Shown here: positions 1 to 64,000 of the stretch, piece after piece
Position numbering within the stretch: position 1 is the stretch's first letter
Layout: each line of letters starts with the position of its first letter
Source of the DNA: an uncultured Pelagibacteraceae bacterium
Lineage (GTDB): Bacteria > Pseudomonadota > Alphaproteobacteria > Pelagibacterales > Pelagibacteraceae
NCBI GenBank assembly: GCA_902578935.1
Contig: CACHEU010000001.1
Location: 248,001 to 312,000, forward strand
Direction of reading: 5' to 3'
Length of the DNA stretch: 64,000 bases
Program-made: the position numbers and the translations under genes
The notes under the pieces: model-generated
What the model was told of the DNA's origin: nothing
The model's input: only the letters and a program-made list of their open reading frames with translations
Databases searched by the model: none

Positions 1-228
1 CTTTCTCATACCAAAAAAAATTATGCAAACCTAGCAAATATTTTAAAAAAAATTGAATCAACCAATATTCCAGAATTTCCAATAACTGGGAAACATCTTT
101 TGGAACAAGGTTTTAAAAGCGGAAGAAAAATTGGAGAAATTTTAAAAAGAATCGAGAAAGAATGGATTAAAAATGATTTTAATTTAGAAGATGAGGAATT
201 AAAAAATTTAATAAAAAAATATATTTAA
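1..228 (+). CDS. cca: CCA-adding enzyme / tRNA nucleotidyltransferase, C-terminal fragment (5' end outside window)
   Basis: This frame is open from the first base and stops with TAA at 226-228, giving the last 75 residues of a protein that begins upstream of the window. The tail reads FPITGKHLLEQGFKSGRKIG followed by EILKRIEKEWIKNDF, which matches the C-terminal helical region of alphaproteobacterial CCA-adding/poly(A)-polymerase-type nucleotidyltransferases (typical pattern FPLTGxDLLxxGxxxGxxxGxxL). That enzyme adds or repairs the 3' CCA of tRNA. The catalytic nucleotidyltransferase domain is not in view, so the call rests on the C-terminal signature alone. It is convergent with greA, one base away. 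Confidence 0.75.
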   Translation, partial: LSHTKKNYANLANILKKIESTNIPEFPITGKHLLEQGFKSGRKIGEILKRIEKEWIKNDFNLEDEELKNLIKKYI

Positions 229-229
229 G

Positions 230-706
230 TTAAATATATTTAACTTCCAAAATTTCAAAATTTTTCTCTCCAGACGGAGTGTTTACAGTTACTAGATCTT
301 TAATTACCTTTCCGATTAATGACTTTCCCATCGGTGACTTAAAATAAATTAAACTTTTTCCAATATCAGCTTCATCTTTTCCTACAATTTTAAATGATTT
401 TTTTTTTTCGTTCTCTATATCTTTTACAGTTACTGTTGATCCGAAAATAACTTTACCATCATTTTCCATTTTAGTTACATCAATAACATTTGCTATTGCA
501 ATAATGTTATTAATCTCCAAAACTCTACCCTCAATGTGACCCTGTTGTTCTTTGGCCGCATGATATTCTGCATTTTCTTTTAAATCACCATGAGCTCTAG
601 CTTCAGCTATGGCCGTAACCACTTTTGGTCTTTTATTATTTTTTAAATCCTCCAGCTCTTCTTTAAGTTTTTTTAATCCCTCAACTGTAATTGGCTCTTT
701 TTCCAT
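230..706 (-). CDS. greA: Transcription elongation factor GreA
   Basis: 158 aa, the usual GreA length. The N-terminal half (about residues 1-75) is the antiparallel coiled coil that enters the RNA polymerase secondary channel; its tip ARAHGDLKENAEYHAAKEQ carries D41 and E44, the acidic residues that stimulate transcript cleavage in E. coli GreA. The C-terminal half (about 80-158) is the FKBP-like domain ending in NTPSGEKNFEILEVKYI. It rescues backtracked RNA polymerase. The stop directly abuts the ATG end of hemF's reading frame (hemF ends at 707), so hemF and greA are probably cotranscribed. Confidence 0.97.
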   Translation of the reverse strand: MEKEPITVEGLKKLKEELEDLKNNKRPKVVTAIAEARAHGDLKENAEYHAAKEQQGHIEGRVLEINNIIAIANVIDVTKMENDGKVIFGSTVTVKDIENEKKKSFKIVGKDEADIGKSLIYFKSPMGKSLIGKVIKDLVTVNTPSGEKNFEILEVKYI

Positions 707-1558
707 TTATTTCCATTTCGCTTTTGGTGGAAGTGACATAAAAATCGCATCAAGATTTCCACCGGTATTAAGACCAAACTTGGTTCCTCTATCGTAAAGC
801 AAATTAAATTCTGCATATTTACCCCTTTTGATCAACTGATTTTTTTTCTGCATTTTAGACCATTCAGAAAAAATTTTCTTTTCTATAATAGCTTTGGAAA
901 TATTAAGAAAGCAAATTCCAATCTCCCTAATAAATTTAAAATTTCTTTGCCAATCTTTGTATAGGTAATCAAAAAAAATTCCACCAATACCTCTGGCTTC
1001 TTTTCTGTGTTTAAGATAGAAATATTTATCACACCAGTTTTTATATTTATTATAATTTTTTTTGTTATTTTTACATAAAATTTTTAATTCTTTGTGAAAT
1101 AATTTTTTTTCATTTAAATCCCTAAAACTTGGCGTAACATCCATTCCTCCTCCAAACCAATTCTTTGAAGTTACAACAAATCTTGTATTGAAATGCATGG
1201 CTGGTATTTTTGGATTTTTCATATGGGCTACAATCGATATACCAGAAGCCCAATAAGAATTATTTTTTTTTGTTCCAGGAATATTTCCTCTAAATTTTTT
1301 TGGGAAAATACCTTCAACTGTTGAATGATTAATTCCAACCTTCTCAAAGAGTTGGCCATTTTTTAGAATATAGTATGTACCTCCACCTTCACCAAAATTT
1401 TCTTTTTTCCAATCATTTTTTTTAAAATATTTAGGTACAACTTTTTTTTTTTTAGAAAATTCCTTCTCAAGATATTGAAATTCTTCAAGGATTTTTAGTT
1501 GTAAAAATTTAAACCATTCACTAGCTAATTTTTTTTGTGTTTCTAGATCTAGCTCCAT
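707..1558 (-). CDS. hemF: Oxygen-dependent coproporphyrinogen III oxidase
   Basis: 283 aa, slightly shorter than the roughly 300 aa usual for HemF. It catalyses O2-dependent oxidative decarboxylation of coproporphyrinogen III to protoporphyrinogen IX in haem synthesis. Signature stretches are visible in order: GGGTYYILKNGQLFEKVGIN near residue 60, HFNTRFVVTSKNWFGGGMD about 120-140, KHRKEARGIGGIFFDY, and the C-terminal RGKYAEFNLLYDRGTKFGL with GGNLDAIFMSLPP. It is divergent from petABC, whose cytochromes need haem. A 14-codon ORF lies 18 nt upstream on the same strand (1577-1621). Confidence 0.97.
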   Translation of the reverse strand: MELDLETQKKLASEWFKFLQLKILEEFQYLEKEFSKKKKVVPKYFKKNDWKKENFGEGGGTYYILKNGQLFEKVGINHSTVEGIFPKKFRGNIPGTKKNNSYWASGISIVAHMKNPKIPAMHFNTRFVVTSKNWFGGGMDVTPSFRDLNEKKLFHKELKILCKNNKKNYNKYKNWCDKYFYLKHRKEARGIGGIFFDYLYKDWQRNFKFIREIGICFLNISKAIIEKKIFSEWSKMQKKNQLIKRGKYAEFNLLYDRGTKFGLNTGGNLDAIFMSLPPKAKWK

Positions 1559-1576
1559 AAAAAACCATTAATCTGT

Positions 1577-1621
1577 TTATAAATCCTCGAATTTCTCATT
1601 TCCAGGTAATCCGTGTGTCAT
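1577..1621 (-). other. Candidate short leader ORF upstream of hemF
   Basis: On the minus strand an ATG at 1621 opens a 14-codon frame (MTHGLPGNEKFEDL) ending in TAA at 1577, 18 nt before the hemF ATG. The same frame is open further upstream (RLFERLPRVR precedes the Met) to a TAA, with no better start codon. A weak AGGG lies 6-9 nt before the ATG. The residue composition is more protein-like than the surrounding AT-rich spacer. It could be a leader peptide, the remnant of a lost gene, or chance. No family is recognised. Confidence 0.25.
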
Positions 1622-1686
1622 TCTGACCCTGGGAAGTCTTTCAAATAGTCTTATTTTTTAATAAAAAACGATGATAATATAATTTA

Positions 1687-2202
1687 ATGGAGAAATCAGG
1701 AAAAAAAAGCGATAGAAGAGATTTTCTTTTTACAGCTACCTATACTGTTGGGGCAGTGGGAATAGGCGCAACAATTTGGCCATTTATAGATCAAATGAAT
1801 CCGGACAACTCTGTCAAAGCTTTAGCAACTACAGAGGTAGATATAAGTCAAATTCAACCAGGAAAATCAATAACAGTTCTTTGGAGAGGTAAACCAGTAT
1901 TTATCAAAAGACGAACAGAAACTGAAATTTCTGAAGCCCAATCAGTTAATTTGGAGGAATTAAAACATCCAGAAAAAGATGCAGACAGAGTAAAAAAGCC
2001 AGAGTGGCTAGTCATGATGGGTATTTGTTCACACCTCGGATGTGTTCCCCTGTCAGATAAAGGAGAGTATAAAGGTTGGTTTTGTCCATGCCACGGATCA
2101 CATTATGATACATCCGGGAGAATTAGAAAAGGTCCAGCTCCGACCAACATGGAAATTCCAAAGTATGTTTTTGTTGATGAAAATACAATTAAGATTGGAT
2201 AA
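1687..2202 (+). CDS. petA: Ubiquinol-cytochrome c reductase Rieske iron-sulfur subunit
   Basis: 171 aa. A twin-arginine signal/anchor is visible (R10-R11 in DRRDFLFTA, then a hydrophobic stretch about 17-35), so Tat-dependent insertion in the inner membrane is expected. The Rieske cluster motifs are CSHLGC (C114, H116, C119) and CPCHG (C133, C135, H136): C114, H116, C133 and H136 ligate the 2Fe-2S cluster and C119/C135 form the disulfide. It is the first gene of petABC, 6 bp before petB. No clear Shine-Dalgarno precedes the ATG; the leader is AT-rich with GATAAT at 1673-1678, so a very short leader is possible. Confidence 0.98.
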   Translation: MEKSGKKSDRRDFLFTATYTVGAVGIGATIWPFIDQMNPDNSVKALATTEVDISQIQPGKSITVLWRGKPVFIKRRTETEISEAQSVNLEELKHPEKDADRVKKPEWLVMMGICSHLGCVPLSDKGEYKGWFCPCHGSHYDTSGRIRKGPAPTNMEIPKYVFVDENTIKIG

Positions 2203-2208
2203 ATTTAT

Positions 2209-3429
2209 ATGAGCGAACATACGTATACACCTCAATCAAAATTTGGAAAGTGGTTTAATGATAGATTACCTTTGTTGTCATTAGCTTCACATTTAACAGA
2301 CTATCCTACACCTAAAAATTTAAATTATTGGTGGACTTTTGGGGGAATATTAACTTTCTGTCTGTTATCACAAATGATAACTGGTTTAGTTTTGGCGATG
2401 CACTATGTGGCTCACGCAGATATGGCCTTTAGCAGTATCGAACATATAATGAGGGACGTGAATTATGGATGGTTAATTCGTTACATCCATAGTAATGGAG
2501 CTTCAATGTTTTTCCTTGCAGTTTACATACATATTTTTAGATCGTTATTTTACGGATCATATAAATCTCCTAGAGAAATTATATGGATATTAGGAATGTT
2601 AATTTATCTTTTAATGATGGCTACAGCTTTTATGGGATATGTTTTACCCTGGGGGCAAATGAGTTTTTGGGGTGCAACCGTGATAACTAATTTATTCAGC
2701 GCGATACCATTAGTGGGGGAAAGTATTACTACCTGGTTATGGGGAGGTTATGCGGTCGACAATCCCACTTTAACAAGATTTTTTAGTTTACACTATTTCT
2801 TTCCTTTTCTGATTTTAGGCCTAGTGATTTTGCACATCTGGGCATTGCACGTACCTGGAAATAATAATCCAATTGGTATTGATGTTGAAAAACCTTCGAA
2901 AGATACTGTACCTTTTCACCCATACATAACAATTAAAGATTTATTTGCTTTACTTATATTCCTTATAATTTTTTCGGGTTTTATATTTTTTGCTCCAAAT
3001 ATTCTTGGACATAGTGATAATTATATAGAAGCAAATCCTTTGGTCACACCAAAACATATTGTTCCCGAATGGTATTTACTTCCTTTTTATGCAATTTTAA
3101 GATCGGTTCCCGATAAGCTTGGAGGAGTTGTTCTCCTTTTTGGATCAATATTTATTTTAATGGCACTTCCTTGGCTTGATAGTAGCAAAGTTAGATCCTC
3201 TATTTTCAGACCATTAAACAGAATATTTTTCTGGATACTTATAGTGAATGTTTTAGCCCTTGGTTATGTGGGCGCAATGCCAGCAGAGGGTTTATATCTT
3301 CTTATTGCAAGAGTAGGTACAGCATATTACTTTGCTCATTTTCTAATAATATTGCCAGTATTGAGCAGGATAGAAAAAACACAGCCCTTGCCCCTAAGTA
3401 TTACAGATCCAGTTTTAACAGGAAAGTGA
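2209..3429 (+). CDS. petB: Cytochrome b of the bc1 complex
   Basis: 406 aa, a full-length bacterial cytochrome b. Haem ligands H94/H108 and H195/H209 show the conserved 14-residue spacings, and the PEWY quinol-oxidation motif is at 286-289. Multiple transmembrane helices span about 45-70, 95-115, 125-150, 190-215, 245-265, 300-320, 335-355 and 360-380. It carries the Qo and Qi quinone sites and moves electrons from ubiquinol to the Rieske centre and across the membrane. The short tail after the last helix is normal for alphaproteobacteria. It is the second gene of petABC. Confidence 0.98.
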
Positions 3430-3437
3430 TAAGACAA

Positions 3438-4217
3438 ATGTTTAAATCTAATAAAATTTATATAAAAATCCTGTTATTTTTTTTTATACTCATAAATTCT
3501 TCAGTCAGTGAAGAGATAAAAATACCTGAACATGATTGGAGCTTTAAAGGGATAACAGGAAAGTTTGACAGAAGTTCTTTACAGAGAGGATATCAGGTCT
3601 ACACAGAAGTTTGCTCATCATGTCACTCAATGAGTCTTTTAAGTTACAGAAATCTAGGAGAAAAGGGTGGTCCAGAGTTTTCTGTGGAACAAGTTAAAGC
3701 AATAGCTGCAAATTTTGAAGTAATTGATGGACCAAATAACGATGGTGAAATGTTCACAAGGCCAGGAAGACCATCTGATAAGTTTGTTTCACCTTACCCA
3801 AATGTACAGGCCGCAATGGCCGCAAATGGCGGTGCTTATCCACCTGACATGTCCGTTTTAGTAAAAGCCAGGAAAGGTGGAGCAGATTACATATATTCTG
3901 TTTTAACTGGATATACAGAGCCTCCAACAAATTTTGATCTAGAGGAAGGTGTTTATTATAACAGGTACATGGAAGGAAACAAAATTAAGATGTCCAATCC
4001 CCTTTCAGATGATTTAGTTTCTTATTCGGATGGAACAAAAGCCACAGAAGCTCAAATGGCTAAAGATGTTACAACATTTTTGACTTGGGCTGCAGAACCT
4101 CACTTGGAGGCAAGGCATAAGTTAGGGTTTAAGGTTATAATATTTCTAATAATCTTGTCTATTCTGGTTTATTTTAGCATGAGAAGATTATGGCTAAGGA
4201 TTGACTCTAAAGAATAA
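3438..4217 (+). CDS. petC: Cytochrome c1 of the bc1 complex
   Basis: About 259 aa from the ATG at 3438; a GTG at 3426 overlapping the petB stop (GTGA) is an in-frame alternative start, and a cleavable signal sequence (LLFFFILINSSVSEE) follows either. The c-type haem motif is VCSSCHSMS (CxxCH), and KMSNPL supplies the probable axial Met. A C-terminal hydrophobic helix (VIIFLIILSILVYF) anchors the periplasmic domain. It passes electrons from the Rieske protein to soluble or membrane cytochrome c. Its last 24 bp overlap the 3' end of ychF on the opposite strand. Confidence 0.97.
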   Translation: MFKSNKIYIKILLFFFILINSSVSEEIKIPEHDWSFKGITGKFDRSSLQRGYQVYTEVCSSCHSMSLLSYRNLGEKGGPEFSVEQVKAIAANFEVIDGPNNDGEMFTRPGRPSDKFVSPYPNVQAAMAANGGAYPPDMSVLVKARKGGADYIYSVLTGYTEPPTNFDLEEGVYYNRYMEGNKIKMSNPLSDDLVSYSDGTKATEAQMAKDVTTFLTWAAEPHLEARHKLGFKVIIFLIILSILVYFSMRRLWLRIDSKE

Positions 4218-5267
4218 AACATCGCCATCTTTTACAAAATAGTTTTTACCTTCCACCTTTAGTTTGCCATTTTCCTTTGCTTTTTCAAAACTTCCATATT
4301 TTTCAAAATCATCATAAGAAACTACTTCAGCTCTTATAAAGTTTTTTTCAAAATCACTATGTATAACACCAGCTGCTTTTTGTGCTTCAGTATTTTTCTT
4401 TATTGTCCATGCCCTAGACTCTTCCGGACCAGATGTAAAAAAAGTATTTAAATTTAATAGTTCATAACCAGTAGTTATTAATTTGTTCAAACCAGTTTTT
4501 TCCAGACCTATATTTTTCATATAATTTTCTCTTTCATCGGGTTTTAAATCTATAATTTGACTCTCTATATCTGCACAAATAATTATAAATTTTTTATTTG
4601 AATATTTCTTTTTTAAAAGTTCCGTGTATTTGTTTCCAGTTTTTACGCTTTTTTCGTCGACATTACATACAATTATATATGGTTTTGTTGAGATTAGACC
4701 TGTTTCTTTAAGGAACTTTTTATTATCATTATCGTAGTTTTCATCCAAAATTTCATTTCTGTTTAACTTTTTAAGGGCATCCTCAAGCAATTTGATTTGC
4801 TTATCAGTTAATTTTTTTTTAACATTTTTTTGAAGTTTTTTTTCTATCTGTCCAATATCCGCTAGCAATATTTCAGTTTTTATAGTTTCTAGATCATTTA
4901 CTGGATCAATATTTTTACTAACGTGTTGTATATTTTCTGAGTCAAAACATCTAACCAAATGTACAATTGCATCAACTTCTCTTATGTGAGAGAGAAATTT
5001 GTTTCCAAGACCCTCTCCTTTTGACGCTCCCTTTACTAATCCTGCAATATCAACAAAAGTTATGTTGGTATTTATTGTTTTGTTAGATTTTGAGAGAGCC
5101 GAAAGCTTATTAAGTCTTTGATCTGGCACATCTACTATTCCGATATTTGGATCTATGGTGCAAAATGGAAAATTAGCAGCTTGAGCGTTCTTTGATGAAG
5201 TTAAGGCATTAAAAAGTGTTGACTTGCCAACGTTAGGCAAACCAACTATACCACACTTAAATCCCAT
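4194..5267 (-). CDS. ychF: YchF/OLA1-type ATPase
   Basis: 357 aa Obg-family protein. The P-loop GLPNVGKST starts near residue 9, followed by the switch region and DIAGLVKGASKGEGLGNKFL (G3). At the G4 position it has NVDE instead of NKxD, the change that gives YchF ATP rather than GTP preference. A helical insertion (about 130-190) and a C-terminal TGS-type domain (GPEESRAWTIK through GDVLFFR) complete the family layout. YchF binds ribosomes and takes part in stress responses. It follows pth with an 11-bp overlap, an arrangement found in many bacteria. Confidence 0.97.
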   Translation of the reverse strand: MGFKCGIVGLPNVGKSTLFNALTSSKNAQAANFPFCTIDPNIGIVDVPDQRLNKLSALSKSNKTINTNITFVDIAGLVKGASKGEGLGNKFLSHIREVDAIVHLVRCFDSENIQHVSKNIDPVNDLETIKTEILLADIGQIEKKLQKNVKKKLTDKQIKLLEDALKKLNRNEILDENYDNDNKKFLKETGLISTKPYIIVCNVDEKSVKTGNKYTELLKKKYSNKKFIIICADIESQIIDLKPDERENYMKNIGLEKTGLNKLITTGYELLNLNTFFTSGPEESRAWTIKKNTEAQKAAGVIHSDFEKNFIRAEVVSYDDFEKYGSFEKAKENGKLKVEGKNYFVKDGDVLFFRVNP

Positions 5268-5829
5268 TCAAATTTTGATTTACCTTACTTGAAAATGTGT
5301 CCATCTCTTTATTAATGAGTTTAGGAACTAATTTTACTATGTGATCCGTGATGTCTTTGATTCTTTCTTCCTCATTCTCGCTAAAGTCTTCAAGAACATG
5401 GTTGTTAACTTTAGTCTTATTTTGAGGACGTCCAATTCCAACTCTTACTCTTGAATAGTCTTTTCCAATAGACTTGTCTATCGACTCTATACCATTGTGG
5501 CCGGCGCTACTCCCACCAAATTTTGCTTTAACTTTTCCTAAGTCAATATCCAAATCGTCGTGAAAAACAATCACGTCTTTTGCATTAATTTTGAAATACT
5601 CAATGAGTTCTTTGATACAAATTCCAGAATTATTCATGAAAGTTAAAGGTTTAATTGCATAGACTTTCTTATTTTCAATATTTCCTGTGGTTAAAAGTCC
5701 TTTGAATTTAGGTTTTTGTTTTGAAAGACTAAATTCTTGGTTAATGGCGTCTATAATTCTGAAACCAATATTGTGCCTGTTGTTATTGTTATTGGGACCG
5801 GGATTTCCTAAACCTACTAGCAAAAGCAT
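5257..5829 (-). CDS. pth: Peptidyl-tRNA hydrolase
   Basis: 190 aa, normal length. It releases peptides from peptidyl-tRNAs dropped by ribosomes. Key elements are N9 in GNPG, catalytic His H19 in RHNIGF, KPLTFMNNSG, and FHDDLDIDLGKVKAKFGGS with the catalytic Asp. Oddity: the segment between GNPG and RHN is a run of five Asn (residues 13-17, bases 5779-5793), where most Pth proteins have a Tyr (position 15 in E. coli) and a Thr or Ser. It lies between rplY and ychF, a common rplY-pth-ychF order, with 6 bp to rplY. Confidence 0.96.
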   Translation of the reverse strand: MLLLVGLGNPGPNNNNNRHNIGFRIIDAINQEFSLSKQKPKFKGLLTTGNIENKKVYAIKPLTFMNNSGICIKELIEYFKINAKDVIVFHDDLDIDLGKVKAKFGGSSAGHNGIESIDKSIGKDYSRVRVGIGRPQNKTKVNNHVLEDFSENEEERIKDITDHIVKLVPKLINKEMDTFSSKVNQNLNGI

Positions 5830-5835
5830 ATAATC

Positions 5836-6612
5836 TTATTTCTTTTTCTCAGGGGGTTTTTTTTCCGCAGCAGGTTTTTTGTCACCAGCTTGTTTTTTAT
5901 CGGACGCCCCCTCTTTTGACTTATCATCTTTTTTAGCAGCTTCACCTTCTTTAGCTGCAGCTGGAGCTTCACCACCTTCAGTCGTGGTAGCAGCTTCACC
6001 TTCAACACCCTCTTCAGAAGTCTCTTCAGCAGGTTTTTCTGGTTCCTTAACGATTGTTGGAGCAGCAATAGTAGCTACAACGAAATCCCTATCAGTTATA
6101 GTTAGCTCAGTGTTTTGTGGTAATTTTACAGAGGAAATTCTAATACTCGCACCAATATCTAAACCGCTCAAATCAACCTCAATATCTTCAGGAATGCTTT
6201 CAGCCTGGCACTTTAACTCAATTTTTCTTCTAACAATGTTTAAAACTCCTCCTTTTTTTAATCCAGCACATTCTTCATTATTTTTAAATTTTACAGGAAT
6301 TTCTAAAATAATTTTTGAACCCTTTACCACTCTCATAAAGTCAATGTGAGTGGGTCGTTCAGATGTTACATGATAAACAACGTCTCTAGGAATGACCTTT
6401 TCTTTTTTTCCATCAATATCAAGGTCGAACACAGTCGAAAGAAAGTTTTCCGATTTTAATACATCTTTTATAAATTTTTCTTCTATGCTTAATTTTAAAT
6501 TAGGAGTCTTGCCGCCATATAATATTGCGGGTATAAAACCTTTAGACCTCAGGGTATTTAACTGACCCCTAGTTTTTGTTTCTCTCTTAGCAGCCTTTAA
6601 ATTATTTATCAT
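5836..6612 (-). CDS. rplY: 50S ribosomal protein L25/general stress protein Ctc
   Basis: About 258 aa from the ATG at 6612; an in-frame TTG at 6636 would add eight residues, but the ATG fits the family start (MINNLKAAKRET). The N-terminal about 95 residues form the 5S rRNA-binding L25 domain (RSKGFIPAILYGG, HIDFMRV), followed by the CTC/TL5-type beta domain to about residue 190. The last about 65 residues are a low-complexity tail, first Glu/Ala/Thr/Gly-rich then Lys/Pro/Asp-rich, more GC-rich than its neighbours. That tail creates spurious ORFs in other frames. Confidence 0.96.
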   Translation of the reverse strand: MINNLKAAKRETKTRGQLNTLRSKGFIPAILYGGKTPNLKLSIEEKFIKDVLKSENFLSTVFDLDIDGKKEKVIPRDVVYHVTSERPTHIDFMRVVKGSKIILEIPVKFKNNEECAGLKKGGVLNIVRRKIELKCQAESIPEDIEVDLSGLDIGASIRISSVKLPQNTELTITDRDFVVATIAAPTIVKEPEKPAEETSEEGVEGEAATTTEGGEAPAAAKEGEAAKKDDKSKEGASDKKQAGDKKPAAEKKPPEKKK

Positions 6613-6655
6613 TTGAGTGTGCAATTTATAACCCAACTTTGGAATAAAACAAGCC

Positions 6656-7588
6656 TTAATTAAACAGATCTGATACTGATGTTGAGTTCGAAATCCTTTT
6701 TATTGCTTCAGCCATAAGGGGTGCAATGGATAATACTTGTATTTTGCTAATATTTTTTATTCTTTGCGAATTGTCGATGCTGTCAGTAATTATTAATTTT
6801 TTTATTTTTGATTTTTTTATCTTGTTTATGGCTTCTCCACTTAATACAGCATGCGTTATAAACACATAAACATCCAGGGCACCCTTCTTTTTTAACGCTT
6901 CAACTGCATTAACAATTGTTCCGCCACTATCAATAATATCATCAACTATTATGCAATCTTTATTTTTTACATCACCTATAATATTCATAACCTGAGATTT
7001 TCCTGCTTGTGGTCTTCTTTTATCTATAATTGCCAAGTCAGCATTTATTTTTTTTGCTAAACCCCTTGTTCTTTCAATTCCACCTGCATCAGGTGAAACA
7101 CATATAAAATTTTTACTTTTTATATTTTTTTTAATGTATCTAGCAAATATTGGAGTGGTAAACAGGTTGTCCACAGGCATATCGAAGAAACCCTGAATTT
7201 GTCCAGAATGTAGGTCTACCGTTACAATTCTATGAGCACCTGCATTTGTTATCAAGTTAGAAACAAGCTTCGCAGAGATAGAAGTTCTAGGGACTACTTT
7301 TCTGTCTTGTCTCGCATAACCGAAATAAGGAATTACAGCAGTAATATTTTTTGCAGAAGATCTTCTTAAAGCATCGATACACAAAAGAAGTTCCATGAGA
7401 TTGTCGTTAGCAGGCGTCGATGTCGACTGAATAACGAAAACACTATTTCCTCTAATATTCTCATTTATTTCAACATAAATTTCACCATCAGCAAAATTTT
7501 TAATGTTTGTATTAACCAGTTTTAGCTTGAGTTGCTTCGAGATGCTTTTACTTAGCGAAGGATTGCTTGTTCCTGATAAAATTTTCAT
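6656..7588 (-). CDS. prs: Ribose-phosphate pyrophosphokinase
   Basis: 310 aa, standard length. It makes PRPP from ribose-5-phosphate and ATP for nucleotide, His, Trp and NAD synthesis. Visible motifs are FGYARQDRK (ATP site), VDLHSGQIQGFFDMPVDNL, the flexible loop KRRP and the PRPP-binding loop IVDDIIDSGGT. It precedes rplY on the same strand with a 43-bp gap; prs next to rplY and pth is a familiar bacterial arrangement. Confidence 0.97.
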   Translation of the reverse strand: MKILSGTSNPSLSKSISKQLKLKLVNTNIKNFADGEIYVEINENIRGNSVFVIQSTSTPANDNLMELLLCIDALRRSSAKNITAVIPYFGYARQDRKVVPRTSISAKLVSNLITNAGAHRIVTVDLHSGQIQGFFDMPVDNLFTTPIFARYIKKNIKSKNFICVSPDAGGIERTRGLAKKINADLAIIDKRRPQAGKSQVMNIIGDVKNKDCIIVDDIIDSGGTIVNAVEALKKKGALDVYVFITHAVLSGEAINKIKKSKIKKLIITDSIDNSQRIKNISKIQVLSIAPLMAEAIKRISNSTSVSDLFN

Positions 7589-7629
7589 TAGGACGATTCA
7601 GTTATACATCCATTAAGCTGAGTTTTCAA

Positions 7630-8400
7630 TTAATTTTGTGAGGAAATTTTTTTAATTATCGATATGCATCTTCCGTAGTCATCTTGACCTAACTTTTTGG
7701 CCCTTCTGTGGCTAAAATATTCGTTCTCAGAGGCAAAGGAATCAATTGCTATGTTATCTATTTCTAAAACACCAAGATCTTTAAATTTTTTAATTACAAA
7801 TCCTCTTAAATCGAAATTAAAAGTTTTTTTCTCATTTTTAAAAAAAAATGAATCATTATTCTTAGATTTTTTAATAAATTCTGAATAGAAATCATTTTTC
7901 ACCTCATAATTTTTTTGTGAAATACAAGGTCCCAAAGAAACAACTAATTGTTTTATGCTTCCATTCATTTCTTCAAGTTTTCTTAAAGTATTTTCAATTA
8001 TTCCGTTGAACGCACCCTTCCACCCCGCGTGTATGCAGCCAATAATTCCCTTATGCTTTTCATAGATTAAGATTGGGCTGCAGTCAGCTGTTAAAACAGA
8101 TAGAGCAATCTCATTATCTTTAGTTAGCATTGCGTCACACTTAATTCTTTCTAAATTATTACTTGTTGTAATAATCTCGACCTTATTACTGTGAGTTTGA
8201 TACATAAGTGCAAGAGAATTTTTCTTAATATTAAATTTTTTAGACACTATATCTAAATTTTTTTTTACATTTTCTTCTTGATCTTTGCTTCCAATTCCAC
8301 AGTTAAGACTTTCGTATATTCCTTTTGAAACCCCATTTTTTCTTGAAAAAAAACAATGTTTTATATTTTTAAATTTTTGTAATTTTTTTGAGAAAAACAT
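7630..8400 (-). CDS. pgeF: PgeF/YfiH family peptidoglycan-editing factor (laccase domain)
   Basis: 256 aa. Family motifs are the N-terminal FSRKNGVSKGIYESLNCG, QTHSNKV, LTADCSPILIYE, IGCIHAGWKGAFNGI and LGPCISQKNYEV; the His and Cys residues in these motifs form the metal/active site of YfiH proteins. E. coli PgeF removes L-Ser wrongly attached to UDP-MurNAc, and some homologs act on purine nucleosides or phenols, so the exact activity here is inferred. It lies 2 bp after a MidA-like methyltransferase and downstream of lgt, a conserved alphaproteobacterial trio. Confidence 0.92.
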   Translation of the reverse strand: MFFSKKLQKFKNIKHCFFSRKNGVSKGIYESLNCGIGSKDQEENVKKNLDIVSKKFNIKKNSLALMYQTHSNKVEIITTSNNLERIKCDAMLTKDNEIALSVLTADCSPILIYEKHKGIIGCIHAGWKGAFNGIIENTLRKLEEMNGSIKQLVVSLGPCISQKNYEVKNDFYSEFIKKSKNNDSFFFKNEKKTFNFDLRGFVIKKFKDLGVLEIDNIAIDSFASENEYFSHRRAKKLGQDDYGRCISIIKKISSQN

Positions 8401-8402
8401 AA

Positions 8403-9467
8403 TTAAAAACCTAAAGAAAAAATTTTACCTTTTTTTTGGGCAAATATTACTTTAAAACGTTCTCCCATTTCTTTAGGATCTATTAACCTTTTTAATCTAT
8501 AAAACATATTTGCTTTTTCTTTAAATGTCATTTTTTTCGATAAAATATCTGCCCTTTCTAAAATGCCAACTTTTTTTAAGAATTCACTCTGAGTTGTTAT
8601 TTTTTTTACAGCGAGATTATTTTCGCTTAAACTTTTACTAAACAATTTAAAATTAATATGTGATGTAATATCTGAATGACCAGGTTTGAAAAAAATATCC
8701 AAATAATTGTGTTTTTTTACTGCTTGTAAAGTATTTTGATTTTTTTTTAAAGTATAGCCATAATCAATAGTTAAAAGCCCACCGTCAAATTTATTAATTT
8801 TTTTTGATATTTGCTTAAGAAATTTTAACGCTTCAAGCGGATATTCTACAGTGTCACCAACAGAAATTAAATTTAAGTCTTTTATACATTTTATTAAATT
8901 ATTATTTGCTTTTTTATGTAAAAATTTTATATTTTTTTCATTAGTTGTTAAAGCCACATATTTTTCAAAGAAATTATTTTTCTTTTTGTATATTTGTTTA
9001 ATTGGCAAAGCATCAAAAAATTCATTTCCAAAAAAAATTACTGGTCCATAATTTATTTCTTCTATTTTTTTTATCCATTTAACTTTTTTACTATTAATTT
9101 TTATTTTTTGAATTTTTTTTAGTTTATTGCTTATTTCAAATAGATTTATTTCTAACGAGTTATAAAATTCCTTAAATTTTTTAAATGTTTTTATTAAATC
9201 TTTGCACAAGGTTCCATCTCCTGGCCCCAACTCAACTAACAAAATTTTATTTGGCTTTCCTAAATGTTCCCAAAAAGCGACACACCATACAGCTATCATT
9301 TCACTAAAAAGATTTGAGATTAAAGGAGCAGTAATAAAGTCACCTTTTTTTCCAAAAGGATTTTTTTTCATATAATAGCCAAACTTTTTATCGTAAAGAG
9401 CGATATTAATAAATCGATCTAGAGGTATAGATTTTTTTTCTCTTAATGTATTAATTATTTTGTTCAT
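8403..9467 (-). CDS. SAM-dependent methyltransferase, MidA/NDUFAF7 family (DUF185)
   Basis: 354 aa. The N-terminus RFINIALYDKKFGYYMKKNP, GDFITAPLISNLFSEM and the SAM-binding VELGPGDGTL (about residue 80) are family signatures, and LLTIDYGY (about 225) matches the later conserved block. Mitochondrial NDUFAF7/MidA dimethylates an Arg of a complex I subunit; bacterial members sit next to lgt and pgeF, and their substrate is not established. It overlaps lgt by 17 bp, so it is cotranscribed. Confidence 0.9.
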   Translation of the reverse strand: MNKIINTLREKKSIPLDRFINIALYDKKFGYYMKKNPFGKKGDFITAPLISNLFSEMIAVWCVAFWEHLGKPNKILLVELGPGDGTLCKDLIKTFKKFKEFYNSLEINLFEISNKLKKIQKIKINSKKVKWIKKIEEINYGPVIFFGNEFFDALPIKQIYKKKNNFFEKYVALTTNEKNIKFLHKKANNNLIKCIKDLNLISVGDTVEYPLEALKFLKQISKKINKFDGGLLTIDYGYTLKKNQNTLQAVKKHNYLDIFFKPGHSDITSHINFKLFSKSLSENNLAVKKITTQSEFLKKVGILERADILSKKMTFKEKANMFYRLKRLIDPKEMGERFKVIFAQKKGKIFSLGF

Positions 9468-10251
9468 TGCTTTTTATATAAAATATTATACAGCAACCTG
9501 ATAAAAAAGTTAAAATACTTAACATTATACCCATTGAAAAATAATTAAAAAAGTAACCGAGATGTACATCCGGTTCTCTAAAATTTTCACCAATAATTCT
9601 TGCAATCGAATAAAAGATAAGGAAAAGACCAGAAATGTATCCTGGTTTTAATAACAACTTTTTCTTAATAGCTAAAAAATTTATAATTAAAAAAAGAACC
9701 GCCCCCTCTAAAACAGCTTCATAAATTTGAGAAGGGTGTCTAGCAAAATTACCTCCTTCAGGAAAAATTATAGCCCAAGGAAGATTAGAAACTTTTCCAA
9801 AAAGCTCCCCATTAATAAAGTTTGCGACTCGTCCCAAAAAAATACCTATTGGAGCTACACAGCTAATAATATCAGCAAAATAATAAAAATTTATTCCTTT
9901 GATTTTAGAAAAAATAATAGTAGCAATTATGACTCCCAACAAGCCACCGTGGAAAGACATTCCGCCATTCCACAATTTAAAAATTTCCGATATATTTTCT
10001 AAATAGAATATGGGATCATAAAAAATTACATATCCAAGTCTACCACCAAGAACTACACCGATGATAATATATCCTATTAAGTCGTCAAAATTTTTTGAAT
10101 AATCATTTTGATTTTTGTTTAAAATTTCTCTTCCAATAATTACTTTACCGTACATCCATCCAGCCAAAATTCCAAAAATGTATGCTAGGGAATACCACCG
10201 AATTTGTAAGATTCCAAAATCAATTAAAACTGGATCAAAGTCGTGTATCAT
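9451..10251 (-). CDS. lgt: Prolipoprotein diacylglyceryl transferase
   Basis: 266 aa inner-membrane enzyme with about seven hydrophobic segments. It transfers diacylglyceryl from phosphatidylglycerol to the lipobox Cys of prolipoproteins, the first step of lipoprotein maturation. Signature residues are GGRLGYVIFYDP, GGMSFHGGLLG, GRVANFINGELFGK and HPSQIYEA. It heads the operon lgt-methyltransferase-pgeF and is divergent from ubiK with 60 bp between them. bamD at 55.6 kb encodes a likely substrate. Confidence 0.97.
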   Translation of the reverse strand: MIHDFDPVLIDFGILQIRWYSLAYIFGILAGWMYGKVIIGREILNKNQNDYSKNFDDLIGYIIIGVVLGGRLGYVIFYDPIFYLENISEIFKLWNGGMSFHGGLLGVIIATIIFSKIKGINFYYFADIISCVAPIGIFLGRVANFINGELFGKVSNLPWAIIFPEGGNFARHPSQIYEAVLEGAVLFLIINFLAIKKKLLLKPGYISGLFLIFYSIARIIGENFREPDVHLGYFFNYFSMGIMLSILTFLSGCCIIFYIKSNEQNN

Positions 10252-10311
10252 AATTTCTTTGTTAAATTTATCACAATTGAATTTAAATTACTTATAATTT
10301 AAACTAAATTG

Positions 10312-10557
10312 ATGAATAATTCTGAAAAAATTCTTAAAATGTTATCGGGTTTTATTGAGGCAGGAATATTGACCTCCAACGATTTAAAAAAGGAAATTTT
10401 AACATCTTTGAAGTTTAAAAAAGAAGATTTAGTAAATAAATTGGATTTAGTTAAAAGAGAGGAGCTTCTTGTATTGAAGAAAATAATTGAGAAACAGCAA
10501 AAAGACATTAATAGTCTAAAAAGAAATAAAAAAACTAGAGGGGCAAAGAAATCTTAA
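10312..10557 (+). CDS. ubiK: UbiK/YqiC-like accessory factor (BMFP domain)
   Basis: 81 aa from the ATG at 10312 (a TTG one codon upstream is possible). The pattern is an N-terminal amphipathic helix (KILKMLSGFIEAGI), then a coiled-coil segment LVKREELLVLKKIIEKQQKD and a basic tail, which fits the BMFP/UbiK family. UbiK assists aerobic ubiquinone biosynthesis by organising the Ubi complex. Because the protein is short and low in unique motifs the call is moderate. Its last 23 bp overlap the histidine kinase gene tail to tail. Confidence 0.7.
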   Translation: MNNSEKILKMLSGFIEAGILTSNDLKKEILTSLKFKKEDLVNKLDLVKREELLVLKKIIEKQQKDINSLKRNKKTRGAKKS

Positions 10558-11854
10558 CCAGCAATCCTTTGCGATTACTTTCAGACAGAGTAATGTTACC
10601 GCCGTGTGACCTCACGATATCTTGAGAAATAGACAGACCCAACCCAACCCCTGATTTGTTGAGTCCTCTACTTTTATCAACTCTGTAAAATGGTTTAAAA
10701 ACATTTTCATACTCATCTTTTGGTATTCCTGGTCCATCATCTTCAATTATAATAATTGCTGAGTTAATAGATTTTCTTAGTTCCACAAAAACTTTATTCC
10801 CATAAGAAAATCCATTTTCAATAATATTTGAAATACATCTTTTTATTAAGTTTTTTCTTCCCTGTATTGTAATATTTTCATCTCCCTTAAATTCATATTT
10901 ATTGGGGTCAAAATTTTTCAGTATATCAACCAAAATATTTTTTATATCAACATCGACATAATCTTCCTCTGACTGTGATTTTGTGTACTGTAAATAGTCA
11001 TTTAACATCTTCTCCATTTCATCTATGTCCGAAGCCATTTTTTTAGCGGTATCTTTTTTATCCATCATAGCCAATTGAAGTTTTAATCTTGTAAGGGGAG
11101 TTCTTAAATCATGGCTAATGCCAGACAACATTTCTGATCTTTGATTTAAATGTTTATTTATTCTTTTCATCATTCTATCAAACTCAAGAGTTGCTTTTCT
11201 AATTTCAGATGCACCAGATGGCCTCAGATCATCGACACGCTCACCTCTACCAAATCTTTCTGCAGCCTTAGACAGTTTTACTATTGGTCTTGTTTGATTT
11301 CTAAGAAATAAAATAGCTATTAATATTAAGATTATAGATGGTAACGTTATCCACAAAACAAATATTCTTACAGAAGATGGGGCAATTTTGCTTTTTGGAA
11401 AAAAAATTTGAATAATTTCTTTGTCACTCTTAATTCTCAAGTCGACTAGCTCGATATATGTTACCGTATCAAACCAGTAATCGTTACCGAAAACAGGTTT
11501 CATTTCTCTTCTTAGAGATCTATCCATTGGACTAAAACGTCTGTCCGATTTAGTTGAGGGAAGTTTTTCTCCTTTATTAATATTAATTACAAAATCAAAA
11601 TTTTTTTTGTATAAACTAGTTAAGAATTGAACATTTTTTGTTTCTTCAGATTTGTATGCGTCAAGCAGGGTTTTTACCTCACTAACCAAGGATTTTGTCA
11701 TTCCTTTATTTGCTTTTATCCATATACTGTCAAAAAATACCACACTGATTGTTAATTGAAGAATAATAATTGGTGCAGCTACGATAATTAAAGCTCTATA
11801 AAATAATCTTTTTGGTAAAAATTTTTTTAGGAAACTATTTAATCCATAAGACAT
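10535..11854 (-). CDS. EnvZ-type sensor histidine kinase
   Basis: 439 aa. TM1 about 20-42, a periplasmic sensor of about 120 residues, TM2 about 162-184, HAMP linker, then HisKA with H248 in SGISHDLRTPLTRLK, N-box (SNIIENGFSYG), G1 DDGPGIP and G2 GVGLGLS. It autophosphorylates on H248 and passes the phosphate to the regulator encoded just upstream; the two ORFs overlap by 20 bp. The family is that of EnvZ/PetR-partner kinases. The stimulus is unknown. Confidence 0.93.
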   Translation of the reverse strand: MSYGLNSFLKKFLPKRLFYRALIIVAAPIIILQLTISVVFFDSIWIKANKGMTKSLVSEVKTLLDAYKSEETKNVQFLTSLYKKNFDFVININKGEKLPSTKSDRRFSPMDRSLRREMKPVFGNDYWFDTVTYIELVDLRIKSDKEIIQIFFPKSKIAPSSVRIFVLWITLPSIILILIAILFLRNQTRPIVKLSKAAERFGRGERVDDLRPSGASEIRKATLEFDRMMKRINKHLNQRSEMLSGISHDLRTPLTRLKLQLAMMDKKDTAKKMASDIDEMEKMLNDYLQYTKSQSEEDYVDVDIKNILVDILKNFDPNKYEFKGDENITIQGRKNLIKRCISNIIENGFSYGNKVFVELRKSINSAIIIIEDDGPGIPKDEYENVFKPFYRVDKSRGLNKSGVGLGLSISQDIVRSHGGNITLSESNRKGLLVKISLPL

Positions 11855-12512
11855 AGCCCGACCCCCTTATGGTTTGTAAAAACTTAGGATTTTTTGGATT
11901 TGACTCAATTTTTTTTCTCAATCTTGTAATCATTACATCGATTGATCTTTCCTTTGATATCCGAGATATTTTTCCGATTTCAGAACGAGAAAATATTTTA
12001 CCTGGAGAAGCGAGCATTTTTAAAAGAACTTTTTTCTCGGTGGAATTAATTTTTTGAACTTTTTCATTCAGCTTAATTGTCATTTTATTTAAATTTAATT
12101 CAGCATTACCAATTTTGCTAGATGCCAAAATATCTGGAGCAATACTTTTTTTTATAATATTTTTTATTCTTAGCAAAAGTTCTTGTGGTTCGAAAGGTTT
12201 TCCAAGATAGTCATCCGCCCCCAATCCAAGACCATGTATTCTATGTTCAACTTCCCCTTTGGCCGTTAGTAATATTATAGGAATGTTTTTTGATTCCTTA
12301 ATTTCCTTTGTTAGGTCGTATCCGTCTTGTCCAGGCATCATCACATCTAAAATCATTAAATTAAAATTAAAAATATCTATTTTTGATTTGGCCTCTTCTG
12401 CGTCGGCAGCGGTGGATACAATAAAACCATTTTCATTTAAAAATTGTTTTATAAGATCTCTTATCTTATTATCATCATCAACAACTAAGACGTGAAATTT
12501 ATTTTCTTCCAT
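11835..12512 (-). CDS. OmpR/PetR-type response regulator
   Basis: 225 aa. The receiver domain has the acidic pocket D13-D14, phosphoacceptor D56 in LMILDVMMPG, T83 and K105. The C-terminal winged helix (about 130-225) ends RTIRGSGYVLWIK, typical of the OmpR family. It overlaps both neighbours: 14 bp with the MarR gene upstream and 20 bp with the kinase downstream, so all three form one operon. A MarR/OmpR pair of this type was named PetP/PetR in Rhodobacter capsulatus, where it is tied to petABC expression; that link is only suggestive here. Confidence 0.93.
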   Translation of the reverse strand: MEENKFHVLVVDDDNKIRDLIKQFLNENGFIVSTAADAEEAKSKIDIFNFNLMILDVMMPGQDGYDLTKEIKESKNIPIILLTAKGEVEHRIHGLGLGADDYLGKPFEPQELLLRIKNIIKKSIAPDILASSKIGNAELNLNKMTIKLNEKVQKINSTEKKVLLKMLASPGKIFSRSEIGKISRISKERSIDVMITRLRKKIESNPKNPKFLQTIRGSGYVLWIK

Positions 12513-12942
12513 TTATTATTTTTTTCAAAACCTCTTTAAATTGTAAAACCGAATCTGAGTCAGAATTTTTTAAAGCATTAAAAATACGTTTTTTTTGTGA
12601 TTCAAAAACTTCTTTATAAAATTTTTCACCAAATCGATCCAAGTATAACAATTTTTTTCTGGAGTCATTTTGATCTCTAATTTGCTTAATAATTTTAGAT
12701 TTTTTTAAATCTCTCAAAACTCTGTTTAAGCTCTGTTTAGTAATTTTTAATTTTAATAACAATTCATTTACACTAACTCCCTGGTTTCTTTCAATTAAGT
12801 GAAGCGTTCTATAGTGAGCCGCACCTAGAGAATTCTTTTTTAAGATTTCCTTTGGATCTGAGAATGTTTCTCTGTAAGCATAAAGTAGCAATTGTATGCA
12901 ATCTTTTATCTGTTCGTCTTTTAGGTAAAGTAAATCTTTCAT
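12499..12942 (-). CDS. MarR-family transcriptional regulator (PetP-like)
   Basis: 147 aa. The central winged helix-turn-helix is visible as ERNQGVSVNELLLKLKITKQ and SLNRVLRDLKKSKIIKQ, followed by the wing RDQNDSRKKLLYLD and the C-terminal dimerisation helices. It is the first gene of the operon with the OmpR-type regulator and kinase. It is divergent from ilvE across a 77-bp spacer that contains a TTGA-N9-TCAA dyad, a plausible binding site for the protein itself. Orthology to PetP is inferred from gene order. Confidence 0.88.
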   Translation of the reverse strand: MKDLLYLKDEQIKDCIQLLLYAYRETFSDPKEILKKNSLGAAHYRTLHLIERNQGVSVNELLLKLKITKQSLNRVLRDLKKSKIIKQIRDQNDSRKKLLYLDRFGEKFYKEVFESQKKRIFNALKNSDSDSVLQFKEVLKKIINGRK

Positions 12943-12958
12943 TTTTTGGTCAGATATA

Positions 12959-12985
12959 TTGACTTATTTTATCAACAATTATACT
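12959..12985 (+). promoter_or_regulatory. Candidate ilvE promoter with overlapping MarR-type operator
   Basis: In the spacer between the MarR gene and ilvE, TTGACT (12959-12964) is a good -35. TATACT (12980-12985, spacing 15) or TACTTT (12982-12987, spacing 17) could be the -10. The 17-bp imperfect dyad TTGACTTATTTTATCAA (12959-12975) overlaps the -35; half-sites TTGACTTA and TTGATAAA agree at 6 of 8 positions, the style of MarR operators. This is inference from sequence pattern only. Confidence 0.4.
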
Positions 12986-13019
12986 TTTTTGTTACAAAAA
13001 AATTATTTATTTTAATTAA

Positions 13020-13907
13020 ATGGAAACAATTCCTTACGACAAAAGATCGGGAAAAATTTGGTTCAATGGAGAGTTGGTTGAATGGAAAGATGCAAGAGTT
13101 CATCTTTTAAGCCATGGATTACACTATGCCAGCTGTGTTTTTGAAGGTGAACGTGTATACGATGGAGAAATTTTTAAGCTAGAGGAACATACAGACAGAC
13201 TTTTCCATTCTGCAAAAAGGATGGGTATAGTTATGACTTACGGACCAAGTGATATAAATAAAGCTTGCAAGGAAATTATTGCCGTTCAGAAAGTTAAAAA
13301 TGGTTATGTAAGACCTATTGTATGGAGAGGAAGTGAGATGATGGCCATTTCTGCTCAGAAAAATAAAATACATGTTGCTATCGCTTCTTGGGAATGGGGA
13401 TCTTATTTTGACCCAAAGCTTAAACTAAAGGGAATTAAGTTAAATATTTCTTCTTGGCGAAGACCATCGCCAAACTCAGTTCCTTGGGATACCAAGGCAG
13501 CAGGCCTTTATATGATCTGCACACTTTCAAAACACGAGGCTGAAAGCAAAGGATACGAAGATTCTTTAATGTTAGATCATGAGGGAAATATTGCTGAGGC
13601 AACAGGGGCAAATATTTTTTTTAAAGATAAAACAGGATCTTTGCATACTCCAACTCCAGATTCTTTTTTAGACGGGATTACTAGAAGATGTGTTATTGGT
13701 ATAGCCAAGTCAAAGAAAATAAAGGTGATAGAAAGAAAAATTAAACCAGAAGAGATGTCCAATTTTGTTGGTTGTTTTTTAACTGGTACAGCAGCCGAAA
13801 TTACACCTGTTTCACAAATAGATAAATTTAATTTTAAGGTTTGCGATCTTATAAAAGATTTGTCCGAAAGTTATCAAAAGCTTGTGAGAAAAAGGGCTGC
13901 GGCTTAG
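13020..13907 (+). CDS. ilvE: Branched-chain amino acid aminotransferase
   Basis: 295 aa class IV PLP aminotransferase. Visible features are GKIWFNGELVEWKDARVHLLSHGLHYA at the start (read in two parts, the second being HLLSHGLHYASCVFEGER), the PLP lysine in WDTKAAGLYM, and EATGANIFF with FLDGITRR. It transfers amino groups between Ile/Leu/Val and 2-oxoglutarate, the last step in branched-chain synthesis. It is divergent from the MarR/OmpR/kinase operon, an alphaproteobacterial neighbourhood seen elsewhere. Its TAG stop overlaps the converging methyltransferase stop by 4 bp. Confidence 0.95.
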   Translation: METIPYDKRSGKIWFNGELVEWKDARVHLLSHGLHYASCVFEGERVYDGEIFKLEEHTDRLFHSAKRMGIVMTYGPSDINKACKEIIAVQKVKNGYVRPIVWRGSEMMAISAQKNKIHVAIASWEWGSYFDPKLKLKGIKLNISSWRRPSPNSVPWDTKAAGLYMICTLSKHEAESKGYEDSLMLDHEGNIAEATGANIFFKDKTGSLHTPTPDSFLDGITRRCVIGIAKSKKIKVIERKIKPEEMSNFVGCFLTGTAAEITPVSQIDKFNFKVCDLIKDLSESYQKLVRKRAAA

Positions 13908-14647
13908 ATTTTTTCACCCTTAATTAAAATAGACCAAGCAAGAAACTTAAAATACTTTATCTTTAAAATCATTTCATCGATAGAGCTAATAATTTTAAAT
14001 AATCTAGAGTTTTCTGGAGATCTGTAGAAAGGAAAAAAAACTAGAGTTAAAAAACCATAATATTTTATCTCTACATTCTTAAATATACTGTTAATTAGTT
14101 TTATATCATCAGATTTAAACGGGTGTTCGTCAGGAGATCTGGCACTTGGTGTAAATTTTCTATAAATATTTATTAAAGGATTTGTTCCAAGCGGTTCCAC
14201 AAAAATTATTGTTCCATCTTTTTTAAGAACTCTGTTTATTTCATTTAAAGATTTTTTCAAATCCAAATGATGAAGTATTCCCGATCCATAAACAATATCA
14301 AAAGAATTTGAATCCAAACTTAAGTTTTCACAATTATCAACTTTGAAATCTATATTTTTACTTTTCTCTTCTGATTTTTTTTTGGCTTTTTTTATTGCTT
14401 CTTCAGATATATCAACTGCAACAATTTTTTTAGGTCCGAACGTACTTACTTCTTGGGCAAAATTTCCAATACCGCATCCATAATCTAAAACTTGGACTGA
14501 TTTTGTTTTCACTTTTAAAAGGTTTCTAAAATCTTCATTCAAACTATAAAGCGCTCTATAAAATTTATTTTGAGATCTTTCCTGACCCGAAGAATGCAAT
14601 TCATCGTGAAATTTTCTTTCTCTAATGTTTGTTTCAGATAAAGACAT
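13904..14647 (-). CDS. Class I SAM-dependent methyltransferase (Methyltransf_11-like)
   Basis: 247 aa. A Rossmann methyltransferase core is visible: motif I VLDYGCGIGNFAQEV (about 50-64), the acidic end of beta-2 in IVAVDISEEAI, motif II/III NIDFKVDNCENLSL and SFDIVYGSGILHHLDL, then LKKDGTIIFVEPLG. The C-terminal third is hydrophobic and basic and resembles small-molecule or lipid-linked methyltransferases, but no substrate can be assigned. It is 3 bp after pgsA, so it probably shares that operon. Confidence 0.8.
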   Translation of the reverse strand: MSLSETNIRERKFHDELHSSGQERSQNKFYRALYSLNEDFRNLLKVKTKSVQVLDYGCGIGNFAQEVSTFGPKKIVAVDISEEAIKKAKKKSEEKSKNIDFKVDNCENLSLDSNSFDIVYGSGILHHLDLKKSLNEINRVLKKDGTIIFVEPLGTNPLINIYRKFTPSARSPDEHPFKSDDIKLINSIFKNVEIKYYGFLTLVFFPFYRSPENSRLFKIISSIDEMILKIKYFKFLAWSILIKGEKI

Positions 14648-14650
14648 AAT

Positions 14651-15229
14651 CTAATCTTTTGTGTCGTCGTCCATTACAGTCATTATACCTTTGGCCAAAT
14701 AATCATATGCTGTATACAAAGTTAAAAATGCGGACAACCACAACAAAATTATACCAATTGTTTGTGCGTTGTAATCTTGAAAATTAATAAGTTTATTACC
14801 CGTTTCTCCAGTTAACAATATAGCTATAGAGAACATTTGAACAAAAGTTTTAAATTTTGCTAAACTAGACACGGGCATATGTACCGCTTTTTTAGCCAAA
14901 AATTCTCTAAGGCCTGAAATTAGTATTTCTCTGGTTAAAATAATTATTGCAGCGATTACCTCATAGTTTTTTATAATTCCGTTCATCACCAACAATATTA
15001 GTGCTGCACAAACTAAAATTTTATCAGCAATTGGATCTAAAAGTTCACCAAGTTTAGACTCCTCTTTGTAAAGTCTTGCCAATAATCCATCCAAATAATC
15101 TGTGAAGCTTGCTAAAACAAAAAGAAAAAACGGAACTAAATCACCCACTACTCCCGGTATATAAAAAGATAATACAAAAATTGGGACAATAATAATACGA
15201 CCGATTGTTAAAATATTAGGTATTTTCAT
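14651..15229 (-). CDS. pgsA: CDP-diacylglycerol-glycerol-3-phosphate 3-phosphatidyltransferase
   Basis: 192 aa, multi-helix inner-membrane protein. It carries the CDP-alcohol phosphotransferase signature DYLDGLLAR followed after eight residues by GELLDPIADK (D-x2-D-G-x2-A-R-x8-G-x3-D-x3-D). It makes phosphatidylglycerol phosphate, the precursor of phosphatidylglycerol and hence the diacylglyceryl donor for Lgt. It lies 2 bp downstream of uvrC; uvrC-pgsA is a widespread proteobacterial pairing. Confidence 0.95.
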   Translation of the reverse strand: MKIPNILTIGRIIIVPIFVLSFYIPGVVGDLVPFFLFVLASFTDYLDGLLARLYKEESKLGELLDPIADKILVCAALILLVMNGIIKNYEVIAAIIILTREILISGLREFLAKKAVHMPVSSLAKFKTFVQMFSIAILLTGETGNKLINFQDYNAQTIGIILLWLSAFLTLYTAYDYLAKGIMTVMDDDTKD

Positions 15230-15231
15230 AA

Positions 15232-17067
15232 TTATTTTTCATGAAAAAAATCATGTATTTTTTTTGCAACTTTATATTCAATTCCATCGACAGATTTTAA
15301 ATCCTCAAAACTAGCTGACTCTACAGATTTTGCAGAACCAAAATGATTTAGCAAGGCTCTTTTTCTATTTCTTCCAATTCCAGAAATCTGATCCAGTAGG
15401 GATTTGCTTAGATTTTTTCTTCTTTTTGCTCTGTGAGTGCTTATTGCAAATCTGTGAGCTTCGTCTCTAAGTCTTTGAAGGAAAAAAAGTGCAGGGTCAT
15501 TTTTTTTAAATTTAATTGATTTACTATCATGAAAAAAAGTTTCATCACCCGCATTTCTATTTTTGCCTTTTGCAATTGCTATTATAGGAAGCTCATGTAG
15601 TCCTAGATCGTTTAAAGTTTCTCTGCTTACTGAATATTGACCTTTGCCACCGTCAACCAAAATTAAATCTGGCAAGGCTTTTGTAGAGCTTTCATCTTTA
15701 AGGGCTCTAGAAAATCTTCTTTTTAAAACTTCTTTCATCATACCGTAATCATCACCCTTAACTGAATCAGATTTAATATTAAATTTTCTATATCTTTTTT
15801 TTACAAATCCTTCTTTACCAAATGCAATTAAAGCTCCTACCGAGTCGCTACCTTGAATATGACTATTATCATAAACCTCAATAAGGTTAACATTGAACTT
15901 TAGATTAAATTTATCTGCTAGATTATCTATCAATTTAGAATTGCTTTCAGTTTCTAAAATTTTTTGAGTTAAAGTCTGTTTTGCATTTTTTTCAGCCATG
16001 TTAGAAACAATTTTTTCATCTTTGGTTTTAGCATCTTTAATAACTATTTCTTTTTTTTCTCTATCCGAGAAAGCTGTTTCTAATAATTTTTTATCTTCAA
16101 TTTCTTGATTTAGCAGCACAAGCTTTGGCACACTTTTATTTTCATAAAATTGTCCTAAAAAAGATGATAAAATTTTACTCTCTTTTTCGTCTGGATCATG
16201 TTTTGGAAAATAAGCTTGATTACCCCAGTTTTGTTTAGATCTAAAAAAGAAAACCTGTACGCAAGTTCTTCCAGACTCTTTAAATATTGAAATTACATCA
16301 GCCTCTATCAAATTTGTTTGGTTTATTTTTTGGGATGATTGAATTTGAGTAAGTGCCTTTATTCTATCTCTTAGTATTGCTGCCTTTTCATAATCTAAAT
16401 CATCGCTCGCTTTTTCCATCTCCTCTGAAAGATTTTTTTGTATTTTTTGGGATTTTCCCGAAATAAAATCCACTGCATTTTGAACTAAATTTTTATAATT
16501 ATTTTCTTCTATTTTACCTACGCATGGCGCAGAGCATCTTCTTATTTGATATAAAATACATGCTCTATCTCTATTTCTAAAAACAGTATCGTCACAAACT
16601 CTTAATAAAAAAATTTTTTGTAAAATTTTGATTGTCCAATTTGCCGATCCTACAGATGCAAATGGACCAAAATAATAGCCATTTCTACTTTTTTTTCCTC
16701 TCAATTTAGTTAGTTGTGGCCATTTATCTTTTTCCCCAATAAAAATATAAGGAAAAGACTTATCGTCTCTCAATAATATATTAAACCTAGGTTTATGTTT
16801 CTTTATTAGATTGGCCTCTAGTAGCAGAGCCTCGCTTTCATTGGACGTTGTTGTAGTTTCCAACTTTCTTGTGAGCGACAACATTCTTTCAGTTCTAATG
16901 GGCAGGTTGCTGTCAGCAACATAACTTTTTAAACGATTTGGAATATTTCTAGCTTTTCCCACATAAAGGATTTCATTTTTCTCACCCAACATTTTATAGA
17001 CCCCGGGGCTTTTTGTGAGGTTGGGGATTTTTTGTCTTATAATTTCTTTTCCTTTTTGAAGATTCAT
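15232..17067 (-). CDS. uvrC: UvrABC system protein C (excinuclease subunit)
   Basis: 611 aa. N-terminal GIY-YIG nuclease ([20 protein letters not shown], about 20-40), central UVR motif ([20 protein letters not shown], about 212-231) that contacts UvrB, the RNase H-like nuclease domain ([30 protein letters not shown]), and a C-terminal helix-hairpin-helix ([17 protein letters not shown]). It makes both incisions in nucleotide excision repair. Its ATG overlaps the folB stop by one base. uvrB lies two genes upstream in the same run. Confidence 0.97.
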
Positions 17068-17462
17068 TAAATTTTACTTTTTTCGATTTCTATACCAACT
17101 GAAGAAGTATTTTTGAAAACATCCAATTTTTCAATTCTTAATTTAACTTTTTTAACCCCCATGTTTTCAAAGAGTTTTAAAAAAATTTTTTCTGCTAGCG
17201 TTTCCAGCAGCAGATAATGTTTTTTATTTGTAATCTTTTTTATATTTTTAATAACATCTTCGTAATTAATAATGCTATTTAGATTATTATCGTCAGGAAC
17301 TAAACCGGGGTCAGTATTAATATCTAAGTTAAATTTTACCCTTTGTTTTTTTTTCTTTTCAAAATTATGAATTCCTACAGATATTTTTAAAACTAAATCT
17401 CTAACGAGTATCTTGCGTTTATAGTTAAAATGCTTTTTTTCTTTAAATTTAATTATTTTCAT
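17067..17462 (-). CDS. folB: Dihydroneopterin aldolase
   Basis: 131 aa. Family features are [19 protein letters not shown], then [16 protein letters not shown], the [10 protein letters not shown] segment with the pterin-binding Glu, and [14 protein letters not shown]. It cleaves 7,8-dihydroneopterin to 6-hydroxymethyl-dihydropterin in folate synthesis. It overlaps the SDR gene upstream by 4 bp; the SDR has pteridine-reductase-like features, so the pair looks like a pterin module inserted between uvrB and uvrC. Confidence 0.9.
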
Positions 17463-18214
17463 TCCTTGTTCCTTATAATATCAGGAGTTTTCCAACCCAA
17501 ACTCTGGCCGCTGTCTACACTCATAATTTGTCCAGTTACACTATCATTTTCAATAAAATATTTTACCAAATTACAGATATTATTTACATCAACCTGTTTT
17601 TCAAGAATTGTAGATTTCCATTGCGATTTAAAATGTTTTTTAGATTGCCTTTTGTTTTTCATAGTCGGTCCTGGCGCAATTCCATTTACCCTAATATTTG
17701 GAGCAAACTTCATAGCAGAGATTTTAGTAACAGCAGCAAGCGCATATTTACTTACTGAATATGAGAAAAAAAATGGTGTTAATTTGAAAATCCTTTGATC
17801 AATTATATTAATAATATTTCCGGGTTTGTTTTTTGTTAGTCTAAAAAATTCCCCCATCAATATCGAGGGAGACTTCAAGTTAACCGAAATATGTTTTTCC
17901 CAAGATTTTGAATTAAAATTGGATATATCGTCATTTTCAAAAATTGAAGCACTATTGATTAAGCAATCAAGACCTCCCATTTGTTTTTTGGCCTTCTCAA
18001 TTAGTCTAACAACCTCTTTTTCTTTTTTTAAATTGCATTTTAAAAGATGGATATTTAACCCAAACTCTTCAAGTTCTTTTTTAATTTTTTTTGCTTTTGA
18101 TGCTGACGCATTGTAATGAATAGTTACATCAGTCGCATCTTCCGCTAATGATCTAGCAATCGCTGCACCAATTCTTGTAGCGCCTCCGGTGATAATTATT
18201 TTTTTGGCTTCCAT
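17459..18214 (-). CDS. Short-chain dehydrogenase/reductase, FolM/PTR1-like
   Basis: 251 aa Rossmann SDR. The cofactor loop is [12 protein letters not shown], with the Arg of the TGxxxRxG form found in pteridine reductases, then [18 protein letters not shown], and the catalytic region IIDQ-x8-YSVSKYAL (Asp, Tyr, Lys). These features and its 4-bp overlap with folB suggest a dihydropteridine or dihydrofolate reductase of the FolM/PTR1 group. A generic SDR cannot be excluded from the sequence. It overlaps uvrB by 19 bp. Confidence 0.75.
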
Positions 18215-20367
18215 TTTTTAATATTTTTTCTAGCTTTAGTTCCTGCCATTCCCATAGTTGATCTACCTTTAGGATATACTTTTTTGTTAAGATTGTACTG
18301 GGTTATTTTTGGATTTAAATTTATTTCTAATTCATTGGCCTCTAATTTTCTTATTTCGTCTCTGATTTTAGCAGCTTCTTCAAATTCTAAATTGGAAGCA
18401 GCATCCTTCATTTTTTTGCTTAGTGCTCTTAAATGTTTTTTTAAATTCCCTCCAACATTCGAGCCTTCGCTTACTTTTACATAATCTTTTTCATATACAG
18501 ATTCTAAAATATCATTAATTTCTTTTTTTACTGACTCAGCACTAATATTATTTTTTTTATTGTATTCTTTCTGTTTTTGTCTTCTCCGATCAGTTTCTTT
18601 AATTGCTTTATCAATACTTTTTGTAATTTTATCTGCATAAAGAATAACCTTCCCATCAACATTTCTTGCTGCTCTACCTATAGTTTGTACTAATGATGTT
18701 TCGGATCTTAAGAATCCTTCTTTATCTGCATCTAAAATTGCTACCAATCCACACTCTGGAATATCCAATCCTTCTCTAAGAAGATTGATTCCAACCAAAA
18801 TGTCAAAAACACCCATCCTTAGATCTCGAATAATTTCAATTCTTTCTAAAGTATCTATGTCTGAGTGCATATATCTAACTTTAAGTCCATTTTCATGCAG
18901 ATACTCCGTCAAATCTTCGGCCATTTTTTTTGTGAGTGTTGTAACTAAAATTCGATAACCTTTATCAATAACTTTTTTGGATTCATGAAATAAATCATCC
19001 ACTTGGGTTTTTGCCGGCCTAACTTCGACTTTCGGATCAATTAGACCCGTGGGTCTGATAACTTGATCAATATATTGATTTTGAGTTTGTTTAAGTTCCC
19101 ATGGCCCCGGTGTTGCTGAAACAAATACGGTTTGAGTTCTCATTGCATCCCATTCTTCAAATTTTAATGGTCGATTATCCATACACGAAGGTAATCTAAA
19201 ACCATATTCTGCAAGAGTACTTTTTCTTGTGTGATCACCCTTGTACATACCATTTAACTGAGGAACAGTTACATGACTCTCATCAACAAATACAATTGTA
19301 TTATCCGGAAAATATTCAAAGAGAGTAGGAGGTGGCTCTCCTCTTTTTCTTCCAGACAAGAATCTTGAATAGTTTTCAATTCCAGCACACGTTCCTGTAG
19401 CCTCTATCATTTCAAGATCAAATTTTGTTCTTTCCCTTAATCTTTGTGCTTCAAGCAGTTTGTTCTCAGTTTTATGTTTTTGTAACGTTTCTTCTAATTC
19501 TTTTTTTATTTCCTTAATAGCTTGATCTACAGTTGGTTTAGGCGTGATGTAGTGACTATTTGCATATAATTTTATAACACTAAAATCATTTGTTTTGTCA
19601 CCTGTTAAAGGATCAAACTCTTCAATCTTTTCCAATTTATTTCCAAACAATGTTAATCTCCAGGCTCTATCCTCTAAGTGGGACGGGAATATTTCTAAAT
19701 TTTCTCCTCTTACCCTAAAAGTTCCTCTAAAAAAATTTTGATCGTTTCTTTTATATTGTAAATTTACAAAAGTTTTTATTATTTCGTCTCTTTCATATTC
19801 GTAGTTTTTTTTCAGAGCCAAAGTCATTTTGCTATATGCTTCAACCGAACCAAGCCCATAGATACATGATACACTGGCAACTATAATTACATCGTCTCTT
19901 TCAAGTAATGATCTTGTTGCCGAGTGACGCATTCTGTCAATTTGTTCATTAATTGATGCCTCTTTTTCAATATAAGTATCTGATCTAGGCACATAGGCTT
20001 CTGGAGTATAGTAGTCGTAATAAGAGACAAAATATTCAACAGCATTATCTGGAAAAAAACTTTTCATTTCCCCATATAATTGGGCTGCTAAAGTTTTGTT
20101 TGGAGCAAGTATCAAAGCAGGTCTGTTTGCAGATTCGATTACTTTTGCCATTGTAAAGGTTTTGCCCGAACCAGTCACACCTAGCAAAACTTGCTCATTT
20201 TTTTTATCTTTTAAATTTTGAAGTATTTTTTTTATTGCCCCAGGCTGGTCTCCTGCTGGCTTAAAACTACTTTTGATTCTAAACTTGATACCGCCCTCTA
20301 GTTTTTTTCTAACAGGGGCTCTATTAGCCTCTAAATCGCCTATTTTTTCTTGATAAGTATTTTGCAT
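18196..20367 (-). CDS. uvrB: UvrABC system protein B (excinuclease subunit)
   Basis: 723 aa. Walker A GVTGSGKT (about 63-70), the beta-hairpin region [20 protein letters not shown] (about 115-135) that probes damaged DNA, the helicase motif [12 protein letters not shown], motif [11 protein letters not shown], and the C-terminal UVR domain ([19 protein letters not shown]) that binds UvrC. A roughly 20-residue N-terminal extension precedes the core. UvrB loads at lesions and positions UvrC. It leads the uvrB-SDR-folB-uvrC-pgsA run and is divergent from the aminotransferase gene 35 bp away. Confidence 0.98.
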
Positions 20368-20402
20368 TTTATGTTAATAATAACAAAATATTATAAATTT
20401 CA

Positions 20403-21590
20403 ATGAGCATAGTTTCCAATAGTTTAAAACGAATAAAACCGTCCCCAACTATAGCTGTTACCTCAAAAGCCCGAGAAATGAGAGCAGCCGGTAAAGATGT
20501 AATTGGATTAGGGGCAGGGGAACCTGATTTTGATACACCGGACAATATTAAAGAGGCGGCTATTCAGGCTATTAAAAGGGGCGACACCAAATACACAGCT
20601 GTAGACGGAACCCCAGTACTTAAAAAGGCCATTCAAGATAAATTTTTTAGAGAGAATAATTTAACCTATGAACTAGATCAGATTTCAGTTGGAACCGGAG
20701 GAAAACAAATACTCTATAATGCTTTTATGGCAACATTAGATCCAGGTGACGAAGTAATTATTCCAGCTCCTTACTGGGTATCTTATCCAGATATGGTTTT
20801 ATTGGCTGGTGGAAAGCCTAAAATAGTAAAATGCTCTGAAAAAAATGAATTTAAAATAACTCCAGCAGAGCTCAAAAAAGCAATTAGTAAAAAAACTAAA
20901 TGGCTAATAATTAACTCCCCATCAAATCCTACAGGATCTTGTTATACAAAAGAAGAAATACAAGAGCTGTCAAAGGTTTTAATAAAAAATAAAAAAATTT
21001 TTATTTTAAGTGATGATATTTATGAACATATTACTTATGATGGATTTGAGTTTTTTACTATTGCTCAGATAAAAGCTTTGAAAGATCGAACATTAACAAT
21101 GAACGGAGTAAGTAAATCTTATTCCATGACAGGATGGAGAATAGGATATGGAGCTGGACCAAAAGATATAATTAAAGCTATGGCTAAAATTCAGTCTCAA
21201 TCTACAACAAATCCATCTTCTATAAGTCAGGCAGCTGCAGTTGAAGCTTTAAATGGAACGCAGGATTTCATTAAAACCAGATCTAAATCATTTAAAGAAA
21301 GAAGAGATTTTGTTGTTGAAAACTTAAACAATATTGAAGGACTGAGCTGTTTGAAGCCCAATGGTGCTTTTTATGTATTTCCAAACTGTAAAAAATTATT
21401 AGGAAAAAAAACAAAATTAAAAACAGACAAAGATTTCGTTGAAAAATTGCTTGAGAAGTCAGAAGTAGCGGTAGTTCAAGGGTCTGCATTTGGTTTAGAT
21501 GGATATTTTAGAATTTCTTACGCTACCTCTATGGATAATCTTAAAAAAGCTTTAGAAAGAATTAAATCTTTTTGTGAGAGTCTTACTTAG
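20403..21590 (+). CDS. aspC: Pyridoxal-phosphate aminotransferase class I (aspartate/prephenate aminotransferase type)
   Basis: 395 aa fold type I aminotransferase: GAGEPDFDTPDNI near the start, TAVDGTPVLKKAI, the PLP Asn in NSPSNPTGSCY, PLP-phosphate/Schiff-base region GVSKSYSMTGWRIGYGAGP and the C-terminal FRISYA Arg. Alphaproteobacterial members of this group act on aspartate and sometimes prephenate; substrate choice cannot be fixed here. The stop overlaps the converging trxB 3' end by 8 bp. Confidence 0.9.
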   Translation: MSIVSNSLKRIKPSPTIAVTSKAREMRAAGKDVIGLGAGEPDFDTPDNIKEAAIQAIKRGDTKYTAVDGTPVLKKAIQDKFFRENNLTYELDQISVGTGGKQILYNAFMATLDPGDEVIIPAPYWVSYPDMVLLAGGKPKIVKCSEKNEFKITPAELKKAISKKTKWLIINSPSNPTGSCYTKEEIQELSKVLIKNKKIFILSDDIYEHITYDGFEFFTIAQIKALKDRTLTMNGVSKSYSMTGWRIGYGAGPKDIIKAMAKIQSQSTTNPSSISQAAAVEALNGTQDFIKTRSKSFKERRDFVVENLNNIEGLSCLKPNGAFYVFPNCKKLLGKKTKLKTDKDFVEKLLEKSEVAVVQGSAFGLDGYFRISYATSMDNLKKALERIKSFCESLT

Positions 21591-22521
21591 AATTAGATAA
21601 ATATTTTTCAGCCTCTAATGCCGACATACATCCCATTCCAGCAGCTGTCACTGCTTGTCTGAATATCTTGTCTTTAACATCTCCAGCTGCAAAAACTCCA
21701 GGCACATTAGTAACTGTAGAGTCCGGTTTAGTGATTATATAACCTTCTTTATCCATTTTTAGCTGACCTTTGAATAGTGATGTAGCAGGGTCATGTCCTA
21801 TAGCAATAAAAAGTCCGTCTACTTTAAGTTCTGTAGTTTTGTTTGTTTTTACGTTTTTAATTTTTATTCCTTTAACTGATTTAGGATTTTTTTCTCCTAT
21901 GACGTCTTCAACAACGCTATCCCATATAATTTCAATTTTTTTGTTTGCTTTTAATTTTGCTTGAAGCATTTTTTCGGCTCTCAATTCATTTCTTCTATGA
22001 ATGAGTGTTACTTTAGATGCAAATTTAGTTAAAAACATCGCTTCTTCTACAGCAGCATTACCACCACCAACAACTGCCACCTCTTTTTCTTTAAAAAAGA
22101 ATCCATCACATGTCGCGCAAGCCGAAACACCAAACCCTCTAAATTCTTGCTCAGATTTTAAGTTTAACCATCTCGCTTGTGCACCAGTTGAGATTATGAA
22201 GCTGTCCGCTGTATAAGTCTGACCACTATCACCTGTAGCTGTAAAAGGTTTTTTTGAAAGATCTACTTTACTTATATGATCTTGGATCATTTCAGTCCCT
22301 ACTGCTTTTGCTTGGCCTTTCATTTCGTCCATCAACCAAGGTCCCTGAATTACTTTTGAATATCCTGGAAAATTTTCAACGTCTGTAGTTGTGGTTAATT
22401 GACCACCTGGTTCTGAGCCAAATACTAATATTGGCTTCAACATTGCTCTGGCAGCATAAATAGCGGCCGTGTAACCAGCTGGTCCAGACCCAAGAATTAA
22501 TACTTTAGAATGCTTTTTCAT
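21583..22521 (-). CDS. trxB: Thioredoxin-disulfide reductase
   Basis: 312 aa, normal length. FAD-binding GSGPAGYTAAIYAAR at 11-25, redox-active CATC (C135, C138) within GVSACATCDGFFF, NADPH-binding GGGNAAVEEA, and the C-terminal FAAGDVKDKIFRQAVTAAG. It reduces thioredoxin with NADPH. It is downstream of guaC on the same strand with a 48-bp spacer and converges with the aminotransferase gene. Confidence 0.97.
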   Translation of the reverse strand: MKKHSKVLILGSGPAGYTAAIYAARAMLKPILVFGSEPGGQLTTTTDVENFPGYSKVIQGPWLMDEMKGQAKAVGTEMIQDHISKVDLSKKPFTATGDSGQTYTADSFIISTGAQARWLNLKSEQEFRGFGVSACATCDGFFFKEKEVAVVGGGNAAVEEAMFLTKFASKVTLIHRRNELRAEKMLQAKLKANKKIEIIWDSVVEDVIGEKNPKSVKGIKIKNVKTNKTTELKVDGLFIAIGHDPATSLFKGQLKMDKEGYIITKPDSTVTNVPGVFAAGDVKDKIFRQAVTAAGMGCMSALEAEKYLSNSK

Positions 22522-22569
22522 TAATAAGGCTCATATAGGTATTTTTAATAAAATTTAAAGTTTAAAATT

Positions 22570-23601
22570 TTATTCAAAAGTATCGTTATACTGTTGATTA
22601 ACTCTTACAAAAGTTGTGCATTTACTTAACTGTTTTAAAGATGGAGCACCTACATAAGTGCAACTACTTCTCAATCCACCCAAAATATTTAAAATTGTCT
22701 CTTTTATTTTTCCTCGGTATTTTAATTGGACTTTCTTTCCCTCGCTACTTCTATAGTCTGCGTGACCTCCGTAATGTTTGTTTAGAGCTGTTTCAGAGCT
22801 TGAACCATAAAATTCTATTAATTTTGATCCATTTTTTTTTACAACTTTTCCACCACCTTCATCATGGCCAGCGAACATACCTCCAAGCATCACAAAATCA
22901 GCTCCTCCACCAAATGCTTTAGCTACATCTCCTGGGCACGTACAGCCTCCGTCGGCGATAATATGAGCGCCTAATCCGTGAGCAGCATCTGCGCATTCAA
23001 TAACAGCGCTTAATTGTGGATACCCCACGCCTGTTTGGATACGCGTAGTGCACACACTTCCTGGACCAATGCCTACTTTTACAATGTCAGCTCCAGCTAA
23101 AATCAGTTCCTGAGTCATATCAGCCGTGACAACATTGCCAGCAATTATAGTTTTAGTTGGATACTTCTTTCTAACCGAACTGACAAACTTACTAAAATGA
23201 TCAGAGTAACCGTTTGCAATATCAATGCAGATAAATTCAAAAAAACTATACTCTTTTAAAATCTCATTTAGTCTTTTGTAATCCTCATCACTTGTTCCAG
23301 TACTAAGCACAACATGGGGAAAAATTTTCTTAATCGAAGAAAACTTTTTTATTGCCTTAGTATCATGCTGTTTAGTAAGGCAAGTCATTATTTCATATTC
23401 AGATAATTTTTCTGCTATTTGTAATTCTCCAACACCATCCATATTGGCAGCCATTAAGGGTATGCCCGACCATTCGTGATTACTATATTTGAATTTATAA
23501 GTGCGTTTGAGCTTTACATCCTTACGGCTATGCAAGGTGCTTCTTTTTGGCCGAAATAAGACATCGGCATAATCCAACTTAACATCTTCTTCAATACGCA
23601 T
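22570..23601 (-). CDS. guaC: GMP reductase
   Basis: 343 aa, the length of GuaC and well below the roughly 490 aa of IMP dehydrogenase with CBS domains. The start [20 protein letters not shown] closely follows E. coli GuaC, and the catalytic loop is [11 protein letters not shown] with C184, followed by [17 protein letters not shown] and [13 protein letters not shown]. It reductively deaminates GMP to IMP, linking guanine to adenine nucleotide pools. It is divergent from the ELM1-family gene across a 99-bp spacer. Confidence 0.95.
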
Positions 23602-23700
23602 ATTTCCATGTAGGAGGTATAAAGGTTTATTATTTAAATAAAAAGATATTCTGTATTTTATATGTGGATAAATAAAATATAGAAATATATAAAGTATTTT

Positions 23701-24651
23701 ATGTTGAAGTTAAAAGCCCTTCTTTTAACCCAAGGTATGCATGGTATGATAAGTCAGGTTGAAGGCCTGGCTAAAGCTTTAGGGTTAAGTTTTAGACATG
23801 AAACAATACAGCTGAATAAGTTCTGGAACTTTTTTCCACCAAAGTTAACCCCAGTATTTGACGGCATTTTGAAGAAAAAATTTGTTTGTGATTCCAGAGT
23901 TATTATTTCTTGTGGAAGAAAAAGTGTTATTCCTTCCATTTTGTTAAAAAAAAGATTTAAAAAAGAGATATTTAATATTCATATTCAGGACCCAAAGATA
24001 AATTTAAATAATTTTGATTCTATTATTTGCCCAGAACATGACAATTTACATGGAGATAATGTAGTAAAAACTAAGGGGGCCATACACTATCTTACAAATA
24101 ACGAGATACAGAAAAACATTAACTATTTACAACCTAATCAGGGAGATAAAAAAGTTGTAACTTTTATACTTGGTGGTCCCAACAAGTATTACAGTTTTTC
24201 CGAAAAACAAATGGATCGAATGTTTGCAAAAATAAAAAATATGTTCGTTTCTTCAAAATATAAATTAATTGTTATTCCATCGTATAGAACACCAGAGAAT
24301 ATATTAAAACTTGCATTTAATTATTTTAATGAGGATCATTTAGTAATAAAAGAAAGGGACAAAAAAGCCTACTTATCTTCATTAGGTCTCGCGGATACTA
24401 TAATTGTAACTTGTGATTCAACTTCAATGATTTCAGAGGCTGCTATTACAGGCAAACCAGTGTATGTTGCGCAAATGAACCATAAAAGAAGCATTCATAG
24501 ATTTGAAAAATTTTATAAATTATTCAAAGATCTTGGTATAATTAGAGATCTAGAAGATAAAATTGAACATTGGACTTATAACGGATTAGACGAAGTTAAT
24601 CGGGCGGCTTTTATAGTAAAAGAGAAAATGAAAAAAAATGGAATTATTTAA
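23701..24651 (+). CDS. ELM1 (mitochondrial fission) family protein, DUF1022
   Basis: 316 aa. Family-like features are [20 protein letters not shown] at the start, [16 protein letters not shown] (about 70), [25 protein letters not shown] (about 155), VIPSYRTP and the late [20 protein letters not shown] block, which has a glycosyltransferase-B-like look. Plant ELM1 acts in mitochondrial fission; the bacterial function is unknown. It overlaps the next gene by 14 bp, so both are cotranscribed. Confidence 0.8.
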
Positions 24652-25303
24652 TTCATTAAAATCAAGACTGGAAACTTACGATAGACCCTTTAAGCACTGG
24701 GCAGTCAATCAGCCTCTGACAGAATTGACCATAAAAGAAATCTGTAACGCAGATATTGCCGATCCTATCAAACAAGGTATTAAGTATGATGGAACAAGAG
24801 CTATTGACGGGGGAGAAGGTAAATTTAGAGAGGGAATAAAAACTGGTGGAAAAGCAAAAAAATATAGACGTTTTATAACTCAAGAAAATTCAGAAAATTT
24901 TCCTGAGTTAACAAAATTTATTAACGAGCTAACTTCTAAGGATGTATACCAGTACATCAGCGGATTGATAAAGAAAGACCTATCAAATTCTTTTGTAAGG
25001 GTAGAAGTAATCTGCGATAGACAAGGATTTTGGCTTAAGCCACACTGCGATATTAAAGAGAAGTTATTATCATCATTAATATTTGTTAATCCCTTCAATG
25101 AATCTGAAAACTTAGGAACCGACTTCTATGATGAAAAACTTAATAAAGTCAAAACTGTTCCTTACAGAAATAATTATGGTTATTTCTTTACTAGTGGGCC
25201 AAATACTTGGCATGGTATGGAAAAAAAAGAAATCAAAAAGGAAAGACGCTGCGTACAAGTTAACTATGTTTCATTTAAAACAGACTGGAAAGTAAAATCC
25301 TAA
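24638..25303 (+). CDS. 2OG-Fe(II) dioxygenase-like protein
   Basis: 221 aa. A double-stranded beta-helix iron site is inferred from H136-C-D138 (LKPHCDIKEKLLSS) and a distal H192 in SGPNTWHGMEKKEI, with R203/R204 placed to bind 2-oxoglutarate. The 54-residue gap between HxD and the distal His is normal for this superfamily. The substrate is unknown; small-molecule, protein and nucleic-acid targets are all possible. The ATG lies inside the 3' end of the ELM1-family gene (14-bp overlap). Confidence 0.72.
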   Translation: MELFNSLKSRLETYDRPFKHWAVNQPLTELTIKEICNADIADPIKQGIKYDGTRAIDGGEGKFREGIKTGGKAKKYRRFITQENSENFPELTKFINELTSKDVYQYISGLIKKDLSNSFVRVEVICDRQGFWLKPHCDIKEKLLSSLIFVNPFNESENLGTDFYDEKLNKVKTVPYRNNYGYFFTSGPNTWHGMEKKEIKKERRCVQVNYVSFKTDWKVKS

Positions 25304-25330
25304 TCGTATAGGATTGGCGCTAGGGAAAAT

Positions 25331-25522
25331 ATGGCAACATACGAATGTTCAAAATGCGGAATGTCAGTCAATGCCACATGTGGAAAATGCAATTCTCCAC
25401 TGGTCAATGACAACCTAAAGCTTGATGGGGGAAAACAGGTTCAAATTTCTAAATGTCCGAAAGATCACGGAAAAATAAAATCTCCATTATGCTGTGGTGA
25501 AGATATGGCCTGCAGAACTTAA
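25331..25522 (+). CDS. Small Cys-rich (zinc-ribbon-like) protein
   Basis: 63 aa with eight Cys (6, 9, 17, 20, 42, 54, 55, 61) and H46. CxxC pairs YECSKCGM and ATCGKCNSP form one ribbon-like knuckle; the C-terminal KCPKDHG and SPLCCGEDM could form a second site and recall the CCG-x-x-M of desulfoferrodoxin N-terminal domains. It probably binds zinc or iron. No named family is recognised. It starts 27 bp after the oxygenase-like gene, and its stop overlaps the converging carB stop by 4 bp. Regular codon use supports a real gene. Confidence 0.75.
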
Positions 25523-28500
25523 TTATCTTGTAAGGCTCTTACTTTTATAGGATATTTTTTTAGTGCCTCAATAGACTCCACACAGGCATTTGCAGCAGGC
25601 ATTGTAGTAAAGTAAGGAATTTTATTCATTAAACTCGACCTTCTTAGACTAAAAGAGTCCGATATCGAATTTTTTCCCTCCGTGGTGTTAATTACTAGAG
25701 CAATATCTTTTTTATTTAGCTTTTCTACTATGTGAGGAGATCCTTGACTAACTTTATTAATTTTTTTGCACTTAATTCCATTAGACATTAAATATTTTGC
25801 TGTTCCAGAAGTTGCGCATATCGAGAATCCTAATTTTATTAACTTCTCTGCATTATTTAATATTTTTTCTTTATCTTTATCTTTTACAGAAATAAAAGCA
25901 GTTCCCTTTAAAGGAATGCTATTGTTACTTGCTATTTGACTTTTTGCAAAAGACAAACCAAAATTTTCATCAAATCCCATTGCCTCACCAGTTGATTTCA
26001 TTTCTGGACCCAAAAGTACATCTACCTCAGGAAATCTGTTGAAAGGAAATACAGCTTCTTTTACTGCAAAAGTATTTTCATTTTTTCTTTTTAAATCAAA
26101 ATCAGACAGTTTTTCCCCCGCCATTACTCTGGATGCTATTTTAGCAACAGGAAGACCTGTGGCTTTTGAAACAAACGGTACAGTTCTGCTTGCTCTAGGA
26201 TTTACTTCTAGGACATAAACTTCACTGCCTTTAACCGCAAATTGTATATTAATTAAGCCAACCACCTTTAGGGCAATAGCCAACTGTTTAGTTTGTTTTT
26301 CTATTTCATTAATAATTTCTTTACCCAACGTGTAAGGAGGCAAAGAACATGCGGAATCCCCAGAGTGTATGCCCGCTTCTTCAATGTGTTCCATAATCCC
26401 AGAAACAAAAATTTCATTTCCGTCTGATACGGCATCTACATCTACCTCAGTTGCATCATTTAAGAATTTATCAATAAGTACAGGATTTGATCCCGATACT
26501 TTCACAGCTTCGTCTATATATTTTTCTAAATCTGACTGACTATGAATTATTTCCATACCTCTTCCACCAAGAACATAAGATGGCCTTATAACAATTGGAA
26601 AACCTATTTTATTAGCAATCTCAAAAGACTCAGCTTTATTTTTTGCGATACCGCTATCTGCTTGTTTTAAATTTTCTTTAATTAATATTTCTTTGAATCT
26701 TTCTCTGTCCTCTGCAAGATCAATAGAATCAAACTGAGTACCTAAAATTGGAATATTATTTTCTGCAAGAGTTTTTGCTAATTTTATGGGTGTTTGACCG
26801 CCAAATTGAGCGATAACACCAAGCAATTTTCCGTTTTCCATTTCTTTATCTATTATGTTTAAGACATGTTCTTCTATTAAAGGTTCAAAATATAATCTAT
26901 CACTAGTATCATAATCGGTGGAAACTGTTTCTGGATTACAATTAACCATAATCGTCTCATACCCTTTTTCTTTCAACGCAAAGCTTGCCTGACAGCAACA
27001 ATAATCAAATTCTATACCCTGACCAATTCTGTTCGGTCCGCCTCCTAATATTATGATTTTTTCTTTATTTGTTGGGCTAGCTTCGCACGCAGATAATTCT
27101 CCTGCTAATCTTTGATAAGTCGAATACATATATGGAGTTTCTGACTTAAACTCAGCTGCACAAGTGTCAATTTTCTTAAATACAGGAAGTACGCCTAATT
27201 GTTTTCTCTGTTTTTTAACTTCGTTCGCAGTAGTTTTAGTTAACTCTGCAATTTTATCATCAGAAAATCCCATAGATTTAATATAGGATAGTTCCTTAAA
27301 TGTTTTTGGCATGCCGTATTTTTTTAATTTCTTCTCTTCATCAACCAACTCAGATATTTGTTCCAAAAACCAAGGATCAATATTTGTATATCTATAGATA
27401 TTTTTAATAGTAATTTTTCTTCTTAAAGCTTCAGCAACTGCAATAAGCTTGTCAGGTAAGTTTTGACTCAATTTCTTTTTTAATTCTTTATCAGATAATT
27501 CGCTAAGCGAATCTAATCCTTTGTAACCAATCTCTAGAGAAACCAATCCTTTCTGCAAAGATTCTTTAAAATTTCTTCCTATGGACATTGCTTCTCCAAC
27601 TGATTTCATAGAGGTCCCTAATTTAGCCTTAGCTGATTTAAATTTTTCAAAAGTGAATCTTGGAATTTTTGTTACAACATAATCTATTGTTGGTTCAAAT
27701 GATGCAGGGGTTGTTCCGGTGATTTCGTTTGTTAATTCATCAAGAGTATAACCGACAGCTAATTTTGCAGCCACCTTTGCAATTGGAAAGCCCGTAGCCT
27801 TTGAAGCTAAGGCAGAGGATCTAGAGACTCTTGGATTCATTTCAATAATAACCATCCTCCCGTCTTTTGGATTAATAGCAAATTGAACATTAGAACCACC
27901 GGTCTCAACACCAATTTTTCTCAAACATTCAATTGATGCATTTCTCATAATTTGAAATTCTTTGTCTGTTAATGTTAATGCGGGCGCAACCGTGACAGAA
28001 TCACCAGTATGTGTTCCCATTGGATCAACATTTTCAATTGAGCAAATTATGATGCAGTTATCTTTTTTATCTCTGACAACCTCCATTTCGAACTCTTTCC
28101 ATCCTTCGAGAGACTCTTCTACCAAAACTTGATTTTCAGGAGATTCTGCAAGACCAGACTTTATCAAATCGAAAAATTCTTTTTTGTTTTTTGCAATTCC
28201 TCCACCTGTGCCACCCAAAGTAAAAGAGGGTCTTATAATTGCGGGTAAGCCAATTTTTTTTAGAACTTTTTTTGATTTATCGAATGAGCTAATTATTTCG
28301 GATTTAGGCAAATCTAAATTTATTTCTTTCATTGATTTTCTGAATAGATCTCTATCCTCAGCTCTTGATATTGCCTTGGCTTTTGCTCCAATTAATTCAA
28401 CTTTATTTTTTTTTAGTATCCCTTTTTTTTCCATTGAGATTGCTGTATTGAGGGCAGTTTGTCCGCCCATAGTTGGTAGAATTGCACATGGTTTTTCTTT

Positions 28501-28737
28501 TTTTATTATTTTTTCAACTATTTCAGTTGTAATTGGTTCTATGTAGGTTTTGTCTGCAACTTCTGGATCTGTCATTATTGTTGCGGGATTAGAATTAATC
28601 AATATTACTTTGTAACCTTCATCTTTTAAAGCTTTACATGCTTGGGTTCCAGAGTAGTCAAACTCGCAGGCCTGACCAATTACAATTGGACCTGCTCCTA
28701 TAATTAAAATTTTTTTAATATCTTTTCTTTTTCCCAT
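25519..28737 (-). CDS. carB: Carbamoyl-phosphate synthase large subunit
   Basis: 1072 aa, full length. Two homologous ATP-grasp halves are visible: [20 protein letters not shown] near the start and [20 protein letters not shown] near residue 560, each followed by [13 protein letters not shown] or [13 protein letters not shown] and by [16 protein letters not shown] or [16 protein letters not shown]. The C-terminal about 130 residues are the MGS-like allosteric domain ([17 protein letters not shown]). It makes carbamoyl phosphate for arginine and pyrimidine synthesis. Its ATG overlaps the carA 3' end by 23 bp. Confidence 0.98.
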
Positions 28738-29923
28738 TTTTTTTAGCCGCTATTATATTTTTCAAAAATTTATCAAATAGATATTTGCTATCTTGTGGTC
28801 CAGGATTTGCTTCGGGGTGATATTGTACGGAGAATACTTTTTTTTCTTTTACTTCTATCCCCTCAACACAACCGTCAAATAAAGATTTGTGAGTAATTTT
28901 TACTGAAACCGGAATTGACTTTGGATCAACCTCAAAACCATGATTTTGGCTTGTAATCTCTACTTTACTTGTAGACAGATCTTTAACAGGATGATTTGCG
29001 CCTCTATGACCAAGTGGCATTTTTTTTGTTTTTGCACCTAAGGCCAGGGACAATAATTGGTGACCAAGACAGATGCCAAATATTGGAATTTTATTAATAA
29101 TCAATTTTTTTATTATTGGTATTGCATATTTTCCTGTTGCCGCCGGATCTCCAGGACCATTAGATAAAAAAACCCCATCAGGACCCAATTTAATTATTTT
29201 TTCTGCCGAATAATTTGCTGGAACAATAGTTACTCCGCAATTAATATCGGAGAAGCACCTAAGTATGTTTTTTTTAATCCCGTAATCTATGGCAACAACT
29301 TTATATTTATTTTTTTTATTTTTTATATATCCTTTGTTTTTGTTCCAAGATTTTAAAGAAGACCAATGATAGGCATTTTTGCAGCTAACTTTTTTTGCCA
29401 AATCTAAACCTAAAAGACCATTCCATGATTTAGATTTATTTAAAAGTTCTTTTACGTCATGTTTCCCTTTTCTCGAAAATTGAATAGCTCCTTTGGGCGC
29501 ACCTTTATCTCTTATATAATTTGTAATTACCCTTGTATCTAATCCAACGATTCCAACTATTTTTCTTTTTTTAAGCCATTGATCTAGCTTTTTAATTGAT
29601 CTGTAGTTTGAGGGTTCAGTAACATTGGAATTAAATATAACCCCCTTAACCCAAGCTTTGTCCGCCTCATTATCCTCCGGGTTCGTTCCAACATTTCCCA
29701 CATGAGGAAAGGTAAAGTTAATAATTTGATCTGAATAAGATGGGTCTGTTATTATTTCTTGGTAACCAGTTATTGAGGTGTTGAAACAAACTTCTCCAAC
29801 TGCACTACCTTCATAGCCTATACCATTGCCAGAAAAGCTAGTGCCGTCTTCAAAAACTAAAATACCTGTTGAAAAATTATGTGAATTATTTTTTTTTCTA
29901 TTTATGACCTGTCTCAAATACAA
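28715..29923 (-). CDS. carA: Carbamoyl-phosphate synthase small subunit
   Basis: 402 aa from a TTG at 29923, the only plausible start before the upstream in-frame stop; the conserved domain begins at about residue 21 ([20 protein letters not shown]). The N-terminal domain ends with WSSLKSW, and the glutaminase domain shows [13 protein letters not shown]-type [10 protein letters not shown], the nucleophile in [12 protein letters not shown] and the [12 protein letters not shown] triad residues. It hydrolyses glutamine and channels ammonia to CarB. The weak start codon and a 7-bp hairpin in the leader (29939-29960) suggest limited translation initiation. Confidence 0.97.
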
Positions 29924-29938
29924 CTCATGAGTTAAAGA

Positions 29939-29960
29939 AAAACCTTTTAAATGAGGTTTT
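29939..29960. other. Inverted repeat in the carA leader / carA-yqeY spacer
   Basis: AAAACCT (29939-29945) and AGGTTTT (29954-29960) are perfect 7-bp arms around an 8-nt loop. It begins 16 bp upstream of the carA TTG. It is not followed by a U tract in the carA direction, so an attenuator-type terminator is unlikely; an operator or a leader stem-loop are both possible. Confidence 0.3.
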
Positions 29961-30049
29961 GCGCAACATATGAAAAAGGTTAACAGTCGTCAACCCCATT
30001 CTTTTTTCTTTTGAAGATAAAATGTGATTAAAGTAAGTTTAAAAATTAT

Positions 30050-30505
30050 ATGTCCCTACAGATCAAAATAGAGGCTAAGCTAAGCGAAGCTTTAAAATCA
30101 AAAGACAAAAAAACGTATTCTACTTTGAGATTAGTGGTTGCGGCCATAAAAGACACAATGATTGCCAAAAGAATTAAGGATAAAAAGACATTACCAGATA
30201 ACGAATTGATGGCTCTTCTCAAAAAGATGGTAAAACAGAGGAACGATTCTTGTGACGCTTACAAAAAAGCTGGCCGAAATGAATTGCTAGAAAATGAAAT
30301 GTCAGAAATTAAGATTATCAATGAGTTTTTGCCAAAACAGTTAAGCGAAGAAGAAACAAAGAAAATTTGTCTTGAAATAATGAAAAAAGTTAGCGCTAGC
30401 TCTATTAAAGATATGGGCAAAGTAATGGGTGCACTAAAAAAAGAATATTCTGACGTTCTAGATTTTTCAAAGGTAAGCCAGATTATAAAGGAGAACTTAA
30501 AATAA
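30050..30505 (+). CDS. yqeY: GatB/YqeY domain-containing protein
   Basis: 151 aa, the usual length of free-standing YqeY. Features are MSLQIKIEAKLSEALKSKDK, a helical middle ending QRNDSCDAYKKAGRNELLE, EIKIINEFLPKQLSEEE and the C-terminal KDMGKVMGALKKEY. The domain resembles the tRNA-binding tail of GatB, and a role around tRNA amidation is assumed but unproven. It sits one base before dnaG, the standard alphaproteobacterial yqeY-dnaG-rpoD order, and is divergent from carA. Confidence 0.93.
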   Translation: MSLQIKIEAKLSEALKSKDKKTYSTLRLVVAAIKDTMIAKRIKDKKTLPDNELMALLKKMVKQRNDSCDAYKKAGRNELLENEMSEIKIINEFLPKQLSEEETKKICLEIMKKVSASSIKDMGKVMGALKKEYSDVLDFSKVSQIIKENLK

Positions 30506-30506
30506 A

Positions 30507-32273
30507 GTGAAGTATCCAAAAAATTATTTAGAAGAAATTAAGTTGAGATTAAAAGTTTCCCAGGTGGTTGGAAAAACAGTTAAACTTAAGAGGAGAGGAA
30601 AGGAATTTATAGGCCTATCTCCTTTTACGAGCGAGAAAACCCCATCTTTTACCGTGAGTGACGAAAAAGGATTCTACCACTGTTTTAGTTCTGGGGAACA
30701 TGGAAATATTTTCGATTTTCTTATGAAGACTCAGTCTCTAAAATTTGGTGAGACAGTCAGACAGTTAGCTTCCCAAGCTGGAATGCAGCCTTATAAATTT
30801 ACAAGTTTTGATTTGGAGAAGGAGAAAAGATATCAAACATATAAAAATATTTTAAAAGATTATAGCGATCATCATCACAAACTCATTTTTGAAAATAATT
30901 CTGCTGCCATAGATTATTTAAAAAAAAGAGGAATAAGCAAAGAAACGATCGTAGAATTTCAAATTGGCTTTGTTCCTGATAATTCAGATTATTATAATTA
31001 TTTATCAAAAAAATTTAGTGAACAGGAAATTCTACAAACCGGCCTGTTTTATAAGAATGAAAAATATAATAAATTTGTAAATAGATTTAACTCAAGGATA
31101 ATATTTCCCATCAGAAATATTGTTGGAGACGTTATTGCTTTTGGCGGAAGAATTATTCAAAATAAAAAAACCGCAAAGTATATAAACTCCCCAGAAACTG
31201 AGTTTTATAAAAAAGGTAGACATATATTTAACCTAGACAAAGCAAAATCTATTCCAAACCAAAATCAAGAAGTAATTATTGTTGAAGGATATATGGATGT
31301 TATTAGCATTTATTCATCTGGTATAAAAAATGTTGTTTCAAATTCTGGAATTGCATTAACTGAAAATCAAATTAATTTAATTTGGAAATTTTTCTCATAC
31401 CCAATAGTTTGTTTAGACGGTGACTCTAGCGGTCAAAAGGCGGCCTTACGTATCGCAGAAAATCTTCTGCCTTATATAAAGGAAAATAACAAAATTGGCT
31501 TTGTAGCAATGTCAAAAGGAATGGATCCAGATGATTATATTAGAGAAAAAGGAAAAGATAGTTTTGCAAAGCTTATAGAAAGCAATTTATCGATTGAGGA
31601 ATTTGTCTGGAGAATTTACCTGAATGATCTAGATAGATCAGATCCCTTTGCTACAACAAAATTTGAAAAGAAGTTCAAAAATTTATGTCAATCAATTAAA
31701 GATCAAACTCTTAAAAAATATATTTTAGAACATTACTTAGAAAAAATTAGAAACCTAACTCCTCTACAGCGTTTTGACAGAAGAAAAAAAATAGGCTCTC
31801 ACAGGATTCTTAACGAAACAAAAAAAATTGCAGTAGCAAAAGACCATCTTACAAAAGAGGAAATTAAAGAGTATTCTATATTATATATTATATACAACTA
31901 TCCAACGATTATTGCTCCAAGAGTGGAAATTTTTGAGAGCATTAATTTTTCTTCAAAAAGCTTGAACAATCTAAAATCAGAGCTCTTGAGTCTAATATCA
32001 TCAGGCAAATTTGAAAAAAACAATCTCCCTAACTTAGATGAAAAGCATTCAGATTTGATCAAAGACATTAATCAAAATTCTGTTATCAAAAATATTTTTT
32101 TGAAAAAGGGAGAGAATCAACAAATCGAAATGTTGAATGAAATACTTAAAGAGCTTAATGAAATTAAATTTTCAAGAAAAATTGATGAACTTGAAAATAA
32201 ATTGATCAAAGAATTTGATGAAAAGTCCTATTCTGACCTGATGCAGTTGAAAAGCCAAAGAAACAAGGAATAA
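30507..32273 (+). CDS. dnaG: DNA primase DnaG
   Basis: 588 aa from a GTG at 30507. The N-terminal domain (about 1-95) has the zinc-ribbon fold, but three of the four usual ligands are replaced: GLSPFTSEKTPSF has S38 and T41 for the Cys and His, and YHCFSSGEHG keeps C59 but has S62. The RNA polymerase/TOPRIM core shows FGGRII, VEGYMDVISI and CLDGDSSGQKAALR. A C-terminal DnaB-interaction domain follows (about 440-588), poorly conserved. It synthesises RNA primers. It is part of the macromolecular-synthesis operon with rpoD. Confidence 0.96.
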   Translation: MKYPKNYLEEIKLRLKVSQVVGKTVKLKRRGKEFIGLSPFTSEKTPSFTVSDEKGFYHCFSSGEHGNIFDFLMKTQSLKFGETVRQLASQAGMQPYKFTSFDLEKEKRYQTYKNILKDYSDHHHKLIFENNSAAIDYLKKRGISKETIVEFQIGFVPDNSDYYNYLSKKFSEQEILQTGLFYKNEKYNKFVNRFNSRIIFPIRNIVGDVIAFGGRIIQNKKTAKYINSPETEFYKKGRHIFNLDKAKSIPNQNQEVIIVEGYMDVISIYSSGIKNVVSNSGIALTENQINLIWKFFSYPIVCLDGDSSGQKAALRIAENLLPYIKENNKIGFVAMSKGMDPDDYIREKGKDSFAKLIESNLSIEEFVWRIYLNDLDRSDPFATTKFEKKFKNLCQSIKDQTLKKYILEHYLEKIRNLTPLQRFDRRKKIGSHRILNETKKIAVAKDHLTKEEIKEYSILYIIYNYPTIIAPRVEIFESINFSSKSLNNLKSELLSLISSGKFEKNNLPNLDEKHSDLIKDINQNSVIKNIFLKKGENQQIEMLNEILKELNEIKFSRKIDELENKLIKEFDEKSYSDLMQLKSQRNKE

Positions 32274-32337
32274 ATTAGGTATAGATTTTTAGTAATTTAG
32301 ACCTATATATTAATATATAAAACCGCATTTAATCTCT

Positions 32338-34227
32338 ATGAAAGAAAAGCTTATTACGAAATCTTTTGAAAGACTTTTGAACAAAGGTTTACACAGGGGA
32401 TTCATTACCTATGAGGAATTGGGAAAATCTCTTGGAAAAAGAACTGCTTCAGTTGAAAATGTCGAAAAAGCAACTCTCATAATATTTGAAAACAAAATTT
32501 CTCTTGTTCAAAAGAAATCAGATTTTCAAAAACCTAAGAAAAAAGACGGCAATCAGGATCAGACTTATAAAGTTTCTGAAAAAAGTGATGATCCAATTAG
32601 AATGTATTTACGTGAGATGGGTGGTGTTGAGTTGCTTTCTAGAGAAGGAGAAATTGCTATAGCAAAAAGAATTGAGGCCGGGAAAGATGTAATGATTAAT
32701 GCGTTAACCCAAAGTCCCTTGGTAGCAAAAAAAATATTTGATTGGAGAGATAAACTTGAAAAAGGCGAATTATTAATAAGAGACATTATTGATATTGATT
32801 CAACCTATGAAGATTTTGAAAGCGGAGACGAAGAAAACGATGAAGAAGAAAAGATTGATAAAAAAAATAAGTTAGCCAAGACGGACAAAAAAAGCTCAGA
32901 AAAAGATAAAGATAAAAAAGATGAAAAAAAACCAGAAGAACAATTTGAGGAAGAGGACGAATTTAACGTATCACTTGCCGCAATGGAGGAGGAAATAAAA
33001 CCGAGAGTTACCGAAACCATTAATAATCTCTCAAAAAATTATATTAAATTAAAAAAATATCAACTAGATAAACTTAACTGCATTTTGAACGGGAAAGAAC
33101 TTTCAACCTCAAAAAATAAAAACTTTAAAAAAATCCAAGGACTTTTGGTAGATGATTTTAAAAATTTACAGCTGGGAGCATCGGTTGTTGAAGAATTAGT
33201 TCAGTCTCACTACAAGGAAAATAAACGGGTACTTTCTCTTGAAGGAGTTTTATTAAGACTTGCAATGAACAATAAAATTACAAGATCAGAATTTTTGAAA
33301 TATTATATTGGAAATGAAATTAATCCTAAATTTGAATCATTCCTACAGGAAAACAAAACTTGGAAAAGTTTTTTCAAAAAACATAGAAAAGATTTTGATG
33401 AGATAAGAGAAAGATTGATTGAGTTCAGCAAAAAATTAGAATTATCTGTAGGAGAATTTAAGGAGTTAGTTAAAAGAATACAAAAAGGTGAGAGGGAATC
33501 AAGAATAGCCAAAAAAGAGATGGTAGAAGCTAATTTAAGACTAGTTATCTCAATAGCAAAAAAATACACAAATAGAGGTCTTCAGTTTTTAGATCTTATA
33601 CAGGAGGGGAATATAGGTTTAATGAAAGCTGTAGATAAATTTGAATATAGAAGAGGCTATAAATTTTCAACTTATGCCACTTGGTGGATTAGGCAGGCAA
33701 TAACAAGATCAATTGCTGATCAGGCTAGGACAATTAGAATACCTGTTCATATGATAGAGACTATAAATAAAATTGTTAGGACACAAAGGCAGATTCTTAG
33801 CGAATTTGGTAGAGAGGCAACACCAGAAGAATTAGCAAAAAAATTAGCTATGCCTCTGGAGAAAGTAAGAAAAGTTTTAAAAATCTCTAAAGAACCAGTT
33901 TCTTTGGAAACGCCAGTGGGAGACGAGGAAGATAGCAGCTTAGGAGATTTTATAGAAGACAAAAATGCTTTACAGCCTTTAGATACTGCTATCAGGTCTA
34001 ATTTAAGTGAGTCGACAACTAAAATTTTAGCATCTCTAACCCCGAGGGAAGAGAGAGTTTTAAGAATGAGGTTTGGAATTGGTATGAATACAGACCACAC
34101 CTTGGAAGAAGTTGGTTTACAATTTTCTGTCACTCGAGAACGAATTAGGCAAATAGAAGCTAAAGCTTTAAGAAAATTGAAACACCCAAGTAGATCAAAA
34201 CAACTAAAAAGTTTTCTAGAAAAATAA
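32338..34227 (+). CDS. rpoD: RNA polymerase sigma factor RpoD (sigma-70)
   Basis: 629 aa primary sigma factor. Region 1.1 (about 1-75), region 1.2 [20 protein letters not shown], an acidic low-complexity insert (about 160-205), region 2 with [20 protein letters not shown] and [20 protein letters not shown] (2.3-2.4, the -10 recognition helix), region 3 HMIETINKI, and region 4.2 [20 protein letters not shown] that recognises -35. It reads housekeeping promoters such as those proposed for mraZ and the tRNA. It lies 64 bp after dnaG; the spacer has a 16-bp AT palindrome (32304-32319). Confidence 0.98.
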
Positions 34228-34237
34228 ATCTTTCTGA

Positions 34238-34243
34238 TATAAT
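34238..34243 (+). promoter_or_regulatory. Candidate -10 element for the tRNA gene
   Basis: A perfect TATAAT lies 17 bp after the rpoD stop frame region and 16 bp before the mature tRNA 5' end. No strong -35 is visible at the right spacing (TCTAGA or TTTTCT are the nearest). It would let the tRNA be transcribed independently of rpoD. Confidence 0.4.
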
Positions 34244-34259
34244 ACTTGAGAGATGTTTT

Positions 34260-34336
34260 GGGCCTGTAGCTCAGCTGGTTAGAGCAGTACACTCATAATG
34301 TATTGGTCCCAGGTTCGAATCCTGGCGGGCCCACCA
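34260..34336 (+). tRNA. tRNA with CAT anticodon, probably tRNA-Ile2 (lysidine-modified)
   Basis: 77 nt cloverleaf with encoded CCA. Acceptor GGGCCTG/CGGGCCC (one U-G pair), D arm GCTC-loop-GAGC, anticodon stem GTACA/TGTAT with loop CTCATAA, variable loop TGGTC, T arm CCAGG-TTCGAAT-CCTGG. The anticodon CAT allows Met or Ile2. The pairs C4-G69 and C5-G68 are the TilS determinants of E. coli tRNA-Ile2, and the acceptor matches alphaproteobacterial tRNA-Ile(GAT). Ile2 reading AUA is therefore favoured over elongator Met, and initiator Met is ruled out by the paired 1-72 position. Confidence 0.93.
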
Positions 34337-34391
34337 ATTACTCGGACATTACTCCAATAAGCCACAAAGATATAATTATGTACCAGACCAT

Positions 34392-34994
34392 CTATTTATT
34401 GATAAAATTTTCTAAAACTTTAAAAAGTGCATTTATATCATTATTGTTTGAACTTAATATGGAAGCAAATTCCTCTTTTTGTGTTCTTGCTAATTTTAAG
34501 CCCTCTATAATTAAATCTCTTATTAAGGGTTTATCTGGGTCTTTGGTATAAACTCTCCAATCAATTTTTACTTCTGGTTTTTTTGTTGTTTTAAGAAGCA
34601 TTGTTTTTACTATTGTGTATTTATCACTGATTTTTTCAGAAGAAAGCACTGCAATTTTGGGGTCAGAATAAGTTGTTAATCTTGATGTGAAACTTTTTAA
34701 AAAATACTTTTGAAAAATTTCCTCATATTTTTTCAATTCTTCAGGAGAAAGTTCCTTTCTTTTACTGCCAAGAGTGTAATATCCAATCCCTTTAATATCT
34801 ACTGTTTTAAGCGCTATTTCAGATAATTTTTTTGCTTTTGCTTCTTGAGAATCTTGGCTACTTAGAATTATTTTTGCTTCATCTATGATTTCACCAATAA
34901 ATTTTTCAGGATCAGAGCTGTAAGCCATTGCTGTAGATTGAGCAGGAGCTAATATTAAAAACAATAAAAGAAAAGATGTAAGCGTTCTTTTCAT
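34392..34994 (-). CDS. mlaC: MlaC-like phospholipid transport protein (Ttg2D family)
   Basis: 200 aa. An N-terminal signal peptide (MKRTLTSFLLLFLILAPAQS, cleavage near AMA) sends it to the periplasm. The family pattern is DPEKFIGEIIDEAKIIL, LSPEELKKYEEIFQKYFLKS, the beta-sheet KYTIVKTMLLK, KIDWRVYTKDPDKPLIRDLI and IEGLKLARTQKEEFASIL. MlaC shuttles phospholipids between the MlaA outer-membrane site and the MlaFEDB transporter in the inner membrane. It lies 9 bp after mlaA; the MlaFED genes are not in the window. Confidence 0.92.
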   Translation of the reverse strand: MKRTLTSFLLLFLILAPAQSTAMAYSSDPEKFIGEIIDEAKIILSSQDSQEAKAKKLSEIALKTVDIKGIGYYTLGSKRKELSPEELKKYEEIFQKYFLKSFTSRLTTYSDPKIAVLSSEKISDKYTIVKTMLLKTTKKPEVKIDWRVYTKDPDKPLIRDLIIEGLKLARTQKEEFASILSSNNNDINALFKVLENFINK

Positions 34995-35003
34995 GTTAGA
35001 ATT

Positions 35004-35792
35004 TTACTGATTGTCTATTTCTTCCCAATCACTATCGTCTTGACCTTTATCAGAAATTGGGGAGTTAGATATTTTTTGAGATCTATTTTGTAAGTATAAG
35101 CTTTTAACTGATGCGTAAAAATCTATTGAATTTTTTTCCAAACTGTCAATTGACTCAATGTTTTTAGATCTAAAATCCACAGCATCGGTTCCTTTATAAT
35201 AATAATAATTGTGCTCTGATAAATTTTCGTTGCCAATCACCACATCTGTTTCACTATTGTGTGTAAGGTGATAAACTGGGTCAATAAATACATTTCCTAT
35301 AAGACCTAAAGAGTCCCTCATAGTTGTTGGTCCTAATACTGGCAAAACAAAGTAACAACCTGAATCTGCACCCCAAACACCAAGAGTCTGGCCAAAATCT
35401 TCTCTACTTTTCTTCTCAAAACCCATCTTGCTTGCAGGATCAAAAATACCTAAAATACCTACAGTGGTATTTATTGTAAACCTACCAGCAGTATTACCGG
35501 CTCCCCTAAAATCTCCCTGTAAGATATTATTTGTAAAAGTTAATAATGAACGTAAATTTCCAACAAAATTAGATGTGCCAGAACGAATAGGTACCGGCAA
35601 AGCTCTATATCCCTTTGCGACAGGCTTAAATATTACTTTATCTAGACCCTGATTGAATTTAAGAGTTCCTCTGCTAAATTTTTCAAAGCATTCATTGGCT
35701 GTATATCTCTCATCAGCCACTAATTGTGGCGAGTAAACAACCAGAGATAACACAAACACAGTAGCTAGTATTTTTAAACGTTTCAGCATCAA
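35004..35792 (-). CDS. mlaA: MlaA/VacJ family outer-membrane lipid asymmetry protein
   Basis: 262 aa. Family blocks are LKFNQGLDKVIFKPVAKGYR, RSGTSNFVGNLRSLLTFTNN, LQGDFRGAGNTAGRFTINTT, SREDFGQTLGVWGADSGCYF and LPVLGPTTMRDSLG. MlaA removes surface phospholipids from the outer membrane and passes them to MlaC. Unlike E. coli MlaA, no lipobox Cys is seen after the N-terminal hydrophobic segment (YSPQLVADE), so it appears to carry an ordinary signal peptide rather than a lipid anchor. It leads a two-gene mlaA-mlaC operon divergent from the amidase gene. Confidence 0.93.
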   Translation of the reverse strand: MMLKRLKILATVFVLSLVVYSPQLVADERYTANECFEKFSRGTLKFNQGLDKVIFKPVAKGYRALPVPIRSGTSNFVGNLRSLLTFTNNILQGDFRGAGNTAGRFTINTTVGILGIFDPASKMGFEKKSREDFGQTLGVWGADSGCYFVLPVLGPTTMRDSLGLIGNVFIDPVYHLTHNSETDVVIGNENLSEHNYYYYKGTDAVDFRSKNIESIDSLEKNSIDFYASVKSLYLQNRSQKISNSPISDKGQDDSDWEEIDNQ

Positions 35793-35797
35793 TTTTT

Positions 35798-36526
35798 ATG
35801 CTATATATTTTTTTAATGAGAATTACAAAATATTATTCTCCAAATTTTGATGTAAAAGCAAGGAGTAGTAAAAGTATAACAGTTATAATAATACATTATA
35901 CTGGAATGCAATCTGAACGAGAATCTTTGAAAAGACTTATTTCACCAACCTCAAAAGTAAGCTGCCATTATTTGATTAAAAGAAACGGAGACATTTTTAG
36001 TTTGGTTGAGGACAAAAATATAGCTTGGCATGCTGGAAAGTCTATGTGGGGCAAATATAAAAATTTAAACAAAAATTCTATTGGAATTGAGTTGGAAAAT
36101 AAAGGACACAAACATGGATACCAGTCTTTCACCAAACCTCAAATAACAAAGCTAATTCAACTTTGCAAAAATTTGAAAAAAAAATATATGATTAAGAACA
36201 AATTTATTCTTGGACATTCGGATGTTGCCCCGCTTCGGAAAATAGATCCTGGTGAAAAATTTCCCTGGAATTATTTATCTTCAAAAGGCGTTGGTATTTA
36301 TCCTAAAAAAAGCAGACAGAAAAAAAAATCACAAAAAACCACTGATATTAGAACATTTTTTAGAAATTTGTATAAGATAGGTTATCGTTATTTAAAAATA
36401 AAATTTAGAAAAAAGATCATTAAAAACTTTCAAAGAAGATATAGGCAAAAAAGGGTGGACGGGGTTTTGGACTTAGAAACCTTGAAAATTAGCGAAATTT
36501 TAGCCAAAAAATCAAATATAGCTTGA
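35798..36526 (+). CDS. AmpD-type N-acetylmuramoyl-L-alanine amidase with peptidoglycan-binding domain
   Basis: 242 aa from the ATG at 35798; an ATG at 35816 (MRITKYYSPNF) fits the family start at least as well. The amidase_2 domain shows zinc ligand His in VIIIHYTG, DIFSLVEDKNIAWHAGKS, NSIGIELENKG and GHSDVAPLRKIDPGEKFPW (second His and Asp). The C-terminal QRRYRQKRVDGVLDLET is a PG_binding_1 repeat. No signal peptide is visible, which favours a cytoplasmic muropeptide-recycling role. It is divergent from mlaA and just upstream of rnpB. Confidence 0.93.
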   Translation: MLYIFLMRITKYYSPNFDVKARSSKSITVIIIHYTGMQSERESLKRLISPTSKVSCHYLIKRNGDIFSLVEDKNIAWHAGKSMWGKYKNLNKNSIGIELENKGHKHGYQSFTKPQITKLIQLCKNLKKKYMIKNKFILGHSDVAPLRKIDPGEKFPWNYLSSKGVGIYPKKSRQKKKSQKTTDIRTFFRNLYKIGYRYLKIKFRKKIIKNFQRRYRQKRVDGVLDLETLKISEILAKKSNIA

Positions 36527-36554
36527 TTTTCTTTATATAAGGATTATAGCAGTA

Positions 36555-36910
36555 ACCGCTAGGCAATTGGATTGTCACTACTTTAATCAGTAGAGGAAAG
36601 TCCGGGCTCCATAAAGACACGGTGCCAGCTAATGGCTGGCGAGGGTGACCTTAGGGATAGTGCCACAGAGAATAGACCGCCTAATCAAGGCAAGGGTGAA
36701 ACGGTGTGGTAAGAGCACACCGGTTTTTTGGTAACAAAAAACGCACGGCAAACCCCACCGGGAGCAAGACTAAAAAGAGATGACGCTGCGTAAGCTAAAA
36801 ACAGTCTTTAGTTAGTCATCAGGGTTAGTCGCTTGAATTTAAGTGTGAGCTTAAATCTAGATAAATGACGTCTTAAATGACAGAACCCGGCTTATAAATT
36901 GCCTAGCTTT
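36555..36910 (+). ncRNA. rnpB: RNase P RNA (bacterial class A)
   Basis: The catalytic RNA of RNase P, which trims tRNA 5' leaders. Diagnostic segments are GAGGAAAGTCCGGGCTCC (36593-36610) and ACAGAACCCGGCTTAT (36880-36895), which form the conserved core. The ends pair perfectly over 11 bp: GCTAGGCAATT (36558-36568) with AATTGCCTAGC (36897-36907), the P1 helix, which sets the boundaries to within a few bases. A T-rich tract (TTTCTCTTCTT) follows, consistent with termination. Its place between the AmpD-type amidase gene and mraZ is typical of alphaproteobacteria. Confidence 0.96.
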
Positions 36911-36984
36911 CTCTTCTTAAATGTTCATGTTTTGTATCTACAGATTCTTTCAATGAGCTGTAATCAAGGGTCAACAAATAGGTG

Positions 36985-37013
36985 TTGACTATAATTTAAT
37001 ATACCCATACTAT
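36985..37013 (+). promoter_or_regulatory. mraZ/dcw promoter (sigma-70 type)
   Basis: TTGACT (36985-36990) and TACTAT (37008-37013) are separated by exactly 17 bp, giving a predicted start near 37020 and a leader of about 49 nt before mraZ. The -10 lies between the first and second TGGGN repeats of the putative MraZ operator. An alternative TATAAT at 36990-36995 lacks a good -35. Confidence 0.6.
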
Positions 37014-37028
37014 CCCATAAATTCCCAA
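37004..37028 (-). promoter_or_regulatory. Putative MraZ-binding operator (three TGGGN repeats)
   Basis: On the minus strand TGGGA-N5-TGGGA-N5-TGGGT is present (plus-strand CCCAA 37024-37028, CCCAT 37014-37018, CCCAT 37004-37008). This is the exact spacing described for the MraZ box upstream of mraZ in E. coli. Bound MraZ would cover the -10, giving autorepression of the dcw operon. A further TGGGA occurs on the plus strand at 37040-37044. Confidence 0.65.
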
Positions 37029-37068
37029 ATATAAGGGGATGGGAGATTTTTAAGGAGAAAGATGAAAC

Positions 37069-37533
37069 ATGTTTTTGTCGAATTACGAGAACAAGTTAGA
37101 CAAAAAAGGAAGGGTGTCCGTGCCATCTAGTTTTAGAGCTTATCTAAATTCTATGGGATATAACGGATTTGTCACTTATCCTTCTTTTAATCATGCTGCC
37201 CTAGATGGTTGTGCTCAAGATAGGATTGAAAAGCTTTCAGAAAGCATAGATTCACTTGGACCGTTTGAAGACAAAAGAGATTATTTTGCAGTCTCAGTTC
37301 TCTCAGAGAGCATAAGTTTAAATTTTGATAGCGAAGGAAGAGTATCAATTCCAGAAAAATTATTAAGGCACGCCAAAATTAAATCAAACATTGTTTTTGT
37401 AGGGTTAGGAAAAGTTTTTCAAATGTGGGATCCTAGTTCGTTTGAAAAATTCAAATCAGTTGCAAGAAAGAAGTCTTATATTAATAGATCAGCTTTAAGA
37501 TGGGACAATAAATTTAAAAAGGAGGGAGTATGA
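37069..37533 (+). CDS. mraZ: Transcriptional regulator MraZ
   Basis: 154 aa, usual length. Two SpoVT-AbrB-like repeats begin MFLSNYENKLDKKGRVSVPS and LNFDSEGRVSIPEKLLRHAK, each with the DxxGR core that contacts DNA. MraZ forms a ring that binds TGGGN repeats and represses its own operon. The start is fixed by homology; an out-of-frame ATG at 37062 lies between the AAGGAG (37052-37057) and the true start. The last codons overlap ftsZ (ATGA), coupling the two. Confidence 0.97.
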   Translation: MFLSNYENKLDKKGRVSVPSSFRAYLNSMGYNGFVTYPSFNHAALDGCAQDRIEKLSESIDSLGPFEDKRDYFAVSVLSESISLNFDSEGRVSIPEKLLRHAKIKSNIVFVGLGKVFQMWDPSSFEKFKSVARKKSYINRSALRWDNKFKKEGV

Positions 37534-38996
37534 CAATTAATATTGGCGGCGGAGAATTAAAGGAATTAAAGCCTAGGATTTTGGTAATGGGCATAGGAGG
37601 AGCAGGAGGGAATGCAATTAATGCAATGATTCAAGATGGCATGCAAGGAGTTGAATTTGTAGCTGTAAATACTGATGCTCAAGATTTAAAGGTAAACAAA
37701 GCAGATGCTAAAATTCAAATTGGAATGAATTTAACAAAAGGACTTGGTGCTGGAGCAAAACATGATATTGGCCAAGCAGCTGCCGACGAATCTTTAAACG
37801 AAATAGTTACTTATTTACAAGGAGCTAATATGGTTTTTATTACTGCTGGAATGGGCGGTGGAACAGGAACTGGAGCCTCTCATGTTATTGCAAGAGCAGC
37901 TAAAGAACTAAATATATTAACAGTTGGCGTAATCACTCTGCCGTTTTCTTATGAGGGACCAAAGAGAATGAGAAGAGCTGTTGATGGATGGGAAAAATTA
38001 AAAAAACATTTGGATGCATCAATTGTTGTTCCCAATCAAAATCTTTTTAAAATTGCGAATGAAACCACAACCTTTGAAAAATCTTTTTCTTTATCAAACG
38101 ATGTTTTAAAACATGGTGTTCGAAGTGTAACTGACCTAATGGTCAGACCTGGACTAATCAATCTGGATTTTGCTGATGTTGAAACAGTAATGAGCTCTAT
38201 GGGTAAAGCCATGATGGGAACTGGTGAAGCAGAGGGCGAAAATAGAGCTATAGCTGCAACTGAGTTGGCCTTAAACAATCCTTTAATAGACGACTATTCT
38301 TTAAAAGGTGCCAAAGGATTGCTTGTTAATATAACCGGCGGAGAAGATATCAAACTATTCGAAGTCGATCAGGCTGTAAATAAAATCAGAGCGGAAGTTG
38401 ATCCAGAAGCAGAACTTATTTTTGGAGCAATAAAAGATGAAAACTTAAATGGAAAAATGAGAGTATCTATTGTAGCTACAGCACTTGATGGAGAAGCTCC
38501 AGAATCAAAATCAGTAACAAGCAATGTTCACAGAATACATACTAGAAACTCCGGATATTCAGAAAATGTTGCCAACAATGTAAGCATGCCAACAATCCCA
38601 GATTTAGGATCTATTCAGGGCGCAACAGCTTTAAAATTGGATGAGGAAGTTAAAGAAGATAGAAATCTACAAAAACAAGATGATTTAATTTCTGGTGTTT
38701 CATTAGATAACGCTGCTTATTTTGAAAATAATTTGAATCAGGATCAAAATCATACAACAAAAGAGGAAGAGCAAGAAGAAGTTGTGATTGATGATATTTC
38801 TATTTATGAAGAAAAACCCCAAGATAATCTAGAGATACATTCCTCAGAATCAAACAATGCTCAGGATGAAATTTCCCCCCAATTATTTTCTGATGAGGGA
38901 ACTCTTGATACCTCATCAGAAGATAAGAACGACGAAGTCTTAAAAGAAGAAGAGGATTTTGAAATACCGGCATTTTTGCGTAAACAGAAATTCTAA
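37530..38996 (+). CDS. ftsZ: Cell division protein FtsZ
   Basis: 488 aa. The tubulin-signature loop GGGTGTG is at 109-115, the T7 loop NLDFAD at 211-216, and the C-terminal conserved peptide EIPAFLRKQKF ends the protein. The GTPase core stops at about 325; a long acidic linker (about 330-475) follows, similar in length to other alphaproteobacterial FtsZ. It polymerises into the Z ring. A strong GGAGGGAG precedes the ATG, which overlaps the mraZ stop (ATGA). Position between mraZ and rsmH is unusual; ftsZ normally follows ftsA. Confidence 0.98.
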   Translation: MTINIGGGELKELKPRILVMGIGGAGGNAINAMIQDGMQGVEFVAVNTDAQDLKVNKADAKIQIGMNLTKGLGAGAKHDIGQAAADESLNEIVTYLQGANMVFITAGMGGGTGTGASHVIARAAKELNILTVGVITLPFSYEGPKRMRRAVDGWEKLKKHLDASIVVPNQNLFKIANETTTFEKSFSLSNDVLKHGVRSVTDLMVRPGLINLDFADVETVMSSMGKAMMGTGEAEGENRAIAATELALNNPLIDDYSLKGAKGLLVNITGGEDIKLFEVDQAVNKIRAEVDPEAELIFGAIKDENLNGKMRVSIVATALDGEAPESKSVTSNVHRIHTRNSGYSENVANNVSMPTIPDLGSIQGATALKLDEEVKEDRNLQKQDDLISGVSLDNAAYFENNLNQDQNHTTKEEEQEEVVIDDISIYEEKPQDNLEIHSSESNNAQDEISPQLFSDEGTLDTSSEDKNDEVLKEEEDFEIPAFLRKQKF

Positions 38997-39010
38997 TTTC
39001 GGAATAATAG

Positions 39011-40024
39011 ATGAAAGATATTTCATCGCTGAGAGCCTTGCCACATTATCCAGTAATGTTAGAGCAGGTCTTAGAAGTTTGCCAACCTGAGAAGGGTGGG
39101 CTGTTTGTTGACTGCACTTTTGGTTCTGGCGGATATAGTAACGCTATACTCTCTTTTCCAAAAACAAAAGTTATTGCCCTAGATCGAGACTCTAATACTC
39201 AACAATATGTTAGTAAGATGAAAAAAAAATATAAGGATCGTTTTATTTTTCATAACTCAAAATTCAGTGAACTTGATAGGGTTATTAATAAAAACACTAA
39301 GATCGACTCTATAATTTTTGATCTTGGGCTTTCTTCATTACAGATCTCAAACTTAAAAAGAGGTTTTTCTTTTAACTCAAAAGGTAAGCCAGACATGCGT
39401 ATGGGGTTAAATTCAATTAGTGCACAAGAAGTTTTAAACAATTTAGGTTTAGAAACTCTTAGAGATATTCTCAGATTTTTTGGTGAAGAAAAAGAAGCTT
39501 TTAGAATTGCTTCTAACATAGTTAAACAAAGAGACAAGAAGCCAATTGCATCCATACCTGATTTGGTAAATATAGTTAGAAGAAGTAAGAAAAGAGATTT
39601 CAAAAAAAAAATTAACATTTCGACACAAACCTTTCAGGCAATAAGGATTTTTGTTAACAAAGAAATTTTCGAGCTAATTGAAGGTTTAATAAATGCCACC
39701 AAACTGTTAAAGGAAGGTGGAAAAATAATTGTCATAACCTTTCATTCTATCGAAGATAAAATAGTTAAGTTTTTTTTTACTAATTTTTCAAGAAACAAAT
39801 CCAGGGGCTCAAGATATTATCCAGATACAGATCAAAAAAAAATTTTATTTGAAAATTATAAAAATAAAATAATCCGACCAAATAGCTATGAAATAGAGAA
39901 TAATAATCCTTCAAGGTCAGCAAAATTGAGATTTGTTACAAGAGGTAAAGATAATTTTTTTTATCCAATAGATTTTAAAAACAAATTTTTTCACTATTTA
40001 GAATTGGAAAATAGACATGTTTAA
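39011..40024 (+). CDS. rsmH: 16S rRNA (cytosine-1402-N4)-methyltransferase RsmH (MraW)
   Basis: 337 aa. Signatures: LPHYPVMLEQVLEVCQP, SAM motif DCTFGSGGYSNAIL, DRDSNTQQYV, DSIIFDLGLSSLQIS, KPDMRMG, and ITFHSIEDKIVKFFF near the end. It methylates N4 of C1402 in the ribosomal P site. It follows ftsZ by 14 bp and overlaps ftsL by 8 bp. Confidence 0.97.
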   Translation: MKDISSLRALPHYPVMLEQVLEVCQPEKGGLFVDCTFGSGGYSNAILSFPKTKVIALDRDSNTQQYVSKMKKKYKDRFIFHNSKFSELDRVINKNTKIDSIIFDLGLSSLQISNLKRGFSFNSKGKPDMRMGLNSISAQEVLNNLGLETLRDILRFFGEEKEAFRIASNIVKQRDKKPIASIPDLVNIVRRSKKRDFKKKINISTQTFQAIRIFVNKEIFELIEGLINATKLLKEGGKIIVITFHSIEDKIVKFFFTNFSRNKSRGSRYYPDTDQKKILFENYKNKIIRPNSYEIENNNPSRSAKLRFVTRGKDNFFYPIDFKNKFFHYLELENRHV

Positions 40025-40337
40025 AAAATCAGTAATTATTTCATTGTCCGTTTTTTTTATTTTAATGATTTTTACATCTATTATTAAGAATAATACAAGG
40101 AATATTGAAAAAAATATTGAAAAACTAGGAGAAGAAATTTCTATTTTAGAAAAAGAACTAGCAGACGCACAGATTGATTTTATATATCTTTCGACACCAG
40201 AAAGACTAAGAAAAAAGCTTGCTGATTTAACCAACACAAAATATTTTAGTTACGATTATTCAAGGATCTTTTTATCTACCAAAGATTTTATCAGGTATAC
40301 ATCACAAGAAACAAAAAGTTTTAAAATAAAAAAATAA
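40017..40337 (+). CDS. ftsL: Cell division protein FtsL-like
   Basis: 106 aa bitopic protein: short N-terminus, one transmembrane helix (about 5-23, VIISLSVFFILMIFTSII), then a periplasmic coiled coil (NIEKNIEKLGEEISILEKEL) and a tail. FtsL sequences diverge strongly, so the call rests on size, topology, coiled coil (ending STPERLRKKLADL, as in FtsL) and its place between rsmH and ftsI. It scaffolds FtsB/FtsQ and activates FtsWI septal synthesis. Confidence 0.85.
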   Translation: MFKKSVIISLSVFFILMIFTSIIKNNTRNIEKNIEKLGEEISILEKELADAQIDFIYLSTPERLRKKLADLTNTKYFSYDYSRIFLSTKDFIRYTSQETKSFKIKK

Positions 40338-40338
40338 A

Positions 40339-42078
40339 ATGAGCAAAAAAAAGAATAAAAAGATGAATCAAAAGAGCTTTTATTTTGAGGATTATAATTA
40401 TTACTCTAAAGGCCGATCAAACAATAAGAGCAGAGCGAATATAAGCGAGGATAGAATTTACTTACTTTTTTTTGTCTTTTTTTGTTTAATTTCTATATTT
40501 GCAATTAAAATTTTTGCAACTTCCTTGCAAGACACAAATTTTAAAAATACCCAAAACTATTATAGCTCTGTTTTTAAACCGCTGAGAAGTGATATAACTG
40601 ATAGAAATGGAGAGATACTTGCAAAAAATGTCAGAGTTTATCACGCCGCTATAAAACCAAATTTAATTAATAACAAGAAAAATTTTATATTAAAATTACA
40701 ACTACTTTATCCCAAAATAGATATAAAAATTATTAAAAAAAATTTAGAAAAAAATAAATATTTTTATCTAAAAAAGAATATTACCGAGAAAGAAAGAGCA
40801 AAATTATGGTCTCTAGGAGAAAAAGGCTTGTTGTTTGAAACAACACAAACCAGAATATATCCGCACAAGAATTTATTTAGCCATGTTATTGGACAGACTG
40901 ATATGGACAACAAAGGTATCTCCGGAATTGAAAAATCTTTTAATAGAGAATTGTGGTCACATAACAAGCCAATAATAATGACATTAGATGCAAATCTTCA
41001 GTTTTTAATTAGGGAAGAATTAATTAAATTTCAAAAAATTTTTAGCAGCGCTGGTAGCGCAGCAATTTTAATGGATATACATAATGGCGAAATACTTTCT
41101 ATGATTTCCTTACCCGACTTTGACATAAATAAAAGAGAAACAATAGATGATGCAAACTATATAAACAGAGCTACCAAAGGTGTTTATGAACTTGGATCAG
41201 TTTTTAAAACATTTACATTAGCCGGGGCTTTAAATGAAGGCATAGTAGAAACCAATACAGAATTCAAAAATCTTCCAAAAAATATTACATGTGCAGGAAG
41301 ACCTATAGGAGAATACGATGACAAAATTCCATCCGATTTAACAGCCGAACAAATTTTAATTAGATCAGGCAATATTGGTTCAGTTAGGATTGCTCAGAAA
41401 ATTGGAACAGAAAAAATGAGAAACTTTCTCCAAAATATTGGTGTATTGAGCAAAATAGAATTTGATATAGAAGAGGTTGGAGAGCCAGTACCTTTTAGAT
41501 GGGGTAAGTGCAAATTAGCAACGACATCTTTTGGTCACGGGATTACAACAACACTTCTTCAACTTGCTAAAGGTTACTCCATTATATCCAATGGTGGTTT
41601 TGATATAAAACCGATGTTAATAAAAAGAGAAATTAAAGAAAATAAAAAATATAGAATTTTAAATAAAGAGGTATCAGAAAAGATAAACCCAATTTTAAGA
41701 AAAATTGTATCAACAAAGGAGGGCACAGCTAATTTTGCAAATATTAATGGATACGAGGTTGGAGGAAAAACAGGTACAGCCCAAAAATCATTTAATGGAA
41801 TTTACTCAAAAAACAAAATTAATACATTTGTTGCTGTTTTTCCCACTTCAAAACCAAAATACGTTTTATCAGTATTGCTGGATGATCCACAACTAAGCAA
41901 AGACTATATCTACCACTATAAAGATGGAAGTGGATGGAAATATAAAGGAACTCCTTATAATACAGCTGGATGGACGTCAGTAGAAGTTGCGGGCAAAATT
42001 ATAGAAAAAATTGGACCTATTTTAGCCATAAATAGAATTGATTTTTATGACAACTATGTTGTTAAAAAATCTTATTAG
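40339..42078 (+). CDS. ftsI: Peptidoglycan D,D-transpeptidase FtsI (PBP3)
   Basis: 579 aa class B penicillin-binding protein. Cytoplasmic basic tail, one TM helix (about 40-62), pedestal domain with SDITDRNGEILAKNV, then the transpeptidase with S287-V-F-K290 (SxxK), S343-G-N345 (SxN) and K477-T-G479 (KTG). It crosslinks septal peptidoglycan with FtsW and is the beta-lactam target. It starts 1 bp after ftsL, and its end overlaps the murE-murF start. Confidence 0.98.
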   Translation: MSKKKNKKMNQKSFYFEDYNYYSKGRSNNKSRANISEDRIYLLFFVFFCLISIFAIKIFATSLQDTNFKNTQNYYSSVFKPLRSDITDRNGEILAKNVRVYHAAIKPNLINNKKNFILKLQLLYPKIDIKIIKKNLEKNKYFYLKKNITEKERAKLWSLGEKGLLFETTQTRIYPHKNLFSHVIGQTDMDNKGISGIEKSFNRELWSHNKPIIMTLDANLQFLIREELIKFQKIFSSAGSAAILMDIHNGEILSMISLPDFDINKRETIDDANYINRATKGVYELGSVFKTFTLAGALNEGIVETNTEFKNLPKNITCAGRPIGEYDDKIPSDLTAEQILIRSGNIGSVRIAQKIGTEKMRNFLQNIGVLSKIEFDIEEVGEPVPFRWGKCKLATTSFGHGITTTLLQLAKGYSIISNGGFDIKPMLIKREIKENKKYRILNKEVSEKINPILRKIVSTKEGTANFANINGYEVGGKTGTAQKSFNGIYSKNKINTFVAVFPTSKPKYVLSVLLDDPQLSKDYIYHYKDGSGWKYKGTPYNTAGWTSVEVAGKIIEKIGPILAINRIDFYDNYVVKKSY

Positions 42079-44890
42079 CAATCTAAAGCCTGAAGTTGGC
42101 GCACTCAAAATCAAGGGCATTTCTTTTGATAGTAGAAGTATAAAAAAAGGAGATTTATTTGTTTCCATCAAAGGTAACAAGTTCGATGGGAATGATTATA
42201 TTAGACAAGCCACTTCCAAGGGAGCTAAGGTAATAGTTCATTCTCGCCCAGTAAAAAAAAATACAAAAGCAACATTTATAAAGTTTAAGGATTCTAGAAA
42301 TATTCTTGCAAGGTTGAGTACAAAATATTACAAAAATAAGCCAAAAAATATAATTGCGGTGACAGGAACGAACGGCAAAACTTCGGTAGCAGATTTTTTT
42401 TACCAAATTTTTATGTTACAAAAGAAAAAATCTGGTTTCATAGGAACGCTTGGTTTCAGAAAAAATAAATCACTAAAACGGAGAAATTTAACTACTTTAG
42501 ATTCGTTGACCCTAAACAGGGATCTGAACGAAATGAAGAGAAGTGGTATAAATAATGTTATCATCGAGGCTTCTAGCCACGGATTAAAACAAAAAAGATT
42601 AGATTTTTTAAAAATTAAAGGTGGTATTTTTACAAATTTAAGCCACGACCATTTAGATTATCACAAAAACATGAAAGATTATCTTCAATCAAAGCTTTTG
42701 TTATTCAATGATCTTTTGAAAGAAAAGGGAACGATAATTACTGATACCGACATCAAACAATACGGGGCCATCAAAAAAATTAAAAGAAAAAGAAAATTAA
42801 AAATTTTTACTATTGGATCTAAAAGCAATATATTCGAAGTTTTAAATCATAAAGTTTTCAAAAACTTTCAGTTTTTGGAAGTTAAATACAATAACAAAAT
42901 ATATAAACTGAGAATTAATCTATATGGATCTATACAAATTAAAAATTTGTTAATGGCAATTTTAGCATCTAAGATTTGTGGTCTAAAAATCAAAAATATT
43001 TTCGGTAAAATCGAAAAAATTAAAAGTGTTGAAGGAAGATTGCAATTAATACGAACTTTGTCTAATCAGTCAAAAATATTTTTAGATTATGCGCATACTC
43101 CGGATGCGTTAAAAAATGCCATATTATCTTTAAGAGAACATTTTCAAAAAAAAATTACAGTTATTTTTGGGTGTGGTGGAGAAAGAGATAAAAGCAAACG
43201 AAGCTTAATGGGAAAAATTGCAAAAAAATATTGTGACAAAATTTATATTACAGATGACAACCCAAGAAACGAAAGTGCGAAAAAAATAAGAAACGATATT
43301 ATGAAGGGATTAAAAAAATCAACAGCCAAGGAGATTGGAAATAGAAAAAAAGCAATTCTTTATGCTTTAAAAAATTCTGATCCTCACGATGTAATTTTAA
43401 TTGCAGGAAAAGGACATGAGACTTATCAAGATCTAGGTAAAAGAAAAATTTTTTTAAGTGATAAAAATATTGTCAAAAGATTTAAAAATAAAAATATTTT
43501 TTCAGATAAAAAAAATAATGATCTAAAATATAACGGAATAATTTTAAAAAGAACTCTAAAAAATAAAAAAAATTATTTTTTTAATGGAGTTTCCATTAAC
43601 TCTAAAACGACAAAAAAAAACAATTTATTTGTTGCTATTAAAGGAAAAAAAAATGATGGTCATAATTTTTTAAATCAAGCAATAAAAAATGGTGCTAATT
43701 ATTGTGTAATATCTAAAACTATTAAAAAAAAATCAAAATTTATTCGTGTTACAGATACAATGAAATTTTTAAATCAATTAGCTAAAAATAAACGAGATTT
43801 ATCTTCAGCCAGATTTATAGCTGTTACAGGAAGTTCTGGCAAAACCACTGTTAAAACTATGCTTGGAAATTTATTAAACAAATACTCAAAAACTTATTTT
43901 TCACCAAAGTCATATAATAATCAATATGGAGTTCCACTGAGTATTTCAAATTTAAATCCGAATGATAATTTTGGAGTTTTTGAAGTTGGAATGAATAAAT
44001 TTAACGAAATTTACAAACTTTCAGCATTAGTAAAACCACATATTGGAATAATCACGAACGTTTCAGAAGCTCATTTGGAAAATTTTAGAAATATAAAAGA
44101 TATAGCTAAAGCAAAAAGTGAAATTATTTATAATATACAAAAAGGCGGAACGGTTATTTTAAATAGAGACGATAAATTCTTTGATTATTTTAGAAAAATT
44201 GCTGAAAAAAATAAAATAAAAGTTAGGTCTTTTGGTTATTCAAAAAAATCTGATGTTAAATTTGTTAGTTTGAAAAAAAAACAAGGCACTTTCTTTTTAA
44301 AATTATTTGTAGATAAAAAAAGGTTTTTCTTGAAAATAAATAATGGAAACAAGAGTTATATAATGAATATTTTGTCCAGCATTTCTACAATGAATGAATT
44401 AAATTTATCTTTATATAAAGTAAAAAATTTTTTCAAAAATCAAGCTCTTTTAAAAGGTAGAGGAAAAATTAATAAAATAAATAGATTTAACAAAAAGTTT
44501 TTTTTAATTGACGAGAGCTATAATGCCAATCCATTATCTGTAAAATCTGCAATTGAGAATTTTTCTGATATTCAAAAAAAAGGCAAAAAAAAATACTTTC
44601 TTTTTGGGGATATGTTGGAACTAGGTAGGAATTCACACATTTACCACAAAAAGATCTCTAAACTAATAAATAATAGTGATATTGATAAAACTTTCGTTTA
44701 TGGAAACAAAGCTTTCGAAACATACAGATTTTTGAAAAAACATAAAAGAGGAGAGGTGGTAAGAAATTTGCAATTATTTAAAAACAAGATAGCTAAAGTT
44801 TTAAAAAATGGAGATTTTTTGATGATTAAAGGTTCAAACGCAACAAAATTACATGAAATATCACAAGGACTTGTGGGAGGAGCAAAATAA
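42056..44890 (+). CDS. murEF: MurE-MurF fusion: UDP-MurNAc-tripeptide synthetase / D-Ala-D-Ala adding enzyme
   Basis: About 944 aa from the ATG at 42056 (ATG 42047 and TTG 42038 are in-frame alternatives). Residues about 1-480 are MurE: DSRSIKKGDLFVSIKG, P-loop GTNGKTS (104-110), SHDHLDYHK, YAHTPDAL, and DNPR (401-404), the motif selecting meso-diaminopimelate. From about 490 on it is MurF: NGVSINSKTTKKNNLFVAIKG-type start, P-loop GSSGKTT (592-598), EVGMNKFNEI, DESYNANP and FGDMLELG. Both active sites look intact, so one polypeptide should catalyse two successive cytoplasmic steps. No stop or restart signal interrupts the junction. Confidence 0.96.
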   Translation: MLLKNLISNLKPEVGALKIKGISFDSRSIKKGDLFVSIKGNKFDGNDYIRQATSKGAKVIVHSRPVKKNTKATFIKFKDSRNILARLSTKYYKNKPKNIIAVTGTNGKTSVADFFYQIFMLQKKKSGFIGTLGFRKNKSLKRRNLTTLDSLTLNRDLNEMKRSGINNVIIEASSHGLKQKRLDFLKIKGGIFTNLSHDHLDYHKNMKDYLQSKLLLFNDLLKEKGTIITDTDIKQYGAIKKIKRKRKLKIFTIGSKSNIFEVLNHKVFKNFQFLEVKYNNKIYKLRINLYGSIQIKNLLMAILASKICGLKIKNIFGKIEKIKSVEGRLQLIRTLSNQSKIFLDYAHTPDALKNAILSLREHFQKKITVIFGCGGERDKSKRSLMGKIAKKYCDKIYITDDNPRNESAKKIRNDIMKGLKKSTAKEIGNRKKAILYALKNSDPHDVILIAGKGHETYQDLGKRKIFLSDKNIVKRFKNKNIFSDKKNNDLKYNGIILKRTLKNKKNYFFNGVSINSKTTKKNNLFVAIKGKKNDGHNFLNQAIKNGANYCVISKTIKKKSKFIRVTDTMKFLNQLAKNKRDLSSARFIAVTGSSGKTTVKTMLGNLLNKYSKTYFSPKSYNNQYGVPLSISNLNPNDNFGVFEVGMNKFNEIYKLSALVKPHIGIITNVSEAHLENFRNIKDIAKAKSEIIYNIQKGGTVILNRDDKFFDYFRKIAEKNKIKVRSFGYSKKSDVKFVSLKKKQGTFFLKLFVDKKRFFLKINNGNKSYIMNILSSISTMNELNLSLYKVKNFFKNQALLKGRGKINKINRFNKKFFLIDESYNANPLSVKSAIENFSDIQKKGKKKYFLFGDMLELGRNSHIYHKKISKLINNSDIDKTFVYGNKAFETYRFLKKHKRGEVVRNLQLFKNKIAKVLKNGDFLMIKGSNATKLHEISQGLVGGAK

Positions 44891-45976
44891 ATGCTTTATA
44901 GTTTTTTAGTTTCACTAGTTGATACTTTTACTTTTTTAAATGTATTTAAATACATTACTTTTAGAATAGGTTTATCAGTTGTTACATCCCTAACCATTAT
45001 TTTTTTGATTGGAAATCCTTTAATAAAATATTTTTCAAAAAAACAAATTACTGGACCAATTAGACAGGATGGACCAATTGACCACATAGTAAAAAAAAGT
45101 GGAACACCAACTATGGGCGGACTAATGATATTGATTGGAATTATCACGAGTACTCTTATGTGGGCAGATCTAAACAATATTTATATATGGATAGTTCTTT
45201 TCGTTTGTACAAGTCTTGGTTTACTAGGCTTTATAGATGACTATCTAAAAATCAAATTTAAAAACTCCTCAGGAATCAATGCGAAAGTGAAATTTTTTGG
45301 ACAATTTCTAATTTCTTTATTTGCTATTTTAATGCTGGTTTACTTTACGGATCACCAAATTATATCAAACTTATACTTTCCTTTTTTTAAAAATCTTGTT
45401 TTGCATATGGGTTTATTTTTCATTCCTTTTGGTATTTTTGTAATTATTGGTTCTTCTAATGCAGTGAATTTAACAGATGGACTAGACGGGTTAGCTACCG
45501 TGCCGGTAATGTTGGTTGCTTTATCCTTTTCTTTAATTTGTTATTTGGTTGGAAACACAATTTTTTCAAACTACCTACAAATTCAGTATATCCCCGACGT
45601 TGGAGAGCTATCAATTTTTTGTGGCTCCATCGTGGGATCTTGTCTGGGTTTTCTTTGGTACAATGCCCCACCAGCTAAAATATTTATGGGTGACACTGGC
45701 TCATTATCTTTGGGCGGCTCTATAGCCTCAGTGGCTATAATAGTAAAACATGAAATTGTTCTTGCAATTGTAGGAGGCTTATTTGTTTTAGAAACGGTTT
45801 CGGTAATTGTTCAGGTAATTTCATTTAAATTAACGGGTAAAAGAGTATTCATGATGGCACCCATACATCACCATTTTGAAAAAAAAGGTTGGGCAGAGTC
45901 AACAGTGGTAATTAGGTTTTGGATAATTGCTATTATTTTGGCCCTGGTAGGTTTAGCTACATTAAAATTACGTTAA
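44891..45976 (+). CDS. mraY: Phospho-N-acetylmuramoyl-pentapeptide transferase
   Basis: 361 aa polytopic enzyme (about ten TM helices). Signatures: IRQDGPIDHIVKKSGTPTMG, DDYLKIKF (Asp pair), NLTDGLDGLA, FMGDTGSLSLGG and MMAPIHHHFEKKGW. It transfers phospho-MurNAc-pentapeptide to undecaprenyl phosphate, forming lipid I. It starts directly after the murE-murF stop. Confidence 0.98.
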   Translation: MLYSFLVSLVDTFTFLNVFKYITFRIGLSVVTSLTIIFLIGNPLIKYFSKKQITGPIRQDGPIDHIVKKSGTPTMGGLMILIGIITSTLMWADLNNIYIWIVLFVCTSLGLLGFIDDYLKIKFKNSSGINAKVKFFGQFLISLFAILMLVYFTDHQIISNLYFPFFKNLVLHMGLFFIPFGIFVIIGSSNAVNLTDGLDGLATVPVMLVALSFSLICYLVGNTIFSNYLQIQYIPDVGELSIFCGSIVGSCLGFLWYNAPPAKIFMGDTGSLSLGGSIASVAIIVKHEIVLAIVGGLFVLETVSVIVQVISFKLTGKRVFMMAPIHHHFEKKGWAESTVVIRFWIIAIILALVGLATLKLR

Positions 45977-45985
45977 TCAAAATTA

Positions 45986-47296
45986 ATGAGTATATCTTTG
46001 AATCATTTGCGCCATAAAAATTTTGCAATTTATGGGCTCGGAGTTACCGGTCGTTCAGTAATTCGGTACTTTCATAAGCATGGATTCAAAAATTATATTG
46101 GATGGGATGATGACAAAAAGGTCTTTAAAAAATCTATAGGCCCCAAATACAAAAATATGAGAAGTGATTTTTTGGAACTGGTCAATTTTGCCGATTACAT
46201 TATAGTCAGTCCTGGCATTAACATTCACAAAGCAAAACTAAAAAAAATTTTGTTAAAAAACAAACAGAAAGTTATTACAGACCTTGATCTATTTTATTTG
46301 TTAAACCCAGGTATAAAATCGATAGTTGTTACTGGAACAAATGGAAAATCAACAACCTGCAAAATTATCGAGCATGTTTTAAGAAAAAATAATATTAATA
46401 CAGGTCTAGGCGGCAACATAGGAAGTCCAATTTTAAACCTAAATTTAGAAAAAAACTCCTTAGCAGTTGTTGAAGCATCATCTTTTCAGCTAGCTTATTC
46501 AAAATTTATTAAGCCCGATTATGCGGTGATACTAAATATAACAAAAGATCACTTGGACTGGCACGGATCAATGAATAGTTATATTCAGTCAAAATTGAAA
46601 ATTTTTTCACTTCAAAAAAGAGGCAATTTTGCTTTTATTAATAGCAAAAAGTTATTAAAAAAATTTAGAAAGAACAAGTATATGAGCAAGATACAATTTA
46701 TAAATAATAAAAAATATAGAAAAATTAAAAGTAAAGTTCAAAATGATTATTTAAATCTAGAAGTAAACGAAGAAAACATGAGTTTTGTTTATGCTCTGTC
46801 AAAAATTTTAAAAATAAAGGAAAAATCCTTTATAAAATCTCTTAAATCCTTTAAGGGATTGAAGCATAGACATGAGACTTTTTACAAAAAAAATAATAAA
46901 ACTTTTATAAACGATTCAAAAGCAACAAGTTTTACAGCTAGCAGGTTTGCTTTAAAAAATAATAAAAATATTTTATGGATTGTAGGCGGACTTCCAAAAA
47001 TTGGTGACAGATTTCAGTTAGAGGAAGTCAAAAAAAATATTATTAAAGCATATGTTATTGGAAAGTATACGAATTATTTTAAGCGGTTCTTGAAGGGAAA
47101 AATAAACTTTGAATCATGCAAGACTTTAAATAATGCAGTAAATTCAATATTTAAAGATATAAACAATGCAAGAGAAAGAAAAATTACTGTTTTATTGAGT
47201 CCTGCTAGCGCATCTTATGACCAATTTAAGAATTTTGGAGATAGAGGTGAAAAATTTAAAAAATTAATAAAAAACTATACCAAAAAATATTTTTAA
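45986..47296 (+). CDS. murD: UDP-N-acetylmuramoylalanine-D-glutamate ligase
   Basis: 436 aa Mur ligase. N-terminal GLGVTGRSVIRYF, P-loop VVTGTNGKSTTCKI (about 112-125), the central NITKDHLDWHGSM and the C-terminal NDSKATSFTASRFAL and LLSPASASYDQFKNF. It adds D-Glu to UDP-MurNAc-L-Ala, the step before MurE. It follows mraY by 9 bp. Confidence 0.97.
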   Translation: MSISLNHLRHKNFAIYGLGVTGRSVIRYFHKHGFKNYIGWDDDKKVFKKSIGPKYKNMRSDFLELVNFADYIIVSPGINIHKAKLKKILLKNKQKVITDLDLFYLLNPGIKSIVVTGTNGKSTTCKIIEHVLRKNNINTGLGGNIGSPILNLNLEKNSLAVVEASSFQLAYSKFIKPDYAVILNITKDHLDWHGSMNSYIQSKLKIFSLQKRGNFAFINSKKLLKKFRKNKYMSKIQFINNKKYRKIKSKVQNDYLNLEVNEENMSFVYALSKILKIKEKSFIKSLKSFKGLKHRHETFYKKNNKTFINDSKATSFTASRFALKNNKNILWIVGGLPKIGDRFQLEEVKKNIIKAYVIGKYTNYFKRFLKGKINFESCKTLNNAVNSIFKDINNARERKITVLLSPASASYDQFKNFGDRGEKFKKLIKNYTKKYF

Positions 47297-47307
47297 TAAT
47301 TAATAGT

Positions 47308-48423
47308 ATGGATAAATTTTTTAAAATAGAAAATTATTGGAGAAATATCGACAAACATATCTTAGCAAGTTTTCTATTATTATTTACTCTGGGAATATTT
47401 TTTTCATTTTCCTCAACATCTTTTTTGGCAGATGAAAGGCTTAACAAAGGTTATTATTTCTTTTTTCAAAAGCATCTTTTTTATGCTCTTTTTTCATTTT
47501 TTTTAATGATCTTTGTATCTATGGTAAACACTGACTTGATCAATAAAAGTCTACTTCCTATTTTTTTATTTTTTTTATTACTACTAATATTAGTCCCGTT
47601 TTTTGGCATTGAAGTGAAAGGCGCAAAAAGATGGCTTAATTTTTATGTATTTCGTTTTCAACCAATTGAGTTTATAAAACCTTTTTTTATTTTAGTTATT
47701 GCACAAATTATTACCTCTAATTGGATCAAAAATTTAAATTTGGCCCATCTTTTTTCATTCTCACTATTGTCTTTCTTAATTTTATTGCTTGTATTGCAAC
47801 CTGATCTTGGACAATCTGTTTTGTTAATTTGTACTTGGATTTCATTAGTTTTTGTTTCTGGAGCTAATGTTTTTTATCTCTCTTTAATACTGACTTTTGC
47901 TATATCTCTATTTTTTCTTTTACTGTACTTGGTTCCAGAAAAATTTAGTTACATTGTTACAAGGCTTACATCTTTTATGGATCCTGAAAAATCAGGAAAT
48001 TTTCAATCTCAAAAAGCTACTGAGGCAATAAAACAAGGCGGTCTAAAAGGACAAGGAATGGGAGAGGGGATACTAAAAGAAAGTGTGCCAGAAGCACACA
48101 CAGATTATATTATTGCAGTTGTGAGCGAAGAATTTGGTTCTGTAGTATCGATATTAATTATTACAATTTTTTTATTTCTTGCATTTAGAATAATCAAAAA
48201 AGTTATAAATTTCTCAAGTAATTTTTATAAGCTTTCACTTAGTGGTCTAGTATCACTATTAATTTTTCAGACTTTTATACATGTTGGGGTTAATGCAAAT
48301 TTGTTGCCAACAACAGGAATGACACTTCCATTTTTAAGTTACGGTGGCTCATCTTTGTTATCAAGCGGAATAATTGCAGGAATAATTTTAAATTATACGT
48401 CGTTAAGAGAAAGAACTGAATGA
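47308..48423 (+). CDS. ftsW: Septal peptidoglycan glycosyltransferase FtsW
   Basis: 371 aa SEDS-family membrane protein with about ten TM helices. Signatures: VKGAKRWLNFYVFRFQPIEF, LQPDLGQSVLL, SFMDPEKSGNFQSQKATEAI and HTDYIIAVVSEEFG (with the catalytic-loop acidic residues), then LPTTGMTLPFLSYGGSS. It polymerises glycan from lipid II at the septum with FtsI. Its stop overlaps the murG ATG (ATGA, 48420-48423). Confidence 0.97.
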   Translation: MDKFFKIENYWRNIDKHILASFLLLFTLGIFFSFSSTSFLADERLNKGYYFFFQKHLFYALFSFFLMIFVSMVNTDLINKSLLPIFLFFLLLLILVPFFGIEVKGAKRWLNFYVFRFQPIEFIKPFFILVIAQIITSNWIKNLNLAHLFSFSLLSFLILLLVLQPDLGQSVLLICTWISLVFVSGANVFYLSLILTFAISLFFLLLYLVPEKFSYIVTRLTSFMDPEKSGNFQSQKATEAIKQGGLKGQGMGEGILKESVPEAHTDYIIAVVSEEFGSVVSILIITIFLFLAFRIIKKVINFSSNFYKLSLSGLVSLLIFQTFIHVGVNANLLPTTGMTLPFLSYGGSSLLSSGIIAGIILNYTSLRERTE

Positions 48424-49517
48424 AAAAAGAAAATAAAAGAATTCTTATAGCAACAGGGGGCACAGGAGGCCATATTTTCCCCTCACTAAGTTTGGCAGAC
48501 TTTTTAAAAACAAAACATCGAGTTGAAATAGTTACAGACAAAAGAGGCCTTAAATATTTAGCAATTGATAAAAAAATTAATATTAGAACAATTAATTCTG
48601 ATACAATATTTGGTAAAAGCGTTTTTAAAGCATGTTTAGGAATCATAAAGATTATTTTATCTTTTATTTTTTCAATTTTTTCAATGATAAGTTCAAGACC
48701 CAAACTGATAATTGGTATGGGCGGCTATTCTTCCTTCCCTGTTTGTGTGGCTGGTTACTGTTTAAAGATTCCAGTAGTAATTTATGAAAATAATTTAATT
48801 ATAGGTAGGGCAAATAAACTTATTCTACCAATAGCGAAAAAAATTTTAGTTTCCACCAAAGATGTTCAGGGGGTAAAATCTAAGCACATTAAAAAAATAT
48901 TTTTTTCTGGGTACTTAATTAGGAGCCACATTTTAAATTTAAAAAAGGAAAATAAACAAAATCTTGAGAAAAAAAGCTTATCCATTTTAATAATGGGAGG
49001 AAGCCAGTCAGCTAAAATTTTTGGAGAAATTTTACCCGACATAATGATTAGATGTTTTCAAAATGGTATTAAACTTAAAATTTATCAACAGTGCTTAGAT
49101 CAGCAGGTCAGTCAAATTAAAAAAATGTATGAAAAATTTGATTTGGAATTTGAATTATTTTCTTTTTCTGACGATATGTCCAAATATTATAAACTGACAG
49201 ATCTAGCGATCACAAGATCGGGAGCATCATCTCTCGCAGAATTAGTAAATCTAAGAATCCCATTTATTGCAATACCCTTGCCTTCATCAGCAGACAATCA
49301 TCAATTTGAAAATGCAAACTATTTCAAAGAGAAAGGATATTGTTTTTTATTAGAGGAAAGATTTGTTTCTGATAAATTGTTCGGGATTCTTATAGATTTA
49401 AACAAGAATGAGAAAAAATTATTTTTGATGAAAGAAAGAATGACAGAACATTCAGACAAAGATACATTTTTAAAAATTGAGCAATTAATTGAAAAAATAT
49501 TAAATGAGCAAAATTGA
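48420..49517 (+). CDS. murG: UDP-N-acetylglucosamine-lipid I GlcNAc transferase
   Basis: 365 aa GT-B glycosyltransferase. TGGTGGHIFPSLSLA at the N-terminus, GMGGYSSFPVCVA, YENNLIIGRANKL, the second-domain ILIMGGSQSAKIF, and the UDP-GlcNAc site TRSGASSLAELV with PLPSSADNHQFENA. It makes lipid II on the inner membrane face. It overlaps ftsW by 4 bp and murC by 14 bp. Confidence 0.97.
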   Translation: MKKENKRILIATGGTGGHIFPSLSLADFLKTKHRVEIVTDKRGLKYLAIDKKINIRTINSDTIFGKSVFKACLGIIKIILSFIFSIFSMISSRPKLIIGMGGYSSFPVCVAGYCLKIPVVIYENNLIIGRANKLILPIAKKILVSTKDVQGVKSKHIKKIFFSGYLIRSHILNLKKENKQNLEKKSLSILIMGGSQSAKIFGEILPDIMIRCFQNGIKLKIYQQCLDQQVSQIKKMYEKFDLEFELFSFSDDMSKYYKLTDLAITRSGASSLAELVNLRIPFIAIPLPSSADNHQFENANYFKEKGYCFLLEERFVSDKLFGILIDLNKNEKKLFLMKERMTEHSDKDTFLKIEQLIEKILNEQN

Positions 49518-50895
49518 AATAGGATTAAAAGAAAAAATTCATTTTATTGGAATTGGCGGCATAGGTATGAGCGGTTTGGCCCAGGTCATGAAGACTATGG
49601 GATTCAAAGTTCAAGGAAGTGACTTAGCTAATAGTAAAAATGTGGAAAGATGTAAAAAAATTGGTATTAAAGTATTTAAAACACACAACAAGAAAAATAT
49701 AAAAGATTCAACGATAGTTGTTAAATCATCTGCAGTTAGAAATAATAATCCTGAAATTAGAGAAGCAAAAGAAAAAAAATTAAACATTCTTAAGAGAGCA
49801 GAAATGTTAGCTCATGTTGTTTCTTTAAAAACAAATATTGTAATTACCGGTTCGCACGGAAAGACAACCACTACTTCTTTGATATCCAAAATATTGTCAT
49901 CTGCAAAATTAGATCCAACTATAATAAATGGAGGAGTAATAAACTCTTTCAATAGTAATGCTAGACTGGGAAAAGGGGAGTGGGCTGTTTTAGAGGCCGA
50001 CGAATCTGACGGAAGCTTTTTAAATTTTCCAGTGAACTATTCTGTAGTTACAAACCTTGATAGAGAACATCTTGACTTCTATAAGAATTTTAAAAATTTA
50101 AAAAATTCTTTTATTAAATTTCTTAATAAAACACCGCCAATGGGAAAATCTTTTATTTGTATAGATGATTATGAAATAAAACAAATAATTTCTAAAATAA
50201 AAAATAAAAATTTTTTAACCTATGGTTTTTCTAAAGAATCAGATTTTCAAATTTTTAATCCTGTTTATAAAAAAGATTATTCTATATTCGATCTAAAAAT
50301 CTCCGTACCAGGGTCAAAAAAGAAAACTGTTAAAAAAATTAAATTAAATCTTATTGGTGCGCACAATATTTTGAATGCAGCTGCTGGCGTTGCTTTATGT
50401 TTGCATATAGGAATTAATATTAATGTTATAAAAAAATCACTAAAAAAATTTACTGGTATACAGAGAAGATTAACAAAGGTTTTCTCAGTTGATGGAAGAG
50501 AATTTTTTGATGATTATGCTCACCATCCAACAGAAATTAGATCAATTTTAAAAAGTTTAAAAATAACTTCTGCTGGCAGAAAAATAATTTCTGTTTTTCA
50601 ACCACACAGATATTCTAGATTAAGACTATTAAAAAAAGATTTTGCATCTGCTTTTAAGGACTCAAATTTAGTTATTTTATGCCCAGTTTATCCTGCTGGA
50701 GAAAAAATTGATAAAAAACACAATCAAATTGATTTTGCAAAATTAATTTCTGTAAAATCTAAAGTTCAGGTGGTAATGGTTAAAAACGAAAATGATCTAA
50801 AAAAATTCTTTGTTAAAAATTTATTACAAGATGAAATAATAGTGTGTATGGGAGCAGGATCTATATCTAAGTGGATAAGAGAAATGAACTTATAA
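49504..50895 (+). CDS. murC: UDP-N-acetylmuramate-L-alanine ligase
   Basis: 463 aa. IHFIGIGGIGMSGLAQVM at the start, P-loop TGSHGKTTTTSLI (about 116-128), VLEADESDGSFL, NLDREHLDFYKNF and DDYAHHPTEIRSIL. It adds L-Ala to UDP-MurNAc, the first Mur-ligase step. The start lies inside the end of murG (14-bp overlap). Confidence 0.97.
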   Translation: MSKIEIGLKEKIHFIGIGGIGMSGLAQVMKTMGFKVQGSDLANSKNVERCKKIGIKVFKTHNKKNIKDSTIVVKSSAVRNNNPEIREAKEKKLNILKRAEMLAHVVSLKTNIVITGSHGKTTTTSLISKILSSAKLDPTIINGGVINSFNSNARLGKGEWAVLEADESDGSFLNFPVNYSVVTNLDREHLDFYKNFKNLKNSFIKFLNKTPPMGKSFICIDDYEIKQIISKIKNKNFLTYGFSKESDFQIFNPVYKKDYSIFDLKISVPGSKKKTVKKIKLNLIGAHNILNAAAGVALCLHIGININVIKKSLKKFTGIQRRLTKVFSVDGREFFDDYAHHPTEIRSILKSLKITSAGRKIISVFQPHRYSRLRLLKKDFASAFKDSNLVILCPVYPAGEKIDKKHNQIDFAKLISVKSKVQVVMVKNENDLKKFFVKNLLQDEIIVCMGAGSISKWIREMNL

Positions 50896-50903
50896 ATTAA
50901 AAT

Positions 50904-51767
50904 ATGATTTACGAAAACGAAAAGCTTTCAAAATACAATTGGTTTAATTTAGGTGGTTTAGCCAGAATATTCTTCAAGCCAAATTCCCAATTAGATCTTA
51001 AAAATTTTTTAGAAAAATACGGTAGCAAAGAAAAAAATGTATATACCTTAGGAGCTGGATCCAATACTCTTTTTAGAGACTCAGGTTTTGATGGAGTAAT
51101 CATTAAGCTTGGAAAAAATTTTGCTTACACAAAATTACTAGAAGATAATAAAATAGAAGTTGGCGCTGCAACTTTGGATAAAACGGTTTCGGATTTTGCT
51201 TCAGAAAACTCAATATCAGGATTAGAATTTTTATCCTGTATACCAGGCAGCATTGGTGGTGCAATAATGATGAATAGTGGCTGTTATGGTTATGACATAT
51301 CCAAAATTTTTTTTTCTCTTAAAGCAATGAACTTAAGTGGAGAATTAAAATCATTCAGCAAGGATGAAATAAAATTTATTTACAGAGGAAATAATTTGAC
51401 TAAAGACCTAATAATTTTAAGCGTGGTTCTCCAAGGCGAGTCTGGAAATAAAAATCAGATCAAAAATAAACAAATTAGTTTAATAAATAAAAAAAAGGAA
51501 AGCCAGCCTAGCAAAATCAAAACTTGCGGAAGTACATTTAAAAATCCAGAAAATAAAAAAGCATGGGAACTTATTAAATCATCAAACTGCTCTAATTTAA
51601 TTATAGGAGGAGCAAGAATTTCATCCAAACATAGTAATTTTTTTTTAAACAATGGTAACGCCACTTCTTCAGATATTGAAGCTTTAATAGAAAAGGTTAA
51701 GAAAGAGGTTTTTTTAAAAACAGGAATAAACCTGGAGCTAGAAATAAAAATTATAGGAGTTAAATAA
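50904..51767 (+). CDS. murB: UDP-N-acetylenolpyruvoylglucosamine reductase
   Basis: 287 aa. FAD-binding YTLGAGSNTLFRD, SCIPGSIGGAIMMNSGCYG, KIKTCGSTFKNPENKKAWEL (with the catalytic Ser) and ISSKHSNFFLNNGNATSSD. It reduces enolpyruvyl-UDP-GlcNAc to UDP-MurNAc, feeding MurC. It lies 8 bp after murC. Confidence 0.97.
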   Translation: MIYENEKLSKYNWFNLGGLARIFFKPNSQLDLKNFLEKYGSKEKNVYTLGAGSNTLFRDSGFDGVIIKLGKNFAYTKLLEDNKIEVGAATLDKTVSDFASENSISGLEFLSCIPGSIGGAIMMNSGCYGYDISKIFFSLKAMNLSGELKSFSKDEIKFIYRGNNLTKDLIILSVVLQGESGNKNQIKNKQISLINKKKESQPSKIKTCGSTFKNPENKKAWELIKSSNCSNLIIGGARISSKHSNFFLNNGNATSSDIEALIEKVKKEVFLKTGINLELEIKIIGVK

Positions 51768-51769
51768 AA

Positions 51770-52699
51770 TTGAAAAAAAAAAGAGTTCTTGTTGTTTTAG
51801 GAGGGGCTTCCAGAGAACGGGAGGTCAGTTTAGAATCTGGAAAATCATGTATTTTGGCCTTAAAAAAGATTGGCTATAGTGTATTAAAGTTTGATCCAAA
51901 ATTTTTATCATTGGATAAAATTAAAAAAAATAATCCAGATGTAATCTTTAATGCTCTTCACGGAAAAGGTGGTGAGGACGGCAAAGTGCAAAGTTTTTTT
52001 GAGTATTTTCGCATACCATACACACATTCTGGTGTTTTATCATCGATGATTGCTATGAATAAACATTTCTCTAAACAGTTGTTTATAAAAAATAAAGTTA
52101 GAACTCCAAATTATTTTTTCTTAAATCGAAAAGATTACCCAAATATAAATTTACACCAAAAAATTAGGAAGAATAAGCTAGCCTTTCCAATAGTAGTGAA
52201 ACCAAATGACGAAGGTTCAAGTATCGGGGTAAAGATATGCAAGAATTTTAGTTTGCTTAGAAAGGAATTTAAAAAAGCAAAGAAAAATTATAGCAATCTA
52301 ATATTTGAGACCTATATTCCTGGTCAGGAAATTCAAGTGGCCGTTATGGGAGGAAAGTCGATAGGTGCTATTGAATTAAGACCAAAAAGAAAATTTTATG
52401 ATTACAAAGCAAAATACAAAAAATCAGCCAAAACTTTACACATAATGCCGGCTCCAATTTCTAAAAAAAAATATAAGGAGGTATTGAGAATTTCTGAAAA
52501 AGCTAACAAAATCTTGGGATGTAAAGGAATTACAAGGTGTGACTTTAGATTTTATAAGGACAAATTTTTTCTTTTGGAAGTAAATACGCAACCGGGTATG
52601 ACAAGCCTATCTCTTGTTCCAGAAATAGCAAAATATTCTAACATTTCTTTTGTGCAATTAGTTAAATGGATGGTCAACGATTCTGGTATAAACAGATGA
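51770..52699 (+). CDS. ddl: D-alanine-D-alanine ligase
   Basis: 309 aa from a TTG at 51770, 2 bp after murB; the next residues KKKRVLVVLGGASREREVSL are the family start, so the non-ATG start is well supported. ATP-grasp motifs: NALHGKGGEDG, FPIVVKPNDEGSSIGV, and the metal-binding FFLLEVNTQPGMTSLSLVPE. It makes the D-Ala-D-Ala used by the MurF half of the fusion. Its stop overlaps the ftsQ ATG (ATGA, 52696-52699). Confidence 0.97.
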   Translation: MKKKRVLVVLGGASREREVSLESGKSCILALKKIGYSVLKFDPKFLSLDKIKKNNPDVIFNALHGKGGEDGKVQSFFEYFRIPYTHSGVLSSMIAMNKHFSKQLFIKNKVRTPNYFFLNRKDYPNINLHQKIRKNKLAFPIVVKPNDEGSSIGVKICKNFSLLRKEFKKAKKNYSNLIFETYIPGQEIQVAVMGGKSIGAIELRPKRKFYDYKAKYKKSAKTLHIMPAPISKKKYKEVLRISEKANKILGCKGITRCDFRFYKDKFFLLEVNTQPGMTSLSLVPEIAKYSNISFVQLVKWMVNDSGINR

Positions 52700-53370
52700 A
52701 AAAAGAAAAAAGTTTTTTTTTGTGGTTATTTTTGTTTATTTTTCTTACTACATATAGTTTTAATTCTGTTCAAGAGAAAACAAGTTCTTTCCTTCCTGTA
52801 AAAATAATAGAAATTGTAGGAATTAACAATTCAGACAAAGCAGAGATCATAAAAAGATCAAACCAGTTTAAAGGAAAAAGCATAATTTTCATTAGCAGAA
52901 GTCAACTAAAGGAATCGGCACATAATTTACAATTTGTTAAAGAACTAAGAGCAAAGAAAATCTATCCAGACAAGATAAAGTTAATAATAATTGAGCATAA
53001 ACCTATAGGAATTTTTATTAATAAAAATAAAAAATTTTTAATTACTAATGGCGGAGAGTTAATCGAAAATTATCAGGGCAATAAATTTAAAAATTTACCC
53101 CTGATATATGGCAAAGAAGCTGGAAAAAATTTCTCCACTTTTTATCAATCTCTAGAAAGCATGAATTTTAAAATAGAGTTAATAGAACAGTTTAATTATT
53201 TTGATATTAATAGATGGGATGTTATTTTAAAGGATGGTAAGGTAGTAAAATTACCAACTGAAAATTATGAAAATTCACTTAACAAATTTTTATCTATTTA
53301 TAAAAAAAACAATTTTAATAATTTTGAAGTTTTTGATTTTAGGATTAAGGGACAACTTATACTGAAATAA
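52696..53370 (+). CDS. ftsQ: Cell division protein FtsQ
   Basis: 224 aa from the ATG at 52696 that overlaps the ddl stop; the frame stays open 30 nt further upstream (52666), but that would lie deep inside ddl and precede the membrane helix. One TM helix (FFLWLFLFIFLTTYSF, about 5-21), a POTRA domain (VKIIEIVGINNSDKAEIIKR to KPIGIF) and the FtsQ beta domain (NKNKKFLITNGGELIENYQG). It recruits FtsL/FtsB/FtsWI to the septum. Confidence 0.93.
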   Translation: MKKEKSFFLWLFLFIFLTTYSFNSVQEKTSSFLPVKIIEIVGINNSDKAEIIKRSNQFKGKSIIFISRSQLKESAHNLQFVKELRAKKIYPDKIKLIIIEHKPIGIFINKNKKFLITNGGELIENYQGNKFKNLPLIYGKEAGKNFSTFYQSLESMNFKIELIEQFNYFDINRWDVILKDGKVVKLPTENYENSLNKFLSIYKKNNFNNFEVFDFRIKGQLILK

Positions 53371-53375
53371 AATTA

Positions 53376-54566
53376 ATGAGCCAAGAAAAATTAATAGCAG
53401 AAATAGCAGAAGATAAAATTCGATATGCTATTTATCAACAGAATGAAAAATTGGAATACAAAATTTTAAAAAAAAAAATTTCTGAAAATATAGGCATTAA
53501 ACAGGGAAAAATTTTAGACTTTAATCATACTGCAAATAAAATCAATAAAGACTTGAAAGATCTAGAAAAGGAGTCCAATAAAATTTTTAGAAATATTTCA
53601 ATTATAGTTAATGAGCCAGAAATTTCTTGTACAAATCTTTCAGGATTTAAAAAGCTTAATGGGTCAAAAGTTGAAAAAAGAGATCTGGATCACATTTTGA
53701 ATGAAGGCAAAAGCTCTATTTTAAAAAACCAAGAAAAAAATTCTATATTACACATTCTTAATTCTAATTTTATTTTAGACAAAATAAAGAAAAACAAAAT
53801 TCCAGTGGATCTTCATGGCGATCATTTGAGTTTGCATATGACATTTATTTCTCTGCCAACAAACAATTTAAAAAATATTAGATCCCTTTTTAATAAAAGT
53901 GATTTAAAAATTGATAGAGTTATAAGCAAACCCCTTGCTTATGGAATAGACTTATTAAATAAAAATAAAGGTGCAAAAAATTTTATTTTAATTAATTTTG
54001 ATAAAGAAGTTAGTAGCATCTCTCTTTATGAAGATTCTTCATTGGTGTTTTTGAAAATCTTTCCTTTTGGAACTAATTCTATTTATAGAGACATTATTCA
54101 ACTTTGTTCACTTAAAGAAAAAGAAGCAAGGATTATTATAAATAAATTAGATTTAAAAAATATAGAAAATGGAAAGAACAAATACGTAGAAAAAGATTTA
54201 TTCACAGAATCTGAATTCAAAAAATTAAGCATTAATCACTTAAACAATATTGTTATCGCAAGAATCACAGAAATGTCGGACTACATTTTTAATAAAAATA
54301 AAAATTTAAATTATATGAATAATAAAATTTTACGAATTCATTTATTTTTTGAAGATAAGGGTATTTTGGAAAATCTAGGCAAGTTATTTGAAGAATCTCT
54401 AAAAATTGATACGGTAAAGACCCAAATTGAGTTGTTGCCACTAAATGAACTTTCGGCTTTGTCTGGAGCAGCAGAGCTTATTTTCAAAGGATGGGATAAA
54501 GAGGCTATTCCTTTGATTCACAAGAAAAAGTCAGTGATTTCAAGTTTTTTTGAACGTTTTTTTTAA
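53376..54566 (+). CDS. ftsA: Cell division protein FtsA (divergent)
   Basis: 396 aa actin-like protein. Recognisable parts are the NEPEISCTNLSGF 1C-domain region, SKPLAYGIDLL followed by FILINFDKEVSSISLYED (phosphate-2-like), FPFGTNSIYRDI and the late LSALSGAAELI. It ends in an amphipathic helix SVISSFFERFF that would bind the membrane. Identity is supported by its place after ftsQ, but several nucleotide-site stretches are weakly conserved. ftsZ, its usual next gene, is absent here and lies 16 kb upstream. Confidence 0.85.
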   Translation: MSQEKLIAEIAEDKIRYAIYQQNEKLEYKILKKKISENIGIKQGKILDFNHTANKINKDLKDLEKESNKIFRNISIIVNEPEISCTNLSGFKKLNGSKVEKRDLDHILNEGKSSILKNQEKNSILHILNSNFILDKIKKNKIPVDLHGDHLSLHMTFISLPTNNLKNIRSLFNKSDLKIDRVISKPLAYGIDLLNKNKGAKNFILINFDKEVSSISLYEDSSLVFLKIFPFGTNSIYRDIIQLCSLKEKEARIIINKLDLKNIENGKNKYVEKDLFTESEFKKLSINHLNNIVIARITEMSDYIFNKNKNLNYMNNKILRIHLFFEDKGILENLGKLFEESLKIDTVKTQIELLPLNELSALSGAAELIFKGWDKEAIPLIHKKKSVISSFFERFF

Positions 54567-54590
54567 CAAACATTTTGTTGTAGTTTTTTG
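54565..54590 (+). terminator. Possible terminator after ftsA (first hairpin)
   Basis: AACAAA (54565-54570, overlapping the ftsA stop) and TTTGTT (54574-54579) flank a 3-nt loop and are followed by GTAGTTTTTT. The stem is AT-rich and short, so activity is uncertain. Confidence 0.35.
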
Positions 54591-54595
54591 TAACA

Positions 54596-54626
54596 TTAGT
54601 TGTTTTCAACTAAATTTTTGGTTTTT
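54596..54626 (+). terminator. Possible rho-independent terminator between ftsA and lpxC
   Basis: TTAGTTG (54596-54602) and CAACTAA (54607-54613) are perfect 7-bp arms around TTTT, followed by ATTTTTGGTTTTT. It would end the dcw transcript before lpxC. The same dyad could also act as an operator, because TTCAAC (54605-54610) and TATAAC (54628-54633) form a weak 17-bp-spaced promoter for lpxC across it. Confidence 0.45.
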
Positions 54627-54639
54627 GTATAACTTACTC

Positions 54640-55569
54640 ATGTGGGAAAGGAATCAAAAAACATTAAAAAAGGAAGCAAGTTTCTCTGGAGTGGGATTAC
54701 ATTCTGGTACAAACATTGATGTTACCTTGGTCCCAGCAAATTCCAATTCTGGAATAATCTTTAAGAGAACTGATTTAGAAAAAAATAATGAAATTATAGC
54801 GAATTTTAAGAATGTTTCTTCAGCAAAACTATGCACAAAAATAGAAAATGATTTTGGAGCAAGTGTTTCGACTATAGAACACTTGATGGCTTCATTTTAT
54901 ATCTGTGGAATTGACAATATAGTTGTAAATTTGAATGGTCCAGAAGTTCCAATAATGGATGGGTCAGCAAAAGATTTCGTTCAAATTATAAAAAACTGTG
55001 GACTTAAGACTCTTGAAGGTAAAAGAAAATTTATAAAAATTAAAAAGAAAGTAGAGCTGAAAGAAGATGAAAAATTAATAAGTATAGCCCCGACTAATAA
55101 TAACTTTAAAGTTAAATTTACATTAAATTATAAAAAAAATCCTTTAATTCAAACTCAAACAAATAGCACAAATTTTGAAGAGAAAAATTTAGAAGACATT
55201 TATGCTGCAAGAACTTTCTGTTTACATGAAGATATAGAAGGTATTAAATCTATTGGCTTGGCAAAGGGTGGTTCGTTGGACAATGCTATTGTAGTTCAAG
55301 GAGATAAAATTCTTAACGAAGGTGGACTTAGATCTAAAAAAGAATTTGTAAATCACAAGATACTTGACTTAGCTGGAGATTTTATGCTGTCCGGCGCAAG
55401 AGTTATTGGGTCGGTAGAATGTGTCCACGGTGGTCATGCCTTAACAAACAAATTTTTGAGAAAGATTTTTTCAGATAAGAGCAATTATGATGTCGTTGAA
55501 AATGAATCTTCTTCGATAAACGTAAGAAAAATCGTTCCTCTTCATAAGAGACTTGCTGTAAACGCCTAA
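54640..55569 (+). CDS. lpxC: UDP-3-O-acyl-N-acetylglucosamine deacetylase
   Basis: 309 aa from the ATG at 54640 (MWERNQKTLKKEASF), close to the 305 aa of E. coli; an upstream in-frame extension to 54550 is hydrophobic and overlaps ftsA, so it is not used. Signatures: FSGVGLHSGTNIDVTLVPA, zinc His in STIEHLMASFYICGIDN, GPEVPIMDGSAKDF, and FVNHKILDLAGDFML with ECVHGGHALTN (zinc His/Asp and general acid His). It catalyses the committed step of lipid A synthesis and directly follows the dcw cluster. Confidence 0.97.
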   Translation: MWERNQKTLKKEASFSGVGLHSGTNIDVTLVPANSNSGIIFKRTDLEKNNEIIANFKNVSSAKLCTKIENDFGASVSTIEHLMASFYICGIDNIVVNLNGPEVPIMDGSAKDFVQIIKNCGLKTLEGKRKFIKIKKKVELKEDEKLISIAPTNNNFKVKFTLNYKKNPLIQTQTNSTNFEEKNLEDIYAARTFCLHEDIEGIKSIGLAKGGSLDNAIVVQGDKILNEGGLRSKKEFVNHKILDLAGDFMLSGARVIGSVECVHGGHALTNKFLRKIFSDKSNYDVVENESSSINVRKIVPLHKRLAVNA

Positions 55570-55617
55570 ATTTTAAGATCATTTTACGCGAAGTATTTTT
55601 TTTGTTATTAATACTCT

Positions 55618-60159
<4,542 letters not shown>

Positions 60160-60163
<4 letters not shown>

Positions 60164-62196
60164 TTAAGTAATTTTTTTTTCAACCTGGCCCATCCAGGAC
60201 TTCTATATTCTTCATTATCTTTGAGAAGGTTATCCTGATTGAAATCAAAATCATCAGAAACATCTTTGACTGGTTCTTCATTCTTTTCTATACCTTCTTC
60301 AGGAAGCTCATTTATAAATCTCGACGGTAGACTATCCATCCATTCACCGTGCCACACTCTTTGCGTTGCAAAAGATATGTGGGCATTTTTTTTAGCTCTA
60401 GTAACCCCAACATATGCCAATCTTCTTTCTTCTTCTAAGGCGAAGTCTCCTTTTTCTTCTAGAGATTTTTGATGAGGAAACAAACCTTCTTCCCATCCTG
60501 GTAAAAATACCGTATCAAACTCCAAACCCTTTGCAGCATGCATTGTCATGATGTTTACTTTTTTGTCTTCCCATTCTTGGTCAATCGACGTGGCTAAAGC
60601 AACATGTTCTAAGAATCCTTGCAAGTTATCATAATCATGCATTGCTCTTAAAAGTTCTTTTAAATTTTCTATTCGGTTTTCATTTTCTAAATCTTTTTTA
60701 TTTTTTAACATTGCAGAGTAACCAGACTCGTCTAAAACAATTTTTAGCAAATCATAATGTTTCTTTTTCTTTAAATCAGATCTCCATTTGACCATTAAAT
60801 CTAGAAGATGTTTCATCACAGATCTTACTTTTGGTTTAAACTGGTTTAGTTGAAGAAGTTTGTGAGCCGAGTCTTCCAGACAGATTTTGTTCTTAGAGGA
60901 AAAATCGTGCAATTGTTTTATTGTGGATTCACCTAAGCCTCTACGAGGTGTGTTTATAATTCTTTCAAAGGCCAAATCATCAAATTTTTGATTTATAATT
61001 CTCAAATAACAGATAGCATCTTTTACTTCTGCTCTTTCGTAGAATTTAATACCTCCAATAATTCTATAATTTATTCCTATTTTGAGAAATCTTTCTTCAA
61101 ACTCACGAGTTTGATATATGGCCCTAACAAGTATTGCGACATCATTTAAAGAATTCTTTTTTTTAATACTTTCTTCGATAATATCACCGATCCCTCGAGC
61201 TTCTTCTCTGCCATTTTTATAACAATTCAATTTAACCAACTCTCCCTTTTTACCATCAGACCAAAGCTTTTTCCCCAAACGATCTTTGTTATGTGAAATT
61301 AAAAAAGATGCAACATCCAAAATATTTTTGGTAGATCTATAATTTTGCTCTAATCTAAAAATTTTACAGTCAGGATATACTTTGTCAAAGCTTAGAAAAT
61401 TTTTAATTTCCGCACCTCTCCAGCTATAAATTGATTGATCATCATCACCCACACAACATATATTTTGATTTTCATTTACAATTAATTGTAACCATTTATT
61501 TTGAATAAAATTTGTATCTTGGTATTCATCTACAAGTATGTATTTAAAATTGTTTGAGTAAATTTTTCTTATATCAGGATTTTTTTCAAATAATTTTACA
61601 CAATAAAGAATTAAATCTCCAAAATCGCAAGAATTTAAATCTCTAATTTTGGCTTGATAAATTTTGTAAACCTTTAAAATTTGGTTTTCAAAAATATGCT
61701 TTTTAGACGATTTAACTTCTTCTGGAAGCAACCCTTTATTTTTCCATTGGTCAATCAAAGCTAGTATAAATTGAGGAGAGATTTTTTTTGCATCAATATT
61801 TTCTGCTTTTGATATATTTCTAACAAGTTTTTTTTGATCATCTGTATCTAAAATTGTAAAATTACTTTTTAAACCTATGGCTTCAGCGTGACGTCTTAAA
61901 AATTTCACACTAATTGCATGAAATGTTCCAAGCCAGGGAAGCGAACTTGTTTTACCCGATAACATTTTAGCAACCCTATCTCTCATTTCTTTTGCGGCTT
62001 TGTTTGTAAAAGTCACGCAAAGTATTTGGTTTGGCCAAGCCTTTTTTTGCTCAACTATGTATGCTAATTTTGATGTCAAAACTTTTGTTTTGCCAGAGCC
62101 AGCACCTGCGACAACTAATGTTGGTCCTGCTATATTGAGAACGGCAGATTTTTGTTGTTCATTTAATTCTTTAAGAAAATTTTCTTTTTCTTTCAT
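60160..62196 (-). CDS. uvrD: UvrD/PcrA-type SF1 DNA helicase
   Basis: 678 aa from the ATG at 62196 (MKEKENFLKELNEQQK); a TTG 45 nt upstream is open but touches the divergent AsmA-like gene. SF1A motifs: LNEQQKSAVLNIAGPTLVVA, Walker A AGAGSGKT, VTFTNKAAKEMRDRV, DEYQDTN (motif II), GDDDQSIYSWRGA, LEQNYRS, TMHAAKGLEFDTVFLPGWEE and AYVGVTRAKK. It unwinds DNA in excision and mismatch repair. It lies 46 bp from the divergent AsmA-like gene. Confidence 0.96.
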
Positions 62197-62242
62197 GATA
62201 AAGAGCTTTATTTTTACATCATACTGCTTATAAAACAACAAA

Positions 62243-63688
62243 ATGAAAACTTCAGCATTTAAAATTATAAGACTCTGGTTGAATAAATTAAAGCTTAATA
62301 AGTCACAAAACTATTTAAATAAACGGACAATCTCAATTGGTATTACAACCTTTTTTGTATTAACGATTCTTTTTTACTTTTTAAAGCCAGTTTATTTTGA
62401 CTATCAAGGAAACAAAAAACTTCTTCAAAATAAAATTAATAGTGTTTTCAAATTAAAAATGGATATTGACGGAAAGATTTCGTATAAAATTTTTCCAACT
62501 CCAAGAATTTTAGTTGAGAATGTAAGATTAAATTTTATTCAATCAAATAAAAAAAAAATAAAAATAAAAAAATTATATATTTTAATTTCTCCGATAAATC
62601 TTAACAATTTTGAAAATATTGATCTAAAAAAAATTCTTGTTAAAAATCAACAGTTAAAGATTCATCCAAATAATTTTAAAAAATATTTTAATTATTTGAC
62701 CCTCCACAAGAAAAAAACTTTAATTTTTAAGAATTCTGATTTCTTTTTTGTAGATGCTCAGGGCAATAAAGTTGTATTTAATAATGGTAATTACAAGGAA
62801 AAATTATCAGATAATGAACATAAAATAGAATCAAACGCCATTTTTTCTAAAAATAAAATTAATGTTAAATTTTTAAATAGAATTGGTTCAGAAAAATATT
62901 TAAAAATAAGTATTCCTGATTTAAAACAGTCTTTAGATATTAATTTTGACAAAGAAAGTAATTTAAGTTTCTTATCAGGAGAATTGAAGCTGAGATTTCT
63001 TGAAACTCTTCTCTTATTAAACTTTAAAGGCAAAGAAGACTTTAAAATTACAAATTCTTTTTTGAGAAATAAATTTTTAAATTCCAAAATAAATGGAAAG
63101 ATTTCTTTTAAAGATAACTTTTATTTTGATTTTGATCTAGATATAAACCGAATAGATCTCAGAAAGCTTCTATTATACTATCCAATTTTTCAAACAGGTG
63201 GAGTTAGTAAAAAAATTAATGGCAAGCTTAATATTATTAATAAAAATACAGATTCATTTTTTGGAAATATAAAAGATAGCAAAATGATTTTAACATTTGA
63301 AAATGGTGATATAAAAATTAAAGATTTTTCTGCCAAAATAATGAATAGCACTGATATTAAATCGAATATCTCAATTTTACAAAATAATAAAAAGGCGATT
63401 ATTCAATTTTCAATAAGCCTCAATACTAAAGATCCTGTTAAATTTTTTAGAAAATTTGGTCTATATAATTTTAATAACAGCCCAACTTCTTTTCTTGTAA
63501 ATGGAAATATTGATATAAATGGTAAAAAAATTAATTTTAGAGAAGTAGTTAGAGATAATAATCAACGAATTAATAATAAAGAAATTTTGATTATGGAGAA
63601 AGCTTTTAATCGCTATGTTCTTAGCGAAGGAGTTATCGGTTTATTTGATTTTTTTAAAATTAAAAAATTTGCTCAAGAAATTTACTAA
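62243..63688 (+). CDS. AsmA-family protein
   Basis: 481 aa. One N-terminal TM helix (about 29-48, RTISIGITTFFVLTILFYFL), then the AsmA-type start GNKKLLQNKINSVFKLKMDI with KISYKIFPTPRILVENVRLN, and a long beta-rich region of repeated strands. Family members bridge inner and outer membranes or affect lipid and outer-membrane-protein assembly. The precise role here is unknown. It is divergent from uvrD and ends 10 bp before the converging fumC. Confidence 0.8.
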   Translation: MKTSAFKIIRLWLNKLKLNKSQNYLNKRTISIGITTFFVLTILFYFLKPVYFDYQGNKKLLQNKINSVFKLKMDIDGKISYKIFPTPRILVENVRLNFIQSNKKKIKIKKLYILISPINLNNFENIDLKKILVKNQQLKIHPNNFKKYFNYLTLHKKKTLIFKNSDFFFVDAQGNKVVFNNGNYKEKLSDNEHKIESNAIFSKNKINVKFLNRIGSEKYLKISIPDLKQSLDINFDKESNLSFLSGELKLRFLETLLLLNFKGKEDFKITNSFLRNKFLNSKINGKISFKDNFYFDFDLDINRIDLRKLLLYYPIFQTGGVSKKINGKLNIINKNTDSFFGNIKDSKMILTFENGDIKIKDFSAKIMNSTDIKSNISILQNNKKAIIQFSISLNTKDPVKFFRKFGLYNFNNSPTSFLVNGNIDINGKKINFREVVRDNNQRINNKEILIMEKAFNRYVLSEGVIGLFDFFKIKKFAQEIY

Positions 63689-63698
63689 AAAACAAAAT

Positions 63699-64000
63699 TT
63701 ATCTATTAGGAGCAACCATTCTTTTTGGATTGACAATTTTTAAAAATTCCTTTTCATTTATCAGGCCTGATTTTATAGCCTCTTCTTTTAAAGTTGTTCC
63801 ATTCTTATGTGCTAATTTCGCAATTTTAGCAGCATTATCGTAACCTATTTTTGGTGAGAGAGCTGTGACTAGCATTAAAGAATTATCAAGAAGAGATTTA
63901 ATTCTTTTTTTGTCAGCCTTGATTCCTTTGATACAATAATTTGCGAAACCTTTTGATGAGTCAGCCATTATATTTATAGATTGTAAAATATTATGTATAA
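63699..64000 (-). CDS. fumC: Class II fumarate hydratase, C-terminal part (5' end outside window)
   Basis: An internal ATG at 63968 opens an 89-aa stretch, but the frame continues without a stop to the window edge and reads IHNILQSINIMADSSKGFAN, matching the FumC block before its C-terminal domain (E. coli IHNVLQSVRLLADG). Downstream CIKGIKADKKRIKSLLDNSL, MLVTALSPKIGYDNAAKIAK and the late KEEAIKSGLINEKEF with NPKRMV are the FumC tail. It hydrates fumarate to malate in the TCA cycle. The catalytic GSSxMPxKxNP loop lies outside the window. Confidence 0.93.
   Translation of the reverse strand, partial: IHNILQSINIMADSSKGFANYCIKGIKADKKRIKSLLDNSLMLVTALSPKIGYDNAAKIAKLAHKNGTTLKEEAIKSGLINEKEFLKIVNPKRMVAPNR

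Follow-up and report, generated by a model that had tools for sequence, protein, structure and literature searches.

How is mraZ, and with it ftsZ, controlled in SAR11, a group of abundant, streamlined marine bacteria, and where on the mraZ message would ribosomes begin? We have addressed this at one locus within the 64,000-nucleotide stretch of DNA analysed here (the window), which belongs to a genome of 1,004,637 bases whose closest named relatives are Pelagibacteraceae single-cell genomes with MraZ identities of at most 94%. The promoter in question is preceded by rnpB (RNase P RNA class A; 36559–36910, plus strand; Rfam RF00010, 295.8 bits) and followed by mraZ (37069–37533, plus strand, from its full-length start, ATG2). 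Next come ftsZ (37530–38996, plus strand; TIGR00065, 375.7 bits), the start of which overlaps the mraZ stop in an ATGA, and rsmH (39011–40024), after which more division and wall genes are found. An excerpt of PMC2704228 likewise places mraZ of Ca. P. ubique next to the RNase P RNA gene. The downstream genes of the window include a murE-murF fusion at 42038–44890 (NF008896, 872.1 bits, below the cut-off of 1023).

The gene behind the promoter is a true mraZ, as the first-pass annotation of this DNA had assumed, with matches to Pfam PF02381 (71.2 bits) and to the NCBIfam MraZ model NF001477 (163.4 bits, cut-off 162). Its product contains two PF02381 stretches above cut-off and one DxxGR motif per half (DKKGR and DSEGR), and the solved MraZ relatives of this protein are 1n0e, 9qlr, 9qlg and 9sx6. 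Residues 11–19 are invariant among 25 aligned proteins, from which it follows that the main mraZ frame is translated there and that full MraZ is made. An AlphaFold2 model built from 25 close relatives reached a mean pLDDT of only 48.7 and was discarded.

For comparison, mraZ was found in 84 of 101 genomes of relatives (28/28 of the complete, clean ones) and in 96 of 114 genomes of the class, Alphaproteobacteria; of the latter matches we kept only the best-scoring, which contributed 29 new loci. The 121 Pelagibacteraceae loci, some of them the same genome under two labels, gave 95 distinct genes; identical genes and genes shorter than 60 codons were dropped. The gene after mraZ is ftsZ at 118/118 Pelagibacteraceae loci and 21/21 loci of the sister family with more than 700 nt of room, counted as loci so that some genomes enter twice, and leaving out three and one loci, respectively, that were too short. 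This adjacency in both sampled SAR11 families contrasts with most other alphaproteobacterial loci sampled, where rsmH comes next at 27/29, ftsZ at one and neither at one. The ATGA overlap is seen at 80/121 Pelagibacteraceae loci and is absent from those of the sister family. Because ftsZ directly follows mraZ, any control of the mraZ promoter includes ftsZ, and the earlier expectation to that effect holds.

Between rnpB and mraZ-ftsZ, a promoter scan recovered the promoter already recognized in the first-pass annotation (36985–37013), with the -35 element TTGACT at 36985–36990 and the -10 element TACTAT at 37008–37013, both on the plus strand and separated by a 17-bp spacer. It matches the consensus at 9 of 12 positions, a level reached by 4 sites per 1.1 kb against 3.0 expected; since such a match is weak alone, the support for the promoter comes from conservation. 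The position of TTGAC and the overall geometry are conserved in Pelagibacteraceae, and TANNNT-type hexamers stand in the same layout in this family and its sister family. Three TGGGN repeats with an exact 10-bp period lie on the minus strand at 37003–37027, one base away from where they had been placed previously (37004–37028), with their CCCA complements at 37004–37007, 37014–37017 and 37024–37027. The -10 hexamer exactly fills the 6-bp (N6) gap separating repeats 1 and 2. The pattern CCCAN6CCCAN6CCCA occurs only once in the 1,004,637-base genome, and its reversed reading does not occur in it. An inverted repeat over the -35 element, GTCAACA-N6-TGTTGAC (36970–36989), was not seen in the relatives' sequences compared, and we therefore take it to be due to chance. 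In the predicted mRNA, the CCC of the last repeat pairs with a downstream GGG in a 5′ hairpin (37020–37042); in minimum-energy folds of 40 nt this CCC is paired at 79/95 Pelagibacteraceae loci.

The first-pass annotation had suggested that the box be sought in relatives and had named lack of conservation as grounds for abandoning it. The phasing is in fact kept, and the box layout recurs across the 143 fetched loci and the window. Three exact repeats are present in 83 of 95 distinct Pelagibacteraceae upstream regions and two in the other 12, and the distance from the start of TTGAC to the first repeat in the 83 three-repeat regions is 18 nt in 39, 19 nt in 43 and 21 nt in one. In the sister family (22 regions) five repeats are found in 15, four in 4, three in 2 and two in 1; the loci with up to five repeats upstream of mraZ are among L020, L024 and L055–L071. 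Of the 29 class loci, three had no anchor motif; among the 26 evaluable ones, 17 have at least three repeats, seven have two and two have one, so that at least two are present in 24/26. Mononucleotide shuffling of the class regions, 50 times each, produced no run of three repeats.

The MraZ box motif, described by Eraso in 2014, reportedly consists of three or more direct repeats, TGGGN or with a GTG core, that recur with a 10-bp period. The window has three such repeats just upstream of mraZ and over its promoter, and the sequence, the spacing and the conservation in both SAR11 families and most sampled class loci all agree with the identification made in the first-pass annotation. The likeness to the E. 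coli operator, also claimed there, holds in part. In K-12 MG1655 (NC_000913.3, Pmra/mraZ1p; our locus L173), three TGGG with the same 10-bp period likewise precede mraZ; however, they stand on the coding strand at 292–315 of the locus, starting 8 bp after the -10 (278–283), whereas the SAR11 repeats occupy the opposite strand and surround the -10. The gene following mraZ also differs, being rsmH in E. coli and ftsZ in SAR11. Because the repeats and the gene context agree, we hold the difference in strand and position to be non-defining. Direct repeats with a 10-bp period before the dcw operon are described in Burkholderia cenocepacia and Mollicutes too, as four 7-nt repeats with 3-nt spacers and as (AAAGTGK N3)3, respectively, in the sections available of PMC7761207 and PMC5282649; these have a GTG core, unlike the SAR11 box, and the B. 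cenocepacia box is reported to lie downstream of the -10 (PMC7761207). Judged by its sequence, the putative SAR11 operator is thus of a known kind, an MraZ box in an alphaproteobacterial layout.

The three repeats are very probably the autoregulatory MraZ operator of SAR11. MraZ from 37069–37533 would bind them along one face of the helix, covering both the -10 and the point where transcription is predicted to start (expected near 37019–37021) and excluding RNA polymerase, and the unit repressed would be mraZ-ftsZ-rsmH plus the following genes. Excerpts of PMC7761207 and PMC8475190 report that E. coli MraZ represses from repeats before its own gene, and that M. genitalium, when mraZ is deleted, has more mraW and ftsZ RNA and 25-fold more FtsZ protein. 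An improbable alternative is that the box is real but that MraZ activates this promoter or changes sign with dose. In its favour, overexpression of MraZ in M. gallisepticum is reported to be accompanied by increased FtsZ (PMC8475190); the derepression seen in the M. genitalium mutant speaks against it, as does the fact that the repeats in both SAR11 families enclose the -10, so that a ring of protein bound there would obstruct the polymerase. An operator acting by repression would place ftsZ, which in SAR11 has moved beside mraZ, under the direct reach of MraZ.

The box, though rightly recognized, is a fairly ordinary finding; the part worth testing is one that the first-pass annotation did not contain, namely a second reading frame that overlaps the beginning of mraZ and an invariant GTG inside the gene. 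In the window, a putative leader ORF of 22 codons plus TAG runs on the plus strand from ATG1 at 37062 to 37130, in the +1 frame (frame 1) relative to mraZ. A Shine-Dalgarno sequence, TAAGGAG (37051–37057, plus strand), precedes ATG1 by 4 nt and ATG2 by 11 nt and could serve either; as the two starts share it, ATG2 is not SD-poor here. Across Pelagibacteraceae, this one frame stays open between the box and mraZ and onward into the gene. Over mraZ codons 1–19, frame 1 is free of stops in all 95 distinct Pelagibacteraceae genes, against 305.0 ± 11.3 stops in 200 synonymous redraws, and when the genes are reduced to 20 clusters at 85% identity, the comparison is 0 against 66.8 ± 4.8. The remaining frame of these genes is not depleted (91 stops observed, 81.8 ± 6.7 expected). 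Two figures weigh against a selected frame: for the window gene alone, an open frame 1 has a chance probability of 0.0035, and among the 53 genes of the window, 9 have an equal stretch open.

Outside Pelagibacteraceae, the depletion is weaker, with 28 stops against 70.2 ± 5.8 in the sister family and 29 against 48.9 ± 4.8 in the class sample. Since the expected means were derived from codon usage in downstream parts of these genes, and this partial depletion indicates that usage near gene starts differs, the absolute expectations are somewhat high. One might therefore ascribe the codon choices to ordinary codon bias, or to RNA structure, with no second frame at all, an explanation we regard as highly improbable. 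The depletion is located at the codons where a T would create a frame-1 stop: codon 6 (Tyr, Phe or His) and codon 8 (Asn) end in C in 95/95 genes each and codon 11 (Asp) in 94/95, the single exception preceding a Val, where no stop can arise. All three end in C in 20/20 clusters, against 0–10 of 20 (0–50%) at other such positions, and, contrary to a general bias, codons ending in T are common at position 5, at which a T would not create a stop. As for structure, a weak predicted hairpin does contain ATG2, which is unpaired with a probability of 0.46 compared with 0.62 in redraws; however, the start region as a whole folds less stably than the redraws (more stably in only 21/95), and RNA structure was rejected as the cause of the codon choices.

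The starts upstream of mraZ also speak against structure or bias, in that their offset stays at 1 mod 3 although the leaders differ in length. Frame-1 starts lie 7 nt upstream of the mraZ ATG in 25 of the 93 Pelagibacteraceae genes that have one (as in the window, ATG 37062), 37 nt upstream in 35/93 and 10–79 nt upstream in the others, and here the shared frame follows from the design of the search, which covered that one frame. When the start with the best SD between the box and ATG2 was taken in any frame, the offset was 1 mod 3 in 79/95 genes, 0 in three and 2 in one, 12 being weak. ATG1 was superior to ATG2 in only 74/93. In two of the 95 genes (L108 and L011), no frame-1 start connects with mraZ, and each of the two carries one extra A in a run compared with a relative. 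No description of an overlapping frame in SAR11 mraZ, and no paper on Pelagibacter ribosome profiling, was found in the literature searched, which comprised open-licence papers.

An open frame may be kept for the peptide it encodes, and on this explanation, which we consider quite unlikely, a functional small peptide is selected for its sequence and there is no restart. Arg6, Gln8 and Ala18 of frame 1 are indeed invariant (95/95 each) and Gln11 nearly so (94/95). However, excluding T-ending codons from the mraZ frame is enough to dictate Arg6, Gln8 and Gln11; other positions vary widely, with, for example, Lys or Glu at 12, six residues at 4 and eleven at 9, and lineages have N-terminal parts of unequal length and unlike sequence. 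Ala18 alone is left unexplained by stop avoidance, and it coincides with codon 18 of mraZ.

This codon is GTG (37120–37122, plus strand) in 95/95 Pelagibacteraceae genes, compared with 1/22 in the sister family and 4/26 in the class, and GTG makes up 6% of Val codons elsewhere in Pelagibacteraceae mraZ genes. The wobble bases of the flanking Ser17 and Pro19 vary, so that only the GTG is fixed. E. coli K-12 mraZ likewise has GTG at codon 18 (L173, 335–400). Before the GTG of the window lies an SD-like stretch, AAAGGAAGGG (37105–37114, plus strand). Over the 20 nt preceding GTG18, pairing with the anti-SD reaches -9.10 kcal/mol, compared with -6.28 kcal/mol in redraws and -6.47 kcal/mol in redraws that kept frame 1 open, and it is stronger than the redraw in 86/95 genes. 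Pairing before codon 18 also exceeds the redraw in 20/22 sister-family and 17/26 class genes, because the codons for Lys-Gly-Arg resemble an SD. Frame 1 ends beside the GTG, at +62 in 31/95 genes and at +68 in 64/95; 25 genes have both stops, and all six that lack the +68 stop have the one at +62. In the window the stop is the TAG at 37128–37130, close to GTG 37120, the stop-near-start arrangement of termination-reinitiation.

Frame 1 needs one base gained to enter the mraZ frame, and an SD-like stretch precedes its stop, which in the 64/95 genes with the +68 stop often follows TTT. These features recall the programmed +1 frameshifting of release factor 2, by which the upstream frame would be fused to MraZ, and yet we think such a fusion very unlikely. 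Frameshifting of that type calls for a conserved slippery codon by the stop and a close SD-like stretch, whereas the stop here is at either +62 or +68 and the preceding codons vary (by inspection); in the 31/95 genes that stop at +62, the codons before it appear, again by inspection, unable to re-pair. A shift near ATG2 would need no 19-codon open frame, a late one would lose DKKGR, which is invariant, and in neither case is GTG18 accounted for.

The leader ORF may instead merely compete with ATG2, keeping MraZ scarce without any truncated protein, but this is unlikely. A stop near ATG2 could return ribosomes to ATG2, and the 19-codon overlap would prevent that; according to an excerpt of PMC9841429, termination-reinitiation in E. 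coli corrects out-of-frame starts and weakens with distance. Competition does not, however, explain why the GTG is invariant or why the stop is kept beside it; for competition alone, as for a selected peptide alone, GTG18 remains without a reason. If GTG18 is a restart codon, its invariance, the SD pairing before it and the stops at +62 and +68 are explained together.

We thus arrive at nested translation starts on the transcript from the mraZ promoter of Pelagibacteraceae, a proposal whose chances we see as evenly balanced. Ribosomes starting at ATG1 (37062) would read the short frame across ATG2 (37069), stop at 37128–37130 and restart at GTG18 (37120), giving a predicted protein of 137 residues (37120–37533, plus strand) that is MraZ minus its first 17 residues, DKKGR motif included, while those starting at ATG2 would make full MraZ. 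The choice of start would then set the amount of active MraZ while ribosomes still flow to the coupled ftsZ. Taken as a whole, the two-layer explanation, an MraZ operator together with nested mraZ starts, is probably correct. Should the second frame and the internal start prove real, a housekeeping regulator conserved across bacteria gains a second product in one of the most abundant lineages of the sea, and division control comes to include the choice of start site, which may tune the amounts of MraZ and FtsZ. Codon 18 and the three C-ending codons offer a clear handle for testing.

Two known cases come close to the proposed arrangement. In E. coli termination-reinitiation, as an excerpt of PMC9841429 describes it, a wrong-frame start is likewise followed by a stop and a restart at a nearby GTG; there, however, the stop is at the start itself and the full protein is restored, whereas SAR11 mraZ has no stops near the full start and keeps one beside the internal GTG. 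In Rhodobacter sphaeroides, a leader sORF precedes mraZ, and reporters gave weak evidence that it is translated; this sORF, however, overlaps the UpsM terminator and is reportedly confined to R. sphaeroides, and the sections available of PMC5089854 describe no overlap with mraZ.

MraZ without residues 1–17 would lack its first strand and the DKKGR loop and might fail to fold. More tentatively, mraZ could be a two-product gene, in which the leader ORF leads through the internal SD and GTG to a short MraZ that lacks its first DNA-binding loop and could join MraZ rings and weaken repression, forming one FtsZ-dosing circuit with the operator. RsmH is reported to modify the ribosomal P site and to influence non-AUG starts in E. 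coli (PMC8475190, in part). Its gene lies two genes on from mraZ, TTG often serves as the leader start and the internal one is always GTG; in its boldest form, therefore, the proposal is that the circuit could sense the activity of RsmH.

The sister family and most of the class loci compared suggest how this arrangement may have arisen. There, MraZ begins M-x-L-F, with the start in frame and two codons ahead of the F codon; in Pelagibacteraceae, ATG2 stands where the L codon would be, and the start upstream of it is displaced from the frame by one base. This would result from a one-base shift in the family's ancestor. At sister-family loci L020, L024 and L055–L071, an in-frame SD-TTG start would lengthen MraZ by about a dozen residues.
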